64,000 nt of DNA, from assembly GCA_026415135.1 (NCBI GenBank), contig JAOAHS010000061.1, positions 1-64,000 of the forward strand, given 5' to 3'. The translations under genes and the position numbers were made by a program. The stretch is from Calditerrivibrio sp. GTDB taxonomy: Bacteria > Chrysiogenota > Deferribacteres > Deferribacterales > Calditerrivibrionaceae. Shown here one piece after another: positions 1 through 64,000 of this stretch; position 1 is the stretch's first letter, and the number at the start of each line of letters is the position of its first letter. The notes under the pieces were generated by a model. That model saw only the letters and a program-made list of their open reading frames with translations, ran no database searches and was not told the DNA's origin.

Positions 1-927
1 CTTATTTTAAAATCTGGTAAGACTGCTGTGGATCTATGTCTTTATGTATTGTTACCTATTATGGTTATAATGATGGCTGTTATGAGGTTATTGGAGGAGA
101 AAAGGGTTTTGGGGTTTGTTTCAGGATTGTTTTATCCAGTACTTAGGATTTTTGGTTTGCCTGGGCTTGGTATTTTTGCTGCGTTGCAGATACTTTTGGT
201 GAGCTTTGCTGCGCCTATTGCTACCCTTACGATAATGGAAAAAGAGAGAATCTCTGAAAGGGAGATGGCTGCGTCCCTTGCGATGATTTTTTCTATGTCG
301 CAGGCCAATGCTGTGTTTCCTTTGATTGTATATGGTTTGGATTTTAAGGTTATACTTTTTACATCTATTGTAGGCGGTGTTTTATCGGCATGTTTTACCT
401 TTTATATTTTCGGTAGAAAACTTGAGTATAGCAATTCTGTTTACGATAGCATTACAAAGCTTAGTTCTGGTAGATCTATCTTGACTATTATGCTTGATGG
501 TGGGTATGAGGCTGTGAATCTTATCTTAAAATCTATTCCACTTATAATGATTGCTATATTTGCGGTAAATATTTTAAAAGCTTATAATATTGTTAATCTT
601 ATAGAAACATTGTTTAAACCTATAGTTGGTTTTTTTGGTGTTAATCCGTCTGTTACCCTTCCTGTGGTGACAAAGTTTCTTGCTGGTGGGACTGCAATGA
701 TGGCTGTTTCTGTTGATCTTATAAAGTCTGGTATTATGACAGCCAAAGATTTGAATTTGATTGCAGGGTTTGTGATAAACCCTTTTGATATTGTGGGAGT
801 CATGGTGTTATGTTCTGCTGGTGAGACAACAAGAAAAGTATTAAAACCAGCTGCTTTGGGAACTTGCATTGGGCTTTTGATTAAAGGGGTGTTGCATTAT
901 ATCCTTATAAGGGTGTTTTATGGATGA
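1..927 (+). CDS. Nucleoside-recognition (Gate) domain membrane protein, 5' truncated
   Basis: Integral membrane protein with many hydrophobic helices and two repeats resembling the nucleoside-recognition 'Gate' domain (SpmA/SpmB/YjiH group). Conserved-looking segments are SMSQANAVFPL in the first half and PVVTKFLAGGTAMMAVS in the second, each at the start of a Gate-like unit. A GTG at 28 could be read as a start, but the frame stays open to base 1 and that GTG falls inside a hydrophobic stretch. The true start therefore lies before the window and about 308 residues are visible. The substrate is unknown; family members are described as nucleoside or small-solute permease-like proteins. The 3' end overlaps the next gene by 8 bases, so the two are probably cotranscribed. 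Confidence 0.7.
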   Translation, partial: LILKSGKTAVDLCLYVLLPIMVIMMAVMRLLEEKRVLGFVSGLFYPVLRIFGLPGLGIFAALQILLVSFAAPIATLTIMEKERISEREMAASLAMIFSMSQANAVFPLIVYGLDFKVILFTSIVGGVLSACFTFYIFGRKLEYSNSVYDSITKLSSGRSILTIMLDGGYEAVNLILKSIPLIMIAIFAVNILKAYNIVNLIETLFKPIVGFFGVNPSVTLPVVTKFLAGGTAMMAVSVDLIKSGIMTAKDLNLIAGFVINPFDIVGVMVLCSAGETTRKVLKPAALGTCIGLLIKGVLHYILIRVFYG

Positions 928-1429
928 AATAATCGAATTTTATCTGGACGCTGCAAATAGAATCATAAATGCTAAAAATGTAGATTTATCTAATATCAAA
1001 GGTAAAGGGTATTTCGAGTTTTCCAATGATGAGATGCTTAAAAAACTTTTAAGTAAAATATTTCAGATTGTTAGAACAAAAAAGATAACTTTTACGACGA
1101 CATATAGATGTGATGATGACAAGTACAACAGGATCTTTAAGCTTGAAATAGAGCCTCTTATAGATGGGATGCTAAGATTAAGGCATGTTTTGGTATCCAA
1201 GACACCAAGACCTACTTTACTGGATTTTTCCAGAAGATCAGATTTGGTCTATAGAATGTGTGCTTGGTGCGATAAAATCTTTTATGTAGATAGATATATT
1301 GAGTTAGATGAAGCTGTGAATAATTTAAAGTTATTCGAACATAATTATCTTCCTATGTTTACCCATGGTATTTGCTCCGATTGTCATAAAAAACTCATGG
1401 ACGAAATAGAAGAGTTGGCTAATAGTTAA
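920..1429 (+). CDS. Small protein with C-terminal CxxC...HGICxxC zinc-ribbon-like motif
   Basis: A 169-residue soluble protein of unknown function. The N-terminal ~110 residues are mixed alpha/beta and could be a degenerate PAS-like fold. The C-terminal part carries CAWC (about residues 111-114), then THGICSDCHKKL near the end, a four-cysteine pattern that suggests a metal site. A similar CAWC...HGICxxC tail is common at the end of PAS-containing sensor proteins, here without any kinase, cyclase or receiver domain. It overlaps the preceding membrane-protein gene by 8 bases. The function is not known; a redox or metal sensing role is only a guess. Confidence 0.6.
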   Translation: MDEIIEFYLDAANRIINAKNVDLSNIKGKGYFEFSNDEMLKKLLSKIFQIVRTKKITFTTTYRCDDDKYNRIFKLEIEPLIDGMLRLRHVLVSKTPRPTLLDFSRRSDLVYRMCAWCDKIFYVDRYIELDEAVNNLKLFEHNYLPMFTHGICSDCHKKLMDEIEELANS

Positions 1430-1449
1430 GTGATTAGGTTAAATTATAT

Positions 1450-1478
1450 TTGACTTTTTCCCGATTTTTCGTTAAGAA
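1450..1478 (+). promoter_or_regulatory. Candidate sigma-70 promoter for the paaK-liv operon
   Basis: TTGACT at 1450-1455 and a weak TAAGAA at 1473-1478 are separated by 17 bases, in the 79-base gap before the first phenylacetate-CoA ligase gene. The -35 is good and the -10 poor, so this is a tentative call. Confidence 0.35.
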
Positions 1479-1508
1479 TTATTAAATTTTTTTTAGTGGG
1501 GTTGCAAT

Positions 1509-2813
1509 ATGATATGGAATGAAGAGTTTGAAACATTGCCAAGGGAAGCCCTTGAGGCATTGCAGCTTAAAAGACTCAAAGCAACTCTTGAAAAAGTGTA
1601 TGCCACTGTACCTTTTTATAGAAAAAAGTTTGATGAGGCTGGTTTTCATCCGGACAAGCTTAAGACATTGGAAGATATAAAATATATTCCCTTTACATAC
1701 AAACAGGATCTTAGAGACAACTACCCTTTTGGGCTATTTGCAGTACCAAGAGAACAGGTAGTTAGAATCCATGCTTCAAGTGGGACAACAGGCAAGCCTA
1801 CTGTGGTTGGTTATACAAAAAGGGATATATCCATGTGGGCTGAACTGATGGCACGGACATTTACCGCTGCTGGTGTCAAAAAAGGTGATATTCTTCAAAA
1901 CGCCTATGGGTATGGACTTTTTACTGGTGGGCTTGGAGCCCATTATGGTGCTGAGCTTATTGGTGCGTCTGTTATCCCTATTTCTGGTGGTAACTCTAAG
2001 AGACAGGTGATGATAATGAAGGATTTTGGTGCCAATGCTATCTCCTGTACGCCATCTTATGCCCTTAATCTCTATGAGACTGCCATTGAGGAGGGGATAG
2101 ATATAAAGGAGTTACCTCTAAGGGTGGGTATCTTTGGGGCAGAACCGTGGACTAATGAGATGAGAAAAGAGATAGAGGAGAAGTGGGGGATAGATGCTAT
2201 TGATATATATGGTTTGAGTGAGGTCATAGGTCCGGGTGTTTCCTTTGAATGTATCGAGGCCAAAAACGGTATGCATATTAATGAAGATCATTTTTTGGTG
2301 GAGGTAATAGATCCTGATACTGAAAAGTCATTGCCTTACGGAGAGGTTGGAGAACTTGTTTTTACAAGTCTTACCAAAGAGGCTTTACCAATAATCAGAT
2401 ACAGGACAAGGGATATATCAAGGCTTATAAAAGAGCCATGTATTTGTGGTAGAACTTTTGTCAGAATGGAAAAAGTAACAGGTAGAACGGATGATATGCT
2501 TATTATTAGAGGTGTAAACTTATTCCCATCACAGATTGAGTCCATCCTCATAGAAACAAAAGGTGTATTGCCCCATTACCAGATTATTGTTGATAGGGTA
2601 AACAATCTTGATCAGCTTGAAGTGCTGGTAGAGGTGAGTGAGGAATTTTTCTCTGATGAGATCAAAGTATTACAGGGGTTGGGTGAAAGTATAGAGAAGA
2701 ATATAAAGGATATCATCGGTATTACTTGTAAGGTTCGTTTGGTAGAACCGAAGACGCTGGAAAGAAGTGAGGGAAAAGCAAAGAGAGTTATAGATAAAAG
2801 AAAACTCAAATAG
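1509..2813 (+). CDS. paaK: Phenylacetate-CoA ligase (first copy)
   Basis: Adenylate-forming enzyme (ANL superfamily) of 434 residues, expected to convert phenylacetate or a related aryl acid plus CoA and ATP to the aryl-CoA, AMP and PPi. The phosphate-binding loop [16 protein letters not shown] lies near residues 87-102. IYGLSEV (A5-like) and the conserved arginine context RYRTRD follow, then [13 protein letters not shown] and a C-terminal AMP-binding_C_2-like domain ending [10 protein letters not shown]. The length is normal. A second copy lies at 8776 and the two flank a branched-chain-type ABC importer. A GTGGGG ribosome-binding site precedes the ATG. The exact acid is not shown by sequence; arylacetates derived from aromatic amino acids are the likely substrates. 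Confidence 0.9.
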
Positions 2814-2821
2814 GGGGTTTT

Positions 2822-3253
2822 ATGAAAATTACTCAGATTTCAGTATTCATAGAAAATAAGTCTGGTAGATTATATGAGATTTGTGATCTTTTAGGTAAAA
2901 ACGATTTAAACATAAGGGCCCTTTCCCTTGCGGATACTTCTGACTTTGGTATTTTGAGGTTAATTATAAATGATCCTGAAAAGGCTTATACCCTTTTAAA
3001 GCAAAACGGTTTTACAGTTGGTAAAACTGAGGTGATTGCTGTTGAAGTGCCTGATGTGCCTGGTGGTCTTGCTTCCGTTCTTAAGATATTAAAGGATAAT
3101 GATGTAAATGTGGAGTATATGTATGCTTTTGTTGAGAAGAGCACCGATTTTGCTGTTATGATTTTTAGGTTTGATGAGGTGGAGAAGGCTTTGGAAACAT
3201 TAGAAAGCGCAGGTATAAAAACCTTAGAAGGCAACAAAATATATGGTATATAG
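2822..3253 (+). CDS. Tandem ACT-domain protein
   Basis: A 143-residue protein made of two ACT modules, about residues 1-68 ([20 protein letters not shown]) and 70-143 ([20 protein letters not shown]). Each shows the GRL/GGL turn after the first strand that forms the amino-acid-binding interface. No catalytic domain is attached, so a ligand-sensing or regulatory role is likely, with an amino acid as effector. It starts 8 bases after paaK with a TAGGGGG ribosome-binding site. Free-standing ACT proteins are frequent neighbours of phenylacetate-CoA ligases, which supports a role in aromatic amino acid metabolism. The ligand is inferred only. Confidence 0.8.
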
Positions 3254-3262
3254 GGGTATGAT

Positions 3263-4378
3263 ATGAAGAGACTTTTTGTGTTTTTGTTGTTACTTTTGTC
3301 GGTTTCTGCTTATGCTGAGTTGAAAATAGGGGCACTTTTGGCCCTTACTGGACCTGCTTCTATTCTGGGTTTGCCAGAAAAGCAGACTATTGAAATGCTT
3401 GTTCAGGAGATTAACAAAAAGGGTGGTATAGGTGGACAGAAGATTTCGATGGTGATTTACGATACACAGAGTATTGATGATGAAGCAAGAAAGAAGTTTC
3501 TAAGACTTGTTCAAAAGGATGAAGTGTCTGTTATTTTGGGGCCTACCACATCTGGGGAAACACTTGCCATCAAAGACTTAGCATCCCAATACAAAGTCCC
3601 AGTTATTAGTATGGCTTCCAGTGACAGGATTGTTGATCCTCTTAACAGATATGTTTTTAAAGTGGCGCCGTCTGATGATCATGCTGTCCAGAAAATTTAT
3701 GAATATCTATCTGCAAATAAGAAAAATAAGGTGGCACTTTTAACTGTTCAAAATGGCTACGGTGATTCTGGTAGGGCTGCTCTACTTAAGGAAGCAAAAA
3801 ATTTTGGCATTGAGGTTGTGGCTGATGAAAAGTATTCCGATAGCGATAAGGATATGACTTCTCAGCTATCCAAGATCGCTGCTAAAAAGCCGGATGCTGT
3901 TATCTGCTGGGGTGTGGGACCTGCTCCTGCTATTATAGCTAAAAATTTCAAACAGTTAAACATCAATGCCCAGCTTGTGATGAGTCATGGTGTGGCATCT
4001 GCTAAATTTATAGAGCTGGCTCAGGATGCAGCAAATGGTATAATACTGCCTGCTGGTAGGATGATCATAGCGGAGCAGTTGCCTGATAATGATAAATATA
4101 AATCACTACTTTTATCTTATATTAAAGATTTTGAAAGCGAATTCAAAACGCCGGTATCTACATTCGGTGGTCATGCCTATGATGCTATAAATATCATCTC
4201 TATGGCTCTTAGAAATTTTAAAAACACTGAAGATATAGTTAACAATATAGAGAATATAAAGGGATATGTTGGTACTTATGGAACATTCAATTTTTCCAAT
4301 ACCGACCACAACGGTCTATCAAGGGATGCTTTTGTTATGGTCAGGATTGAGAATAAGAAGTGGAAATTGATAAAATAA
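3263..4378 (+). CDS. livK: Branched-chain/aryl amino-acid-type ABC substrate-binding protein, copy 1
   Basis: Periplasmic binding protein of the LivJ/LivK (peripla_BP_6) family, 371 residues. It has a signal peptide (MKRLFVFLLLLLSVSAYA, cleavage probably after AYA) followed by ELKIGALLALTGPAS, the typical first strand and ligand loop. It would capture an amino acid or aryl acid and deliver it to the LivHMGF permease downstream. It is a close paralogue of the next gene, with long shared segments such as DKDMTSQLSKIA and CWGVGPAPAI. That points to a recent tandem duplication giving two receptors for one transporter. The ligand cannot be read from sequence; two paaK genes in the operon favour aromatic acids over leucine. 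Confidence 0.9.
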   Translation: MKRLFVFLLLLLSVSAYAELKIGALLALTGPASILGLPEKQTIEMLVQEINKKGGIGGQKISMVIYDTQSIDDEARKKFLRLVQKDEVSVILGPTTSGETLAIKDLASQYKVPVISMASSDRIVDPLNRYVFKVAPSDDHAVQKIYEYLSANKKNKVALLTVQNGYGDSGRAALLKEAKNFGIEVVADEKYSDSDKDMTSQLSKIAAKKPDAVICWGVGPAPAIIAKNFKQLNINAQLVMSHGVASAKFIELAQDAANGIILPAGRMIIAEQLPDNDKYKSLLLSYIKDFESEFKTPVSTFGGHAYDAINIISMALRNFKNTEDIVNNIENIKGYVGTYGTFNFSNTDHNGLSRDAFVMVRIENKKWKLIK

Positions 4379-4397
4379 ATATTTGTTGGGGTCTAGA

Positions 4398-5522
4398 ATG
4401 AGAAGGTTAATATTAGTAGCTATTGTATTAGCTATTTTAAATACTGTAGTGTATGCTGAGATCAAGTTGGGGGCAATCTTTTCGATTACTGGTCCTGCAT
4501 CATATTTAGGGTTACCTGAAAAACAAACACTTGAGATGCTGGTGGAAGATGTAAACAAAAAAGGTGGTATAAAGGGTGAAAAGATTGAGGTTATTATCTA
4601 CGATGATAAAGGTGAGGACGCTGAAGCTAGGAAAAAATTTTTAAGACTTGTCCAAAATGATGGGGTGGTGGCAGTTATTGGACCAACAAGAACAGGGCCA
4701 TCCCTTGCTATAAAAGATTTAGCCCAGAGCATGAAAATCCCTCTTATATCTGTAGCAGCAAGCAAGATGATTGTTTATCCCGTTCAGAAATATATTTTCA
4801 AAACTCCCCAATCCGATGAACATGCTGTAGAAAAAATATACGACTATCTTAAAAAACAGAATAAAAAGAAGGTTGCTATATTGACATCTCAGGATGGTTT
4901 TGGTGATACAGGAAGGACAGCTCTGTTGTCTGAAGCTAAAGCTTATGGCTTGGAAGTGGTTGCTGATGAGAGATTTAAAGATACTGACAAAGACATGACT
5001 TCTCAGCTTTCGAAGATAGCTTCTAAAAATCCTGATGCTATTATTTGCTGGGGTGTGGGGCCAGCTCCTGCGATAGTAGCTAAAAACTACAAGCAGCTCA
5101 ATATTAGTGCACCACTTTTTATGTCTCACGGGGTTGCTTCTAAAAAGTTCATTGAATTAGCAGGTGCTGCAGCCGATGGTATTTACTTACCAGCTGGTAG
5201 ATTAATTGTTGTTGACAAACTGCCAAATAATGATAAATTTAAACCTTTACTGATGGAGTATAAAAAGGAATTTGAGGCGAAATTTAACTCTCCAGTTTCC
5301 TCTTTTGGAGGGTATGCTTATGATGCTTTTATGATGTTTAAAATGGCTGTCGAAAAAGCTGGTAAGGATAAGGATAAAATAGCAGAAGCTCTTGAGAATA
5401 TAAAGGGTTTTATGGGGACCACTGGTGTGTTCAATATGTCTAAGGATGATCATAACGGCTTAAATAAGGATTCTTTTCTGATGATAAAAATAGTAAATGG
5501 TGATTGGGAGATTGTGGAGTAA
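4398..5522 (+). CDS. livK: Branched-chain/aryl amino-acid-type ABC substrate-binding protein, copy 2
   Basis: Second LivK-family periplasmic binding protein (374 residues from the chosen start). A TTG at 4383 is in frame, but the ATG at 4398 sits 7 bases after a GGGG ribosome-binding site and directly begins a proper signal peptide (MRRLILVAIVLAILNTVVYA). The mature part starts EIKLGAIFSITGPAS. It is colinear with copy 1 throughout. Differences are scattered, including the loop after IGP (TRTGPS against TTSGET), so the two may differ in ligand preference. The stop codon overlaps the livH start (TAATG), implying translational coupling. Role: extracytoplasmic receptor for the downstream permease. 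Confidence 0.9.
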   Translation: MRRLILVAIVLAILNTVVYAEIKLGAIFSITGPASYLGLPEKQTLEMLVEDVNKKGGIKGEKIEVIIYDDKGEDAEARKKFLRLVQNDGVVAVIGPTRTGPSLAIKDLAQSMKIPLISVAASKMIVYPVQKYIFKTPQSDEHAVEKIYDYLKKQNKKKVAILTSQDGFGDTGRTALLSEAKAYGLEVVADERFKDTDKDMTSQLSKIASKNPDAIICWGVGPAPAIVAKNYKQLNISAPLFMSHGVASKKFIELAGAAADGIYLPAGRLIVVDKLPNNDKFKPLLMEYKKEFEAKFNSPVSSFGGYAYDAFMMFKMAVEKAGKDKDKIAEALENIKGFMGTTGVFNMSKDDHNGLNKDSFLMIKIVNGDWEIVE

Positions 5523-6385
5523 TGCAGTTTTTATATTCAGGGTTGACCAGTGGAAGTATTTACGCTCTTGTTGCAATAGGTTTTAATATAATTTACAATA
5601 CAACAGGGCTTATAAACTTTGCCCAAGGTGAATTTGTGGTATTGGGTGGTATGCTTATGTATACCACCCTTTCCCTTATTGGTTTACATCCTGTATATGC
5701 CTTTGTAATCACTTTTGTATCTATGTTTGTTTTGGGTTTGGTTTTTGAAAGGTTTTTTTTAAGGTATGTCAGACTTAAAACTGAGACCAATCTTATCACT
5801 GTGACGATAGCTTTATCCATTATTTTACGTGGTTTTGCTATGATTATTTGGGGAAGGGATTCTCTGGCAGTTCCATCCTATGTTGAGGAGAAAACGATCC
5901 CAATGTTGGGAGGTAGTATTACTTCCCAAAGTATTTTGGTGATAATGGTATGTTTTGCTGCTGCTATTTTATTATCTAGTTTTTTTAAGTACACCAAATA
6001 TGGTAAAGCGTTTAGGGCCTGTTATGATGACCAGATGGCTGCAACGATATGTGGTATAAATGTGAATATGATTAGGATGCTTTCTTTTGCTATAGCTGGT
6101 TTTTTGGGTGCTTTGGCTGGTGCTATTATAGCTCCGATTACATTTGTTACATACACTGATGGTGTTATGGCTGGTTTAAAGGGGTTTGCTGCTGCTATCA
6201 TTGGTGGACTTGGTAGTTTTTGGGGTGGACTTTTTGGAGGTTTTGTTCTTGGTATTATAGAAGCATTTTTTGCGTTTACATTACCATCAGGTTTTAAAGA
6301 TGCTTTTGCTTTTATTATACTGCTTTTGATACTTTTTGTTAAACCATCAGGATTTTTTGGTAAGAAAAAGGCTGTGAGAATATGA
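5522..6385 (+). CDS. livH: ABC transporter permease LivH
   Basis: Inner-membrane permease of the branched-chain amino acid (HAAT) ABC family, 287 residues. The ATG overlaps the preceding stop (TAATG) and follows GGGAG/TGGAG ribosome-binding sequences; a TTG 18 bases upstream is less likely. Hallmarks are the N-terminal LTSGSIYALVAIGFNIIY, LINFAQGEFVVLGGM, and the cytoplasmic coupling segment YGKAFRACYDDQMAATICGI that docks on the ATPases, followed by GLGSFWGG near the C terminus. It pairs with LivM, which overlaps its end by 4 bases. The coupling loop looks canonical here, unlike that of LivM. Confidence 0.93.
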   Translation: MQFLYSGLTSGSIYALVAIGFNIIYNTTGLINFAQGEFVVLGGMLMYTTLSLIGLHPVYAFVITFVSMFVLGLVFERFFLRYVRLKTETNLITVTIALSIILRGFAMIIWGRDSLAVPSYVEEKTIPMLGGSITSQSILVIMVCFAAAILLSSFFKYTKYGKAFRACYDDQMAATICGINVNMIRMLSFAIAGFLGALAGAIIAPITFVTYTDGVMAGLKGFAAAIIGGLGSFWGGLFGGFVLGIIEAFFAFTLPSGFKDAFAFIILLLILFVKPSGFFGKKKAVRI

Positions 6386-7326
6386 AAAAAATAAATTTTT
6401 ATTATCTAATATTTATAGTGGTATTTTTGTCTATATTTTACTTTAGTGTAGAAAATCAGTTTTACAAAAGCATACTTATATACATAATGATCAATGCTAT
6501 AAATGCTTCATTACTAAATATACTCTTTGGTTACACCGGTGTTATCTCTTTGGGACAGGCTGCTTTTTTTGGTATCGGTGCTTATACTTCAGGTATTTTG
6601 ACTGTACATTACGGATTTGATCCCATGTTGACGATCCTATTGGGTATTGTTTTTTCTGTAATTGTGGCGTTCTTGGTGGGGTATCCTACATTGAAGCTAC
6701 ATGGACACTATTTGGCGATGGCAACATTGGGCTTTGGGATGATCTTTTATATACTTTTTAATGAGTTTACAAATCTGACTGGAGGTCCTTCTGGGCTTGT
6801 AGGGATACCGAAACTGAGTTTGTTTGGAGTTGTTTTGGATAATGAAAGTAAGTTTTTTGTGTTTATGGCGATCTATTTTGTGATTTTTTCTATTTTGTTA
6901 GAATTGTTTGATAAATCTTATTATTCATATAAGCTTAAGTTCATAAAGGAATCTGAGTTTGCCTCAAAGTCGTTTGGGATAAATGTGGCAAAGACAAAGA
7001 TATCTGTATTTGTATTTGTGGCTGGATTAACCTCTATTACCGGGAGTCTTTTTGCATTCTACTCAGGTTTTATAAGCCCAGTATCTTTTAACCTTAAGTA
7101 TTCCATCGATATATTTGTTATGGCTACTGTGGGTGGTTTGGGTAGTATTGTTGGTGGTACTTTGGGGGCTTCTTTATTAACACTTTTTCCTGAGTTGATT
7201 TCGACTTTTGAAGATTATGAGATGGTGGTTTATGGAACATTGCTTTTAATCGTAGTGATGTTTTTCCCGCAGGGGTTAGCTGGAATATTTAAAAAGGTGT
7301 TTGGTAACTATGTTAAAAGTAGATAA
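6382..7326 (+). CDS. livM: ABC transporter permease LivM
   Basis: Second permease subunit of the HAAT importer, 314 residues with about eight to ten hydrophobic segments. Family signatures are GYTGVISLGQAAFFGIGAYT, HYLAMATLGFGMI, NLTGGPSGL and ATVGGLGSIVGGTLGA. The cytoplasmic coupling region that in most LivM proteins reads FGRALRAIRE is diverged (YKLKFIKESEFASKSFGINV). The partner ATPase LivG also has an altered signature motif, so the LivM/LivG side of the transporter appears to have drifted. It overlaps livH by 4 bases and livG by 17 bases. Confidence 0.92.
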   Translation: MKKINFYYLIFIVVFLSIFYFSVENQFYKSILIYIMINAINASLLNILFGYTGVISLGQAAFFGIGAYTSGILTVHYGFDPMLTILLGIVFSVIVAFLVGYPTLKLHGHYLAMATLGFGMIFYILFNEFTNLTGGPSGLVGIPKLSLFGVVLDNESKFFVFMAIYFVIFSILLELFDKSYYSYKLKFIKESEFASKSFGINVAKTKISVFVFVAGLTSITGSLFAFYSGFISPVSFNLKYSIDIFVMATVGGLGSIVGGTLGASLLTLFPELISTFEDYEMVVYGTLLLIVVMFFPQGLAGIFKKVFGNYVKSR

Positions 7327-8059
7327 TATATCAATAAGTTTTGGAGGGTTAAAGGCTTTAAGTAATGTTTCTTTCTCTATTTCTAATGGGATAAATGCTT
7401 TAATTGGACCAAACGGGGCTGGAAAGACCACACTTTTTAATGTTGTATCTGGATTTCTTGTACCTACCGAGGGTAAAATTTTTTTTAAAGGTGAAGATAT
7501 CACAGGACAACCACCATATAAAATATTTTCATTAGGTATATCAAGAACCTTTCAGAATTTAAACCTCATCAAAGAGGCAACATTGAGGGAAAACCTCTAT
7601 CTCGGTATTCTTGAGAAGGAAAAGCCATCACTTTTAAAAGATATGATGAGGTTGAACAAATCTTTTTGGAAAAGAATAGATGAAAAGATCGATGAAGTAA
7701 TGGAACTCACTGGTGTAAAATCCTGGCAGCATCTTAAGCCTGAATCAGCTCCTTATGGGGTTTTGAAAAATTTTGAGTTGGCAAGAGCCCTTGTCTCTAA
7801 TCCCATATTGTTATTGCTTGATGAGCCTGCTGCTGGTCTTAATAATACTGAAAAGGAGAGTCTGGGAGTTTTACTCGAAAAGATAGCCCAAACAGGTATC
7901 GATATCCTGATGGTGGAGCACGATATGACTTTTGTTTCGAGTCTTGCTAAGTATGTTGTTTGTCTAAATTTTGGTAAAGTGATTGCAATGGGTAGTTACC
8001 TTGAGATAAGGCAAAACGATGAGGTAATTAGGGCTTATTTGGGGGATCTGGATGCTTAA
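7310..8059 (+). CDS. livG: ABC transporter ATP-binding protein LivG (degenerate signature motif)
   Basis: Cytoplasmic ATPase of the HAAT importer, 249 residues. Walker A is GPNGAGKTT, Walker B LLLLDEPAAGLN with the catalytic Glu, and the switch His is in MVEHDM. The ABC signature, normally LSYGQQRRLEIARAL in this family, is replaced by APYGVLKNFELARAL, losing the serine and glutamine. The ATG at 7310 is preferred to a TTG at 7301 because AGG at 7295-7297 is only 3 bases from the TTG but about 12 from the ATG. The next gene, livF, overlaps by 8 bases and has a normal signature, so the heterodimer would contain one canonical and one degenerate ATP site. Confidence 0.9.
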   Translation: MLKVDNISISFGGLKALSNVSFSISNGINALIGPNGAGKTTLFNVVSGFLVPTEGKIFFKGEDITGQPPYKIFSLGISRTFQNLNLIKEATLRENLYLGILEKEKPSLLKDMMRLNKSFWKRIDEKIDEVMELTGVKSWQHLKPESAPYGVLKNFELARALVSNPILLLLDEPAAGLNNTEKESLGVLLEKIAQTGIDILMVEHDMTFVSSLAKYVVCLNFGKVIAMGSYLEIRQNDEVIRAYLGDLDA

Positions 8060-8774
8060 GGTTACATCTTTGACGGTTAATTATGGGTCTATTAATGCCT
8101 TAAGAAATGTGTCTGTTCATATAAGAAAGGGTGAGTTTGTTGCTTTGATAGGTTCTAATGGTGCTGGTAAGACTACTTTGTTAAACTCCATATTTGGTCT
8201 CATACCATCGGAAGGGGAGATTGTTTTCAAAGATAAAAATCTGAAAGATATCCCAGCAAATAGAAGGAACTCTTTGGGATTGGCTCTTGTGCCAGAAGGT
8301 AGAAGGATCTTTCCTAATATGACTGTTCTTGAGAATCTTGAGTTGGGTGGATATAATTTAAAGAAAAGAGATATATCTAAAAAAATAGAAGAGCTTGTGG
8401 TGCTTTTTCCTGTGCTCAAGGAGAGGTTTAGGCAGCTTGCGGGAATGTTGTCAGGTGGAGAACAGCAGATGTTAGCTATTTCGAGGGCGCTCATGTCAAA
8501 TCCTGAGCTTTTGTTGATGGATGAACCTTCTATGGGGCTTGCGCCTTTAGTTGTAAAAGAGGTATATGAAAAGTTGTCTTTGCTCAAAAAGAACGGTCTT
8601 ACTATTTTCTTAGTGGAGCAAAATGCTGTGGCTGCTTTAAAATATGCTGATAGGGGTTATGTATTAGAAAATGGTAGAATTGTGCTGCAGGGTAAGAGTA
8701 GTGAATTAGTATCTGACAATGAAATAAAAAGAGCATACTTGGGCAAAGAGTACAGAGAGAAATGGGAGAGATAA
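8052..8774 (+). CDS. livF: ABC transporter ATP-binding protein LivF
   Basis: Second ATPase of the HAAT importer, 240 residues, forming a dimer with LivG under the LivH/LivM permease. Walker A is GSNGAGKTT, the signature [15 protein letters not shown] is canonical, Walker B is [13 protein letters not shown], and the H-loop is FLVEQNA, the Gln-containing variant usual for LivF. The family segment [18 protein letters not shown] is present. It overlaps livG and stops 1 base before the second paaK, keeping the ligase within the same transcript. Confidence 0.94.
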
Positions 8775-8775
8775 A

Positions 8776-10077
8776 ATGAATTTTTGGCAGAAAGAGGAAG
8801 AAACCTTAGAATTGTCAGAAATGAGGCAATTACAGCTTGAGAGGCTACAGGCTGTCCTTAACAGGGCCTATGAGAATGTTTCTTTTTACAAAAGGAAGTT
8901 TAAAGAGTGTGGAGTGGACCCTGATAGTTTGAAAAGGCTTGAAGATATTGCTAAATTCCCATTTACCTATAAAGATGACCTTAGGGACAATTACCCATAT
9001 GGGATGTTTGCAGTACCTCTTAGGGATATAGTAAGGATCCATTCCTCAAGTGGTACTACTGGTAAACCGACAGTTGTGGGTTATACCAGAAATGATTTGG
9101 AAAACTGGAAAGATTTAGTTGCAAGGATTATGGTGGCTGGTGGAGTTACCGCTAATGATATAGTTCATATCGCTTTTACCTATGGCTTATTTACTGGTGG
9201 TTTTGGACTTCATTATGCTGCTGAGCATATAGGTGCCAGTGTTATTCCTGTTTCCAGTGGTAATACCAAACGACAGATATTGATTATGCAGGACTATAGA
9301 AGCTCTGTATTGGTTTGTACTCCATCGTACGCCCTTCATATAGCTGAAACACTTGAAAAGTTGAACCTTACTAAAAACGATATTCATCTAAAGTTTGCTC
9401 TACTTGGTAGTGAACCGTGGGGTGAAAAGGTTAGGGAAGAGGTGGAGAGGCGATTAGGAGTGATAGCTACTGACAATTATGGTTTATCTGAAGTTATGGG
9501 GCCTGGTGTATCTGGAGAGTGTTTGTACAAGAATGGGTTACATATTAATGAGGATCATTTTTTTGTTGAGGTGATTGATCCTGACACAGGTGAGTCTTTG
9601 CCTGAAGGTGAAAAAGGTGAGCTTGTGATCACTACGTTAACGAGGGAGGCTATGCCTCTGATCAGGTATCGAACAAGGGATATAACCCGGTTATACAGAG
9701 ATAATTGCCCCTGTGGTAGGACTTTGATAAAAATGGAGAAGCCGTCAGGTAGAACGGATGACATGGTTATTGTAAATGGTGTTAATATCTTCCCATCTCA
9801 GGTGGAAGAGGTTTTAAAAGAGTTTGACCAAACAACTCCCCATTATATGATCTTCCTTAAAAAGAAGGGAAGGCTCGATATGATGGAGCTTGATATAGAG
9901 ATGACCGAAACGCTATTTTTTGATGAGATGAAAAAACAAAAAGAGATTTTGGAGCAGCTCACCGAAAGGATGTTTAACGTGTTGGGTATAAAGCCAAAGA
10001 TAAAGTTTGTGGAACCAAAGAGTATTGAACGTTTTGAAGGTAAAGCAAAAAGGGTGATAGATTTAAGAAATGAGTGA
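8776..10077 (+). CDS. paaK: Phenylacetate-CoA ligase (second copy)
   Basis: Paralogue of the enzyme at 1509, 433 residues, with the same motifs: [48 protein letters not shown] and the C-terminal [12 protein letters not shown]. Expected reaction: ATP-dependent CoA thioesterification of phenylacetate or a similar aryl acid. It follows livF after one base and overlaps the next (HD) gene by 8 bases. Keeping two diverged copies in one operon with an importer suggests different aryl-acid preferences, for example phenylacetate against indole- or hydroxyphenyl-acetate. That split is inference. Confidence 0.9.
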
Positions 10078-10651
10078 TATAGATAGAGTAGTGAATTTCT
10101 TTTTTGAGGTGGGTATTCTTCAGCATGTCAGAAGAAGTGGCAACGTCTTTTTGGGATCTGGTGAGCAAACGGTAGCTTCCCATATCTTCAGAACTGTTTT
10201 GATAGGTTATACGATGGCAAAGATGGCCTCTGCTGATCCCTTGAAGGTTATACTTATGACTTTATTTCATGACGTTGAAGAAACCAGAACAGGGGATCTC
10301 AATTATCTTCAACAGATGTATGTTAAGTCAGATGATGAGCGAGCATTAAAAGATCTCTTGGATGGTTTGCCTATGAGTGATGAGGTTTACAGTATTATTA
10401 AGGAGTACTCGGCTGCTGAGACGTTGGAGGCAAAACTTGCAAAGGATGCGGATACGCTGGAGCTTATTCTGTTTTTAAAGGAGCAGATGGATAAAGGAAA
10501 CAAACAAGCGGAAAACTGGATAAGTGCTGCTAAAAAAAGGCTTATAACTACTTTGGCAAAAGAGCTTGCTATTTCAATAGAAAAAACAAACTACTATGAT
10601 TGGTGGTATGGAATAAGAAATGACTGGGAAAATGGCACTAAAAAGTGGTGA
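10070..10651 (+). CDS. HD-domain hydrolase, YfbR/HDDC2-like (putative 5'-deoxynucleotidase)
   Basis: A 193-residue HD-superfamily phosphohydrolase. Metal-binding residues are visible as the His in VASHIFRT (about residue 37), the HD pair in [13 protein letters not shown] (about residues 65-66) and the late Asp in [11 protein letters not shown]. The arrangement and length match the YfbR/HDDC2 group, whose characterised members remove phosphate from deoxynucleoside 5'-monophosphates. The start overlaps the paaK stop by 8 bases. It has no obvious link to arylacetate metabolism and may simply be carried by the operon. Substrate uncertain. Confidence 0.75.
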
Positions 10652-11147
10652 TCAAAAATATCCCGGTCTGATAGAAACTTTCTTTTGTTGTTTGAGTCTT
10701 ATATTTTTTTCTGAAAAAGCTTTATTTAGAATATATGTGGATGATAGGCTTAAATTTAATCTTGTGACCATTTTTCTTTTTACCCTTCTTATACCTTATA
10801 AATCATTGGACTCTGAGCTATTGTATGACTTTGATAAGATTGTGTACGGTGTATTTTTGACACTCTTTTACCTCTTATTCCTTTATATACTGATGCCCAG
10901 AAGGAGTATCCCATTTTTAAAATTTTTAAAGCTTTTTGTAGCAATAGAGGTGATGAATATCTTTGCTCCTATAAGTTTTTTGTTTGACAAAGATACCGTT
11001 TTATATTTTGGAGCTATTATGGTATCTTGGTATTTAGCTGTTTCAGTATTCATTTACAGCAAGATCAGCGGTTTGAAGTATTTTTGGAGTTGTTTGGTGG
11101 TTTTGTCTTCTTTTCTGATATCTAATTTTCTGATGAATATTACGTAA
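10632..11147 (+). CDS. Hypothetical multi-span membrane protein
   Basis: A 171-residue protein with about five hydrophobic segments and a short polar N terminus. An ATG at 10620 is also in frame. The ATG at 10632 was chosen because it follows TGGGAA and shortens the overlap with the HD gene, but either is possible. The pattern (N-terminal soluble stretch GLIETF, then repeated helices with FLKFLKLFVAIEVM and SKISGLKYFWSCLVVLS) vaguely recalls YIP1-family membrane proteins. The resemblance is too weak for a firm call. It is the last gene of the paaK-liv operon, and a separate promoter follows it. Function unknown. Confidence 0.5.
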   Translation: MALKSGDQKYPGLIETFFCCLSLIFFSEKALFRIYVDDRLKFNLVTIFLFTLLIPYKSLDSELLYDFDKIVYGVFLTLFYLLFLYILMPRRSIPFLKFLKLFVAIEVMNIFAPISFLFDKDTVLYFGAIMVSWYLAVSVFIYSKISGLKYFWSCLVVLSSFLISNFLMNIT

Positions 11148-11169
11148 TTTTTTTTAAAATATATTTTGG

Positions 11170-11198
11170 TTGACTTGTTTAAGTTAATCATATAAAAT
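11170..11198 (+). promoter_or_regulatory. Sigma-70 promoter of the pyruvate:ferredoxin oxidoreductase gene
   Basis: TTGACT (11170-11175) and TAAAAT (11193-11198) are spaced by exactly 17 bases, giving a transcription start near 11205 and a ~55-base leader. AAGGAGG at 11249-11255 is a near-perfect ribosome-binding site for the ATG at 11260. Confidence 0.7.
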
Positions 11199-11259
11199 TT
11201 GTACTGTATATTCAAAATAAAGAAAATAAAGTGTGGCTTAACATAAAGAAGGAGGCAAC

Positions 11260-14200
11260 ATGAAAAGAAAGTTTGTTCAGATCGATGGCAACACCGCAGC
11301 TGCATATGTGGCTCATGCAACAAATGAGGTTATAGCAATCTATCCAATTACCCCTTCATCAGTAATGGGAGAACTTGCTGATGAGAAATCAGCAAAAGGT
11401 GAAACAAATATATGGGGTACGGTTCCTAAGGTAGTGGAAATGCAATCTGAAGGTGGTGCTGCGGGTGCTGTTCATGGTGCACTTGCATCTGGTGCTTTGA
11501 CGACGACTTTTACTGCTTCTCAAGGGCTTTTGTTGATGATCCCTAATATGTTTAAAATAGCTGGTGAGCTTACTCCTACAGTTTTTCATGTTAGTGCTAG
11601 GGCTGTAGCTACCCATGCTCTTTCTATATTTGGAGATCATTCTGATGTTATGGCTTGTAGACAGACAGGCTGGGCTATGATTTGTTCTAATAATCCTCAA
11701 GAGGTTATGGATTTTGCCCTCATTGCTCAGGCTGCTACCCTTGAATCAAGAGTTCCTTTTTTACATTTCTTTGATGGTTTCAGAACATCCCATGAAATAA
11801 GAACTACTGAGGAACTTACTTTCGATGATATGAGAGCAATGCTGAGTGATGAGCTCATTTCTGCCCATAGAAGGAGGGCATTAACCCCTGATAACCCAAC
11901 TATTAAAGGTACTGCTCAAAACCCTGATGTGTTTTTCCAAAGTAAAGAGGCCTCAAATAAGTATTATGAAAAAGTTCCTGCCATTACCAAAAAATATATG
12001 GATAAATTTTTTGAGATTACTGGTAGGAGATACGATTTAGTGGAATATTTCGGAGATCCTAATGCTGAAAAAGTGATTGTTCTTATGGGTTCTGGTTCTG
12101 ATGTGGCAAGAGAAACAGTAGAATATCTGAACAGTCTTGGTGAGAAAGTAGGGGTTGTAGTAGTAAGACTTTATAGGCCTTTCCCCCTTGAATCATTTAT
12201 AAATGCGTTACCTAAAACTGCTCTCAAGATAGCAGTACTTGATAGGACAAAGGAGCCTGGTGCTCTTGGAGAACCGTTGTATCTTGATGTAAGGACAGCT
12301 ATTGGCGAGGCTATGCAGAGGAAGATGGTAACGTTTACTAAGTATCCATTAATCATCGGTGGTAGATATGGTCTCGGTTCTAAGGACTTCACCCCTGCTA
12401 TGGTAAAGGCTGTGTTTGATAATCTAGATGCTAATGAGCCTATCAATGGTTTTACTGTAGGTATAGAAGACGATGTTACATTCAAGAGCTTAAAGTATGA
12501 TAAGAATTGGGTAGTACCTCAGGATGATGTTTTCAATGGGATGTTTTATGGTCTTGGTGCTGATGGTACTGTTGGAGCTAATAAAAACTCTGCAAAGATC
12601 ATCGGTGATCTTACTGATAATAATGTTCAGGCTTACTTTGTCTATGACTCAAAAAAGTCTGGTTCTATGACCATATCCCATGTTCGTTTTGGTAAGAGAG
12701 AGATAAGAAGCTCTTATCTTATCCAGAAAGCTGATTTTATAGGTTGCCACAAGTTTTCATTCTTGGAGCTTTATGACATCCTTAAGCCTTTGAAAAAAGG
12801 TGGGGTATTTCTGTTGAATGCGCCATTCTCTAAGGATGAGGTTTGGGATAAGCTACCTGTAGAGGTTCAGCAGGAGATCATAGATAAAGAGGTTAAATTT
12901 TATGTAATTAATGCTGATAAGATAGCTGAAGAGATTGGGTTGGGTGGTAGAACCAACACAATTCTACAAACTGCTTTCTTTAAGATCTCAAATATTATCC
13001 CATTTGACAAGGCTGTGGAAGCTATAAAAGATGCAATTAAGAAGACCTATGGCAGATATGGTGATAAAGTGGTAAATATGAATATAGCTGCTGTTGATGC
13101 AGGTATTAACGAACTTTACGAGGTTAACTATCCAAAGACTGCAACCAGCTCTGTCAAGATGCATAAGTACATCACTGATCCTACAGCACCAGAGATAGTT
13201 AGAAAGGCAATAAGTAAAATGGTTGCCTTTGAGGGGGATGATGTGCCTGTATCCTGGTTACCTGATGATGGTGTTTATCCAACAGGTACAAGCAAATATG
13301 AGAAAAGAAATATTGCTTTATCTGTTCCTGAGTGGGATCCGGAGATCTGTATCCAGTGTGGGATATGTTCTTTTGTATGTCCCCATGCAACCATAAGAAT
13401 GAAGATCTATGACCCATCAGTTTTAAAGGATGCACCAGCTACTTTTAAGTCTGCTGATGCAAGGGGTAAAGAATTTGCAGGTATGAAGTGTACAATTCAG
13501 GTGGCCGTGGAGGATTGTACCGGTTGTGCTGCATGCGTTTATAATTGTCCTGCTAAAAGTAAAGCTGATCCAACAAGAAAAGCCATCAATATGGTACCTC
13601 AATTTCCATTAAGGGAGCAGGAGAGAAAGAATTTTGACTTTTTCTTGTCAATACCAGAATTGGATATCAAAAAATACGATAAGGCCAACTTAAAGGGTAG
13701 TCAGCTTGCTCCCCATATGTTTGAGTTTTCTGGTGCATGTGCAGGGTGTGGCGAGACACCATACATTAAGTTATTATGTCAACTTTTTGGTGATAGACTT
13801 TATATAGCTAATGCAACAGGTTGTTCGTCAATTTATGGTGGTAACTTGCCTACAACACCTTATACACCAAGATACGATGGTAGAGGTCCAACATGGGCTA
13901 ATTCTCTGTTTGAAGATAATGCAGAGTTTGGTTATGGTATGAGACTTGCTGTCGATAAATTTAATGAGATAGCTAAAGAATACCTTGTGGCACTGAAAGA
14001 TAAAATTGGTGCTTCGTTGGTAGATGAGATTTTGAGTGCTCCCCAGACAAATCAGGTTGAAATAGAGGAGCAAAGGGAAAGAGTTGCCAAACTTAGAGAT
14101 ATTTTAAAGGGTATAAACACAGCGGAAGCCAGGAGACTTGAAGATGTAGCTGATTATCTTGTTAAGAAATCTGTGTGGATAGTTGGTGGTGATGGTTGGG

Positions 14201-14817
14201 CGTATGATATCGGTTATGGTGGGTTAGATCATGTTATTGCTCAGTCTCAAAATGTAAACCTTCTGGTGCTTGATACCGAGGTTTACTCTAATACAGGTGG
14301 ACAGGCATCCAAAGCTACTACTACTGGATCATTTGCTAAGTTTGCCTTCGCTGGTAAGGAAGGTGAGAAAAAAGATCTTGGCATGATTGCAATGACTTAT
14401 GGCAATGTATATGTTGCTAAAGTAGCTCTTTCTAATCCAACCCAGTGTATTAAAGCCTTTTTAGAGGCTGAGGCTTATGATGGTCCGTCAATAATCATTG
14501 CGTACTCCCATTGTATAGCACATGGTATCGATATGTCAAAAGGTGTGGATCATCAGAAGATGGCTGTACAGTCAGGATATTGGCATCTGTATAGGTTTAA
14601 TCCTGCTTTGGCTGCTGAAGGTAAAAATCCGCTCATAATAGACAGCAAAGAACCTACTATGAGTGTCGAAGAGTATATGAAAACTGAAACAAGATTTAAA
14701 ACGATCATGCAAAACTTTCCTGAAAGGGCGAAAGAGCTTACTGACTTTGCAAACAAAGCAGCTAAAAGAAGATATAGTATCTACAAACAGTTATCAGAGA
14801 TAAAGTGTAATGAATAA
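11260..14817 (+). CDS. nifJ: Pyruvate:ferredoxin (flavodoxin) oxidoreductase, single-chain
   Basis: One-chain PFOR of 1185 residues, interconverting pyruvate + CoA and acetyl-CoA + CO2 with low-potential ferredoxin or flavodoxin. Domain order is standard. The N-terminal pyrimidine-binding domain contains AIYPITPSSVMGE. A ferredoxin-like insert has CIQCGICSFVCPH near residue 697 and CTGCAACVYNCPA near residue 753. The C-terminal TPP domain holds CAGCGETPY (about 827) and GDGWAYDIGYGG (about 976) with VYSNTGGQASKAT. These account for three [4Fe-4S] clusters and TPP. The gene is monocistronic, with a strong promoter, ribosome-binding site and terminator, as expected for an abundant central enzyme. 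It could run in either direction, oxidising pyruvate or fixing CO2 onto acetyl-CoA. Confidence 0.96.
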   Translation: MKRKFVQIDGNTAAAYVAHATNEVIAIYPITPSSVMGELADEKSAKGETNIWGTVPKVVEMQSEGGAAGAVHGALASGALTTTFTASQGLLLMIPNMFKIAGELTPTVFHVSARAVATHALSIFGDHSDVMACRQTGWAMICSNNPQEVMDFALIAQAATLESRVPFLHFFDGFRTSHEIRTTEELTFDDMRAMLSDELISAHRRRALTPDNPTIKGTAQNPDVFFQSKEASNKYYEKVPAITKKYMDKFFEITGRRYDLVEYFGDPNAEKVIVLMGSGSDVARETVEYLNSLGEKVGVVVVRLYRPFPLESFINALPKTALKIAVLDRTKEPGALGEPLYLDVRTAIGEAMQRKMVTFTKYPLIIGGRYGLGSKDFTPAMVKAVFDNLDANEPINGFTVGIEDDVTFKSLKYDKNWVVPQDDVFNGMFYGLGADGTVGANKNSAKIIGDLTDNNVQAYFVYDSKKSGSMTISHVRFGKREIRSSYLIQKADFIGCHKFSFLELYDILKPLKKGGVFLLNAPFSKDEVWDKLPVEVQQEIIDKEVKFYVINADKIAEEIGLGGRTNTILQTAFFKISNIIPFDKAVEAIKDAIKKTYGRYGDKVVNMNIAAVDAGINELYEVNYPKTATSSVKMHKYITDPTAPEIVRKAISKMVAFEGDDVPVSWLPDDGVYPTGTSKYEKRNIALSVPEWDPEICIQCGICSFVCPHATIRMKIYDPSVLKDAPATFKSADARGKEFAGMKCTIQVAVEDCTGCAACVYNCPAKSKADPTRKAINMVPQFPLREQERKNFDFFLSIPELDIKKYDKANLKGSQLAPHMFEFSGACAGCGETPYIKLLCQLFGDRLYIANATGCSSIYGGNLPTTPYTPRYDGRGPTWANSLFEDNAEFGYGMRLAVDKFNEIAKEYLVALKDKIGASLVDEILSAPQTNQVEIEEQRERVAKLRDILKGINTAEARRLEDVADYLVKKSVWIVGGDGWAYDIGYGGLDHVIAQSQNVNLLVLDTEVYSNTGGQASKATTTGSFAKFAFAGKEGEKKDLGMIAMTYGNVYVAKVALSNPTQCIKAFLEAEAYDGPSIIIAYSHCIAHGIDMSKGVDHQKMAVQSGYWHLYRFNPALAAEGKNPLIIDSKEPTMSVEEYMKTETRFKTIMQNFPERAKELTDFANKAAKRRYSIYKQLSEIKCNE

Positions 14818-14820
14818 TAA

Positions 14821-14844
14821 AAAGGGGCTTACGCCCCTTTTTTT
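14821..14844 (+). terminator. Rho-independent terminator after nifJ, probably bidirectional
   Basis: AAAGGGGC-TTAC-GCCCCTTT forms an 8-bp stem with a 4-base loop, followed by a T run. It starts 4 bases after the nifJ stop and also closes the convergent proS gene, whose stop lies at its edge. Confidence 0.9.
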
Positions 14845-16567
14845 ATATCTTGTTATTATATAGATCTTCTCTAATTCTTAGTATTTCACTTAGGGCATCG
14901 TCTTTTTTGCAGATTATCTTCTCTCCGGTCTTTCTTATAACGATCTCCACTTCACCTCTTTCCAAAGTCTTTTTCCCTATGTTTACCCTGATTGGGTAAC
15001 CTATAAGGTCAGCATCGTTAAATTTTACACCAGCCCTTTCATCTCTATCGTCCAGTAGCACTTCAACATTTTTCTTGTTTAATTTTAGGTATAATGTTTC
15101 AGCAAGGTTGATAACATCTTCGTCGTCACTGTTAAGAGGTAGAATAACTACTTCAAAGGGAGCTATTTGTATTGGCCATATAATCCCTTTTTCATCATGG
15201 TTTTGTTCTATGGCAGCAGCTGCTGTTCTTCCTACACCTATACCGTAACATCCCATTACCATGTATTGTTGTTTACCTTCTTTATCTAAAAAAATAGCGT
15301 TCATACTTTTGGAGTACTTTGTGCCAAGTTTGAAGATGTGGCCAACTTCTATACCCTTCGTTATGATATAAGTCCCTCCACATTTGGGGCATTTATCCCC
15401 AGGTTTGGCGTTTATAAAATCTGAATAAGCAAACACTTCAAAATCCCTACCATGGTTTACATTTATTATATGGATATCCTTTTCATTACCACCTACAATA
15501 TAGTTTTTGAGTTTTTTTACTGCGTTGTCCATTAGTATCTTGATTTTTATACCTAATGGGCCAGAATAGCCTAAAGGACCACCTGTATGTTGGATAATTT
15601 CATCCGCAGAAGCAAACTCTACATAGGGAGCGTTGAGGAAATTTTTGACTTTTGCAAGGTTCAGTTCGTGATCACCCCTTATCATTACTGCAACTATCTC
15701 ATCAGGTGTTCTTAATATCATTGTTTTTACAACCTTTTTGGAGGAAACATTTAAAAATCTAGCTACATCTTCAACTGTTTTCATGTTTTTGGTTTCAACT
15801 TTTATTTTTTCTTTTTCACTTTCCATCTCCTGTTGGAAGGTATCAAGAACTGGTGCTTTTTCTACGTTTGCTGCGTAATCGCATGAGTTACAGCTTATAA
15901 CAAAGTCTTCTCCGGTGTCAGCTGTTACCATAAATTCATGGGAAAAGTTCCCGCCTATTGCCCCAGAATCAGCTTCTACTACTTTATATTTTAGACCACA
16001 TGATTCAAAGATTTTGCAATAGGCATCATGCATAATTCGATAGCTTTTTTCTGCATCCTCATCGCTAACATCAAAGGAGTAGGCATCCTTCATTATGAAT
16101 TCTCTACCTCTCATCAAACCAAATCTTGGTCTTATCTCGTCTCTAAATTTTGTTTGGATCTGGTAAAGGTTGACTGGCAGATCTTTGTAAGATTTTATCT
16201 CATTTCTCACAATATCGGTAACCACCTCTTCATGGGTGGGCCCCATACAAAAATCCCTATCATGTCTATCTTTAAACCTTAGAAGTTCTTTTCCATATAC
16301 ATTCCATCGTCCACTTTCTTTCCAGAGCTCTGCTGGAAGCACTGCTGGCATAAGGATCTCTATTGCTCCAGCCTCATTCATATGCTTTCTTATTATATTT
16401 TCTATCTTTCTTATAACTCTAAGTCCCATGGGTAAGTAATTATAGATACCAGCGGCAACTTTTCTTATCATGCCAGCTCTTAGCATGAGTCTATGGCTTA
16501 TTACTTCTGCATCAGCTGGGTTTTCTCTAAGTGTTGGGACGAAATAATTTGAAAGCCGCATATTCAC
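14843..16567 (-). CDS. proS: Prolyl-tRNA synthetase (bacterial type with INS editing domain)
   Basis: Class II aminoacyl-tRNA synthetase of 574 residues that charges tRNA-Pro. Motif 2 context FRDEIRPRFGLMRGREF and the preceding GPTHEEVVTDIVRNE are clear, as is motif 3 YGIGVGRTAAAAIEQ. Between motifs 2 and 3 (about residues 220-400) lies the YbaK-like INS domain that clears mischarged Ala-tRNA-Pro, marking the prokaryote-type enzyme. The C-terminal anticodon-binding domain contains DDRDERAGVKFNDADLIG. A GAGGTG ribosome-binding site precedes the ATG. Its own promoter lies in the gap before it, so it can be expressed independently of the upstream DUF4388 gene. Confidence 0.96.
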   Translation of the reverse strand: MNMRLSNYFVPTLRENPADAEVISHRLMLRAGMIRKVAAGIYNYLPMGLRVIRKIENIIRKHMNEAGAIEILMPAVLPAELWKESGRWNVYGKELLRFKDRHDRDFCMGPTHEEVVTDIVRNEIKSYKDLPVNLYQIQTKFRDEIRPRFGLMRGREFIMKDAYSFDVSDEDAEKSYRIMHDAYCKIFESCGLKYKVVEADSGAIGGNFSHEFMVTADTGEDFVISCNSCDYAANVEKAPVLDTFQQEMESEKEKIKVETKNMKTVEDVARFLNVSSKKVVKTMILRTPDEIVAVMIRGDHELNLAKVKNFLNAPYVEFASADEIIQHTGGPLGYSGPLGIKIKILMDNAVKKLKNYIVGGNEKDIHIINVNHGRDFEVFAYSDFINAKPGDKCPKCGGTYIITKGIEVGHIFKLGTKYSKSMNAIFLDKEGKQQYMVMGCYGIGVGRTAAAAIEQNHDEKGIIWPIQIAPFEVVILPLNSDDEDVINLAETLYLKLNKKNVEVLLDDRDERAGVKFNDADLIGYPIRVNIGKKTLERGEVEIVIRKTGEKIICKKDDALSEILRIREDLYNNKI

Positions 16568-16583
16568 CTCTGATTTGTTGTTT

Positions 16584-16612
16584 TTTTAAGGTTTATAACA
16601 AGTAATTGTCAA
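16584..16612 (-). promoter_or_regulatory. Candidate proS promoter
   Basis: On the minus strand, TTGACA (16612-16607) and TTAAAA (16589-16584) are separated by 17 bases in the 77-base gap between the DUF4388 gene and proS. The -35 is perfect and the -10 weak. Confidence 0.5.
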
Positions 16613-16644
16613 CTTTTCAACTAAAATATCTTAATCATATTTTG

Positions 16645-19017
16645 TTATTTTAGCTTTTGTTCGAATATCTTAAATCTTTTGTTTTTATCAGGAAATTTTA
16701 AAATTGCTCTATCGTAGTACTTTTTGGCTTCATTTTTTCTGTTTAGTTTAAGATATCCTTCTATTATAACGGCATAAAGTTCCGGGTCGTTAAACTTTTC
16801 AATACCTACCATTTCCATTATATTAATCCCTTCTTCTATCCTATTTTTTCTGATCAAAGCATAGGCATAATAGATCATAATCTCTTCGTCATTGGAAAAT
16901 GATTCGTATGCTTTTGTAAAGGATTCTATGGCATCATGTATTCTTCCCATATTAAGATAAACTTTGCCACTTGTGAGCAACTGTTCTGCCAAGAGAATAT
17001 TTTTGATATCTATTCTTTTGTTGGATTTTGATATATCTTTTTTCTGAATGAGTGTATCGTAGGAGTATTTTATAAGTTCAAATATCTCCCTTGCAATCTG
17101 TTTGCCTTGGGGATCATTTATCAAATCTGGGTGATATGTTTTGGACATTTTAAGAAATTTTTGTTTGATTTTATCGACATCGTATTCGTTATTTGATATT
17201 TCAAAGATCTCCTCTGGTGTCTGTTTTTTTAGTTCGGCTAAAATATTTTGTAGTTCTGTTATGGAGACCTCTGGAGGTTCCACTTCCCTTAAGTATCCAA
17301 GCTTATATAAGATATCTAAACCTGAAAGCTCGATATCTGATAGCTTTACCAATGTATCGGAGGTAATGACGCCATCTTTAAAAAGTTGAAGTAAATTTTT
17401 TATAAGACCTATGTTATCGAATTCTTTTTCAAGGATATCTGTCTGCTTTAAAAGCTCATAATCTGTGTTTCTTTTTATTGTTATCTTTATTTTTAGTCTT
17501 TTATTTAAGAGTGCCAAAAGTAACATAAAAAGGATGTTGAAATTGGTATTAATGTTTAATGGAAAGGATTTATCGTATATAAATATTGCTGAGAGGATAT
17601 CATCACTGAGTGTTTCGTAAAATATCATGTTTTGATAAACATCTATTGATGTTTTGAGATCAGAAAGTGATAGGTTATTTTTTTCTAAAAGAGACGTAAT
17701 AAAGTTTATAAAATCATCATCTTTATCATCATTTGGTGCTATTAGGGTGTTATGCTTTTCTAAAATAAACTTTATTATGGAATAGTCACCAGTCAGTGAA
17801 TAAAGGAAATAAAGTTTACCTTGTTTAAAATACATTCTTGTGGTGATGTGATTGTTTATTATCTCCAATTCACCTGTGAGTTCCCTTTTGTATATGTCTA
17901 ATAAAATAGTGACAACATCTGTGGGCATAACCTCTGTTTTTGTTTTTTCTTGGTGTTTCATCAAAAGTAAGCCAAGTTTATGGAGCTTATCTATGATTAG
18001 AAAGAGCTCAGCTTTTGTTAAAGTAACAACTTTGGAGAGTTTTGATACCGTTGGGTATTCTTCTATTCGTGACAAGACAAAACCTTCCACGGGAGATATA
18101 TATATTTTCTCATCCAATAGTTTTAACCTATTTATGGAAAAAACGGTGTTTTCTCCGCCAAACTTATTATTGAAATTTTTTGTGATATAAAGCACCATGT
18201 TATCATAGAACTTTTTTATCTGATCATTTTGATAGCCTGAGTTTATTATTGAGATGATGCTTTTTAAAGATTCGTAAGTCTTGTTTTTGTTAAAGAGCTC
18301 CAAAGCAACAATGAATTTTACTATTGGATCATCTTCCTCAATGAAGGCACCTTCAGACACAATTTTTATCGATCCATTTATGATTCCAGAGTAGATTTTC
18401 TCGTAGGTTTCAAAATAGTCCCCGCCTATCTCCTTAGTGATTTCACCTACTGTTTTTTTACCATCAGCGTATTCCTGGAGAGGGTTTTCTGGGTCTTTTA
18501 CTTCTATTATCGAATTAAGTGTGAATACCTTAAAAAATCTAGCAAGATCATCTTTTCTTCGCAAACCCTCCAGAATGAGATAATCTACTGGAATTGAGAT
18601 CATGGAATCTCTGACCTCTTTCTCGTCAAATACAAAGAAACCACTATCCCATGTTATAATATGGTATACTACTTCTGCTACTTGTATTTCTAAAATCTTT
18701 TTTACACTTGTTTCATCCAGAAAATTATACTCGATAAGTACTTGACCTAAAGGTATCTTTAACTGTTTCTGTAAAGAAAGACCCTTTACCAAAGCATTTT
18801 TAGGTAGCATTTTGTATCTTAACAAAAGCTGGCCAATAAGTAGATGAGGGATGTTAGAGGTCACGTAAACAATTTTTCCATTTTTGAATATTATATTTAC
18901 TTCATCGTTCTCTTTTTGAAGATGGAGTTCGCCATTTTTATTGGAAAATGCAATCCATTGAAAGACTTCGGTTAATGGCATTGCTTTAAGGTCACCAACT
19001 AAACCTTTACTTACCAT
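16645..19017 (-). CDS. DUF4388 - J domain - TPR multidomain protein
   Basis: A 790-residue cytoplasmic protein. It begins with a DUF4388 (PatA N-terminal-like) module, about residues 1-120, with LVGDLKAMPLTEVFQWI and GELHLQKE. A second DUF4388-like unit lies near residues 365-450 (LTGELEIINNHITTRMYFKQGKLYF). A J domain around residues 600-660 keeps the catalytic HPD (KTYHPDL, about residues 627-629) needed to stimulate a DnaK/Hsp70. The last ~120 residues form TPR repeats (GKVYLNMGRIHDAIESFTKA; YLKLNRKNEAKKYYDRA). The likely role is an adaptor that recruits DnaK to clients bound by the TPR or DUF4388 parts, perhaps in surface motility or signalling complexes where DUF4388 occurs. This role is inferred. 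It overlaps suhB by 11 bases. Confidence 0.75.
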   Translation of the reverse strand: MVSKGLVGDLKAMPLTEVFQWIAFSNKNGELHLQKENDEVNIIFKNGKIVYVTSNIPHLLIGQLLLRYKMLPKNALVKGLSLQKQLKIPLGQVLIEYNFLDETSVKKILEIQVAEVVYHIITWDSGFFVFDEKEVRDSMISIPVDYLILEGLRRKDDLARFFKVFTLNSIIEVKDPENPLQEYADGKKTVGEITKEIGGDYFETYEKIYSGIINGSIKIVSEGAFIEEDDPIVKFIVALELFNKNKTYESLKSIISIINSGYQNDQIKKFYDNMVLYITKNFNNKFGGENTVFSINRLKLLDEKIYISPVEGFVLSRIEEYPTVSKLSKVVTLTKAELFLIIDKLHKLGLLLMKHQEKTKTEVMPTDVVTILLDIYKRELTGELEIINNHITTRMYFKQGKLYFLYSLTGDYSIIKFILEKHNTLIAPNDDKDDDFINFITSLLEKNNLSLSDLKTSIDVYQNMIFYETLSDDILSAIFIYDKSFPLNINTNFNILFMLLLALLNKRLKIKITIKRNTDYELLKQTDILEKEFDNIGLIKNLLQLFKDGVITSDTLVKLSDIELSGLDILYKLGYLREVEPPEVSITELQNILAELKKQTPEEIFEISNNEYDVDKIKQKFLKMSKTYHPDLINDPQGKQIAREIFELIKYSYDTLIQKKDISKSNKRIDIKNILLAEQLLTSGKVYLNMGRIHDAIESFTKAYESFSNDEEIMIYYAYALIRKNRIEEGINIMEMVGIEKFNDPELYAVIIEGYLKLNRKNEAKKYYDRAILKFPDKNKRFKIFEQKLK

Positions 19018-19774
19018 TTAATAACCTCAATAAATCTTTATGGATATGTTTGTTGGATGCCACTATAAAGTCAGACCAGATATCGTAGATATTTCCATTA
19101 AGTCCAGTTACAGTTCCTCCAGCTTCTTCCAGAATTATGGTGCCTGCGGCTACATCCCATGGTTTGAGATCTGACTCGTAATATCCTTGAAATACCCCCT
19201 TTGCTACATAGCAAAGATCTAAAGATGCTGAGCCAGCTCGTCTTATCCCCCTAGTATTTTTCAAAACCCTTTCCAGCATCTCTATAAGATGTTTTTTGTT
19301 CTCTTTTATGATGGAATAGGGGAATCCTGTAGCAATTAAGCTGTTTATAAGCATCGATTCTTGACTAACAGATATTTTATTGCCGTTTAGATAAGCGCCT
19401 TCTGATTTAACTGCATGGAAAAGCTCTCCAATAATAGGATTGTATACAATACCTACTTTGGTTGACTCAGAAAAAAAGCCTATAGATACAGCACAAAAAG
19501 GGAACCTGTGGACAAAGTTTGTTGTTCCGTCTATAGGGTCAACATAGAAACAGCAGTTTAAATGATGATGAGATGTTGGCTGTAATTCTTCTGAAATTAC
19601 TGGGATACCTGGAAAGTGCTTGCTGATTTGATCAATTATGAACTCTTCCGTTTTTTTATCATATTCTGTTACTAGGTCAATTGTGTTTTTAAATTCAACA
19701 ATGTTAGACCTGTCGTAACCCTCTCTAAGAATTCTTCCTGCATTTATAGTAATTTCTTTCAAGATCTCTAACAT
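19007..19774 (-). CDS. suhB: Inositol monophosphatase family protein
   Basis: A 255-residue Mg2+-dependent, Li+-sensitive-type phosphatase fold. The metal site is complete: ISEELQP (Glu), VDPIDGTTNF (DPIDGT) and the C-terminal WDVAAGTIILEEAGG. Such enzymes hydrolyse myo-inositol-1-phosphate or related sugar phosphates, and in some bacteria fructose-1,6-bisphosphate or NADP(H). The exact substrate is open. No Shine-Dalgarno sequence precedes the ATG. Instead a consensus TATAAT ends 6 bases upstream, so the transcript may be leaderless. It overlaps the downstream DUF4388 gene, indicating cotranscription. Confidence 0.88.
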   Translation of the reverse strand: MLEILKEITINAGRILREGYDRSNIVEFKNTIDLVTEYDKKTEEFIIDQISKHFPGIPVISEELQPTSHHHLNCCFYVDPIDGTTNFVHRFPFCAVSIGFFSESTKVGIVYNPIIGELFHAVKSEGAYLNGNKISVSQESMLINSLIATGFPYSIIKENKKHLIEMLERVLKNTRGIRRAGSASLDLCYVAKGVFQGYYESDLKPWDVAAGTIILEEAGGTVTGLNGNIYDIWSDFIVASNKHIHKDLLRLLNGK

Positions 19775-19779
19775 ACAAT

Positions 19780-19809
19780 ATTATAATATTAAAAACTAAA
19801 AATATGCAA
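19780..19809 (-). promoter_or_regulatory. suhB promoter placed for a leaderless transcript
   Basis: On the minus strand a perfect TATAAT occupies 19785-19780, with TTGCAT at 19809-19804 (18-base spacing). Only five bases separate the -10 from the suhB ATG, so transcription would begin at or within a base of the start codon. Confidence 0.5.
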
Positions 19810-19815
19810 TAAAAA

Positions 19816-20856
19816 CTATTTATCAAAGAATACTGATAGTTCTCCTAATCTTGAAAGACATCTTAATAGTTTTTTCTGAAATGATGATTCCAACATCTCC
19901 TTTGAAAAGATATCCTGCATGTGGTAGTCAGTTTTTATAAAGATGTTTGTGTTATAGTAATAACAACTATCTATAAAATGTGAAAATCTCAGTGCATTGT
20001 TTAGATGGGGGAAGGGCTTTAATCCATCTATGAATAAAGATTCTATTTTTTCAGGGATTACAAAGTATTTAAAGGGGTGGTTTTCTTCTAATACATACAT
20101 GAAATCTTTAAAATTTACTAACATCTTAGACTCGGATTTATCGATTTTGAAGAATTCGTAAAAATGATCATCTGTTACTTTCCGCTTGACTTGCTGTTTC
20201 TTTTTTCTATAGTCTTCACCTTCTACTATGACAGTTTTAAAGGTATTGGCAATTACCCCAAGTTCTTTTGTAAACTCATCAGCTTGAAATCTGAATTTAC
20301 CAAGCTCTGATGGTAGAGTGTTGGAAGTTGTTATGATAAGGGTATTTTTGTTTATATTTGCGAAAAATTTTGCTATCATTCGTGTGGTGGCAGGGTCATC
20401 AAGCTCAAATTCGTCTATCAATAGTAGATCAAGCTTTGAAAACTCATCAATGCACTTTTCCACACCCCAGTACACAAAAAAATAGTTAAGATCCCCAAAG
20501 CTCATAAAAGCTTTTTTTACTTTTGCTGTATTAAAACAGGCGGATATAAGATGGGTTTTACCTACACCGTAGCCACCATCGATATATAGGTTTTTTATGG
20601 GGAGTGTTTCTTCAATTTTTTTTTGGGTGAAAAAGCCAAAAAAGCTCTTTTTTGTGGTTTTTGGTGTGTTTTTAAACTCGTTTAGACGATTGATTTTGTC
20701 TATTAGGGTTTCTTTTATGTAATGTTGTGATGGAAAGTTATCATCAGGGATATAGTTTTCGAAAGTGCAGTGGGAAAACTTGGGATGAGGTCTCAAATTT
20801 TCAAAACACTTGTCAATGGATACTTCGAAAGAGATATCTTTTAGTTCGTAAATCAT
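19816..20856 (-). CDS. zapE: ZapE/AFG1-like ATPase
   Basis: P-loop AAA-type ATPase of 346 residues, related to ZapE (bacterial division-linked) and mitochondrial AFG1/LACE1. Walker A is DGGYGVGKTHL, Walker B LLLIDEFELDDPATTRMI, and sensor-1 is ITTSNTLP. The C-terminal FRFQADEF and RFSHFIDSCYYYN are family-like. The frame stays open upstream to 21039, but that extension crosses the gltA terminator and end. The ATG at 20856 follows AAGGCAGG and is the better start. Probable role: membrane-associated quality control or division under stress. It is followed by suhB. Confidence 0.85.
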   Translation of the reverse strand: MIYELKDISFEVSIDKCFENLRPHPKFSHCTFENYIPDDNFPSQHYIKETLIDKINRLNEFKNTPKTTKKSFFGFFTQKKIEETLPIKNLYIDGGYGVGKTHLISACFNTAKVKKAFMSFGDLNYFFVYWGVEKCIDEFSKLDLLLIDEFELDDPATTRMIAKFFANINKNTLIITTSNTLPSELGKFRFQADEFTKELGVIANTFKTVIVEGEDYRKKKQQVKRKVTDDHFYEFFKIDKSESKMLVNFKDFMYVLEENHPFKYFVIPEKIESLFIDGLKPFPHLNNALRFSHFIDSCYYYNTNIFIKTDYHMQDIFSKEMLESSFQKKLLRCLSRLGELSVFFDK

Positions 20857-20914
20857 AACCTGCCTTATATGTTTTTGAGGTTGATACTTAGCAAAATTTA
20901 TTTTGAAAAGCAAG

Positions 20915-20941
20915 AAAAAAAGGGGGGTATCCCCCTTTTTT
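20915..20941 (-). terminator. Terminator of gltA, 5' of zapE
   Basis: AAAAAGGGGG-loop-CCCCCTTTTT hairpin with T runs on both strands, 19 bases after the gltA stop on the minus strand. The zapE start lies about 60 bases beyond it, so read-through or a short promoter in that gap must supply zapE. Confidence 0.85.
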
Positions 20942-20959
20942 ATTGAATAGTTTGAGAAA

Positions 20960-22285
20960 TTATAGTTGGGGAGGATTAGCAGCCCACTTTTCAAGCATGT
21001 CTGTGGTGACAGATTTCGGCCTTTCAATAGGATAGCCAAGACCTCTGTCCCAAGTTATATTTGCCATACAACCAAGAGCTCTACCAACACCAAAAAGAAC
21101 AGTGTAGAAATCCCACTCTCTTACACCATAATACCACTGAATTACACCAGACTGGGCATCAACGTTTGGCCATGGATTTTTAGCTTTTCCGTGTTTCATC
21201 AACACATCTGGTGCCACTTCGTAGATCATTGATACAACTTTAAACAATGGGTCATCTCTAAGCCCAGGTGTTTCAAGGCAGAAGTTCCTCTGAGCGGTAT
21301 ATCTTGGGTCAGTCTTACGAAGAACTGCATGTCCATAGCCAGGGATAACTTGTCCAGAGTTTAATGTATCCCAAAGAGCTTGCTCGATAATCTCTTTAGT
21401 AGGTTCTGCACCTTTTAGGTATTTTTCCTCAAATTTGATTATCCAATCAAGCACTTCCTGGTTCGCAAGACCATGAAGAGGACCAGCAAGACCGTTTAGA
21501 CCAGCAGAGTAAGCATAATATGGATCTGAAAGGGCAGAATGAACAAGATGTGTAGTGTGGGCAGAAACGTTTCCAGATTCATGGTCAGAATGGAGGATGA
21601 AATACATTCTGGCAACGTCTTGATACTCTTTGCACTGACCGATCATGTGGGCAAAATTTGCACCCATGTCAAGGTTTGGATCGGGTGCAATTTGGTAGTC
21701 ACTTCTGTACTTTAGATTGTAGATAAAAGCAGCTATTATTGGGATACGTGCCACAAGATCGAACGCATCTTCATATACATACTCCCAAGCAACTTTTTTG
21801 TTGAAGTTACCAGAGCTATAGAATTTGGCAAATTTAGAATCTTTCTGCATGCAAAGGATACCTGTAGAAAGCATAACCATAGGATGGCTATCCCTTGGAA
21901 GAGCCCTTATTGCATCCCAAACATAGGATGGCACTACCTGACGAACCTTCCATTCCTTTAGTACCTCATCTACTTGCTCCTGAGTGGGAACATCACCTGT
22001 TAAGAGAAAATACCAGAAGGCTTCCACTGTAGGATATTTCGAACCAGGTGCTTTGGGAAGAGCAGCAAAGGTCTCATCTATGGTTTTACCACGAAATCTA
22101 ATACCTTCATGGGGATCAAGATAGGAAATATCTGTGACCAAACACTTGATATCTCTCATACCACCAAGAGCCTGACTGATGGTGACTTTGTCGATAACTA
22201 CATTTGCAAATTCCTTATTGAGTCTTTGGGTTCTTACGCTGTGCTCAGCGATCTTCTGGGCTAATACTTTTTTAAGTTGAGACAT
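20960..22285 (-). CDS. gltA: Citrate synthase, mitochondrial (eukaryotic)-like type
   Basis: A 441-residue citrate synthase condensing oxaloacetate and acetyl-CoA. The ATG at 22285 follows AGGAGGT; an in-frame ATG at 22339 lacks such a site. Catalytic residues are in NGLAGPLHGLANQEVL (His), PGYGHAVLRKTDPRY (His) and NPWPNVDAQSG (Asp). Blocks such as HSDHESGNVSAHT, GIRFRGKTIDE and ERPKSVTTD match the animal mitochondrial enzyme far better than hexameric E. coli GltA. A similar eukaryote-like enzyme is known from Geobacter. Such non-NADH-regulated enzymes have been shown in some anaerobes to run in reverse for autotrophy; whether this one does is not visible. Confidence 0.95.
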   Translation of the reverse strand: MSQLKKVLAQKIAEHSVRTQRLNKEFANVVIDKVTISQALGGMRDIKCLVTDISYLDPHEGIRFRGKTIDETFAALPKAPGSKYPTVEAFWYFLLTGDVPTQEQVDEVLKEWKVRQVVPSYVWDAIRALPRDSHPMVMLSTGILCMQKDSKFAKFYSSGNFNKKVAWEYVYEDAFDLVARIPIIAAFIYNLKYRSDYQIAPDPNLDMGANFAHMIGQCKEYQDVARMYFILHSDHESGNVSAHTTHLVHSALSDPYYAYSAGLNGLAGPLHGLANQEVLDWIIKFEEKYLKGAEPTKEIIEQALWDTLNSGQVIPGYGHAVLRKTDPRYTAQRNFCLETPGLRDDPLFKVVSMIYEVAPDVLMKHGKAKNPWPNVDAQSGVIQWYYGVREWDFYTVLFGVGRALGCMANITWDRGLGYPIERPKSVTTDMLEKWAANPPQL

Positions 22286-22329
22286 AAATGACCTCCTGAT
22301 TTGTTGGTAAATTATAAACCACTGTTTAT

Positions 22330-22358
22330 TTTTTAACATTAAATAGGAAAAAAGTCAA
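22330..22358 (-). promoter_or_regulatory. Candidate gltA promoter
   Basis: Minus strand TTGACT (22358-22353), 17-base spacer, TAAAAA (22335-22330). The predicted leader is about 40 bases and ends in a strong AGGAGGT ribosome-binding site. Confidence 0.55.
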
Positions 22359-22366
22359 CAAGTTTC

Positions 22367-22376
22367 TTGTATACAA
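22367..22376. promoter_or_regulatory. Perfect palindrome TTGTATACAA upstream of gltA (candidate GntR-type operator)
   Basis: A perfect 10-base palindrome lies 8 bases upstream of the gltA -35. It contains GTATAC, which fits the general GntR-superfamily operator rule GT-M-K-AC. A 9-of-10 copy sits at the acnB promoter (59006-59015). The rest of the 276-base gltA/EamA divergent gap is AT-rich without other clear signals apart from the two promoters. Confidence 0.45.
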
Positions 22377-22526
22377 TATACAGAGAAACCTATAAAACTA
22401 CATTGTTTTTGATGATATAACATATAGATAATTTTTATAGGTTTTAAAGTAAAAAGTTATTTTAAATTTATGATATATTTTTATGTATTTTATTGGTCTA
22501 TGGTTTTAACTATGTTCTATTTTTAG

Positions 22527-22555
22527 TTGATTATATTTTGTAAATCTGTTACTAC
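22527..22555 (+). promoter_or_regulatory. Candidate promoter placed for a leaderless DMT-transporter transcript
   Basis: TTGATT (22527-22532), 17-base spacer, extended -10 TGT-TACTAC (22547-22555). The downstream ATG at 22562 begins about seven bases after the -10 and no ribosome-binding site is present. Confidence 0.35.
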
Positions 22556-22561
22556 CTTTTT

Positions 22562-23401
22562 ATGATAGGTGTTTGGCTGGTTATCTTCAGTGCGTTGATG
22601 CATGCTTTATGGAATTTTTTTCTCAAAAAATCATCTGATAAGCACAAGTTTAATTATCAGATGCATCTATTAAATTTGTTGTTGTTTACATTAGCATACC
22701 CATTGTTTTTTAAAAGGTACCTTTTTTTTGATAGGAGTTCTGTCTTGTATGGATTTGTTGCAGGTATATTTTTTTCTGCATATCATCTTTTTTTAAGTAA
22801 AAGCTATAAAACAGAAGATGTATCAAAGGTATATCCAATTACCACCTCTTCACCTATATTTGTGACTGTTCTTGCTATCGTTTTTTTAGGTGAAAGGATC
22901 ACCATCTTAGGTTTCCTGGGTATTTTTATGGTGGTGACTGGTATTTTGCTGTTAAATATAAACAATATTGGAAGGTTGGTATTTTCAAAAGGGGTTATTT
23001 ACGCATTTTTTTCTTCGATATTTTATTCTTTTGGAGCTATTGTGGAAAAAGCTGGTGTAGGAAAAGGGAATATATTTCTCTATATATATTCGGTAACTTT
23101 TTTTATGACTTTTTTTCTTTTTATCTATTCTAAAAATGAGTCAAAGGGGCACTGGCAGTTTATGAGGGAAAATATTTCCCTGTTGTTGCCTGCAAGTGTG
23201 GTGCTTTTTCTTTCTGTGGTGTCTTATAGGTTTGGTCTTGAGAAAATCAATGTATCCTATGCAACATCCATTAGGCAGATAAATGCTCTTTTTGGACTCT
23301 TGATAGGCATTTTCCTTTTAAAAGAACCTATTATGTTTAACAGAATTATAGGTGCTTTCGTAATCATAGTGGGAATAATTTGTATTAAATTGACCCTATA
23401 A
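22562..23401 (+). CDS. EamA/DMT-superfamily transporter
   Basis: A 279-residue inner-membrane protein with about ten transmembrane helices in two EamA repeats. The first starts VIFSALMHALWNFFLKKS and ends FLGIFMVVTGILLLNI; the second starts GVIYAFFSSIFYSFGAIVEKAG and ends IIGAFVIIVGIICIKL. The motif YPITTSSPIFV...FLGERIT is typical of drug/metabolite exporters. The substrate cannot be inferred. The start matches the family N terminus, but the bases before it (CTACCTTTTT) contain no Shine-Dalgarno sequence, so initiation may be leaderless. It is monocistronic; a terminator-ended small-RNA candidate follows. Confidence 0.88.
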   Translation: MIGVWLVIFSALMHALWNFFLKKSSDKHKFNYQMHLLNLLLFTLAYPLFFKRYLFFDRSSVLYGFVAGIFFSAYHLFLSKSYKTEDVSKVYPITTSSPIFVTVLAIVFLGERITILGFLGIFMVVTGILLLNINNIGRLVFSKGVIYAFFSSIFYSFGAIVEKAGVGKGNIFLYIYSVTFFMTFFLFIYSKNESKGHWQFMRENISLLLPASVVLFLSVVSYRFGLEKINVSYATSIRQINALFGLLIGIFLLKEPIMFNRIIGAFVIIVGIICIKLTL

Positions 23402-23403
23402 TT

Positions 23404-23420
23404 TTGGCATGCAAAATGCT
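23404..23420 (+). promoter_or_regulatory. Sigma-54-like (-24/-12) promoter motif
   Basis: TTGGCATGCAAAATGCT matches the sigma-54 consensus YTGGCACGN4TTGCW, including the invariant GG and GC with the required 12-base phasing (GG at 23406, GC at 23418). The two mismatches are at less conserved positions. It lies just after the DMT-transporter stop and would start transcription near 23431. Confidence 0.4.
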
Positions 23421-23430
23421 ATGATATTTT

Positions 23431-23500
23431 CAGAAAGTAGTGGAACAACCACGCTTTTTAGAAGGACCGTCACCTGCCGGCTGGATGCCGGCACTTTTTT
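23431..23500 (+). ncRNA. Candidate ~70-nt small RNA with GGA motifs and intrinsic terminator
   Basis: The 138-base gap between the DMT transporter and the crotonase contains two hairpins. The first is small (GTGG-AACAA-CCAC, 23440-23452). The second is a strong terminator (TGCCGGC-TGGAT-GCCGGCA, 23475-23493) followed by C and six T. A sigma-54-like promoter precedes it by the right distance. Three GGA triplets occur (23442, 23464, 23483), the last exposed in the terminator loop, which is the way CsrA/RsmA-binding RNAs present their sites. It does not match any riboswitch I know. It could instead be only the 3' end and terminator of the transporter mRNA. Confidence 0.4.
23475..23500 (+). terminator. 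Intrinsic terminator
   Basis: Seven-base-pair GC-rich stem TGCCGGC/GCCGGCA with loop TGGAT and a six-T tail (23495-23500). It ends either the DMT-transporter mRNA or the small-RNA candidate. Confidence 0.9.
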
Positions 23501-23502
23501 CA

Positions 23503-23531
23503 TTGATTTTGATCTGAAAATTTTTTATACT
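23503..23531 (+). promoter_or_regulatory. Sigma-70 promoter of the crotonase-polA operon
   Basis: TTGATT (23503-23508), 17-base spacer, TATACT (23526-23531). It begins right after the terminator. The predicted start (about 23538) is within two bases of the crotonase ATG at 23540. Confidence 0.6.
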
Positions 23532-23539
23532 TTCTGCTA

Positions 23540-24199
23540 ATGGAGTGCCCTTTGATAGATTTTAATATTGTTCATGAAACAGCTAATATTACACTGATCC
23601 CTGAGGAAAGGTTCAATATCTTAAATCCAGATGTGATAAAGCAACTAATAAATATCTTAGAAATAATAAAAGATTCTGAGGCTAAGACGATAGTTATCTA
23701 TGGAAGAGGTGGTTCTTTTGCTGTTGGGGCGAATATAAAGCAGATGTATGAGTATGATGGATTTATGGCAAAGGGCTTTTCCATACTTGGTAACAAACTT
23801 TTTGGCTTAATGGATTCTATTCCCCAGGTGATAATTGCTCAGATCGATGGTTTTTGCATGGGTGGTGGGATAGATTTTGCTGCTTCATGCACCATAAGAC
23901 TTGCTACCATTAGCAGTAAGTTTGCACACCCCGGGGCACAACTCGGTGTAATAACAGGCTTTGGTGGTACTCAAAGATTACCAAGAATTATGAAGCCTAA
24001 TGCCATCAGCGATTTTTTTCTTTTTGGACAGATGTATGATGCCAAATATATGTATGAGGCAAGGTTTTTGGATGCCTTGTTTGATGATTTTGATTCAATG
24101 AAAAGTTATACAGATGGGTTAGTCAGAAAAATCAATGAAAAGAATAAGGTTTTCTTAAAAGAGTTGAAAAGTTTTGGTTCAAGAGGTTGTGGATGTTGA
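23540..24199 (+). CDS. Enoyl-CoA hydratase/isomerase (crotonase) family protein
   Basis: A 219-residue crotonase-fold protein. The oxyanion-hole segments are GRGGSFAVGANIKQM and IDGFCMGGGIDFAASCTIRLA, with HPGAQLGVITGFGGTQRLPR after them. The position usually holding the first catalytic Glu of hydratases appears as Gln in PGAQLGV, so a different reaction (isomerase, decarboxylase or thioesterase type) is possible. It is shorter than the usual ~260 residues, lacking much of the C-terminal helical region, and ends in a Cys-containing tail (SRGCGC). It overlaps polA by 7 bases. No ribosome-binding site is visible, consistent with a leaderless start. Confidence 0.78.
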   Translation: MECPLIDFNIVHETANITLIPEERFNILNPDVIKQLINILEIIKDSEAKTIVIYGRGGSFAVGANIKQMYEYDGFMAKGFSILGNKLFGLMDSIPQVIIAQIDGFCMGGGIDFAASCTIRLATISSKFAHPGAQLGVITGFGGTQRLPRIMKPNAISDFFLFGQMYDAKYMYEARFLDALFDDFDSMKSYTDGLVRKINEKNKVFLKELKSFGSRGCGC

Positions 24200-26565
24200 T
24201 CGTAGTTGATGGTCATTCGATAGCTTATAAAATTTTTTATAAAACACCTCCTCTATACAACTCAAAAAAAGTTCCAACATCTCTAATACATTCATTTCTA
24301 AATCTAATAATTAGCTTAAAAGAAAGATATTCAGATGCTAAGATTATTGTGGTATTCGATGCTAAAGGGGAGACATTTAGGCATAATATGTTCTCCCAAT
24401 ATAAGGCAAACAGATCTAAATCTCCTGAAGATTTAACAGTCCAGGTGGAATATCTAAAAAAGATAATTCCTGCATTGGGTTTTGAGCTTTATTCAAAAGA
24501 TGGATTTGAGGCTGATGATATAATTTTTACTCTTGCAGTCAATGCTAAGGAAGATGTTTTTTTGGTAACAAAAGATAAGGATCTTGCACAAATTGTTTCT
24601 GAAAAAATTAGGATCCTCGATTATCAAACAGGGGAGATTTTGGATGCAGAAAAGGTAAAGGAAAAATATGGTGTAACTCCAGATCAGATTGTGGATTTTT
24701 TGGCGCTGACTGGGGATAGTTCTGACAATATTCCAGGCGTCAAAGGGGTGGGGGAAAAGACTGCTTTATCCCTTATACAGGAGTTTGGCTCTCTTGAAGG
24801 TATTTATGATAATCTGGATAAGTTAAAATCCTCTGTTAGATTAAAGTTAGAGGAAGATAAAGCATCGGCATTTTTAAGTAGGGAGCTTGTAAGGTTAAGA
24901 GCTATAAATGATATCGATTCAGCAAAGGTATTAAGTGATGTCGATGTAAAAGAGATGTTTGAGGAGCTTGAATTAAGAGCTTTGATGGTAAGACTTTTTG
25001 GTAATGTTACAGAAAAAGTATTAAACTATGCTGATGTTACTGAGGGGAAAATACTTTTTTGTATTCAAAAGGATTTGTATCTCTCTGATGGGAAAAATTA
25101 TAGGAAATTAGGTCCCTTAGAGGATCATAAAGTAGATTATTACTTTAATCTTAAGGATATATTGAAGTTGTTTGATCTTAAGATAGATAAGGGTATTGAT
25201 CTTGAGATACTAAGTTGGTTGACTGATCCTGATATAGGGGTTCTCAAAATGTCAGAATCAGAAACCATCGCTGATTTTATCCATAAGGTATTTAGCAGGT
25301 ATAAGAGAATACTACATTTGATGGATGAATTGGGTTTGTGGGAACTCTATTGGGACCTTGAATATAGGGTGATATTTATTTTGGCTGAAATGGAAAAGGT
25401 AGGGATTAAGCTTGATCATAATAGATTGATGGAGATAGATGCTAAGATAAAAACATTGCTGGAAAGTGAAAAAAGACTTTTGAGTCGAATGCTTGGGGAG
25501 GAGATAAATTTAAATTCACCAAAGCAGCTGGCGTATGTTTTGTTTGATAAACTTAAAATGGTTCCTTTTAAGAAGAACAAAACAGGTTTTTCTACAGATG
25601 AAGATTCTCTAAAAAATATGATTTTGTTAAACCCCAGCTATGAAGAGCTTTTGAAATCGTTGTTGAGGTACAGGGAGTTCAGTAAGCTTGTTTCAACGTA
25701 TACTTCAAGGCTTTCTGATTATGTAGATCCTAAGACTGGAAGGATACATTCTCAGTTTAAGCAAACTGGGACTGCTACTGGGAGATTATCATCACTAAAC
25801 CCAAATCTTCAAAATATACCCAAAAAAGGTGAATTAGGTTCTGATATAAGATCCGCTTTTGTAGCTGAAGATGGTTATAGTTTTTTATCTGTGGACTACT
25901 CTCAGATTGAGTTGAGAATATTGGCCCATATCACAGAAGATGAGGAATTGGTCAGAGCTTTTTATGAGGACATGGATATTCATAATATAACTGCGGAAAG
26001 GATCTTTGGCTTGAAGGATAAAGAGATAGATAGAGATACCAGAAGGATAGCAAAAGCTGTTAATTTTGGTATTGTTTACGGTTTAAGTCCTTATGGGCTC
26101 GCAAGGGATGTCGGGATAAGTCAATCGGAAGCTAAAATTTTTATAGATAAATATTTTAAAACGTATCCTAAAGTGAAAAAATATATGGAGGATATAGTAA
26201 AAGTTGCCAGAGACAAGGGGTATGTTAAAACTATTTTAAATAGACCTAGATTTATTCCTGATATAAAAAGCAGTAATACAACTGTAAGACAAAGGGCAGA
26301 GAGAATTGCTATAAACTCCCCTATACAGGGTTCTGCTGCTGATATTATAAAGCTTGCTATGATTAAAACCTGTGATTATTTAAGAAACCAGAGTATTGAT
26401 GGTAGGTTGGTATTGCAGGTTCATGATGAGCTTGTTTTTGAAATAAATGATAAATTTATTGACAAAATGTTTAAAGACATTAAACTAATAATGGAAAATG
26501 TTTGTGAGCTAAAAGTGCCATTGAAGGTAAATTGCACTGTTGCTAAAAATCTTGGAGATGTATGA
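24193..26565 (+). CDS. polA: DNA polymerase I with reduced 3'-5' exonuclease region
   Basis: A 790-residue family A polymerase for Okazaki-fragment processing and repair. The 5' nuclease domain (about 1-285) has VFDAKGETFRHNMF, DGFEADDIIFTLA and LTGDSSDNIPGVKGVGEKTA. The polymerase domain (about 400-790) has motif A VDYSQIELRILAHI, motif B RRIAKAVNFGIVYGLSPYG and motif C VLQVHDELVFE. Between them only about 110 residues remain, without the DxE and other acidic residues of proofreading exonucleases, so proofreading is probably absent. The ATG at 24193 follows AGAGG by 6 bases; a TTG six bases upstream is less likely. Confidence 0.95.
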   Translation: MLIVVDGHSIAYKIFYKTPPLYNSKKVPTSLIHSFLNLIISLKERYSDAKIIVVFDAKGETFRHNMFSQYKANRSKSPEDLTVQVEYLKKIIPALGFELYSKDGFEADDIIFTLAVNAKEDVFLVTKDKDLAQIVSEKIRILDYQTGEILDAEKVKEKYGVTPDQIVDFLALTGDSSDNIPGVKGVGEKTALSLIQEFGSLEGIYDNLDKLKSSVRLKLEEDKASAFLSRELVRLRAINDIDSAKVLSDVDVKEMFEELELRALMVRLFGNVTEKVLNYADVTEGKILFCIQKDLYLSDGKNYRKLGPLEDHKVDYYFNLKDILKLFDLKIDKGIDLEILSWLTDPDIGVLKMSESETIADFIHKVFSRYKRILHLMDELGLWELYWDLEYRVIFILAEMEKVGIKLDHNRLMEIDAKIKTLLESEKRLLSRMLGEEINLNSPKQLAYVLFDKLKMVPFKKNKTGFSTDEDSLKNMILLNPSYEELLKSLLRYREFSKLVSTYTSRLSDYVDPKTGRIHSQFKQTGTATGRLSSLNPNLQNIPKKGELGSDIRSAFVAEDGYSFLSVDYSQIELRILAHITEDEELVRAFYEDMDIHNITAERIFGLKDKEIDRDTRRIAKAVNFGIVYGLSPYGLARDVGISQSEAKIFIDKYFKTYPKVKKYMEDIVKVARDKGYVKTILNRPRFIPDIKSSNTTVRQRAERIAINSPIQGSAADIIKLAMIKTCDYLRNQSIDGRLVLQVHDELVFEINDKFIDKMFKDIKLIMENVCELKVPLKVNCTVAKNLGDV

Positions 26566-26568
26566 TAG

Positions 26569-27606
26569 ATGAAAAAAGTAAATGATATACTCAAAGAAAA
26601 TCAACTGCTCAAGAAAGAATTGGAAGGTATCTTAGAGGTAATCACGGAAAATGAGGTTAAGCTTAGGGGTTTAAAGGTTGTGGAGTTTTCGTTTTTACTT
26701 TCGGAGAGTATTGCTGAAATAGATGAAAAGGCTATGAGCTATCTTGAGGAGATTTTTGAGATAGATAAGGCTGTTCTTTTTATCAATAAAGATGAGCTTA
26801 TAATAGAATTAGATGGTTCTTTAAAACATATACTTATGGCAAATACCAAGACATTTAATTATTTTTTCTTAGAAAAAAGACCTTACCTTGGGGATAGCAC
26901 GGTGAATCTGATTTCAGAATTCAACGTTTATGATAGTATAGGTTCGTATCTAATTGCTCCTATTATCCTATATGATAGGTTTTTAGGTAGTCTAAACCTA
27001 TATAGTAGGAATCCTCGAAGGTACACAAGTGATTATAATTCAGATTTTATAAAAGATCTATGTTTTAAGATAGGTGTATCCCTCAGGAATCTCAACACAA
27101 GACAGATGCTTGTGAATCAATCGATGATAGATGAATCCTCCAATTGTTATAATAAAAAGGCAATGTATATATTTCTTGCATCTTATATAAACAGGTGTTA
27201 TCGGTATGGGCAACCATTCTCTTTCATTTTATTAGATATAAACGATTTTAAGAAGATAAATGATAAAAAGGGACATTTAGTAGGCGATAAGGTTTTATCA
27301 GAGTTCGGGAAATCTTTACTTAAGTCGTTTCGTAAAAGTGATATTATTGGTAGGTTTGGTGGTGATGAGTTTTATATTATTACACCTGAGACGGAGGAGA
27401 ATAGGTTAAAGGCGATGATCAAGAAATGTGAGACTTTATTGTCGAATATTTATAAAGATCTCGGTTTGAAAAATAAAGCTGTAGTTGCCTATGGGCTTAC
27501 TACTGTAAGAACAATTGATAAGGCCAATGAAAACCCAGAGGTGATATTTAAATTATCAGATACCGAACTATATAAAATGAAAAAGGAGAAGCATGTAAGA
27601 AGATGA
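26569..27606 (+). CDS. GAF-like (DUF484-type) diguanylate cyclase
   Basis: A 345-residue cytoplasmic protein. An N-terminal coiled coil (LKENQLLKKELEGILEVI) leads into a GAF-like sensory domain, about residues 35-175, resembling DUF484 (YDSIGSYLIAPIILYDRFLGSLNLYS). A GGDEF domain follows to the end. The active-site loop is canonical (RFGGDEFYI). An RxxD inhibitory site (RKSD) lies five residues before it, so it should make c-di-GMP and be product-inhibited. The ligand of the GAF part is unknown. It begins 3 bases after polA and overlaps hisD by 4 bases, an odd position for a signalling enzyme. Confidence 0.85.
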   Translation: MKKVNDILKENQLLKKELEGILEVITENEVKLRGLKVVEFSFLLSESIAEIDEKAMSYLEEIFEIDKAVLFINKDELIIELDGSLKHILMANTKTFNYFFLEKRPYLGDSTVNLISEFNVYDSIGSYLIAPIILYDRFLGSLNLYSRNPRRYTSDYNSDFIKDLCFKIGVSLRNLNTRQMLVNQSMIDESSNCYNKKAMYIFLASYINRCYRYGQPFSFILLDINDFKKINDKKGHLVGDKVLSEFGKSLLKSFRKSDIIGRFGGDEFYIITPETEENRLKAMIKKCETLLSNIYKDLGLKNKAVVAYGLTTVRTIDKANENPEVIFKLSDTELYKMKKEKHVRR

Positions 27607-28868
27607 TTTACTATAATGTTGAGGACATCTTACCTAAGATCTTAAGTAGAAATGAAAGCCAAGAAGAGGAGTATCTAAAAAGTGTTCTTTCTATAATCAA
27701 TGATGTTAAGAAAAGGGGCGATGAAGCGTTACTAGAATATTCTAAGCGTTATGATAACAATTGTGATAGTATAATTGAAGTATCAAAAAAGGAGATCATT
27801 GCTGCTTATGATAATGTCGATGAACAGTTAAAACTTGATCTCCAACTGGCAAAGAAGAATATTGAAGAGTATCACAAAAACCAGTTGGAAAAATCATGGT
27901 TTATCGAGAGGGATGGTTTGATTTTGGGGCAAAAGATAACTCCCCTTGACAGGGTAGGGGTTTATGTACCTGGTGGAAAGGCAACCTACCCTTCATCTGT
28001 GTTGATGAATGTAATACCTGCAAAAGTTGCTGGTGTTAAAGAGGTTTTTTTAGCAACCCCAGCAAAGGATGGAGTTATAAACGATGTGGTTTTAGCTGCC
28101 TGTTACATCTCTGGTGTGGATAGAGTATTTAAGATCGGTGGGGCCCAAGCAATAGCAGCTTTCGCTTATGGGACTTCCTCTGTACCGAAAGTGGATAAAA
28201 TAGTTGGGCCCGGTAATATTTATGTTGCGTTGGCCAAAAAGATTGTTTTTGGTAGGGTTGACATAGATATGATAGCTGGGCCGAGTGAAATTTTGGTGAT
28301 TGCCGATGAATCTGCAAATCCCAAATTTATTGCTGCAGATATGTTATCACAGGCGGAGCATGATGAACTTGCCTCTGCTATAACTATTACAGACAGCGTA
28401 AAGATTGCTGAAGAGACTCAAAAATATTTACTCAGTTTCCTTGAAAAATTACCCAAAAAAGATATTGCTGAAATGTCACTAAAAAACTATGGTGGAATTG
28501 TAGTGGTAAAGAATCTTGATGAAGCTGTTGAAATATCAAATAAGATTGCTCCAGAGCATTTAGAGCTTGCAGTGTCAAACCCTTTTGAATTGTTGCCAAA
28601 GATAAAGCATGCAGGTGCAATCTTTTTGGGGCATTATACACCGGAAGCAATGGGGGATTATTTTGCAGGACCTAATCATACGTTGCCTACAGGTGGTACA
28701 GCACGTTTTTCTTCCCCTCTCGGAACGTATGATTTTTTCAAGCGTTCAAGTATTATAGCTTATCCGAGGGATATGTTTTATAAACATAAGGATAGTGTGA
28801 TTCGGTTGGCTTATTCTGAAGATCTTGCAGCCCATGCCTTGTCAGTATCTGTTAGGTGGGAAGAATGA
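27603..28868 (+). CDS. hisD: Histidinol dehydrogenase
   Basis: A 421-residue zinc enzyme catalysing the last two oxidations of histidine synthesis, L-histidinol to L-histidine with two NAD+. Conserved blocks are visible: [48 protein letters not shown] and [14 protein letters not shown] (Zn-binding Gln and His), then APEHLEL and [18 protein letters not shown] and the final Asp/His in [14 protein letters not shown]. The length is normal. No other his genes are in the window, so the pathway is dispersed. It overlaps both neighbours by 4 bases (ATGA type), within the polA-rpe operon. Confidence 0.96.
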
Positions 28869-29506
28869 TAGTTGCCCCTTCTATACTTAGTGCAGATTTT
28901 TCCAGGCTTGGGGAGGAGGTAGTAGCTGTAGATAGAGCTGGTGCTGATTGGATACACATTGATGTCATGGATGGATGTTTTGTACCTAACTTAACTGTAG
29001 GACCTGTAGTGATAGAGTCTATCAGAAAGTATACTGATAAGCCTTTTGATACACATCTTATGATAGTTAATCCTGAAAAGTATATAGAACAGTTTATAGC
29101 TGCTGGTTCTGATATTATTACCATTCATTATGAGGCTTCTGTACATCTTCATCGAACTGTTGAGCTTATAAAGTCTAAAGGCAAAAAAGCTGGTGTTTCG
29201 CTAAACCCTTCAACACCTATCAGCAGTTTGGAGGAGATATTACCTTATGTGGATCTTGTTCTTGTGATGAGTGTTAATCCAGGTTTTGGTGGTCAAAAGT
29301 TTATAGAAAGTTCTTTGCTGAAGGTGAGTAAGTTGAAAAAAACGATTGATGAGCTTGGGTTATCCCCCATAATTCAGGTGGATGGTGGTGTTTCAGATAA
29401 AAATATATTTTTGCTTAGGGATGCAGGTTGTAATGCTGTGGTTGCAGGTAATTATATTTTCAAATCCTTAGATTATTTCAAAGCAATAAGTTCATTGAAA
29501 GTATAG
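28865..29506 (+). CDS. rpe: Ribulose-phosphate 3-epimerase
   Basis: A 213-residue TIM-barrel enzyme interconverting D-ribulose-5-P and D-xylulose-5-P in the pentose phosphate pathway. Motifs: [12 protein letters not shown] at the N terminus, [17 protein letters not shown] (metal His and Asp), [25 protein letters not shown], and [11 protein letters not shown] followed by AGNYIFKS. The ATG at 28865 overlaps the hisD stop and starts directly at the family N terminus; a GTG nine bases upstream is less likely. Confidence 0.95.
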
Positions 29507-29514
29507 TGTTTTTT

Positions 29515-30855
29515 ATGAATCCGTTGTTTATTTCGAAATATAGGGGTCTATTGGGAGATGAGGCCGATGAGTTTTTTGAATCATTGGTTAGGAAGAAAAA
29601 AAGGTATTTTAGGATAAATAGAGCTAGAGGGGTTGATTATTTAGAAGAGTTGAAAGATTATGTAGTATCCTCATCGACGATGGATGCGGTGTATTCTTAT
29701 GAAGAGCCTAACGAAGTTATTACAAATACTATTTCGTTTCTTACGGGTGGTATATATATACAAAACCCATCATCTATCATACCTGCAAGATTGCTTGTTG
29801 AATTGCTTAACGGTGATGGAGTGGTACTAGATGTATCAGCAGCACCTGGTGGCAAAACGACTGCAATGAGTGAGTATTCTAAACGTACATTAAATATTGT
29901 AGCTAACGAACCATCGAAAAGTAGGTTAAAATCATTACATTTTAATCTTGAAAAATATGGTGCCTGGAATGTCAAAACAGTATCTTTTGATGGTAGGCTG
30001 TTGCATAAAAAGTTACCACCAGTTTTTGATGGTATACTTTTAGATGCTCCCTGTAGTAATGAAAATAAGATAGGTTATAGCGATGAGGTTAGCAAACATT
30101 GGTCCCAGGATTTGGTGGATAAGATGCAAAAGCTTCAGATGGAGATACTTTTTTCTATCTCTTATCTATTGAAGCCGGGTGGGGTTTTATTGTATTCTAC
30201 TTGTACATTTTCTGTTGAAGAAAATGAAGGAAATGTTATCAAGTTCTTAGAACTTTTTCCAGATTTTGAGCTTATCGATATTAACAGAGGTTCTTTTTGT
30301 TACGGCTTATCTGGGGAGAACAGGATTGATGAAAAGGTGATTAGGGTATTTCCCCATAAAAGTGATTTCGATGGTTTTTTTGTTGCAGCTTTAAGAAAAA
30401 AAGGGGAGTTGAAAAAAGGTTCTATAAAAATACCTGACAATACTACGACGTTAAAGGATTTTTTCCCTGAGGGTGTATTTTCTGGGATTTTCAAAAAAAT
30501 AGATGATCTCCTTTTCTATGAGCTCCTTCCAACACCAGACTTTAAAAATATAAAATTCTTAAAAAGTGGTATCAAAGCAGGAAAAACAATCAATGGCTCT
30601 GTGGAGATATCTTCCCAATTTTTATGGGAGTTTGGGAGGTATATGTTTGATAGATACAAAATCAAGGTTGATAAAAAAAATGCTATTGAATTTTTATCTG
30701 GTTTTGATATAAACCTTAAGTTTGAAAAGGAAAAATTTGCTCTTTTTTATAATGGGATACCTGTGGGTGTTGTTAAAAACTTGGATGGCTATCTAAAAAA
30801 TAAGCTTGATAGGTATTTTTTGTTCGGTAGAGGTACATTATGCCAGAAGCACTAA
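29515..30855 (+). CDS. RsmB/RsmF-type rRNA m5C methyltransferase
   Basis: A 446-residue SAM-dependent RNA cytosine-C5 methyltransferase of the NOL1/NOP2/Sun family. The SAM loop is LDVSAAPGGKTTAMS; the two catalytic cysteines are in DAPCSNENKIGY (motif IV) and LYSTCTFSVEENE (motif VI). A long C-terminal region with FYNGIPVGVVKN resembles the RsmF (YebU) tail, so 16S rRNA is the probable substrate, but the exact base is not shown. A GTG at 29506 overlaps the rpe stop and could be the start instead; neither has a strong ribosome-binding site. It overlaps the next gene by 16 bases. Confidence 0.85.
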   Translation: MNPLFISKYRGLLGDEADEFFESLVRKKKRYFRINRARGVDYLEELKDYVVSSSTMDAVYSYEEPNEVITNTISFLTGGIYIQNPSSIIPARLLVELLNGDGVVLDVSAAPGGKTTAMSEYSKRTLNIVANEPSKSRLKSLHFNLEKYGAWNVKTVSFDGRLLHKKLPPVFDGILLDAPCSNENKIGYSDEVSKHWSQDLVDKMQKLQMEILFSISYLLKPGGVLLYSTCTFSVEENEGNVIKFLELFPDFELIDINRGSFCYGLSGENRIDEKVIRVFPHKSDFDGFFVAALRKKGELKKGSIKIPDNTTTLKDFFPEGVFSGIFKKIDDLLFYELLPTPDFKNIKFLKSGIKAGKTINGSVEISSQFLWEFGRYMFDRYKIKVDKKNAIEFLSGFDINLKFEKEKFALFYNGIPVGVVKNLDGYLKNKLDRYFLFGRGTLCQKH

Positions 30856-32126
30856 TTGTTGAAGATAGTAAGTTTTTTCAAAAGATTATAGAAAATGAGT
30901 TAAGGGAATTGGACTATAATACAGTTTGTGTTTCAAATCTAAGTGAAGCCAGGGAGCAGCTGCGGAGTAATAAAAGATTTCATATAGTTACGATAGATAT
31001 AGAATTACCTGATGGTTCAGGTTATGATTTATGCAGAGAGATCAAAGAAGATCCCAAATTTAGCTACTTGCAGCCCATAATAATTACATCAACTACAGAG
31101 AAAGATAGCCGTAAAAAAGCTTTTGATTCTGGGGCTATTGCTTATATTGAAAAAGATGCGGTTCAAAGATTATTGAAAAACTACATAAAGAATATCCTAT
31201 CCATAATAAACAATATATCGTACTCAAATAACTGGGTAATTCTACTGGAAGACAGTGATTTTCAAAGAAAATATATGAAAAGTATCCTTGAGTTTGCTGG
31301 TTTGAAAGTAATAGATTTTAAGGACAATAAATCTCTACTAACTTTTCTGGAGGATGAGCGTCCTGTTGTGGATCTGGCTTTGCTTGATTATTTTTTGGAG
31401 TCTGGGACATCATTGGAGACAATATCTTATCTTAGAAGCTCAAAGATGTATGAACAGGTGCCTGTGATAACATTAACGGTATCCAATGAATTATCTCATA
31501 AATACGAAATATTTATGATGGGTGCCAACGATTTTATTTTAAAGCCTTTCGATACAGGTGATTTTTATTTAAGAATAAGGAATCAGTTAAGAACTAAGTA
31601 TCTACTTGATATGTTGGATGCCAAAAATAAGCTTTTAATGATATCGTCCATCACTGATGAGCTTACCAAGTTGTACAATAGAAGATTTTTTTGGGAAAAC
31701 CTTGAGAAAGAAGCTAAGAGACACAACAGAACTAATTCAGAATATTCTATTATCATGTTAGATATCGATCATTTCAAAATGATAAATGATAAATATGGCC
31801 ACTCTACGGGGGATTTAGTATTAAGCGATGTGGCTTTTACAATTAAAAACGCGATTAGGAACACTGACGTTGTTGCAAGATATGGTGGAGAAGAGTTTAT
31901 AGTTTTACTGCCTGATACAAAAAAGGAAAATGCTCTAAAGGTAGGGGAAAAGATATTAAATGCTATTAGGGATATCCCCGTGAATTTTAGAAAAGCGCCA
32001 ATTACAACAAGTGCTGGGTTAGCGAGTTCTTCTGAAAGGGATCATTATGAAAAGGTAATAGCTCTTGCAGATGAAAGGTTATACAAAGCAAAAAACAATG
32101 GGAGAAATAGGATTGAGTATGATTAA
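30840..32126 (+). CDS. Response regulator with two receiver domains and GGDEF output (PleD-like)
   Basis: A 428-residue protein with receiver 1 (about 1-120), receiver 2 (about 135-255) and GGDEF (about 270-428), the architecture of PleD. Receiver 1 keeps its phosphoacceptor Asp in TIDIELPDGSGYD; receiver 2 has Asp in LALLDYFLESGTS. The cyclase loop is ARYGGEEFIVLLP and an RxxD inhibitory site (RNTD) precedes it by five residues, so it should be an active, feedback-inhibited diguanylate cyclase gated by phosphorylation. No kinase gene adjoins it. It overlaps the methyltransferase and the next peptidoglycan gene. Confidence 0.9.
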   Translation: MPEALIVEDSKFFQKIIENELRELDYNTVCVSNLSEAREQLRSNKRFHIVTIDIELPDGSGYDLCREIKEDPKFSYLQPIIITSTTEKDSRKKAFDSGAIAYIEKDAVQRLLKNYIKNILSIINNISYSNNWVILLEDSDFQRKYMKSILEFAGLKVIDFKDNKSLLTFLEDERPVVDLALLDYFLESGTSLETISYLRSSKMYEQVPVITLTVSNELSHKYEIFMMGANDFILKPFDTGDFYLRIRNQLRTKYLLDMLDAKNKLLMISSITDELTKLYNRRFFWENLEKEAKRHNRTNSEYSIIMLDIDHFKMINDKYGHSTGDLVLSDVAFTIKNAIRNTDVVARYGGEEFIVLLPDTKKENALKVGEKILNAIRDIPVNFRKAPITTSAGLASSSERDHYEKVIALADERLYKAKNNGRNRIEYD

Positions 32127-33519
32127 AGTAAAAATGCTGAAATACTTACTTTTCTTTTTGCTTTTTCTTGCTACAGATTTGTATGCTGCAAACAAGATAT
32201 TAGCAGATGTTATGGCAAAGGGTGTAAGCTATCAAAAGGTTTTTCTTGTTGATAAAAGTGCTAAGAAATCATTTCTGATTGAGATTAAAAACGATTCTAT
32301 TAGCATCTTAAAGGAATTTGATGGATTGATTATAGGTGAAGGTAACGGTGATAAAAGAAAAGAGGGTGACAAAAAAACACCTACGGGAGTTTATTATGTT
32401 ACAGGTTTTATCCCCCAATCAAAGCTTGATAAAATCTATGGTACCGGTGCTTTCCCATTAAATTATCCAAATTTTGTTGATAAGCTATATGGTAAAACTG
32501 GTCATGGCATATGGATTCATGGTAGAGATCCTAAGGAGCATAAGCAGGCCTCAAAAGGGTGTGTAGTGTTAAAAAATGAAGATATTGATTATCTCAGATC
32601 GATCGACTTTTTAGGGACTCCTGTGGTTATTGCAGAACATCTTACATATACCGATGAAATAAATTATAATTCGGAAAAATCTTTTTGGCTGAACTTCTTA
32701 AATGAGTTTTATGAAAGCTGGAAAAATAATGACATAAATAGACTTAGTAAATTGATACATGTTCGTTTTAAAGATAGTAAGCATAGCAGTTATGCTGAAT
32801 ATATTCAACGCAAAAAAGCTCTTATGGAGATGTATCCTGATAAGAAGATAGTTTTTGAAAATATAAAGATATATAAAGAGAATGATAGCGAAGTTGTTTT
32901 CGATTTTGATCAATATTATTCGGCACCAAACATCACAACCTATGGTACAAAAAGGCTATATCTCATTAAAGAGGCAAACGATTTTAAGATCATAGCTGAG
33001 GAATACATTCAAAAGCCTATTCCTGATAGATTTAAAAATGTGGTATTAGAAAAGTCTGAAAAACCTAAAGTTGAAGTCAAGGAGCAGACCAAAGTTGTAG
33101 TATCTGATAACAAGCAGGAGAAGAAGCTACCTGATAATAAAACGACAAAAGAGGAAAAACTTAAAGGTAAAGATTTTGACGGCATGGTGAAGGATTTTGT
33201 AAAAGAATGGAAAGAAAGTTGGGAGTCAAAGGATATTGACAGGTATATAGCCTTTTATGGTGAAGATTTTAGGTCAGGTAAATTGGACTACAAGGGTTGG
33301 AAAGAAGATAAAAAAGCTAAGTTTGAGCGGATTAAGTCGATCAAAGTTGATATAACTGATCTTAAAATTAAAAGGTTGAGTGATTCAAGGTATGAGGTGA
33401 CATTTAAACAGATCTATAAAACAGAATCGATGAACAACAAGGGGATCAAAAAACTTACAATATCTAAAGAGGGTAGCAGTTTTAAGATTGTTGGAGAAAG
33501 CTGGAGCCCCAGTAGATGA
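32119..33519 (+). CDS. YkuD-fold L,D-carboxypeptidase/transpeptidase with NTF2-like tails (Csd6/Pgp2-like)
   Basis: A 466-residue exported enzyme. The ATG at 32119 overlaps the previous stop and begins a signal peptide ending DLYAAN. The YkuD catalytic domain (about 25-170) has GIWIHGRDP with His about 134 and ASKGCVVL with Cys about 148. Two NTF2/SnoaL-like modules follow (FLNEFYESWKNNDINRLSKL and FVKEWKESWESKDIDRYIAF), separated by a Lys/Glu-rich linker. A YkuD domain followed by NTF2 is the architecture of Helicobacter Csd6 and Campylobacter Pgp2, which trim tetrapeptides to tripeptides and set helical shape. The next gene encodes the partner Csd4/Pgp1-like enzyme. Two NTF2 units instead of one is unusual. 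Confidence 0.8.
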   Translation: MIKVKMLKYLLFFLLFLATDLYAANKILADVMAKGVSYQKVFLVDKSAKKSFLIEIKNDSISILKEFDGLIIGEGNGDKRKEGDKKTPTGVYYVTGFIPQSKLDKIYGTGAFPLNYPNFVDKLYGKTGHGIWIHGRDPKEHKQASKGCVVLKNEDIDYLRSIDFLGTPVVIAEHLTYTDEINYNSEKSFWLNFLNEFYESWKNNDINRLSKLIHVRFKDSKHSSYAEYIQRKKALMEMYPDKKIVFENIKIYKENDSEVVFDFDQYYSAPNITTYGTKRLYLIKEANDFKIIAEEYIQKPIPDRFKNVVLEKSEKPKVEVKEQTKVVVSDNKQEKKLPDNKTTKEEKLKGKDFDGMVKDFVKEWKESWESKDIDRYIAFYGEDFRSGKLDYKGWKEDKKAKFERIKSIKVDITDLKIKRLSDSRYEVTFKQIYKTESMNNKGIKKLTISKEGSSFKIVGESWSPSR

Positions 33520-34934
33520 TATTTAGGGTATTATGGTTTCTTGTAATATTTTTGATACCTTTATGGGGTAGTCCCCTTGATAGGCCTTCGGTGAAGCATG
33601 AGGTCTATCTTGAGGGTACAGATTATGAATTACATATTTATAGGATCTACGGTAAAGAGCCAGGGAAAAAGGGGCTTATTGTTGGTGGTATTCAAGGTGA
33701 TGAGCCTGGTGGGTATCTATCCGCAGACTTATATGTAGATTCTTGGCTTGAAAGGGGTGATCTGATTATTGTACCCAGAGCCAATTTTAAATCGATAATA
33801 CTTTTTAATCGTGGCACAGATGGTGATATGAACAGAAGATTCATCGATGCTAAAAAAAAGCATGAAATGGATCAAGTGATAGATATTATAAAAGGGTTGA
33901 TGGCTGAATCAGATTTTTTTCTACACCTACATGATGGTTCAGGTTTTTATTCCCCTGTTTATGTGAACCCATTAAGAAATCCAAACAGATGGGGTCAATC
34001 TGTTATTGTAGATGCAGAGGTCTATAGCTGTGGTGACAAGGTGTTAGACCTGGGTAAAATGGCTAAAAGGGTTGTGGCAGAAACAAATAAGAAGATTCAA
34101 AATAAGAAATATCATTTTGAGTATTTCAATACTGATACTGATAACCCGGAAACAAAGTACAAAGAGATGAAAAAGACAGCTACTTATTACGCTCTGAAAA
34201 ATTATTGTATACCATCCTTTGGGCTTGAAACATCTAAAAACTTACCAGATGATAAAACAAAAATACTTCATAAGACCTATCTAATAAATGAATTTTTTAA
34301 AATATTCGATTTAAAACCTGAAATCCCTGAGATTGTTTTACCAAAACCTTTTTTGAAACATATTGTAATTAAGCATGATGATAATTTTTTAGAGTTGAAA
34401 AATGGTTCTGTGGTAACGTTCCCATTAGGGACAAAACTTATGGTTTATGATATTGTATCTAACTATAAAAGAGGGCTTTCTTGTGATATCTTGGGCTTTA
34501 ATGGGCTAAATGATTCGAAAATACCTTTTGTCATTGAAAAAGATACAGATATTATCTGTAGAAAAGATCATCATGTTATAGGGAAGATCACTTTGAAAAT
34601 ACAACGGGATAACGTTAGTGAAAAGTATTTTGAAGTTGAAGTTAATGGGGTTGTTAAAAAAATAAAAGATGGGCAAAAGTTATTCTTAAGTAATGGTGAT
34701 CAGTTTGTTTTAAAGGATTTCGATAATGATCCTACGATACCTGTGAATCTTAGAGGGTTTGTCCCTAAAAATGTCAAGGTAAATGATGGGGATGATAGAA
34801 ATATTTTGATTCCAGTTGATAAGGCTCTTTTTATGAAAAGGTTTTCCAGTGATAATGGTACAACCTATGAAGTAATAGCTGGTTCTTTGAATCAGGTAAA
34901 AGGGAAGTTTTTTATTGCAATTGACAGTAAGTAA
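33516..34934 (+). CDS. M14/M99-type peptidoglycan D,L-carboxypeptidase (Csd4/Pgp1-like)
   Basis: A 472-residue exported zinc carboxypeptidase (signal peptide about residues 1-19). The zinc site reads GGIQGDEPGG, with Gln60 and Glu63 in a QxxE arrangement. That is the hallmark of Helicobacter Csd4, where Gln replaces the usual His. The third ligand is in FLHLHDGSG (His137 or His139) and the catalytic Glu in SFGLETSK (Glu238). The C-terminal ~220 residues form extra beta-rich domains, as in Csd4/Pgp1. Those enzymes cut tripeptide stems to dipeptides and give cells helical curvature. It overlaps the Csd6/Pgp2-like gene by 4 bases, so the two act as a pair. Confidence 0.82.
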   Translation: MIFRVLWFLVIFLIPLWGSPLDRPSVKHEVYLEGTDYELHIYRIYGKEPGKKGLIVGGIQGDEPGGYLSADLYVDSWLERGDLIIVPRANFKSIILFNRGTDGDMNRRFIDAKKKHEMDQVIDIIKGLMAESDFFLHLHDGSGFYSPVYVNPLRNPNRWGQSVIVDAEVYSCGDKVLDLGKMAKRVVAETNKKIQNKKYHFEYFNTDTDNPETKYKEMKKTATYYALKNYCIPSFGLETSKNLPDDKTKILHKTYLINEFFKIFDLKPEIPEIVLPKPFLKHIVIKHDDNFLELKNGSVVTFPLGTKLMVYDIVSNYKRGLSCDILGFNGLNDSKIPFVIEKDTDIICRKDHHVIGKITLKIQRDNVSEKYFEVEVNGVVKKIKDGQKLFLSNGDQFVLKDFDNDPTIPVNLRGFVPKNVKVNDGDDRNILIPVDKALFMKRFSSDNGTTYEVIAGSLNQVKGKFFIAIDSK

Positions 34935-34949
34935 TTTTTAAAGTAAAAT
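34921..34949 (+). promoter_or_regulatory. Sigma-70 promoter of the purine-nucleoside importer operon
   Basis: TTGACA (34921-34926), 17-base spacer, TAAAAT (34944-34949). The -35 lies inside the end of the preceding gene. A GGAGG ribosome-binding site at 34958-34962 precedes the ATG at 34967, so the leader would be very short. Confidence 0.7.
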
Positions 34950-34966
34950 AAATTTTTGGAGGTTTT

Positions 34967-36025
34967 ATGCTTAAAAACATCTTTTTAGCTCTAATTATGT
35001 TTGTTATTGCTTTACCTGTCTATGCTAAAGATCTTAATGTGGGGTTTGTTTATGTAGGTCCAGTTGGTGATGGTGGCTGGACTTATGCCCATGATATGGG
35101 TAGAAAAGAGTTGGAAAAGTTGCCTTTTGTTAAAAAAACCCAGATAATAGAATCTGTCCCAGAAGGTGCTGATGCAACAAGGGTTATAACAAATCTTGCT
35201 AAAAAAGGATACAACCTCATTTTTACAACAAGTTTTGGATATATGGATCCAACTATAGAGGTTGCAAAAAAGTTTAAAGATGTAGTCTTTATGCATTGTT
35301 CAGGTTATAAAACTGCTGAAAATGTAGGAACATATTTTGGCCGTATGTATCAGGCAAGATATCTCAGCGGTATCATTGCCGGAGCGATGACAAAAAGTAA
35401 TATCATCGGTTATGTTGCTGCCCATCCGATACCAGAGGTTATTAGGGGGATAAATGCTTTTACATTAGGTGTAAGGAGTATGAATCCTAATGCTGTAGTT
35501 AAAGTTGTTTGGACTAATACATGGTTTGATCCTGCAACGGAGAGGAATGCGGCAGATAGTCTGCTTGATGTTGGGGCTGATGTGTTAACTATGCATCAGG
35601 ATACGCCTGCCACGCTTCAGGCTGCAGAAAAGAGGGGCAAGTATGTCATTGGTTATAATTCTGATATGAGGAAATATGCCCCAAATGGTTTTTTAACTGC
35701 ACCTGTCTGGAATTGGGGTGTGTTATATAAGGAGATTGCTACAAGGGTACATAAGGGGACATGGAAGCCTGAAGCTATTTGGTGGGGTATGGATACCAAA
35801 ATAGTTGATCTTGCTCCAATTAGTCCAAAAGTACCTGCCAATGTAGTGGATAGGGTAAATAAAGAGAAGGCAGATATTATTGCAGGAAAAAACAAGATTT
35901 TTGTTGGACCAATAAAGGATAATCAAGGCAATCTTGTAGTGCCAGCTGGTAAAGTGATGACGGATCAGGAACTGTTGAGTTTTAACTTTTTTGTAGAGGG
36001 TGTTCAGGGAACAATAAAGAAATAA
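34967..36025 (+). CDS. BMP-family ABC substrate-binding protein (purine nucleoside type)
   Basis: A 352-residue periplasmic binding protein of the basic-membrane-protein (PnrA/Med) family. The signal peptide is MLKNIFLALIMFVIALPVYA, apparently without a lipobox Cys. The mature part starts DLNVGFVYVGPVGDGGWTY, and the ligand-site region DVLTMHQDTPATLQAAEK is typical. It would bind nucleosides or purines for the ATPase and two permeases that follow. The operon ends in a xanthine-type phosphoribosyltransferase, which strengthens purine as the ligand. A hairpin right after the stop probably lets this gene be expressed more than the ATPase. Confidence 0.88.
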   Translation: MLKNIFLALIMFVIALPVYAKDLNVGFVYVGPVGDGGWTYAHDMGRKELEKLPFVKKTQIIESVPEGADATRVITNLAKKGYNLIFTTSFGYMDPTIEVAKKFKDVVFMHCSGYKTAENVGTYFGRMYQARYLSGIIAGAMTKSNIIGYVAAHPIPEVIRGINAFTLGVRSMNPNAVVKVVWTNTWFDPATERNAADSLLDVGADVLTMHQDTPATLQAAEKRGKYVIGYNSDMRKYAPNGFLTAPVWNWGVLYKEIATRVHKGTWKPEAIWWGMDTKIVDLAPISPKVPANVVDRVNKEKADIIAGKNKIFVGPIKDNQGNLVVPAGKVMTDQELLSFNFFVEGVQGTIKK

Positions 36026-36029
36026 TATA

Positions 36030-36054
36030 GGCGGCACAAGCCGCCTTGTTTGTT
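36030..36054 (+). terminator. Intergenic hairpin (attenuator-like) between binding protein and ATPase genes
   Basis: GGCGGC-ACAA-GCCGCC perfect 6-bp stem followed by TTGTTTGTT. The T tract is interrupted, so termination is probably partial, and the ATPase ATG (36058) lies immediately after it. Confidence 0.6.
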
Positions 36055-36057
36055 CAT

Positions 36058-37569
36058 ATGAGGGATACTATACTATCACTTAAGAATATATCAAAGAGTT
36101 TTGGGGATTTTCAAGCCAATAAGTGTATATCCTTTGATTTAAAAAAAGGTGAAATATTAACGATTTTAGGTGAAAATGGTGCTGGTAAAAGCACATTGAT
36201 GAATATTATTACCGGTTTTTATAACCATGATGAGGGGGATATTTTTTTTGAGGGTAAAAGGGTGTTTCTCAAAAGCCCCCGTGATGCAATCAAGCTTGGA
36301 ATAGGTATGGTTCACCAGCATTTTATGCTGGTAAAAAACAATACGGTTTTCGAAAATCTACTTGTTTCATTGAAAAATAAATCTTTTTTTATTAATAAAT
36401 CAGACTATAGGAAAAGGTTTCGAGAAATATTTGATAGATTTCGATTAGATATAGATTTGGATATACCTCTATGGAAATTGTCTATAGGGGAACAACAATG
36501 GATCGAAATTATAAAACTTCTTGTAAATGAATGTCAAATATTGATTCTTGATGAACCAACCACAATGCTTACTCCACAGGAAACAGATTTTCTCTTCGAT
36601 TTTTTGATTAATTTAAAAAAAGAGGGTAAGTCTATAATTTTTATTTCCCACAAAATCAGGGAAGTTATGGAACTATCAGATAGAATCGTCATTTTAAAAA
36701 AAGGGGAATTGGTTGGTGAGCTTAAAAGGGAAGAGTTTGATGAAAATAAGATCTCCCAAATGATGGTTGGAGCTTTGTTAAAAGATGTTTATCAAAAGGA
36801 TATTAGGCCTGAAGATGAAATATTACTAATTATGTCCAATATCTATGCAAAAAATGATAAAGGGTTATCAGATCTGCTGGGATTCAATTTAGAATTACGA
36901 AAACGGGAGATTCTTGGTGTGGCAGGTATTTCTGGAAATGGTCAAAAAGCTCTTGCAGAAGTGTTAACAGGTCTAAAGGATCCCTATGAGGGTAAGATCC
37001 TTTTAAACGGTATGGATATAACTTATGGTACTTCAAAACAGAAATATATACATGGCATTGCTCACATACCAGAGGATAGAAAGGCTATGGGAATTGCTCC
37101 AGATCTAACAATAGAGGAAAATCTGATTTTGAAGAATTTTAGAAAAAAGGAGTTTTCAGGGTTTTTATTGAATAAAAAAATGATACAAAGGTTTTCCCAG
37201 GATTTAATCGATAGATTTAATATACAGTTTGGGCTTAAGAATGCTCCAGTGAGGTTATTATCTGGAGGCAACATTCAAAAGGTAATAATAGCAAGGGAGT
37301 TAAGTGAAAATCCCACTGTACTCGTTGCCCTTTATCCTACGAGAGGGCTTGATGTGGGATCCCAAGAATTTGTGCATCAGACAGTATTGGAACACCAGAA
37401 AAAGGGTATGAGTACCATTTATATCTCAGAAGATATTGATGAATTGATTAAGATTTGCGATAGAATCTGTGTAATTTTTAGGGGTAAAAATATGGGTTAT
37501 TTAGATCCAAGAACTGCTGATAAAAAGATAATTGGTAAGATGATGGGAGGAATTCCTAAAAATGATTAA
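36058..37569 (+). CDS. Nucleoside ABC importer ATP-binding protein (two ABC domains)
   Basis: A 503-residue protein with two fused ABC domains, as in YufO/RbsA-type importers. Domain 1: Walker A GENGAGKSTL, signature LSIGEQQWIEI, Walker B LILDEPTTMLTP, H-loop FISHK. Domain 2 has a family-typical degenerate Walker A (GISGNGQKALAEV), a full signature LSGGNIQKVIIAREL and PTRGLDVGS. The ATG at 36058 is chosen; an upstream in-frame TTG at 36046 lies in the hairpin tail. No Shine-Dalgarno sequence is visible for either, so hairpin-linked or coupled initiation may limit synthesis. It overlaps the permease gene by 8 bases. Confidence 0.92.
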   Translation: MRDTILSLKNISKSFGDFQANKCISFDLKKGEILTILGENGAGKSTLMNIITGFYNHDEGDIFFEGKRVFLKSPRDAIKLGIGMVHQHFMLVKNNTVFENLLVSLKNKSFFINKSDYRKRFREIFDRFRLDIDLDIPLWKLSIGEQQWIEIIKLLVNECQILILDEPTTMLTPQETDFLFDFLINLKKEGKSIIFISHKIREVMELSDRIVILKKGELVGELKREEFDENKISQMMVGALLKDVYQKDIRPEDEILLIMSNIYAKNDKGLSDLLGFNLELRKREILGVAGISGNGQKALAEVLTGLKDPYEGKILLNGMDITYGTSKQKYIHGIAHIPEDRKAMGIAPDLTIEENLILKNFRKKEFSGFLLNKKMIQRFSQDLIDRFNIQFGLKNAPVRLLSGGNIQKVIIARELSENPTVLVALYPTRGLDVGSQEFVHQTVLEHQKKGMSTIYISEDIDELIKICDRICVIFRGKNMGYLDPRTADKKIIGKMMGGIPKND

Positions 37570-38626
37570 GATTGAAAAGAGGGTTTCGATACATCCTTTA
37601 ATGAAAAGTTTTTCTAAGGTTTTGTCATTTTTACTTGGGATAGTGATAAGTTCGTTTTTTCTTAAGATAGTTGATGTGGATATTGTTGATCTTTTACAGA
37701 ATATATATCTTGATGCTTTTGGTTCTATGTATTCCTTTACAGAACTGTTGGTTAAAACAATACCTTTATTGATTTGCAGTATTGGTGTTTCGGTGGCTTT
37801 TAAAATGAAATTGTGGAATATAGGTTCAGAAGGTCAACTATATATGGGTGCTTTGGGTGCTACATTAGTTGCACTATTTTTCCCTATTAAATCTCATTTT
37901 TTAATGATAAGTACCATGTTTGTTGCTTCTTTCATACTTGGTGGTTTATGGAGTGGTATAGCTGGGTTTCTTAAGATGAAGCTAAATATAAATGAAATTA
38001 TAGTAACACTTCTGTTGAACTATATAGCAATTCTTTTTATCAACTTTCTTGTTTATGGACCTCTTAAGGATCCTCAAGGCTTTAATTTTCCTTATACAAA
38101 AAAGTTTCAAGAAATTGCAAAGCTTGCTGTGATAAGTGATACAAGACTTCATACAGGGATCTTCATAGCTCTGATACTTTTATTCTTTTACTATATTTTG
38201 ATGGAAAAATCTGTATGGGGTTATGAGATAAGAGTCATTGGAAGTAATCCAAATGCAGCAAGATACGCTGGTATAGATATAAATAAAAATATTCTGTTGA
38301 TCATGTTTTTAAGTGGTGGAATAAGTGCATTGGCTGGTTTTTGTGAAGTTTCTGGAGTTATCCATAGGTTGCAGCATACAATATCACCTGGATACGGTTA
38401 TACTGCTATTATCATTGCGTGGCTCTCCAATCAGAATAGCTTGGGGATTCTATTTTCTTCTATATTTATGGCAGTAATTTTTTTAGCTGGAGATACTCTT
38501 CAATTAAGTTATCAATTGCCTGTTTCCCTTGTTAATGCTTTTCAAGGTATGATCTTGTTTTCTCTTTTAGTGTCTGATTTTTTTATACATCATAAAATAG
38601 TGCTTAAATGGAGAAAAGATGTTTGA
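37562..38626 (+). CDS. Nucleoside ABC transporter permease 1 (YufP-like)
   Basis: A 354-residue inner-membrane permease of the BPD_transp_2 family, one of two paralogous channel subunits. Visible signatures are VAFKMKLWNIGSEGQLYMGA (GA-rich coupling region near residue 80), LKMKLNINEIIVTLLLNYIA, and the conserved VIGSNPNAARYAGIDINKNI with GGISALAGFCEVSG after it. About eight to ten transmembrane helices. It overlaps both neighbours by 8 bases, keeping strict stoichiometry with the next permease. Confidence 0.92.
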   Translation: MIKIEKRVSIHPLMKSFSKVLSFLLGIVISSFFLKIVDVDIVDLLQNIYLDAFGSMYSFTELLVKTIPLLICSIGVSVAFKMKLWNIGSEGQLYMGALGATLVALFFPIKSHFLMISTMFVASFILGGLWSGIAGFLKMKLNINEIIVTLLLNYIAILFINFLVYGPLKDPQGFNFPYTKKFQEIAKLAVISDTRLHTGIFIALILLFFYYILMEKSVWGYEIRVIGSNPNAARYAGIDINKNILLIMFLSGGISALAGFCEVSGVIHRLQHTISPGYGYTAIIIAWLSNQNSLGILFSSIFMAVIFLAGDTLQLSYQLPVSLVNAFQGMILFSLLVSDFFIHHKIVLKWRKDV

Positions 38627-39536
38627 TATAATATTGGACACAACGATAAGATCTGGTACACCTATACTTTATGCTACAATTGGTGCTATCATTATAGAAA
38701 AAAGTGGTGTAATAAATCTTGGAATTGAAGGTTTAATGCTTATTGGAGCACTTTCTGGATTTTATTTTACTTTTTCATCAGGAAATCTTTTTTATGGTTT
38801 TCTTGCTGCTTTTGTATTTGCTGCTTTAGCTGGAGGGGTTCATGGGGTTATTGTTACCTATTTTAAAGGTAACCAGATTGTAAGTGGGCTTGCTCTTACC
38901 ATGTTTGGTACCGGGGTAACTGCAATGTTAGGTAAACCGATGGTGGGGGAAAGTATTAAGGGGTTAAGTAGGTTAGAGGTACCCTTTATAAAGGATATAG
39001 CTGTTATTAATGTGTTGATGAATCAGGATCTTATGGTATATGTAAGCATTTTATTGGTAATAGTAGTTCATCTGTTACTACACAAAACTATACTTGGGCT
39101 TAATCTTAGAACAGTCGGAGAGAATCCTTATGCGGCTGATAACGCTGGTATTAATGTAAACCTCTATAGATTGACTGCTGTAATTGTAGGCTCAGGTCTT
39201 GCCGGATTGGGTGGGGCTTATCTATCTTTGGTATATACCCCTTTATGGATAGAAAATATGAGTGCAGGTAGAGGTTGGATTGCAGTGGCCCTTGTTATTT
39301 TTTCATCATGGGATGTTAGAAAAGCTATAATAGGTGCATATCTCTTTGGGGGTATTGCCGCTAATCAACTCAGATTGCAGGCAATAGGCACAAATATACC
39401 TGTGCAGATTCTTCAATCTTTACCATATATTTTTACCATATTAGTGTTGATTTTGGCATCTTTAAGAAAAGAAAAGACCAGTCAGATACAACCGGAAGCA
39501 TTAGGTAATCCTTATGACAGAGAAGATAGGATATGA
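38619..39536 (+). CDS. Nucleoside ABC transporter permease 2 (YufQ-like)
   Basis: A 305-residue permease, the second channel subunit. It begins with the typical TTIRSGTPILYATIGAIIIEKSG and GVINLGIEGLMLIGA, and carries RTVGENPYAADNAGINVNLYR and GLAGLGGAYLSLVYTPLW. The C-terminal cytoplasmic tail is charged. With the ATPase and the BMP-type receptor it completes a purine/nucleoside importer. It overlaps the phosphoribosyltransferase start by 4 bases. Confidence 0.92.
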   Translation: MFDIILDTTIRSGTPILYATIGAIIIEKSGVINLGIEGLMLIGALSGFYFTFSSGNLFYGFLAAFVFAALAGGVHGVIVTYFKGNQIVSGLALTMFGTGVTAMLGKPMVGESIKGLSRLEVPFIKDIAVINVLMNQDLMVYVSILLVIVVHLLLHKTILGLNLRTVGENPYAADNAGINVNLYRLTAVIVGSGLAGLGGAYLSLVYTPLWIENMSAGRGWIAVALVIFSSWDVRKAIIGAYLFGGIAANQLRLQAIGTNIPVQILQSLPYIFTILVLILASLRKEKTSQIQPEALGNPYDREDRI

Positions 39537-40084
39537 TGAAAAGTAAAAGGTTGTTGTATGATATGATTGTTAGATTTGGTAGTATTAGGGGTGATGTGGT
39601 TGATGTTGGAGCCTTTTTAAATCACCTTGTGTTACCAGAGGTGTTAAATTCTATCACCGATGATTTTATAGATGTTTTAAAAGGAGTTAGTTTTGATAAA
39701 ATACTTACTGTAGAATCAAGTGGAATACCTTTAGCTACTGCTTTATCCCTTAGGGTTAATAAACCGTTTGTTTTCATAAAGAAAAACCGACCTATTACTA
39801 TGTTTGATTTTATAGAGGTATGTTCGTTTTCTTTTACAAAAAAAAATGATATAAAGCTATTTCTTTCAAAAGATGCTTTAAAAGCAGGTGAAAAAGTAGT
39901 GTTTGTTGATGATTTTTATGCTAAGGGTTCTATATATGGAGCAGTAAATGTGTTGGCTGATAAAGTGGGTTTTGAAATCGTGAGGTATTTGGTTGTGATC
40001 AATAAAGCTGATAATCAAAAGGTATTTTCTATCCTTGATAATTTAGATCTAAGAATGATTAATGATGAAAAGAAGTATACCTAA
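39533..40084 (+). CDS. xpt: Xanthine-type phosphoribosyltransferase
   Basis: A 183-residue type I phosphoribosyltransferase resembling Bacillus Xpt: AFLNHLVLPEVLNSI, TVESSGIPLATALSLRV and the PRPP loop VVFVDDFYAKGSIYGA. The reaction would be purine base (xanthine or related) plus PRPP to the nucleoside monophosphate and PPi. In the loop the usual Thr is replaced (AKGS), similar to the ANGQ of Bacillus Xpt. The overlap with the upstream permease and position in the importer operon make purine-base salvage after uptake the natural role. It overlaps the next kinase gene by 23 bases. Confidence 0.85.
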   Translation: MMKSKRLLYDMIVRFGSIRGDVVDVGAFLNHLVLPEVLNSITDDFIDVLKGVSFDKILTVESSGIPLATALSLRVNKPFVFIKKNRPITMFDFIEVCSFSFTKKNDIKLFLSKDALKAGEKVVFVDDFYAKGSIYGAVNVLADKVGFEIVRYLVVINKADNQKVFSILDNLDLRMINDEKKYT

Positions 40085-41567
40085 AAAGAACCTTCAAATA
40101 AAAATAACACTCTTGATATTTTTGATGTTGTTGTCTATTACAGTGATTGTCTCTGCATATCTAGCAATTACTGCTGAAAAAAAAGCTATGGAGATAGCTA
40201 TTAATTATGCCCATGGTATCTCAAAAATCATAGATTCTTCCCTTGCATATTATATGCAGAAAGGCCATAAAAAAGAGATAAGTGAGCTTATTGAAGAACT
40301 CAACAAAAGTGAACATATTCAGGGGATTCATATATTTGACAATACCAAGGAGATTGCATGTATTAATCCAAGAAGCTTTAGTAAACTTTTTGATTCCGAA
40401 TATATAGACGAAGTCTTAAAGAATGTTGAGTATAGACCTACAATTAAGGTTATAAAAACAAAGACTTACCATTTTTTAGCTTACTATTCACCTTATGTCA
40501 ACACAGGAAGTTGTAAAAGGTGTCATATCGAAGAAGATAAAATAGGAACTTTAAATGTTAATATTAAATTAGGAGGTATATACGAAACAATATTAAAACA
40601 GGCTAAAAGAACCTTCATGGTACTTTTTATATCCAGTATTCTTATAGCAATGCTTCTTTCTTTGCTTATCAATATGTTGATTATAAAACCCATCAAGAAA
40701 ATAGAGAAAGGGATGGAGGAACTAATGAATGGGAATTATGATGTGAAAGTGGAGATAAAATCTGGAGATGAACTTGAGCTTTTATCAAATAATTTTAACA
40801 ATATGGTAGATGCATTGAATAATGCTAATAAAACGATCGATAGTATGCATAAGAATATGATCCATACAGATAGACTTATGACAATAGGTACTCTAACAGC
40901 CTCAATAAGTCATGAAATTAAAAATCCATTAAATTCTATAATGATTTCAACAGATATTCTATTGGATCATTGTAAGAAAAATGTTCATGACCAGAGACTT
41001 AAAAGTTTTCTTGAGGCAATAATAAATGATGCCCAGAGAATAAAAGATATCATAGATCAAACTCTAAATTTTTCAAGATACGAGACATCTTTTCAAGAAA
41101 ATATAGATCTGAAGAACCTGATCAAAAGTATCGAAATATACTCAAAGAGAATACTTTTTCACAGAGAAGATATCAGGTTTAGGTTAGAGGATAATACAAA
41201 TGAGCATGTTTTTATATATGGCAACAAAACTAATATTGAACAGATGCTTATAAATCTTTTGAAAAATGCTGTAGAAAGCGTTCCTAGCGAGAGGAAGGGG
41301 GATATACTATTAAAGATCGATCGGGATGATAAATTTATAGAGTTTACAATTCAGGACAATGGAGTAGGGATCCCTAAGGATAAATTGGATTTAATTTTTA
41401 AAGAGTTTTATTCTACTAAGACCAACGGTACTGGACTGGGTTTATCGATTGTAAAAGAGATTGTGGAAAATCATAACGGTGAATTGCATATAGAGTCAGA
41501 GGTTGACAGGGGAACAAAAATAGTTGTAAAAATACCTTATACAAGGGATAGATATGCCAGAGATTAA
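40062..41567 (+). CDS. Sensor histidine kinase with periplasmic c-type heme motif
   Basis: A 501-residue membrane kinase. TM1 spans about residues 13-36 and TM2 about 186-212. The periplasmic sensor domain carries SCKRCHIEED, a CxxCH heme c attachment motif at Cys151-His155. HAMP is about 207-260. HisKA has SHEIKNPLNS with the phosphoacceptor His284. The HATPase_c domain has N (LINLLKNAVES), G1 (DNGVGIP), F (FKEFYSTK) and G2 (GTGLGLSIV) boxes. A covalent heme just outside TM2 suggests sensing of redox state, NO or another heme ligand. No response regulator gene is adjacent. It overlaps xpt by 23 bases and the next GT gene by 14 bases. Confidence 0.88.
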   Translation: MMKRSIPKKNLQIKITLLIFLMLLSITVIVSAYLAITAEKKAMEIAINYAHGISKIIDSSLAYYMQKGHKKEISELIEELNKSEHIQGIHIFDNTKEIACINPRSFSKLFDSEYIDEVLKNVEYRPTIKVIKTKTYHFLAYYSPYVNTGSCKRCHIEEDKIGTLNVNIKLGGIYETILKQAKRTFMVLFISSILIAMLLSLLINMLIIKPIKKIEKGMEELMNGNYDVKVEIKSGDELELLSNNFNNMVDALNNANKTIDSMHKNMIHTDRLMTIGTLTASISHEIKNPLNSIMISTDILLDHCKKNVHDQRLKSFLEAIINDAQRIKDIIDQTLNFSRYETSFQENIDLKNLIKSIEIYSKRILFHREDIRFRLEDNTNEHVFIYGNKTNIEQMLINLLKNAVESVPSERKGDILLKIDRDDKFIEFTIQDNGVGIPKDKLDLIFKEFYSTKTNGTGLGLSIVKEIVENHNGELHIESEVDRGTKIVVKIPYTRDRYARD

Positions 41568-42282
41568 GAAGATATCTTTTGTTTTACCTGTTTATAATGA
41601 AGAGGGAAATATTCAGAATCTTTATAGTGAGATTAAAGAGGTTGTTTTGACCTTGAACTACGAATATGAGATTTTGTTTGTTGATGATTGTAGTAAAGAT
41701 AATAGTTTGGAGATAATAAAAGGTATTTGTAGGGTTGATGAAAGGGTTAGATATATATCATTTGAAAAGAATTCTGGCCAGTCTGCAGCATTGTATGTTG
41801 GATTTCAACATGCTACTGGGGATACAATAATAACATTGGATGCTGATTTGCAGAATGATCCAAAAGATATCCCAATGATGCTTGAGTATTACAAAGAATA
41901 TGATATGGTTAACGGTTGGCGTAAAAAAAGGCAGGATACTTTTTCAAAAAGAATAGGTAGTAAGATAGGTAATGCCGTGAGGAACTGGTTTACTAATGAG
42001 ACGATACATGACACCGGATGTGCCCTTAAGGTTATGAGGGCTGATATGTTGAAAAGAATTAGAGGATTTAAAGGGTTTCATAGGTTTATACCCACCTTAA
42101 TGAGACTTGAGGGGGCTAAGGTTATAGAAGTTGAGGTTAATCATCGCAATAGATACTCAGGGATCTCAAAGTATAACAACACAAAAAGAGCAATAAATGG
42201 TCTGTATGATCTTATTGGCGTTAGATGGCTCATATCAAGACACATAAAACCTATTATTAAGGAGAAAAATTTTGAAAACTGA
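41554..42282 (+). CDS. Family 2 glycosyltransferase (ArnC/DPM1-like)
   Basis: A 242-residue GT-A transferase. N-terminal FVLPVYNEEGNIQNLYSE, nucleotide-binding VDDCSKDNS, DADLQNDP (DxD-like metal site) and the acceptor segment DTGCALKVMRADML are seen. The pattern matches dolichol/undecaprenyl-phosphate sugar transferases, but the C-terminal membrane helices of ArnC are absent and the protein is DPM1-sized. The probable product is a polyprenyl-phosphate sugar, used by the GT39 enzymes downstream. It overlaps both neighbouring genes. Confidence 0.85.
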   Translation: MPEIKKISFVLPVYNEEGNIQNLYSEIKEVVLTLNYEYEILFVDDCSKDNSLEIIKGICRVDERVRYISFEKNSGQSAALYVGFQHATGDTIITLDADLQNDPKDIPMMLEYYKEYDMVNGWRKKRQDTFSKRIGSKIGNAVRNWFTNETIHDTGCALKVMRADMLKRIRGFKGFHRFIPTLMRLEGAKVIEVEVNHRNRYSGISKYNNTKRAINGLYDLIGVRWLISRHIKPIIKEKNFEN

Positions 42283-42553
42283 ATGGTGGTTATTAGCAAT
42301 AGGATTTCTTGGACAGGGACTGTTTTTTATGAGATTTTTTGTGCAGTGGATCTATTCTGAAAAACAGAAAAAAAGTATTATCCCTGTGTCGTTTTGGTAT
42401 TTTAGTATAGGTGGTAGTATATGTCTATTGATATATGCAATTTTGAGAAAGGATATAGTTTTTACTGTGGGACAAACTACAGGCTTTATTATTTATATAA
42501 GAAACTTATATTTTATTAGTAAAGAAAAAAGGAAAAAAATTGCAGCAAGTTAG
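42272..42553 (+). CDS. LAB_N (lipid A biosynthesis N-terminal) domain membrane protein
   Basis: A 93-residue membrane protein with three hydrophobic helices. Family residues GFLGQGLFFMRFFVQWIYSE and PVSFWYFSIGGSICLLIYA match LAB_N. The start is a TTG at 42272, seven bases after a strong AAGGAG ribosome-binding site, and no ATG near the N terminus is in frame. Small LAB_N proteins often sit between a GT2 and a GT39 gene in lipid A or glycan modification clusters, as here, perhaps assisting transfer of the lipid-linked sugar. Function is inferred from context. Confidence 0.85.
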   Translation: MKTEWWLLAIGFLGQGLFFMRFFVQWIYSEKQKKSIIPVSFWYFSIGGSICLLIYAILRKDIVFTVGQTTGFIIYIRNLYFISKEKRKKIAAS

Positions 42554-44129
42554 ATTTAATTATATATTTTTCTTGATCTTTTATTTAATCATTTCACTTT
42601 ATACTTCTGCATTTACTCCATTGTTTGAATCCACTGAGGTTAGGTATGCAGAGATAGCAAGGGAGATGTTGGAAAGGGGTGATTTTATAGAACCCCATTT
42701 TAACGGTATAAAACATTTTCATAAGCCACCTTTTGCCTATTGGATGATTGCTCTTGGGATGAAATTGTTTGGTATAAATAATTTTGGTGCAAGATTTTTT
42801 GGCATATTGGCTTCTTTATTCGTTTTGTTTTTTACTTTTAAATTATCTAAATTTTTTGTTCACGATGATAATGAAAAGTTTGTACCTGGTTATATCTTAG
42901 GTTCATCAATCCTTTTTTTAAGCGTGTCCAGGATTGTTGCTACTGATATCTATCTATCGTTATTTGTTGTTATAACTTTATACTACTATTTTAAACAGAT
43001 ATATGAAGATAAAAATATAAAAAATGCCATATTTATTGGATTTTCTCTCGGTTTGGGCTTTTTAACAAAGGGGCCAGTAGTTTTTATATTTACTTTATTG
43101 CCTTATTTTGTTTTGAAGATATTTAACAGAGATTTTAGAAAGGTATTCGATGTCAAATCTGTTGTTATTTCTATAGCCGTTTTTTTGATGGTAGTAACGC
43201 CTTGGTTTTTGATAGTTATCTGGAAAAATACAGAACTTTCTGAGTACTTTTTAAAAGTTCAGACAGTAGATAGGGTGGTTACAAATAGATTTAATAGGAA
43301 TCAACCGTTTTATTTCTTTTTTATTACAGTATTTTGGGCTGTTTTTCCATTTATTGTTTTATTGTTGTTTACTTTTAAAAAGATATTAGTTGAAATAAAA
43401 CGATTCCAAGTTCTTATAGTATTTATTATAGTACCTTTTGTAATTTTTTCATTAGCAAAAAGTAAATTGCATTCTTATTTAACACCAATGGTGCCCTTAT
43501 TATGTATATTTGTTTATCTGCTTTATAAAGATATTTCAGAAAAGTGGTTTGAAAAATTTTTATTGTTTTTATCTGTAGTGTTATCAATTGTGTTTTTAGG
43601 ATCATGTTTATACTTTAAAGTACCTATAGATACTATGTTGATAACACTATTTATTGGTGTAGTATTGATTATTTTTTATATGATCAGAAGCTTCTCCTCT
43701 CATAATTTTATTTTTTTATATGGATTACTTGTAATTACGCTTTTTAGTGCAGCTTATTATCTTGCTGGTTTTTTTCAGGAAAAACTTATGGGATTTGAGA
43801 ATATGGTAAGGGCTACGAAAATGATTGATCCGTACAATAAACTCGAAGTCTTATGTTATAAAAGGGATTTGACTTCATTTTCCTTTTATAGAAATAAGAT
43901 AGCTGTTATGGCTATGGGTAATCCAAGAGAGACTCAGTTTCAAAGGGATTTAGATTATAAAAAGGTATATTTACAAAGTGAGTTAGAAATATTTGATTTT
44001 ATTAAAAAAAATAATAGCTTTTTTTTGTTTACAAGGGGTAATTATGATGAGTTTAGGGATAAATTCTCTGTTCAATGTAATTTAATTTTCAAACAAAGGG
44101 ATTATCATCTATATATATGCAAAGGTTGA
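42540..44129 (+). CDS. GT39 / ArnT-like membrane glycosyltransferase, copy 1
   Basis: A 529-residue integral membrane protein with about twelve helices and the GT39 (PMT_2/ArnT) N-terminal signature FESTEVRYAEIAREML and KHFHKPPFAYWMI. It likely transfers a sugar from an undecaprenyl-phosphate donor to lipid A, another lipid or a protein at the periplasmic face. The start is TTG at 42540, with GGA about eight bases upstream and a 14-base overlap with the LAB_N gene. A second, diverged copy lies at 44712. The sugar is not identifiable. Confidence 0.85.
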   Translation: MQQVRFNYIFFLIFYLIISLYTSAFTPLFESTEVRYAEIAREMLERGDFIEPHFNGIKHFHKPPFAYWMIALGMKLFGINNFGARFFGILASLFVLFFTFKLSKFFVHDDNEKFVPGYILGSSILFLSVSRIVATDIYLSLFVVITLYYYFKQIYEDKNIKNAIFIGFSLGLGFLTKGPVVFIFTLLPYFVLKIFNRDFRKVFDVKSVVISIAVFLMVVTPWFLIVIWKNTELSEYFLKVQTVDRVVTNRFNRNQPFYFFFITVFWAVFPFIVLLLFTFKKILVEIKRFQVLIVFIIVPFVIFSLAKSKLHSYLTPMVPLLCIFVYLLYKDISEKWFEKFLLFLSVVLSIVFLGSCLYFKVPIDTMLITLFIGVVLIIFYMIRSFSSHNFIFLYGLLVITLFSAAYYLAGFFQEKLMGFENMVRATKMIDPYNKLEVLCYKRDLTSFSFYRNKIAVMAMGNPRETQFQRDLDYKKVYLQSELEIFDFIKKNNSFFLFTRGNYDEFRDKFSVQCNLIFKQRDYHLYICKG

Positions 44130-44722
44130 TTTTTTATATGAGTATTGTTATATTTTTTATGATAATCTTATCTTATTATTATTTTGATATTCCTGTAGTA
44201 GAGTTTTTTTATGGTTTTAAAGGCACAATGATGTATGAATGGTTTAAAAAAATTACTGATATTGGAAAAGCTGAATATCAACTGATTCCTGCATTTGTTT
44301 TTTATCTCTATTTCCGAAAAAAAAATAGTTATTATGCCAAAGTAGCTCTTATCGTATTTTTATCGGTTGCTGTTGCTGGATTAAGCACTGATCTAATTAA
44401 ACTTATTTTAGGTAGGTATAGACCTATTGAATACTTTGAGTATGGTAATTATGGGTTTCAGTTTTTTCAAATAAAAGGTAGATACACTTCTATGCCTTCT
44501 GGGCATACAACTACAGTATTTGCTGCTGCATTCTCTTTATCGATGGTGTTTAAAAGATATTCATGGATTTTCATTTTTTTTGCTTTTTTTATTGCTTTTA
44601 GTCGGATCGTTACACTAAACCATTACCCTAGTGATGTTTTGGGTGGTATTTTAGTAGCTTATTTGGTAACTTGTTTTATATTTAAAATATTTAAGAAAAA
44701 AGGGTTGATTGATGGAATTTAG
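44117..44722 (+). CDS. PAP2-family membrane phosphatase
   Basis: A 201-residue membrane phosphatase with the three PAP2 motifs: KLILGRYRP, YTSMPSGHTTTV and SRIVTLNHYPSD. The catalytic His residues are in motifs 2 and 3. Substrates in this family include undecaprenyl pyrophosphate, phosphatidyl-glycerophosphate and the 1-phosphate of lipid A (LpxE-type). Sitting between two ArnT-like genes, either recycling of the lipid carrier or lipid A dephosphorylation is plausible. It overlaps both neighbours. Confidence 0.88.
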   Translation: MQRLIFYMSIVIFFMIILSYYYFDIPVVEFFYGFKGTMMYEWFKKITDIGKAEYQLIPAFVFYLYFRKKNSYYAKVALIVFLSVAVAGLSTDLIKLILGRYRPIEYFEYGNYGFQFFQIKGRYTSMPSGHTTTVFAAAFSLSMVFKRYSWIFIFFAFFIAFSRIVTLNHYPSDVLGGILVAYLVTCFIFKIFKKKGLIDGI

Positions 44723-46307
44723 TTTTAGAAGAAGAAAAGAGTATTATCATATAATTGTTTTGATTGGATATATTATATCTATTTCCACCTTTGTCTTTTT
44801 ACCAAGGGATCTTTTTTTTGGCGATGAGGTTAGATATGCAGATGTATATACACATTTAAAGGATGGTAACTTTATAGCATTAACATTAAATGGGCAACCA
44901 TACCCAGATAAGCCACCAATTTTTTTTATATTTATTTATCTGGTCCAATTAATTACAGGTTTTTCGTCAACTCGACTATTTTTTCTTGCAACTTCAATGT
45001 CTGCTGTTATGTTTATTATTGCTAGTTACTTTTTTTTAAGGCTTTTGTTGGAAAATGCAGATGAAGCCTTTTATTCCAATCTTTTAATTTGTTGTAATTT
45101 ATATTTTGTTGCTTTGGTTAACTTTGTTAAAATGGATTTATTGTTTTCTTTTTTTATAATAATTTCCTTAAGTTTTTTTTATAAATTTTATTTATCTTAC
45201 AATAAACGCTATCTTTATACAGCTTTTCTTTCTGCAGGTATTGCTGTTATGGTTAAGGGACTTTTGGGAATTATTTTTCCTTTGTTTTCTTTTGTTATTT
45301 TTGTGATTCTAAAAAGAAGATATAAGGTTATCACAAATCTTCATTTTATTTTAGGTATATTCTTGTCTTTACTGCCGACTTTGGTATGGATCATATCTTT
45401 GATAAAAATATATGGTTTTACTTATGTTTATGATTCAATATTCTATCAGCAGACTATAAGAAGAGCCATAGATGCGTTTCATAGCAAAAAGCCATTTTAT
45501 TTTTATACTTATGTTTTGCCTTTAATTTGGCTTCCTTTTACTCTAGGCTTCATAATACATTTAAAAAAACTTAATCATATCTTTGGGGATTTCTTTTCAA
45601 GATTAGAAGATGGAAAATTGTTTTTAACAGTTGTTTTTTTTGTAGTTTTCTTGGTATTGTCGATCATCAGTAGCAAATTTGCTAATTATCTTTTACCACT
45701 GTTTCCGTCTTTCTCTGTTTTTATCTACTATATTTTGCTAAAAGGTAATAAAGCTAATCTTATTTGGACTTCATCTAGTGTGATATTTTTATTGATTTGT
45801 ATTACTTTGATTTATGTATATTTCAAGTTGGATCAATTTGGCTTTTTGTTTAAACATGAGTATTTTTTAATTATTCCATTTGTTTTGTTTTTAATGTTTT
45901 TTATAACATATTTTATGAAAGGATATGACCTAAAAAAAAGTATTTCGATTTATGCCATATCTATTTTGATATTTACAAATGTATTAAATCTTTTTTTTAT
46001 TTCAAAATCGGGGATATTTTTTTCACCAAGGCAATTAGCTGAAGAACTCAGTAAATATTCATCTTTAGGTTATGTGGCTATCTCTTTTGATACTTATTCT
46101 GGTACATATTCTTATTATGCTGGTAGATCTGTGTTTGAAACAAGGGATAAAGAGCTTGTTTTTAAGAAAATTGATATGGGAGAGAAATTAGTAATAGCGT
46201 TGCCAGAAAAAACCTGGAACAAATGGGAAATAAAACCCAAAAATACCAAAATAATACAAAAGTACTGGATGATGAATAAATACTATCTTGTAATTCTTGC
46301 TAATTAA
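44712..46307 (+). CDS. GT39 / ArnT-like membrane glycosyltransferase, copy 2
   Basis: A 531-residue membrane protein similar in plan to the transferase at 42540: FFGDEVRYADVYTHLKDG and PYPDKPPIFFIFIYL at the N terminus, about ten to twelve helices and a soluble C-terminal tail. Acidic DE-containing loop residues match the GT39 active site. The ATG at 44712 follows AGGG; a TTG directly before it is also in frame. It is the last gene of the run that starts at 34967; the convergent LysM gene begins 3 bases after it, with no clear terminator hairpin between. Confidence 0.82.
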   Translation: MEFSFRRRKEYYHIIVLIGYIISISTFVFLPRDLFFGDEVRYADVYTHLKDGNFIALTLNGQPYPDKPPIFFIFIYLVQLITGFSSTRLFFLATSMSAVMFIIASYFFLRLLLENADEAFYSNLLICCNLYFVALVNFVKMDLLFSFFIIISLSFFYKFYLSYNKRYLYTAFLSAGIAVMVKGLLGIIFPLFSFVIFVILKRRYKVITNLHFILGIFLSLLPTLVWIISLIKIYGFTYVYDSIFYQQTIRRAIDAFHSKKPFYFYTYVLPLIWLPFTLGFIIHLKKLNHIFGDFFSRLEDGKLFLTVVFFVVFLVLSIISSKFANYLLPLFPSFSVFIYYILLKGNKANLIWTSSSVIFLLICITLIYVYFKLDQFGFLFKHEYFLIIPFVLFLMFFITYFMKGYDLKKSISIYAISILIFTNVLNLFFISKSGIFFSPRQLAEELSKYSSLGYVAISFDTYSGTYSYYAGRSVFETRDKELVFKKIDMGEKLVIALPEKTWNKWEIKPKNTKIIQKYWMMNKYYLVILAN

Positions 46308-46309
46308 TT

Positions 46310-47365
46310 TTATTGAGCTGCCACCATCGTCAGCTTTACTTTATCGCCTTTTATAATCTCCTGGGAGTTTTTCATTATATATATGTTTGCATATCTATCC
46401 TGAACAAAAACTACGATACCTTCTCCTAAAGTAACTCTATTTGAAAAGCCATTTTCTTCTACATATCTGAAGATCTCAAAAATATCTCCTGGTTTTATGC
46501 CGTTATTCTTACCGATGTCTACAATCAGTTTGTAACCCTCTCCTGAGACAGTCATATTATTGGTGGAACCAAGCACCACCCCTTCCAGATTAATATCTGT
46601 TTTTAATACCCTATTGGGTATTGGGAAGTCATTTTGAATGTACTTTACCACATGTAAACCCTGTCTGATGGCATCATAAACTTTTGTAACTTTTGCCTGA
46701 TAGTTATTCCCAATTTTTTTGGTGATTATACCTTCACCAGAGTTTGTGTAAATGGTGAATTTTTTTTCTTGTTGTACCTGTTCTAAGAAAAGGATCTTTT
46801 CGCCTAATTTAAGTTGTTGGGAGGACCTAAAATATACAATATCATCGTTAGCAGCATTAAATTTACCATTGGATATGGAGATGATCTCTGAATCTATTGG
46901 TGATTCAAATACAAGATCATAATGGGCATCTTTATAAAACTTTAAAGCCCTTTTAATATCTTCTAATTTTTGATCTCTTTTGGGAGTTTCGAGCTTGATC
47001 TCTTCAAGACCTAACGATTTTAATGATTCTTGATTTTCTTTTAAAGCTATCACATCGGTATCATCAAAAAAGAGACTTTTATCTCCAATTTTTTCAAAAG
47101 CTTCTAAATTGAGCTCAAAAGCCAATGGTTCGTCTTTTTTCGATGTAGATAAAGTAGGTATTAAAACAAATTTTTTAGGGTAGATGAGATCTGGATTTAA
47201 GATATATGTGTTGTATTTCCAGATAACAGGCCATTTAAAAGGGTTTTTGTAAAACCTTTTAGAGATACCCCAGAGAGTATCACCTTTTTTTATTTCGTAT
47301 TTTATGTCAGCGTATAAAAAAAAGGGTAATAATAAAAGAGGTAATATTATAAGTTTTTTATTCAT
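46310..47365 (-). CDS. LysM-domain envelope protein
   Basis: A 351-residue exported protein (signal peptide about residues 1-19). One LysM peptidoglycan-binding module lies at about 22-70 (YEIKKGDTLWGISKRFYKNP, WPVIWKYN, DLIYPKKFVLIP). The rest is beta-rich, with NNGIKPGDIFEIFRY and GEGIVVFVQDRYANIYIMK near the C terminus, resembling the tail of other LysM-only proteins of delta-type bacteria. No enzyme domain is visible. It is the last gene of the cheV operon, overlapping the ybgF-like gene by 8 bases. Likely a cell-wall-anchored structural protein. Confidence 0.75.
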   Translation of the reverse strand: MNKKLIILPLLLLPFFLYADIKYEIKKGDTLWGISKRFYKNPFKWPVIWKYNTYILNPDLIYPKKFVLIPTLSTSKKDEPLAFELNLEAFEKIGDKSLFFDDTDVIALKENQESLKSLGLEEIKLETPKRDQKLEDIKRALKFYKDAHYDLVFESPIDSEIISISNGKFNAANDDIVYFRSSQQLKLGEKILFLEQVQQEKKFTIYTNSGEGIITKKIGNNYQAKVTKVYDAIRQGLHVVKYIQNDFPIPNRVLKTDINLEGVVLGSTNNMTVSGEGYKLIVDIGKNNGIKPGDIFEIFRYVEENGFSNRVTLGEGIVVFVQDRYANIYIMKNSQEIIKGDKVKLTMVAAQ

Positions 47366-48122
47366 CTTTTACACCCCACTCTTTGAGTTTACTTCTGGCA
47401 GTGTTAGCAGCATCTGCAAATTTGAAATTGAGAATTAGCTTCTTTAGTATGTCGATAGCCTGCTCTTTTTTCCCTGAACGCTCAAGAGCTATACCTAATT
47501 TTAACATTGCGTCTGGAACCTTATTTTCCTGGGGATAGTTTTCTATAACTGCTTGATAAGCTTCTATTGCTTTTTCCAGATTACCTAAATTAAGGTAGCT
47601 TTCTCCCATCCAGAATAATGCGTTATCTGCTAAAGAATCATTAGGGAATCTAACCGAGAACGATCTGAATTTATTTATACTTTCTTCGTATCTACCGCTT
47701 CTATAAAGCTCCAAAGCTAAATTATAAAGGGTGGTTTTGTCTGTTATGTCGTCCTGAATATAGACTTTATTAGTCTCGATTTGCCCTGATTGGATCTTTT
47801 GTTGTATAGATTCTGTTTTTGTGGTTTTAGTTTGCTGGGGTGTACTTTCTATAGTTTTTAGTTTTTCATTTACCTTTGATTCTAAAATCTTTAGATCGGA
47901 TCTTAAAACTATAAGTGCTTCTGAATTTAGTTTGGTATCCTCATTTAATGTTTTGATCTTTTTATCCTGTTCGGAAAGGTTTTGTTTTAGGTCTGATATC
48001 TCTTTTTTTAACTCGATATTTTGGTTGTTTAGTTCGCTGACACTTTTTTTAAGCAGGGCAATATCATCAGTGGCGCAACCTGAAATAGAAACTATAGCAA
48101 ACAGTAATAAAATTTTTTTCAT
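47358..48122 (-). CDS. ybgF: YbgF/CpoB-like Tol-Pal lipoprotein
   Basis: A 254-residue predicted lipoprotein (lipobox SISGC, Cys about residue 16). A long coiled coil (about 20-95, LKKSVSELNNQNIELKKEIS) precedes a C-terminal TPR block, about 130-250 (LYNLALELYRSGRYEESINKF; ALFWMGESYLNLGNLEKAIE; MLKLGIALERSGKKEQAID). This is the plan of YbgF/CpoB, which links the Tol-Pal machine to peptidoglycan synthesis during division. No tol or pal gene is nearby here. A strong AGGAGG ribosome-binding site lies in the cheV end. Confidence 0.82.
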   Translation of the reverse strand: MKKILLLFAIVSISGCATDDIALLKKSVSELNNQNIELKKEISDLKQNLSEQDKKIKTLNEDTKLNSEALIVLRSDLKILESKVNEKLKTIESTPQQTKTTKTESIQQKIQSGQIETNKVYIQDDITDKTTLYNLALELYRSGRYEESINKFRSFSVRFPNDSLADNALFWMGESYLNLGNLEKAIEAYQAVIENYPQENKVPDAMLKLGIALERSGKKEQAIDILKKLILNFKFADAANTARSKLKEWGVKDE

Positions 48123-48133
48123 TATCTATCCTC

Positions 48134-49021
48134 CTAAAGGATCAATTTATCCAGGGTGCTTATCATTACACTCATATCAGGCTTACCTATGAATGCGTTT
48201 GCTCCAATACCTAAAACCTTTTTTTCATTTTCCTCACTTGCTAAGGATGAGAAAACAACAATCGGTATGTTTTTGAATTTTTCCGATTCCTTAAGCTTTT
48301 TTATCAAAAAGGTGCCATCTGCAACTGGCATCTCAAGATCTGTAACTATGATGTTGGGTATCCTTTGATGTACAGCTTCTAAAAGTTTTTTCCCATTTTC
48401 GAAGGTTTGTACCTTATAGCCAGCGCTTTCAAGGTTTCTTAGAAGTAGCTTTCTTATAACATCTGAATCCTCAGCTAAGTAGACCAGCTTCTTAGATCGT
48501 TTATCGGATAGGGAATAATCTATCTCCACATTAGTCATTTTAGTATTAGGATTGATTTCAGAAACAATCTTTTCGAAATCAAGCAATTGAACCAGTCTTC
48601 CATTGATATTCACGACTCCTAAAACAGAGTTTGCCAGATGGAAGTCTGAAATGGAGGAATAATCTTTTATATCTGCCCAGGTCACTCTATGTATTCTTGT
48701 GATATCATCGACGACAAAACCGTTATACTGGAGGTTGAAATATGTGATTATAACTTTTGCTGTGGAGGGGTCGTAGTCGTATTTTATGTTTAGCCAATAG
48801 GCAAGATTAATGATAGGTATTATTTTGTTTCTCACATTAGCTGTCCCGATTATAGAGGGATGGGCATCTGGTACTCTTATAATTTCTGGAAATTTAATTA
48901 TTTCTCTGACTTTGGCTACGTTTATACCATAGTAGTTTTCTTTGGTACCTCTTATAATGAATTCTACAACTTCAAACTCGTTGGTACCAACTTCCAGTAA
49001 TATATTATGATCTAACGCCAT
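48134..49021 (-). CDS. cheV: CheV-type chemotaxis coupling protein (CheW + receiver)
   Basis: A 295-residue protein with an N-terminal CheW domain (about 15-165: FIIRGTKENYYGINVAKVREII, GTANVRNKIIPIINLAYWL) and a C-terminal receiver (about 178-295) with the acidic pocket AEDSD, phosphoacceptor Asp in IVTDLEMPVADG and Lys in AFIGKPD. CheV couples chemoreceptors to CheA and adapts by phosphorylation. No other che genes are nearby. Its own promoter precedes it and the ybgF- and LysM-like envelope genes follow, so it heads an operon. Confidence 0.92.
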   Translation of the reverse strand: MALDHNILLEVGTNEFEVVEFIIRGTKENYYGINVAKVREIIKFPEIIRVPDAHPSIIGTANVRNKIIPIINLAYWLNIKYDYDPSTAKVIITYFNLQYNGFVVDDITRIHRVTWADIKDYSSISDFHLANSVLGVVNINGRLVQLLDFEKIVSEINPNTKMTNVEIDYSLSDKRSKKLVYLAEDSDVIRKLLLRNLESAGYKVQTFENGKKLLEAVHQRIPNIIVTDLEMPVADGTFLIKKLKESEKFKNIPIVVFSSLASEENEKKVLGIGANAFIGKPDMSVMISTLDKLIL

Positions 49022-49038
49022 AACACCCCCTTTTTATA

Positions 49039-49067
49039 TTTATACCATAGTATTTGATGAATTGCAA
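49039..49067 (-). promoter_or_regulatory. Promoter of the cheV-ybgF-LysM operon
   Basis: Minus strand TTGCAA (49067-49062), 17-base spacer, TATAAA (49044-49039), in the 52-base gap before cheV. A GGGGGTG ribosome-binding site follows. Confidence 0.6.
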
Positions 49068-49073
49068 GAAAAG

Positions 49074-49877
49074 TTAAATTATTAATGTATTGCCAGTTTT
49101 GATTGGGATAACCCTATCCTTTAACTCATTTTTGAAATGAAAGATAGCATCCAAACCAGTACAATGACCGGTGATTATATATTTTATATCAATACTTTTT
49201 ATGAAATCTGTTACCATTATTAGCTCTTCTTGGTTACTTTTAAAGAGATGAAATCCACCGATAAGACTTTTTATTTTTTGATTGCCAAATTTTGATAGAA
49301 AATCTTTGATAATATTTATAATACCTGCATGGGAACACCCAGTAATGATATTATATCCATCAGGTTCTTGTATTATTAGGTATTGTTCATCAGGAAAAGT
49401 ATCTTTTACAAAACTACTGTGTGAATAGGTAAAAAGGTTTGTATCAGAGTTAAAAAGTTGAAATCTGAAAATATCTCCTGATAGAAAGATATTGTTAGAT
49501 AATTGAGTTTTTTCGGTGTTGAAAACAAATCTGGACAGGTTAGACTTATAAAAATCTTTGTCTATACCTATATAAACATAACTAACGTTATCTAATTTCA
49601 AATGATCCACAGATATCTTTTCATGACAACATATTTTTTTGTCGATATTAAGATACTTTAAACCACCGGTATGATCGTAATGTCCGTGGCTTAACACGAT
49701 AAAATCTATTTCTTTAAAATCCAGATTTAGCTTATTAGCATTTTTTATAATAATATCTGTTTGGCCTGTATCAAAAAGTATGACTTTATCAAAAACCTCT
49801 AAAACGCAAGCAAAACCATGTTCTGCATAAAAGCCTGCTTTATCCAGATAGTTATCCACAAGGAAGGATATTTTCAC
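49074..49877 (-). CDS. Metallo-beta-lactamase-fold hydrolase
   Basis: A 267-residue MBL-fold protein. Metal ligands: LSHGHYDHTGGL (HxHxDH), TGCSHAGIINI (His) and the late His in IITGHCTGLDA. The GCSHAGI and GGFHLF segments are typical of the subgroup annotated as dihydropterin-ribofuranosyl-aminobenzene-phosphate synthase, a methanopterin enzyme in archaea. Most bacterial members have no proven substrate, so only a two-metal hydrolase is claimed. It is the last gene of the zinc-uptake operon, 1 base after the AEC gene. Confidence 0.8.
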   Translation of the reverse strand: MKISFLVDNYLDKAGFYAEHGFACVLEVFDKVILFDTGQTDIIIKNANKLNLDFKEIDFIVLSHGHYDHTGGLKYLNIDKKICCHEKISVDHLKLDNVSYVYIGIDKDFYKSNLSRFVFNTEKTQLSNNIFLSGDIFRFQLFNSDTNLFTYSHSSFVKDTFPDEQYLIIQEPDGYNIITGCSHAGIINIIKDFLSKFGNQKIKSLIGGFHLFKSNQEELIMVTDFIKSIDIKYIITGHCTGLDAIFHFKNELKDRVIPIKTGNTLII

Positions 49878-49878
49878 G

Positions 49879-50826
49879 TCATCTCCAGAGGTAACTATTT
49901 ATAATACTTACTAATGGTATGGTAAATAGACAAGCTATGGTAGTAAAGAAAATTGTTTCCGTGGCTAACTTATCATCTGATCTATATGTTTTTGCCAACA
50001 TGACTACAGTGGTCATTGTGGGTAGACCAGCAACTATGCTCAGAATACCTCTCTGCACTTCTGGTAAGATATTTTTAAAAAGACCAAAGAGTAACACAGG
50101 CAAGATTATCATTTTTGTTAGAACTAATAGATATGAGTGAATATGAGTAAAAACCCCTTTAGGGTTTATGAAACTAAGAGTGGCACCAAGATAGATCATA
50201 GTTAAATATTTGCTGGTTCCACCAATACCATAGACAGTATCTGATAAAACTTTTGGTATTTTTATGTTTAACAAAAGCACTACTAAAGCTAGAAACAGAG
50301 ATATAGTTGTAGGGTTTATCATATTTTTTATGGAGTCCTTTATTGAGTTGGATCCTTGATGTCTACTACACATATACACACCAAAAGTCCACAAAAGCGT
50401 CATATCGATTAATGTATAGATAGTTATGGATATCCCTGTAAGGGGGTCTTTGTAAACTTCGTTTATCAATGGAATACCAATGAAACCCATATTACCAAAA
50501 GTGATAAGTGGTATGAAGACATTGAAGCTTGTATCCTTTAGGTTAGTTATTTTTGCGATAACAAAACCTATCAAAGGTAATGAAATAAACATAATAGTTA
50601 CTGCAAGAGCAAATCTAAATGATTTTATCATATCGTTTTTAGATACACCGCTACCAGCTACAACTGAGAATATAAGACATGGTAGAATAATCTTTACTAT
50701 AAACCTCGCCAGATGTCCCAAACCATCTTCTGTAATTACTTTTGTTTTAGCGGCTATAAAACCTATCAACATTAAAAGTGCAAATAGTATAACCTGGTTT
50801 ATGATTATAGGTAGGTATTGACTCAT
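49879..50826 (-). CDS. AEC-family (auxin efflux carrier-type) transporter
   Basis: A 315-residue inner-membrane protein with ten hydrophobic segments in two five-helix halves. Family features are LLMLIGFIAAKTKVITEDGLGHLARFIVKIILP, with the conserved Pro kinks and NMGFIGIPLI in the first half and VAGLPTMTTVVMLAKTY in the second. Bacterial members move dicarboxylates, amino acids or other organic anions. The gene overlaps mtaD by 4 bases, so a substrate related to methylthioadenosine or adenosylhomocysteine products is possible but unproven. Confidence 0.85.
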   Translation of the reverse strand: MSQYLPIIINQVILFALLMLIGFIAAKTKVITEDGLGHLARFIVKIILPCLIFSVVAGSGVSKNDMIKSFRFALAVTIMFISLPLIGFVIAKITNLKDTSFNVFIPLITFGNMGFIGIPLINEVYKDPLTGISITIYTLIDMTLLWTFGVYMCSRHQGSNSIKDSIKNMINPTTISLFLALVVLLLNIKIPKVLSDTVYGIGGTSKYLTMIYLGATLSFINPKGVFTHIHSYLLVLTKMIILPVLLFGLFKNILPEVQRGILSIVAGLPTMTTVVMLAKTYRSDDKLATETIFFTTIACLFTIPLVSIINSYLWR

Positions 50827-52094
50827 CTGATTTTATTACCCCACCATCTAGCTTTTTCAAGAACCTCCTCTTCATCAAAGCTAACTATTTTGCTATCAGA
50901 CATGATCTCCTTACCACAAACGTATAAGTCGGTTACATTTTCTGTTTTAGCAGAATATATCAAGTGGGAGATGGGGTTGTAAAGGGGGGTTGTAAAACAG
51001 TTGTTAAAGGTGATTATTGCAAAGTCTGCATCATAACCCTCTTTTAATTCGCCACAATTTGGTAAATAAAGCCCTTTTGCAGCATTTTTTGTGGCCAAAT
51101 TTAGTACTTCCTCTGCCTTAAGTACCGTTGGATCGAGGTTTAGGCCTTTATGAAATTTTGCTACAGTGGACATTTCGGATAACAAATCCAGATCATTGTT
51201 GCTGGCAGCTCCATCTGTGCCCAATGAAACATTTGCTCCTGCATCGATATACTTTTTAATGTTTGCGAAGCCACTCCCTAATTTTAGATTGCTTTCGAGA
51301 CAGTGGGAGATGTTTACGTTCTTTTTACCTATTATTTCTATATCTACATCATATAAGTGTACCATATGGGCAACGATAGTCTTTGTATCAAATAAACCTA
51401 TGTCATTCATCAGTTGGACGGGTGTTTTACCATAATTATTTAGAATATTCTCTACTTCACCAACTGTTTCTGCAAGATGGGTATGTATCAACATATCATA
51501 TCTTTCAGCATAAGATATACATTTTTTATAATTTTCAGGGGAAACAGTATAAGGGGCATGGGGGGAAAGGGCTATTTTTATTTTAGGATCGTCTTCAAAC
51601 ATCTCTTTTAGCTTTATGGCGTTTGAAAGGTAGTCGTCTATGTTTTTACCAAACTTTGTTGGGAAATCCAAAATACCTGCTCCCAAAACAGCTTTTAAGC
51701 CAGATCTTTGAATAGCTTGCCCAATGCTATTGGAATAAAAATACATATCATTAGCGCAGGTTGTGCCAGACCGAATCATCTCTATTGCTGCTAACATCGT
51801 GGCATCAAAAACGAATTCTTCGGTCAAATGCTTTGTTTCAGCTGGCCATATATGCTTTTGAAGCCATTCCATGAGGGGGATATCATCTGCAAGCCCACGA
51901 AAAAAACTCATTGGTAAATGGGTGTGGGTATTTATAAGACCTGGAATAATTAAAGAGTTTGCCTTGTGGATGATTTTTTCCGCATTTTGTGGTGTTTCTG
52001 AGATGGCGATGACTTTGTCAGAAAAAATGAGGTATTTATCTTTTTCTAACCGCCCATTGTAGTATATATAGTTTGCTTTGATAGCTTTTATCAT
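50823..52094 (-). CDS. mtaD: 5-methylthioadenosine / S-adenosylhomocysteine deaminase
   Basis: A 423-residue amidohydrolase of the MtaD type. The metal site shows HTHLPMSFFRGLADD (HxH), HTHLAETVGEVEN, and GTDGAASNNDLDLL with the late Asp. SHCLESNLKLGSGFA is a family signature. Characterised members deaminate 5'-methylthioadenosine and S-adenosylhomocysteine to the inosine compounds, with Zn2+ or Fe2+ at the active site. It lies in the znu operon between gph and an AEC transporter. Other deaminases of the superfamily are alternatives. Confidence 0.88.
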   Translation of the reverse strand: MIKAIKANYIYYNGRLEKDKYLIFSDKVIAISETPQNAEKIIHKANSLIIPGLINTHTHLPMSFFRGLADDIPLMEWLQKHIWPAETKHLTEEFVFDATMLAAIEMIRSGTTCANDMYFYSNSIGQAIQRSGLKAVLGAGILDFPTKFGKNIDDYLSNAIKLKEMFEDDPKIKIALSPHAPYTVSPENYKKCISYAERYDMLIHTHLAETVGEVENILNNYGKTPVQLMNDIGLFDTKTIVAHMVHLYDVDIEIIGKKNVNISHCLESNLKLGSGFANIKKYIDAGANVSLGTDGAASNNDLDLLSEMSTVAKFHKGLNLDPTVLKAEEVLNLATKNAAKGLYLPNCGELKEGYDADFAIITFNNCFTTPLYNPISHLIYSAKTENVTDLYVCGKEIMSDSKIVSFDEEEVLEKARWWGNKIR

Positions 52095-52099
52095 AATAT

Positions 52100-52738
52100 T
52101 TACCCCAATATGTCAATTAGTTCCGATGGTTTTTTTATGGTATAGTTGGGTGGAATATGGCTTAATTTGCCGTAACCATAGGTGCAGTAAATAGAATTAA
52201 TCCCAGCATTAAAGCCGCATTCCACATCCGTGTAGTTGTCCCCGATGATATAGATATTGTCATCATTAAAATTAAACATACTACAAATCTCTTTAACAGG
52301 AGTAGGGGAGGGTTTTTTTTCTATGAATGAGTCGCCACCAAACCATTTATCAAATATTAGGTTGAGATTGAAATGATATATTAGATGATTAGTCATTTCG
52401 TAGGATTTATTAGATAATATAACCAAATGGTATCTAAGCTTGAGATCTTTTAAAATATCTATGATGTTTGGAAACGGTTGGGTGTGTTCTGTGATTTTTT
52501 CTCTATAGATATTACGGAAGAAGGATTCATGTTCTGGTAAAAAGTTTTTTTCTCCAAAAGCACGTTCTACAAGCTTTCTAATGCCATCTCCCACATAAGA
52601 CTTTGTGATATTGATATCAAAGCTTGGAAAACCAAAGTACTCAAGGGTGATCATCAGGGCGTTGTGAATATCTTTTATTGTATCTAAAACTGTTCCATCA
52701 AGGTCAAATATTAAAAGCCCTTTGGTTGAGTTAAGCAA
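52100..52738 (-). CDS. gph: HAD-superfamily phosphatase, phosphoglycolate phosphatase-like
   Basis: A 212-residue HAD hydrolase. Motif I LIFDLDGTVLDT (nucleophile Asp), motif II LVILSNKS, motif III Lys in EKKPSPTP and motif IV IYIIGDNYTDVECG are all present. A helical cap follows motif I. The closest family plan is phosphoglycolate phosphatase (Gph), but HAD specificity is not readable from motifs. The start overlaps the end of the Fur-family gene by 28 bases. Confidence 0.85.
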   Translation of the reverse strand: MLNSTKGLLIFDLDGTVLDTIKDIHNALMITLEYFGFPSFDINITKSYVGDGIRKLVERAFGEKNFLPEHESFFRNIYREKITEHTQPFPNIIDILKDLKLRYHLVILSNKSYEMTNHLIYHFNLNLIFDKWFGGDSFIEKKPSPTPVKEICSMFNFNDDNIYIIGDNYTDVECGFNAGINSIYCTYGYGKLSHIPPNYTIKKPSELIDILG

Positions 52739-53127
52739 TTTTTACATACCCCTGTAATTTTTATTTCCATAGTATCTATAAAACCAGCTTCTACTATATT
52801 TAATTTCAACTGATTGTCAATCTCTTTACAATAAGTTTTTGTACAGATTTTACAGGAGAAATGAATGTGATGGTTTTTGTAGCTTTTATTTATACAGTAA
52901 TGGGTTATGCCTTTGGGGTCTATATCTTTTAATAGCAGCTTTTTATCCTCAAAAAGATGTAAAATTCTGTAAATAGTCGTTTTATCAATATGTTTTAACT
53001 TCGAGATTATATCAATGGTAGATGTTGTGTACACATTTTCCAGTATGATTTTAAGAATTTCTGCTCTATTTTTGTTATATTTTATGCCAAATTGTTTTAA
53101 AAGTTCATGGACTGTTTCTTCTAACAT
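52711..53127 (-). CDS. zur: Fur-family metalloregulator, probably Zur
   Basis: A 138-residue (or 143 from an in-frame ATG at 53142) Fur-family protein. The winged helix is at about 15-80 (NRAEILKIILENVYTT, DKTTIYRILHLFEDKKLL). The dimerisation part has HHIHFSCKICTKTYC and a C-terminal CKNC, giving two CxxC pairs for a structural zinc plus His residues for the sensory site. Its place directly after znuB argues for Zur (zinc-responsive repressor) rather than Fur or PerR. It likely represses its own operon through the palindrome at 55532-55546. Neither start has a strong ribosome-binding site. Confidence 0.82.
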   Translation of the reverse strand: MLEETVHELLKQFGIKYNKNRAEILKIILENVYTTSTIDIISKLKHIDKTTIYRILHLFEDKKLLLKDIDPKGITHYCINKSYKNHHIHFSCKICTKTYCKEIDNQLKLNIVEAGFIDTMEIKITGVCKNCLTQPKGF

Positions 53128-53920
53128 AGCTAATAGCCACATCCAACATGTAGATTATCGTGGAAAACATTATGATAGTTGCTCCTGTGGATAGGTTTAG
53201 TTTGTAAGCTATAAAAAAACCGATAAGGGAGAAACATAAGGAAAGTATGAATGAATATATTATCATGGATATTAGACTCCTACATCTTTTTATGGCTATG
53301 TTTTGAGGAATGGTCAACATTGCCATCACCAAAATGATACCTGTCATCTTTATGAGAACAATGATAGCGATCGATATGAATACAAAAATGATAAGGTTTA
53401 ACATCTTTACATTTATACCTATAACCCGAGCATAATCTCTGTCAAAGGATATTAATACGATTTTGTCATAGAATAGAATAAGGGATATTATAGATACTGT
53501 GTTCATAATGGAGGTTATAATGAGATCTTGAGTAGTAATGGTAAGAATGTTACCAAATAGATAGGTCATTAGATCTGCATTATAGCCTGGTGTTAAATCT
53601 GTGAGTATTATTCCTAAAGCCATACCAAAAGCCCAAATGATGCTTATCAAAGAGTCTGAAAGAGATTCTTCCCTCTCTGATAACAAACCGATAATCAAGC
53701 CAGCAATGGATGAAAAGAGCATAGTGGTCAGTTGAACAGGTAGCCCAAAGTAAAAGGAGAGACCTACTCCTCCGTAGGCTGCATGGGAGATACTGCCTGC
53801 TAAGGAAACGATTCTGTTTACCACTATGATACTTCCTATAATTCCACAGAGGGCACTTATTAATACTATTCCCATTAAAGCATTTTTTATAAAGATATAA
53901 TCAAAAAAATCAAAAGACAT
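53105..53920 (-). CDS. znuB: Zinc ABC transporter permease ZnuB
   Basis: A 271-residue ABC-3 family permease with about eight helices. Conserved segments are RIVSLAGSISHAAYGGVGL, LPVQLTTMLFSSIAGLIIG, and IKMTGIILVMAMLTIPQNIA. It forms the membrane channel of the Zn2+ importer with ZnuC and ZnuA. It overlaps znuC by 11 bases and the Fur-family gene by 23 bases. Mn2+ or Fe2+ transport is possible for this family, but the His-rich ZnuA and linked Fur-type gene favour zinc. Confidence 0.92.
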   Translation of the reverse strand: MSFDFFDYIFIKNALMGIVLISALCGIIGSIIVVNRIVSLAGSISHAAYGGVGLSFYFGLPVQLTTMLFSSIAGLIIGLLSEREESLSDSLISIIWAFGMALGIILTDLTPGYNADLMTYLFGNILTITTQDLIITSIMNTVSIISLILFYDKIVLISFDRDYARVIGINVKMLNLIIFVFISIAIIVLIKMTGIILVMAMLTIPQNIAIKRCRSLISMIIYSFILSLCFSLIGFFIAYKLNLSTGATIIMFSTIIYMLDVAISYVRRNSP

Positions 53921-54647
53921 TATTAGTACCCCTATTGGTGATATGGGAGATCTCTTCGTTTAAGTATCTGTTAAGATTACAGAGATGGGAATCATGTATC
54001 CCATACATAAGGTTTATCATATCATTATTTATATTTGGAGAGTTTAGATAAATGAGCTTTTTGTTTACACATGCTACTGATTTGGCACCAGATGTAACTA
54101 ATCCCAGGTTGTGGGTTACTAAGATGATAGTCATCTTTTTATTGAGTTGTTCCAGATAAGAAAAAAAACAGAATGTTCCGTAGGGGTCAACATTAGATGT
54201 GGGTTCGTCAAGAATTAATAGATCAGGCTCTGATATCAGTGCTCGAGCAAGTAGCACTCTTTGTAGCTGTCCACCAGAAAGTTCAGATATCTTTTTATCT
54301 AATATGTCTTGTATATTTAGTTCTAAAACTATCTGTTCTAAATTCGATAAATTGGAGCAGTTTTTAACACCTAAGGTTATAGTCTTTTTGACCGTAATAG
54401 GGAAGCTTTTCTTGGTACTTATCTGTTGGGGAACATAACCTATCTTGAATAAACTTCTGTTAAAATGAATATAACCTTTGTTTGGTTTTAATATTCCTAA
54501 AATCAGCTTTAAAAGGGTTGTCTTCCCACCTCCATTTGGACCAATGATTATAAGATAATCCTTTTCTCTTACTTCAATGGATACATCCTCAAGTGTCCAT
54601 TGATTTTCACCTGGGTATTTGAAGTATAAGTTTTCTATTTTTATCAT
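53910..54647 (-). CDS. znuC: Zinc ABC transporter ATP-binding protein ZnuC
   Basis: A 245-residue ABC ATPase. Walker A GPNGGGKTTLLK, Q-loop context IGYVPQQISTKKSFP, signature LSGGQLQRVLLARAL, Walker B LLILDEPTSNVD, H-loop LVTHN. The IGYVPQ segment and GGGKTT loop are typical of metal-chelate ABC-3 ATPases. It starts 1 base after znuA and overlaps znuB. Confidence 0.94.
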   Translation of the reverse strand: MIKIENLYFKYPGENQWTLEDVSIEVREKDYLIIIGPNGGGKTTLLKLILGILKPNKGYIHFNRSLFKIGYVPQQISTKKSFPITVKKTITLGVKNCSNLSNLEQIVLELNIQDILDKKISELSGGQLQRVLLARALISEPDLLILDEPTSNVDPYGTFCFFSYLEQLNKKMTIILVTHNLGLVTSGAKSVACVNKKLIYLNSPNINNDMINLMYGIHDSHLCNLNRYLNEEISHITNRGTNNVF

Positions 54648-54648
54648 C

Positions 54649-55500
54649 TTATTGTATATTCTCTGCTATTTTTTTAGCTACTTTTTTTAGATTGTCTAAG
54701 ACATTATATTCTAATGGGTTTATTTGAATTACATTTGCTTTTAACTCTTTTGATAATAACTCAACTGTGGAGCTCGAGATTTGTGGTTGGATAAAAATTG
54801 CTTTTATGTTATTGTCCTTAGCAAGCTTTATGATATCTTTTAATCGTTTTGGTGAAGGTTCTTTCCCTTCGTATTCTATTACTATCTGTTTTAATGAGAA
54901 CTCCTTTGCAAAGTAACCCCATGCTGGATGGAAAACCAATATGTTTCTACTTTTTTTATCTTTAAGGATTTCTGTTAAATCGATTTTGGTTTGGTCTATC
55001 TCTTTTATCAAACTTTTGTAATTGAATTCATAGATTTTCTTGTTATCTGGATCTATTTCTGAAATCGCGTTGTAAGTATTTTCGGCTATAACCTTAAGGT
55101 TATCAAACGATAACCAGATATGGGGATCATGGAACAATTTCTTACCATGTTGATGATCGTGATCCCGCATTTCAAGTTTTGTTATATTTTTGTCCATCCT
55201 GTAAATCTTAAGATTTGGGTTGTTTTTAAGGATTTTTTTAAGCCAGAGTTCATCAAGACTTGTTTCAAGGCTAAAATAGTATCTTGTGGATGCCAATTCT
55301 TTTATGATAGCTGGTTTTGGTTCGTATACATGTGGGTTTGCACCTTGGGGGATAATGGATAGCACTTTCCAATAAGCTCCAGCTATTCTTTCTGTGATGT
55401 ATTGTTGAGGAAGTATCGTAACTGCTAATGTTTTTGAAGAGGCGTGTATATTCACTGTGCCAATAATTATCATTAAAGAAGCTAAGATAATTCGAAACAT
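54649..55500 (-). CDS. znuA: Zinc ABC transporter substrate-binding protein ZnuA
   Basis: A 283-residue cluster A-I metal-binding protein. The ATG at 55500 follows AAGGAGG and opens a signal peptide (MFRIILASLMIIIGTVNIHA). Upstream in-frame starts to 55557 would run through the promoter and are rejected. Metal ligands: His in QGANPHVYEPKP, a His-rich loop RDHDHQHGKKLFHDPH joined to the second ligand HIWLS, and His in VFHPAWGYFAKEF. The His-rich loop is characteristic of Zn2+ rather than Mn2+ receptors. It is the first gene of a long minus-strand operon. Confidence 0.93.
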   Translation of the reverse strand: MFRIILASLMIIIGTVNIHASSKTLAVTILPQQYITERIAGAYWKVLSIIPQGANPHVYEPKPAIIKELASTRYYFSLETSLDELWLKKILKNNPNLKIYRMDKNITKLEMRDHDHQHGKKLFHDPHIWLSFDNLKVIAENTYNAISEIDPDNKKIYEFNYKSLIKEIDQTKIDLTEILKDKKSRNILVFHPAWGYFAKEFSLKQIVIEYEGKEPSPKRLKDIIKLAKDNNIKAIFIQPQISSSTVELLSKELKANVIQINPLEYNVLDNLKKVAKKIAENIQ

Positions 55501-55527
55501 TATAGCCTCCTTACTAACTTTTTTTAA

Positions 55528-55557
55528 AATATGCAACTCAGTTGCAAAAAATGTCAA
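55528..55557 (-). promoter_or_regulatory. znuA operon promoter
   Basis: Minus strand TTGACA (55557-55552), 18-base spacer, CATATT (55533-55528). The spacer is almost filled by a perfect inverted repeat, so a repressor bound there would block the promoter. Confidence 0.6.
55532..55546. promoter_or_regulatory. Perfect 7-1-7 palindrome, candidate Zur operator
   Basis: TGCAACT-C-AGTTGCA is a perfect 15-base inverted repeat with the 7-1-7 form common for Fur-family sites. It lies between the -35 and -10 of znuA, and the operon contains its own Fur-family gene. Confidence 0.6.
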
Positions 55558-55589
55558 GATAATATTTATATTTTATTGTAAAATATATT

Positions 55590-56438
55590 TTAAACTTGTG
55601 ACCATCTAAAAGAGATGCCAAGATTTAGGTTTGCTCCTTCTTCGGTTGATATAATGAGATCGAAGATTTCATATTTGTTATCAATAAATTTTATTTTTTT
55701 CATCATTGATACAAGTTCTTTTTTATTAAGCCATTGGGAGTGGGTTGTAAAAATGAGAAATATGGGGTTATATGCCAATGAGTTAATAGCGTCTATTAAC
55801 TTTGGAAGATCTTTTTTAAGTGACCATTCCCCTTTAGGACCTCTTCCAAACTCTGGTGGGTCGAAGATGAATGCATTATATTTTTTACCCCTGCGGATTT
55901 CTTTTGAAAGGAAAGTCAGCATATCTTCATTTATAAACTTTGCCCCTGAGCTGTTGTAATTGATTTTGAAATTTTCTTTAGCCCAATTTATAGCAGATGA
56001 AGAGCCATCAACATGAACTGTTTCATTTATACCGTTTATTGTAAAGAGTGTGGATATGCCTGTGTAAGCAAAGCCGTTTAAAATGGTGATTTTTTCTGAG
56101 ATATTGTCCGAGATCTTCCTTAAAAATATCCAGTTAGGGTATTGTTCTGGAAATATACCCAGTTGACCAGATGGAGAAAACTTTAGTTTTACAGAGATAT
56201 CCAAAACATTTATTATCCATTCTTTGTAAATACCTTCGGCAAATTGCCACCCTTTTTCTGCATCAAAATATGCAACTTTTTCATCCCATAACTCAGGATG
56301 GTAAGGTTTGTTCGTGGCTATCTGGGATGGCCTATCTACGATATAGGAGCCAAATTGTTCCAATTTTCTCCCATTACCAAAGTCCAACAGTTTGTAATTA
56401 AAATTATGGGGGCTTTCGCCCCCTATATTAGTCCACAT
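55590..56438 (-). CDS. Class I SAM-dependent methyltransferase (COG1092/RlmI-like)
   Basis: A methyltransferase of up to 282 residues. SAM-binding [17 protein letters not shown] (about 118-135), [15 protein letters not shown] and the catalytic-type [13 protein letters not shown] followed by [21 protein letters not shown] is the usual N-terminal motif of this group, related to 23S rRNA cytosine methyltransferases but lacking their PUA domain. The ATG at 56438 overlaps the acnB stop and the first residues encode the acnB terminator stem. A later non-ATG start just before LLDFG is possible. Substrate unproven. Confidence 0.75.
56408..56423 (-). terminator. Terminator-like hairpin after acnB, inside the methyltransferase 5' end
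   Basis: On the minus strand GGGGGC-GAAA-GCCCCC (6-bp stem, GNRA-type tetraloop) lies 4 bases after the acnB stop, followed by a weak U-rich stretch (ATAATTTTAATT). It falls within the first codons of the methyltransferase frame. Confidence 0.6.
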
Positions 56439-58980
56439 AATTTAGTCTAAATTTCCCCATTTTGTCGAATTCTAAATATTTATAAATTTCTGTTTTTTTA
56501 GGTTCTACTCTTTCATTAAAATATTTAAAATATTCTTCAGGAGTAGGTAATTTACCCAAAATAGCAGCTACAGCTGTAAGCTCAGCAGAACCTAAATACA
56601 CTCTTGCGCCGTCACCCATCCTATCATCAAAGTTTCTTGTAGAGGTTGAGATAACTGTGCTATTCGACCTTACTCTTGCTTGGTTACCCATGCAAAGGGA
56701 ACAACCAGGCATTTCTGTCCTTGCACCGATATTTGAATATATGGAGTAGTAACCTTCCCTCATCAATTGAGCAGCATCCATCTTTGTAGGGGGTGTGAGC
56801 CAAATCCTCGTGGGGGCTTCCTTTTCCTTTTCCCAAATTTTACCTGCGGCTCTAAAGTGGCCTATGTTGGTCATACAAGAACCTATAAACACTTCATCTA
56901 TCTTATCTCCGGCAACTTCAGATAGCAGTTTTACATCGTCTGGATCGTTTGGACAAGCCAAGATAGGTTCTTTTATTTCAGAAAGATCTATCTCTATGAT
57001 AGCTGCATATTCGGCATTTTCGTCTCTGCTAAGTAATTCTGGTTTGGCAAGCCATGCTTCGCAGGCAGCTATTCTCTTTTTAAGTGTCTCAGCATCTTGA
57101 TAGCCTTCTTCTATCATCTGTTTCATCAGGGCTATGTTACTTTTAAGGAAGTCAGCTACAGACTTTTCAGATAGTTTAATTGTGGCTGCTGCTGCAGATC
57201 TCTCAGCGGCTGCATCTGTAAGCTCAAATGCCTGTTCCACTGTCAAATCTGGTAAGCCTTCCATTTCGAGGATTCTACCATTGAAAACATTCTTTTTACC
57301 TTTTTTAGCTACTGTTAATAGCCCTTGTTTGATGGCTACATAAGGTATGGCATTTACCACATCCCTAAGGGTAATACCTGGATTTAGCTGACCTTTAAAC
57401 TTTACTAAGACCGATTCTGGCATGTCAAGGGGCATGAATCCCAATGCACCAGCAAATGCCACCAAACCAGAACCTGCAGGGAAGGAGATGCCTATAGGGA
57501 ATCTTGTATGGGAATCACCACCTGTACCAACAGTATCGGGTAATAAAAGTCTGTTGAGCCATGAGTGAATTACACCGTCTCCTGGCTTTAACGATACACC
57601 GCCTCTTGCGATGATAAATCCTGGCAGTGTCTTGTGCATCTTCACATCAGCTGGTTTTGGATATGCAGCAGTATGGCAGAATGATTGCATAAATAGCTCT
57701 GATTGGAACCTCAAACATGCTAACTCCTTAAGCTCGTCTGCTGTCATAGGTCCCGTTGTATCTTGTGAGCCTACAGTGGTCATCTTTGGCTCACAAGCAG
57801 TACCGGGTAACACTCCAGGAAGACCACAAGCTTTACCAACGATCTTTTGAGCCAGAGTGTATCCTTGACCAGGTTTTGGTACAGGATTTTCAGTTTTTAC
57901 AAAAAGATCAGATTCGTCAAGACCTAAAAATGCCCTTGCTCTATTTGTGAGGGCTCTACCAATTATAAGGTTTAGTCTACCACCAGCTCTGAATTCATCC
58001 TTAAGAGTAGCTGGCTTTAGTTCGAATTTTGTTAGTAGTTCTCCGCTTTCTTTTCTAATTTCGAGTTTTTCTGTATCTATTATGATTACATCACCAGTTT
58101 TCATGTTTGAAACATCACACATAATCGGAAGACCACCAGAATCCTGAGTGGTGTTGAAAAAGATTGGGGCTATGAGACCTCCTATGATTATGCCACCTCT
58201 TCTCTTGTTTGGTACATAGGGTATGTCCTCTCCAATATGCCACATTACAGAGTTGCATGCTGATTTTCTTGAAGAGCCTGTACCAACAACGTCACCCACA
58301 AAAGCTACTTGATAGCCTTCAGCCCTAAACTGTGCCATGATGGCATTACCACCTGGGAACCTTGTTTCACCCATAGCTAAGGCATGCAATGGTATATCAG
58401 GTCTGCTAAAGGCATGTTTTGCAGGAGAGAAATCATCTGTGTTGATTTCTCCATCTACTTTGTAGACTTTCACTTTTATCTGCTTAGGTAGATCAGGCTT
58501 AGAGGTAAACCATTCACCATTAGCCCAAGATTCGATAACCTCTTTCGCATACTGATTGGTTTTTGAAAGCTCAGCTACTTCATCAAAGGCACCGTAAACC
58601 AATATTACATTTTTCAGAGCATTAGCTGCTGCTTTTGCCAAAGAAGGGTCTTTTAATGCTTCTACCAGTGGTGATACGTTATAACCACCGATCATTGTTC
58701 CTAACATAAATATAGCATCTTCTTTGGATACAATGGGTGATTTGGTTTCACCTTTTATGATCTTTGAAAGCCAATTGGCCTTTACTTCAGCGGCGGGATC
58801 AACACCTGGGGATACTCTATCTCTTAAAAGTGAAAGCAAAAATTCTTCCTGACCTTTCTCAGGGTTTTCTAAAGCTTTGCAGACTTCTTGGGTCATTTCT
58901 GGTGAAAGTGGTAAAGGTGGGATGCCCATTTTTTTTCTTTCTTCCACGTGATTTAAATATTGATTAAACAGTTCCCTCAT
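56428..58980 (-). CDS. acnB: Aconitate hydratase B
   Basis: An 850-residue AcnB-type aconitase interconverting citrate and isocitrate. The domain order is AcnB-specific: N-terminal HEAT-like domain (about 1-160), the swivel domain early ([38 protein letters not shown]), then the catalytic core. Fe-S ligands are in [12 protein letters not shown] and [13 protein letters not shown]; substrate residues occur in [13 protein letters not shown] and [12 protein letters not shown]. The length matches E. coli AcnB (865). AGAGGT precedes the ATG. A strong promoter with a TTGTATACAG-type palindrome at the start site suggests repression shared with gltA. Confidence 0.96.
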
Positions 58981-59005
58981 TTTTGTACCTCTCTAATTTT
59001 GTATT

Positions 59006-59015
59006 CTGTATACAA
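59006..59015. promoter_or_regulatory. TTGTATACAG palindrome-like site at the acnB start
   Basis: CTGTATACAA on the plus strand (TTGTATACAG on the minus) matches 9 of 10 bases of the perfect palindrome upstream of gltA. It lies just downstream of the acnB -10, covering the likely transcription start, a position suited to repression. Confidence 0.45.
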
Positions 59016-59017
59016 TT

Positions 59018-59046
59018 TTTATACATCTTAAATTTAGATTTGTCAA
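59018..59046 (-). promoter_or_regulatory. acnB promoter
   Basis: Minus strand TTGACA (59046-59041), 17-base spacer, TATAAA (59023-59018); near-consensus, with a ~30-base leader to acnB. Confidence 0.75.
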
Positions 59047-59178
59047 AAGAATTTTTGCAAATTAAAACATTCTTTGAAATTTTACAGTATTTTGTTTCTT
59101 TTGTTTATTATTATAAGATTCAATTAAATAAATAGGAAAAATCAATGGTTTTAGTTTGTTTTTGCCGATATTTTTCTC

Positions 59179-59207
59179 TCGACAAAATTATAAATTTGTA
59201 ATAAAAT
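59179..59207 (+). promoter_or_regulatory. Fumarase gene promoter
   Basis: TCGACA (59179-59184), 17-base spacer, TAAAAT (59202-59207). An AAAGGGG ribosome-binding site at about 59236-59242 precedes the ATG. Apart from the acnB and fumarase promoters and the GTATAC site, the 268-base divergent gap is AT-rich with nothing else recognised. Confidence 0.6.
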
Positions 59208-59248
59208 AACACTGTTATCAAATTTAAAAAAAATGAAAGGGGTGAACT

Positions 59249-60868
59249 ATGGCTACACCTGAGTTTTTTTACCAGGATCCATTCCCTTTGGGGCCGGATA
59301 AAACAGAATACAGACTCTTATCAAAGGAAGGGATAACGGTAACAGAGTTTGAAGGTAAACCTATTCTGAAAATTGATCCAGAAGTATTAACATACCTGAC
59401 AAATCAGGCATTTAGGGATGTTTCCTTTTTGCTTCGCAAAGAACACAACGAAATGGTGGCTAAAATCCTTTCTGATCCTGAAGCATCTCCAAACGATAAA
59501 GGGGTAGCCCTTGCTTTTCTTAGGAATGCAGAGGTCTCTGCAAAGTTTGAGCTTCCCTTTTGCCAGGATACAGGAACTGCAACTGTGGTTGCTAAAAAGG
59601 GGCAGCAGGTTTGGACTGGAGTAAATGATGCTGAATATATTAGCAAAGGTGTATATAAAACTTACACAGAGGAAAATTTAAGGTACTCCCAAACGGTAGC
59701 TCTTGATATGTATACAGAAAAGAATACTGGTACTAATTTACCTGCTCAGATTGATATTTATGCTACAGAAGGTATGGAGTATAAATTTCTTTTTGTTGCA
59801 AAAGGTGGTGGTAGTGCAAACAAGACTTATCTTTATCAGGAGACAAAAGCGCTTCTTACCCCAGAAAAGCTTGAGAAGTTTTTGATCGAAAAGATGAAAA
59901 CGATAGGTACGGCTGCATGTCCTCCCTATCACTTGGCTTTTGTTATAGGTGGTACTAGTGCAGAAGCATGTTTGAAGACTGTGAAGTTAGCTTCCACTAA
60001 ATATTATGATGAATTACCTACGACAGGTAATGAGCATGGACGGGCTTTCAGGGATATTGAATTAGAAGAAAAATTGTTAAAAGCAGCCCAGCAGTTAGGT
60101 ATTGGTGCCCAGTTTGGTGGAAAGTATTTTTGCCATGATGTAAGAGTAATTAGATTGCCAAGACATGGTGCTTCTTGTCCAGTGGGTATGGGGGTATCAT
60201 GTTCTGCTGATAGAAATATAAAAGCCAAAATAAACAAAGATGGTATATGGCTTGAAGAGCTTGATAGGGATCCGGGCAGATTGATCCCGCCACAATATAG
60301 GGGTAAACATAGTCATGGAGTAAAAATAGACCTCAATAGACCGATGAAGGAGATTTTGGCGGAGCTTTCCAAATACGAGGTTGCCACACCGTTACTTTTG
60401 ACCGGGACACTTGTGGTAGCTAGGGATATTGCTCATGCTAAGTTCAAAGAGCTTATAGATGCTGGCAAAGGTGTGCCCCAATATTTAAAAGATCATCCGG
60501 TATACTATGCAGGTCCAGCTAAGACGCCAAAGGGTAAGCCATCTGGTTCGTTTGGGCCTACAACTGCTGGTAGGATGGATTCGTATGTGGAGCTACTACA
60601 ATCCCACGGTGCTTCGATGATCATGATAGCAAAAGGGAACAGAAGTCAACAGGTGACCGACGCGTGTAAAAAGTATGGGGGGTTCTATCTTGGTTCTATA
60701 GGAGGTCCTGCAGCTTTACTTGCTGAGGAGAATATAAAGAAGGTAGAGTGTATAGATTTTCCTGAGTTTGGAATGGAAGCTGTTTGGAAAATAGAAGTGG
60801 TAGATTTTCCTGCATTCATCCTTGTAGATGATAAAGGGAATGATTTTTTCAAGAAATTAGGGTTATAA
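59249..60868 (+). CDS. fumA: Class I (Fe-S) fumarate hydratase
   Basis: A 539-residue one-chain class I fumarase (alpha and beta parts fused), interconverting fumarate and malate with an oxygen-labile [4Fe-4S] cluster. Cluster and active-site segments: [17 protein letters not shown] (Cys), [16 protein letters not shown] (Cys), and [20 protein letters not shown]. The beta part has [35 protein letters not shown] and GRMDSYVEL. The gene is divergent from acnB, with its own promoter and a strong terminator. The oxygen-sensitive type fits an anaerobe. Confidence 0.95.
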
Positions 60869-60874
60869 TTTAAA

Positions 60875-60898
60875 GGGGGCATAGCCCCCGATTTTTTT
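60875..60898 (+). terminator. Terminator after the fumarase gene
   Basis: GGGGGC-ATA-GCCCCC stem followed by GATTTTTTT. The pyrF ribosome-binding site (GAGGTAATA) begins right at the end of the T run, so some read-through probably feeds pyrFE. Confidence 0.85.
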
Positions 60899-60907
60899 GA
60901 GGTAATA

Positions 60908-61615
60908 ATGAGTGAAATTATAGTTGCACTGGATTTTGGTGATTTTGAAGATGCTAAAAGGATTATAGATAACACATGTGAGCTGTTATCCTTTTATAAG
61001 GTAGGTCTTGAAAGTTATATATCTTGTGGAGAGAGGTTAATTGGATACTTAAAGGATAAGGAGAAAAAGATCTTTCTTGATCTAAAGTTTCATGATATAC
61101 CAAATACTGTTAGTTCGGCTACCATTGCATGTATGAAATTTGGTGTGGATATGATTAATATGCATGCGCAGGGTGGAATTGAGATGATGATGATCACTGT
61201 GGATAGAGTTAGCTCTTATTGTGGTGAGCATTGTATAAAAAAACCACTGTTAATTGCTGTAACCCTCTTAACATCACTTGATGATGGATATTTAAGAGAT
61301 TATAAAATAGGTTTTAATTCTTCTGAAGAGTATGTTTTAGATTTGGCTAAAAAATCTAAGCTTGCTGGACTTGATGGTGTTGTCTCTTCGCCCAAAGAGA
61401 CAGTGTTGATAAAAAAGGAACTGGGTAAAACTTTTCTCACTATTACCCCTGGTATTAGACCGGCTTATGAACAGATGGGGGACCAGAAAAGGGTCATGAC
61501 CCCAAAAGAAGCTAAACAGGTTGGTACCGATTTTATGGTGATTGGTAGACCTATAACAAAGGCTAAAGACCCAAAAGGGGCAGTAATAAAAATTTTGGAG
61601 GAACTAAATGACTGA
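60908..61615 (+). CDS. pyrF: Orotidine 5'-phosphate decarboxylase
   Basis: A 235-residue TIM-barrel enzyme converting OMP to UMP. N-terminal IIVALDFGDFEDAKR and the catalytic FLDLKFHDIPNTV (DxKxxDI) are clear; later GVVSSPKE, ITPGIRP and IGRPITKAKDP bind phosphate. The length is typical of the bacterial type I enzyme. Only 10 bases lie between the fumarase terminator and the ATG. It overlaps pyrE by 8 bases, so the last two steps of UMP synthesis are made together. Confidence 0.96.
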   Translation: MSEIIVALDFGDFEDAKRIIDNTCELLSFYKVGLESYISCGERLIGYLKDKEKKIFLDLKFHDIPNTVSSATIACMKFGVDMINMHAQGGIEMMMITVDRVSSYCGEHCIKKPLLIAVTLLTSLDDGYLRDYKIGFNSSEEYVLDLAKKSKLAGLDGVVSSPKETVLIKKELGKTFLTITPGIRPAYEQMGDQKRVMTPKEAKQVGTDFMVIGRPITKAKDPKGAVIKILEELND

Positions 61616-62183
61616 AGATCAGATTTTAGACGTTTATAAAAGGCATGGGGCTTTTTTGACAGGTCATTTTCTTTTGTCTTCTGGTTTGCACAGTGATACC
61701 TACCTTCAAACGGCTTTGGTGATGCAGTATCCAGTTATTGCAGAATCGATTATAGGTGAGTTGGTCAAAAGAGTCTATGATATAAACTTTGATACAGTTT
61801 TAAGCCCAGCTATCGGAGGTATAAGGTTTGGATACGAGTTTGCAAGACTTTTAAGAAAAAGAGCTATTTTTGCCGAAAGAGAAAATGATGTTATGACATT
61901 AAGGCGTGGTTTTACAATTAAGGCTGGAGAAGCCATTATGATAGCTGAAGATGTTGTAACAACAGGTAAGTCTACTATGGAGTGTGTAAAGGTTGCAGAG
62001 GATAACGGTGCCCGTGTTGTAGGTATCGTTTGCATGATTGATAGAAGTGGCGGAGAGGTAGATTTTCCTTATCCATTCTTTCCTCTCGTAAGAGTAAAAG
62101 TGGGTACATTCAAACCAGAAGAATGTCCTATGTGTAAACAGGGCGTACCTCTCGTAAAACCGGGTAGTAGAAAAAATATATAG
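61608..62183 (+). CDS. pyrE: Orotate phosphoribosyltransferase
   Basis: A 191-residue type I phosphoribosyltransferase making OMP from orotate and PRPP. N-terminal GHFLLSSGLHSDTYLQTALV, then SPAIGGIRFGYEFAR, and the PRPP loop MIAEDVVTTGKSTMECV. The C-terminal tail ECPMCKQGVPLVKPGSRK has a CxxC, a form seen in PyrE of Thermus-type and other thermophilic bacteria. It overlaps pyrF by 8 bases and is followed by a terminator. Confidence 0.95.
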   Translation: MTEDQILDVYKRHGAFLTGHFLLSSGLHSDTYLQTALVMQYPVIAESIIGELVKRVYDINFDTVLSPAIGGIRFGYEFARLLRKRAIFAERENDVMTLRRGFTIKAGEAIMIAEDVVTTGKSTMECVKVAEDNGARVVGIVCMIDRSGGEVDFPYPFFPLVRVKVGTFKPEECPMCKQGVPLVKPGSRKNI

Positions 62184-62184
62184 T

Positions 62185-62213
62185 AAGGAAAGGTTGAATC
62201 CTTTCCTTTTTTT
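62185..62213 (+). terminator. Terminator after pyrE
   Basis: AAGGAAAGG-TTGAAT-CCTTTCCTT, a 9-bp stem, followed by further T. It also abuts the end of the convergent GH57 gene. Confidence 0.85.
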
Positions 62214-64000
62214 ATACTATCCACTCATGGGGGTTTTTAGGTTGGAGTACCAATTTTATTCTATTGTAGAGAGGAGCTTTCTCCAGTAGCTTATCATCGG
62301 AGTACAGTTCAAAATAGATTTCTATTTCCTTATTTTTATAATTATCTTCTATCTTAAAAAGAAGTTCTAAATCTGTGTCTAATCTATAGTCTATTAGCGT
62401 TAGAATATTAGAATAGTTTTCTGGATGTCTATTTTTTAGTGATAGTTTTATAAGGGTATCATCGACATTGATTTTTAGAATGATATCTTCTTTATGGGTA
62501 TGGATCAGAGAAAAGTTTCCAGAAATGTATATAAAAAGATATTCGTCATTGAACCCCCATTTCATTTTTTTTAGGTAATTAGCATCTGTGTGCATAGATG
62601 ACATATCATACTTGAGGTCTATTTCACCAGAACCTAAATATTCCAGTTGGGATAGTTTACCATCGAAGTTTGTGTGTATTTCTGAAGATGGATTTTTTAT
62701 CTTCATTTTTTTGTGGAATTTTTTTATGGGTTCAAAAAGCTTTTGGGGGATAGTGATATTTAGATTTTTATAAACGTTTATTAGGTGTTTTCTAAAAAGG
62801 TAATCCAAAACATCTGCTTGTTCGGTGTAATGATCGTCACCAAACCACCAAAACCAATCGCTACCTTCTGCTATGTGGATCTCCTTTTCTATCTTCTCGA
62901 TTTGTTGTTCTAATAGATGTGGTTTCGATGTATAGTAATCTTGTATTGCTTGGTATAAAGATTTCCATGCTGCATTTTTCTCTTCGTGACCCATCCATGT
63001 TAAAAAATTCCCATTAATCCATGATCCGGCAGCTATAGACGTTATCGTTCGTTCCGGAATATCTTTATTCTTTATGGCATCAGTAAAGGTGATTGTTTCA
63101 ATCCATTCCGAAGTTGATATCCTTTGATATAGTTGTTCAAAGAAGTTTCTTGCGTTATTTTTATAAAATTCCCAAGCATTTTCACCATCAAGTATGACAG
63201 AGACATGTGGGGAAAAGTCAGATAATTCATAAATTTCTTTGAGATGCTGGATAAAATCATCTGCAGCTTTTTCTGGATCTAAGTTAGCATAAACAAATCC
63301 TATCAAATCACTTAACTTTTTATCCCTGAAAAAGATATTTATTCGTTGTTCACCTTTTTGGTAAATGTATTTCTTATATAGGAGGGGTCTATCTGTAAGG
63401 TTTTGCAGATTTATATGTAAAGTTCTTGATAAAATGTCTTCGTCGCTTGCCATCCATTTAACGTTATGTTTTATAAATAGCTCAGCTGTTTTTGTGCTTA
63501 CTGAGCCTTCAGCAGGCCAAAACCCAGAAGGTTTAGTTCCAAATATATTGTTAAACAACTCTATTGCTTTTGATAAATGCCATTCAGCGTCATTATCTAA
63601 AGGGTAACAGTTTTCAGGTAAGGCAATATCCGGTAGAGCTTCATGAAACGATATGGGATCAATAAGGAGAGGTAGAATAGGGTGGTAGTATGGTGTTGTT
63701 GAGATTTCTATGGAGCCTATTTCATAAAGTTTCTTGTAATAAGGCAATATATAATGGAACTTTGATTTTAAAATATCTAATAGCTGTTGTTTTTCTTCTT
63801 CGGTATAGTATCTATCTTTTTGAATAAGTTTTTTTATAAAGCCAGATTCTTCTCTTATAAATGTTCCCGTCCATGAGAGAAGAAAATGAACCTGAAGATC
63901 CAGTAATTCTGTTAGACTGACATTTTGTTGCCTTTCATTTTTAAACTTATAATATAACTCTTTGTATCTAACAGAAGCTGATATCATGTTTTTTTCATTT
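62212..64000 (-). CDS. GH57-family glycoside hydrolase, 5' end beyond the window
   Basis: About 595 residues of a GH57 alpha-glucan-active enzyme are visible (alpha-amylase, amylopullulanase or 4-alpha-glucanotransferase type). Family blocks: EISTTPYYHPILPLLID, then GFWPAEGSVSTKTAEL holding the nucleophile Glu, SVILDGENAWEFYKNN holding the acid/base Asp, and SDWFWWFGDDHYTEQ, followed by a beta-rich C-terminal domain. An ATG at 63987 exists, but the frame is open past the window edge and the N-terminal HQHQPY-type motif of the family is missing. The real start therefore lies outside. It probably degrades or remodels stored glucan. Confidence 0.88.
   Translation of the reverse strand, partial: NEKNMISASVRYKELYYKFKNERQQNVSLTELLDLQVHFLLSWTGTFIREESGFIKKLIQKDRYYTEEEKQQLLDILKSKFHYILPYYKKLYEIGSIEISTTPYYHPILPLLIDPISFHEALPDIALPENCYPLDNDAEWHLSKAIELFNNIFGTKPSGFWPAEGSVSTKTAELFIKHNVKWMASDEDILSRTLHINLQNLTDRPLLYKKYIYQKGEQRINIFFRDKKLSDLIGFVYANLDPEKAADDFIQHLKEIYELSDFSPHVSVILDGENAWEFYKNNARNFFEQLYQRISTSEWIETITFTDAIKNKDIPERTITSIAAGSWINGNFLTWMGHEEKNAAWKSLYQAIQDYYTSKPHLLEQQIEKIEKEIHIAEGSDWFWWFGDDHYTEQADVLDYLFRKHLINVYKNLNITIPQKLFEPIKKFHKKMKIKNPSSEIHTNFDGKLSQLEYLGSGEIDLKYDMSSMHTDANYLKKMKWGFNDEYLFIYISGNFSLIHTHKEDIILKINVDDTLIKLSLKNRHPENYSNILTLIDYRLDTDLELLFKIEDNYKNKEIEIYFELYSDDKLLEKAPLYNRIKLVLQPKNPHEWIV

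Follow-up and report, generated by a model that had tools for sequence, protein, structure and literature searches.

Bending of the bacterial cell by trimming of peptidoglycan stem peptides is so far known from two Campylobacterota, Helicobacter pylori and Campylobacter jejuni, and from one predator, Bdellovibrio bacteriovorus. The genes csd6 and pgp2 lie at loci separate from csd4 and pgp1. Curved or helical shape depends on all three characterised YkuD-NTF2 enzymes (Csd6, Pgp2 and Bd1075) and on both characterised M99 enzymes (Csd4 and Pgp1) (PMC8938487, PMC8038945, PMC3844677, PMC3310789, PMC3310797); mutants of these enzymes turn into rods (PMC3310789, PMC3310797, PMC8938487), and the product of Pgp2 is the substrate of Pgp1 (PMC8038945). 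Bd1075 is the Csd6-type curvature enzyme of Bdellovibrio (PMC8938487); its Trp303 is required for placement at the convex face of the cell, and other such enzymes were said to lack it (Banks et al., PMC8938487). Homologues of Pgp1 and Csd4 were reported from the delta and epsilon groups, as well as from 'a few extremophiles', and most of the species concerned are curved or helical (Sycuro 2012, Frirdich 2012; PMC3310789, PMC3310797), and a Csd6 homologue of Thermovibrio was aligned by Kim 2015. Occurrence outside the Campylobacterota, which a preliminary description of the present locus had emphasised, was therefore already on record in 2012, although the enzyme assignments made in that description are supported by the data below.

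The window analysed here is a stretch of 64,000 nucleotides from Calditerrivibrio sp. (contig JAOAHS010000061.1); the 1.98 Mb genome belongs to the same genus as G006, taken as Calditerrivibrio nitroreducens Yu37-1. From position 24187 onward, genes touch one another on the same strand in the order polA, GGDEF gene, hisD, rpe, rsmF-like gene, REC-REC-GGDEF gene and then the ykuD-M99 pair (hisD and rpe were named from their own sequences and not via a search). Reading of the sequence bears out the four-base overlap between the two genes noted at the outset. The pair had also been said to follow two diguanylate cyclases: two GGDEF genes do lie upstream (the further one at 26569-27606, by Pfam), but the first is set apart from the second, the immediate neighbour of the pair, by hisD, rpe and the rsmF-like gene. 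Neither is such a neighbour a general feature. In a survey of neighbours across the class, the PleD-like gene occupied the slot before the pair only in families f1 and f2 and in one f4 genome; because it adjoins the pair in just three families, we rejected a strict regulatory tie to c-di-GMP.

Features of the locus in the window, and the segment missing from Flexistipes.
Feature	Position	Strand	Basis
REC-REC-GGDEF diguanylate cyclase (PleD-like)	30840..32126	+	Pfam; 8-base overlap with ykuD start
ykuD-NTF2-NTF2 gene (Csd6/Pgp2/Bd1075-type predicted L,D-carboxypeptidase, 466 aa)	32119..33519	+	ORF, Pfam, PDB sequence matches, fold search
N-terminal hydrophobic helix, likely Sec signal peptide	32119..32184	+	helix 2-22 in model and residue pattern
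YkuD catalytic domain; His134 codon 32518-32520, Cys148 codon 32560-32562	32236..32631	+	PF03734
NTF2-like copy 1; pocket residues K232, Y267, K278, E294 kept	32692..33003	+	PF24125 7.2e-13; invariant columns
NTF2-like copy 2; pocket residues K444, E460 kept	33187..33498	+	PF24125 1.3e-19
Invariant Trp462 just after NTF2 copy 2	codon 33502-33504	+	32/32; aligned to Bd1075 W303
ATGA overlap, ykuD stop / M99 start	33516..33519	+	sequence; same -4 spacing in 19/40 class pairs measured
M99 gene (Csd4/Pgp1-type predicted D,L-carboxypeptidase, 472 aa)	33516..34934	+	ORF, PF17033, Foldseek
M99 catalytic domain; Q60 (33693-33695), E63 (33702-33704), H139 (33930-33932), E238 (34227-34229)	33669..34271	+	alignment to Csd4
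M99 C-terminal all-beta part, matches Csd4 beta-barrel plus Ig-like arrangement	34353..34922	+	model strands, profile, Foldseek
~7 kb segment (pleD, ykuD, M99, chemoreceptor, GGDEF gene) missing from Flexistipes	L113:5399-5408 vs L092:4964-12045

The first protein of the pair matches YkuD (PF03734, 5.9e-15) and, in two stretches, the Csd6-type NTF2 family (PF24125, 1.6e-28), both above the curated cut-offs; fusion of these domains is a feature of Csd6, Pgp2 and Bd1075, and the fold agrees. Among PDB sequences Bd1075 is the best match (2.2e-38), ahead of Csd6 (1.2e-23), and Pgp2 also matches strongly. AlphaFold2 models of the M99 and YkuD proteins reached pLDDT values of 91.3 and 88.5, respectively. 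A Foldseek search with the latter ranked Bd1075 (3e-24), Csd6 (2e-21) and Pgp2 (5e-21) far ahead of DpaA (1e-7), and an ordinary L,D-transpeptidase was absent among the 50 matches listed. The catalytic residues of Csd6 and Pgp2 are present as H134, G147 and C148, invariant across 32 sequences, and the stretch from His-Gly to Cys spans 12 residues compared to 14 in Csd6. Arg at the second position after the Cys marks transpeptidases (a rule given in PMC8938487); here the position holds V150, a Val as in Bd1075, and A, S or V in all 32 relatives, never Arg. The window's genome encodes no YkuD-domain protein besides this one, and the same holds for C. nitroreducens, which means that these genomes have no separate YkuD-type L,D-transpeptidase.

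The second protein belongs to the Peptidase_M99 family (PF17033, 1e-39; 137 bits against a cut-off of 27). Its only match among PDB sequences is Csd4 (1e-28), and the five best PDB folds for its model are all Csd4 (best E 2e-27, next family 5e-10). Q60, E63 and H139 align with Csd4 Gln46, Glu49 and His128, and E238 with Glu222, residues with zinc-ligand and general-base roles in Csd4 (PMC4220969); all four are invariant in 30 M99 sequences, and the substrate Arg and Asn are shared with Csd4 and Pgp1 as well. The order of three domains (carboxypeptidase, beta-barrel, Ig-like) is that of Csd4 in a full-length Foldseek match (482 columns, TMt 0.57), whose large rmsd means that domain order agrees and relative orientation is uncertain. 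The C-terminal part is only weakly alike in sequence (a weak profile match to Csd4 338-437), and, unlike Csd4 and Pgp1, the protein represents a full-length form (36-49% identity) that is widespread outside the Campylobacterota and is encoded by a gene overlapping that of its YkuD partner. The domain readings made from the letters of the window thus agree with the family and structure comparisons: an M14-type carboxypeptidase with the rare QxxE site (Gln60/Glu63) that falls with Csd4, and a YkuD-fold enzyme followed by NTF2-like modules that groups with Bd1075, Csd6 and Pgp2 and not with ordinary L,D-transpeptidases.

The preliminary description had further remarked on two NTF2-like units in place of one. 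Both Pfam and the AlphaFold2 model confirm them, but they are how the linked gene is usually built and no peculiarity of this protein: two units were present in 93, and one in 23, of 116 collected YkuD ORFs (some partial or duplicate). For the profiles of both copy 1 and copy 2 the best match is Bd1075, followed by Csd6 and Pgp2, and K278/E294 in the former and K444/E460 in the latter align with the Lys and Glu of the peptidoglycan-binding pocket of Pgp2 (PMC8038945). The terminal Trp, thought to be special to Bd1075, occurs in copy 2 only, where it ends the last NTF2 unit in all 32 aligned tandem proteins; a few Desulfobacterota tandem proteins outside this alignment finish in Phe or Tyr. Bd1075 differs in having one NTF2 unit, and the window protein in being partnered with an M99 enzyme; Csd6 and Pgp2 have one NTF2 unit without a terminal Trp. 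Because the N-terminal dimerisation region of Csd6, which Pgp2 is expected to share, is absent from the window protein, as it is from Bd1075, two NTF2 units in a single chain may replace the Csd6-type dimer.

Linkage of the two genes extends well beyond the window. Of the 51 genomes of the phylum, 44 have both M99 and the Csd6-type domain, and the remaining seven have neither. A search for the adjacent pair, proposed when the locus was first described, showed that ykuD and M99 lie side by side in every one of the 41 carriers from the window's class, with gaps from -49 to +90 bp and a spacing of -4 or -16 bp in 33 of the 40 pairs measured. That the order is kept across the class argues against chance as an explanation for the arrangement. 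Three genomes of the most distant group (f10, probably relatives of Chrysiogenes) carry M99 and YkuD genes that are unlinked, with one NTF2 unit. Their M99 proteins (L061, L062 and L063, from G003, G002 and G001, respectively) have an HxxE site (IHGDE) in place of QxxE, like engineered Csd4 Q46H (PDB 4wcm).

A scan of contigs from named genomes revealed M99 relatives in Desulfobacterota, Neomarinimicrobiota and Gammaproteobacteria (Balneatrix, Pokkaliibacter, Chromatiaceae), and others are present in MAGs labelled Nitrospirae, Gemmatimonadales and the like. A YkuD-NTF2 gene shares the M99 locus in 71 of 80 loci, mostly from other phyla and chosen by similarity to the window protein (and so not a random sample), and nearly always lies upstream, either directly or at a distance of one gene. 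Among 79 Desulfobacterota genomes drawn evenly, 15 carry M99, and all of these also have the Csd6-type domain, while five have that domain without M99 (Fisher p 3e-12; this, like the other co-occurrence counts, is uncorrected for shared ancestry); in 11 of the 15 the two genes are close neighbours by coordinates. M99 is thus never found without the Csd6-type domain, either in the 44 genomes of the phylum or in the 15 Desulfobacterota, a one-way dependence in keeping with the reaction order, in which the YkuD enzyme would supply M99 with its tripeptide substrate. The trees of the two proteins are congruent (r 0.70; at most 0.14 in permutations), but a common species history would be enough to yield this, and we give it little weight.

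The distribution of the pair may be set beside cell shape, as recorded in species descriptions of a few strains (many carriers are uncultured). The expectation of a vibrioid host is borne out at the level of the genus: C. nitroreducens Yu37-1 is vibrio-shaped and motile (PMC3072091). Denitrovibrio acetiphilus (taken as G017) is vibroid, and the phylum is described as curved or spiral. Whether straight-celled relatives carry the pair has a mixed answer, for Deferrivibrio metallireducens (taken as G012), which carries it, is 'straight- to slightly vibrio-shaped'. Flexistipes, which does not carry it, is straight to acutely bent. Bactofilin is encoded in 50 of the 51 genomes, Flexistipes included, and three to four M23 peptidases in all nine genomes tested. 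The single bactofilin gene lies ~12-14 kb from ykuD-M99 in eight f5 genomes (G017, G018, G019, G024-G028) and ~24 kb from the pair in G006.

Flexistipes offers a natural loss. In G015, of the same genus, rsmF, pleD, ykuD and M99 come in this order, with a chemoreceptor and a GGDEF gene after them; in the Flexistipes genomes G014 and G016 the gene beyond this block begins within 9 bp of the rsmF-like gene, and no YkuD protein was found in either genome. Loss of the pair and its flanks as one segment is the likelier direction, because rsmF-ykuD-M99 is a widespread gene order in the class. G031, G034, G046, G049 and G050 were rejected as real losses: the rsmF-like gene is also missing, so assembly gaps or divergence may explain them, and Flexistipes is the only supported case. 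It is nevertheless one confounded event: the rods of F. sinusarabici are described as straight to acutely bent, and they lack motility as well.

We consider it probable that the two proteins trim stem peptides from tetra to tri to di, aimed by the two NTF2 modules, and so set curvature. Both would be secreted, and together would form a two-step trimmer: the YkuD-NTF2-NTF2 protein would take off D-Ala4, turning tetrapeptide into tripeptide, and the M99 protein would next take off meso-DAP3, leaving a dipeptide. The NTF2 modules would bind peptidoglycan and aim the YkuD enzyme, and trimming aimed unevenly round the cell would bend the wall. We propose that the genes remain together because the second enzyme acts on what the first one makes. 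The trimming chemistry we infer strongly, from family and active site; a role in localisation and shape we infer from the homologues and from the one confounded loss. It is in this sense that the pair, put forward earlier as a strong candidate for the curvature determinant, keeps its candidacy on comparative evidence.

The same trimming might instead serve wall turnover, recycling or envelope stress, with curvature arising from bactofilin, M23 peptidases and other factors. The near-universal bactofilin, the M23 peptidases and the nearly straight form of D. metallireducens are all compatible with this, and a literature search found no shape experiment in the phylum. We nevertheless regard it as unlikely, because every characterised enzyme of either type is needed for curved or helical form, and because Csd4 is absent from Campylobacterota of other shapes (C. 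hominis, Sulfurovum). A further explanation dispenses with the trimming itself, making the YkuD protein an ordinary L,D-transpeptidase (one that forms 3-3 crosslinks or anchors proteins of the outer membrane) or else an amidase of the DpaA type, with M99 an unrelated neighbour. As the only YkuD protein in its genome it would then be the sole such enzyme, and there is a weak NCBIfam match to DpaA (3.8e-6). That match is far below its cut-off, however, and the residue two positions after the catalytic Cys, the Csd6-specific NTF2 modules, the fold ranking and the company of M99 kept across phyla all point elsewhere; we therefore set both versions aside as highly improbable.

Beyond trimming as a shape-setting activity of the pair, a broader reading is that many diderm phyla have in the linked genes an ancestral, in part mobile 'curvature cassette', in which the tandem NTF2 replaces the Csd6/Pgp2 dimer (one monomer with two peptidoglycan-binding pockets, the Trp-bearing second setting one-sided placement), and of which the Helicobacter and Campylobacter version is split and derived. 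We offer this tentatively, and would sooner doubt it than assert it. New here are the class-wide linkage, the pair across phyla, the commonness of the tandem NTF2 with its Trp, and the Flexistipes loss; earlier descriptions of a linked csd4/csd6 pair or of tandem NTF2 units were not found in the open-access literature, which for the former is not proof of absence. If a conserved two-gene unit sets shape in several phyla, then this would be a general bacterial shape mechanism, and one from which the curved members among uncultured bacteria could be predicted. With its strictly kept Trp, the tandem NTF2 would make one-sided enzyme placement addressable by point mutation beyond Bd1075.

Some individual loci deserve mention. 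L118, L120 and L122, from MAGs labelled Nitrospirae or Thermodesulfovibrio, sit among Deferribacterota in the M99 tree, which suggests either transfer of the cassette or mislabelled bins. The M99 protein of one Desulfobacterota genome (G133:C1:2776446-2777132) scores 273 bits, about twice the others, which suggests a Campylobacterota-type copy gained by transfer, and its gene is unlinked to that genome's own YkuD-NTF2 gene; another (G087) has six Csd6-type NTF2 domain matches without M99. Many Desulfobacterota loci encode, between ykuD and M99, a membrane-anchored and partly coiled-coil protein of ~230-265 aa with no Pfam family above cut-off (for example L139:4114-4911, L140:4194-4934, L152:4113-4802 and L173:4133-4885), a possible third component.
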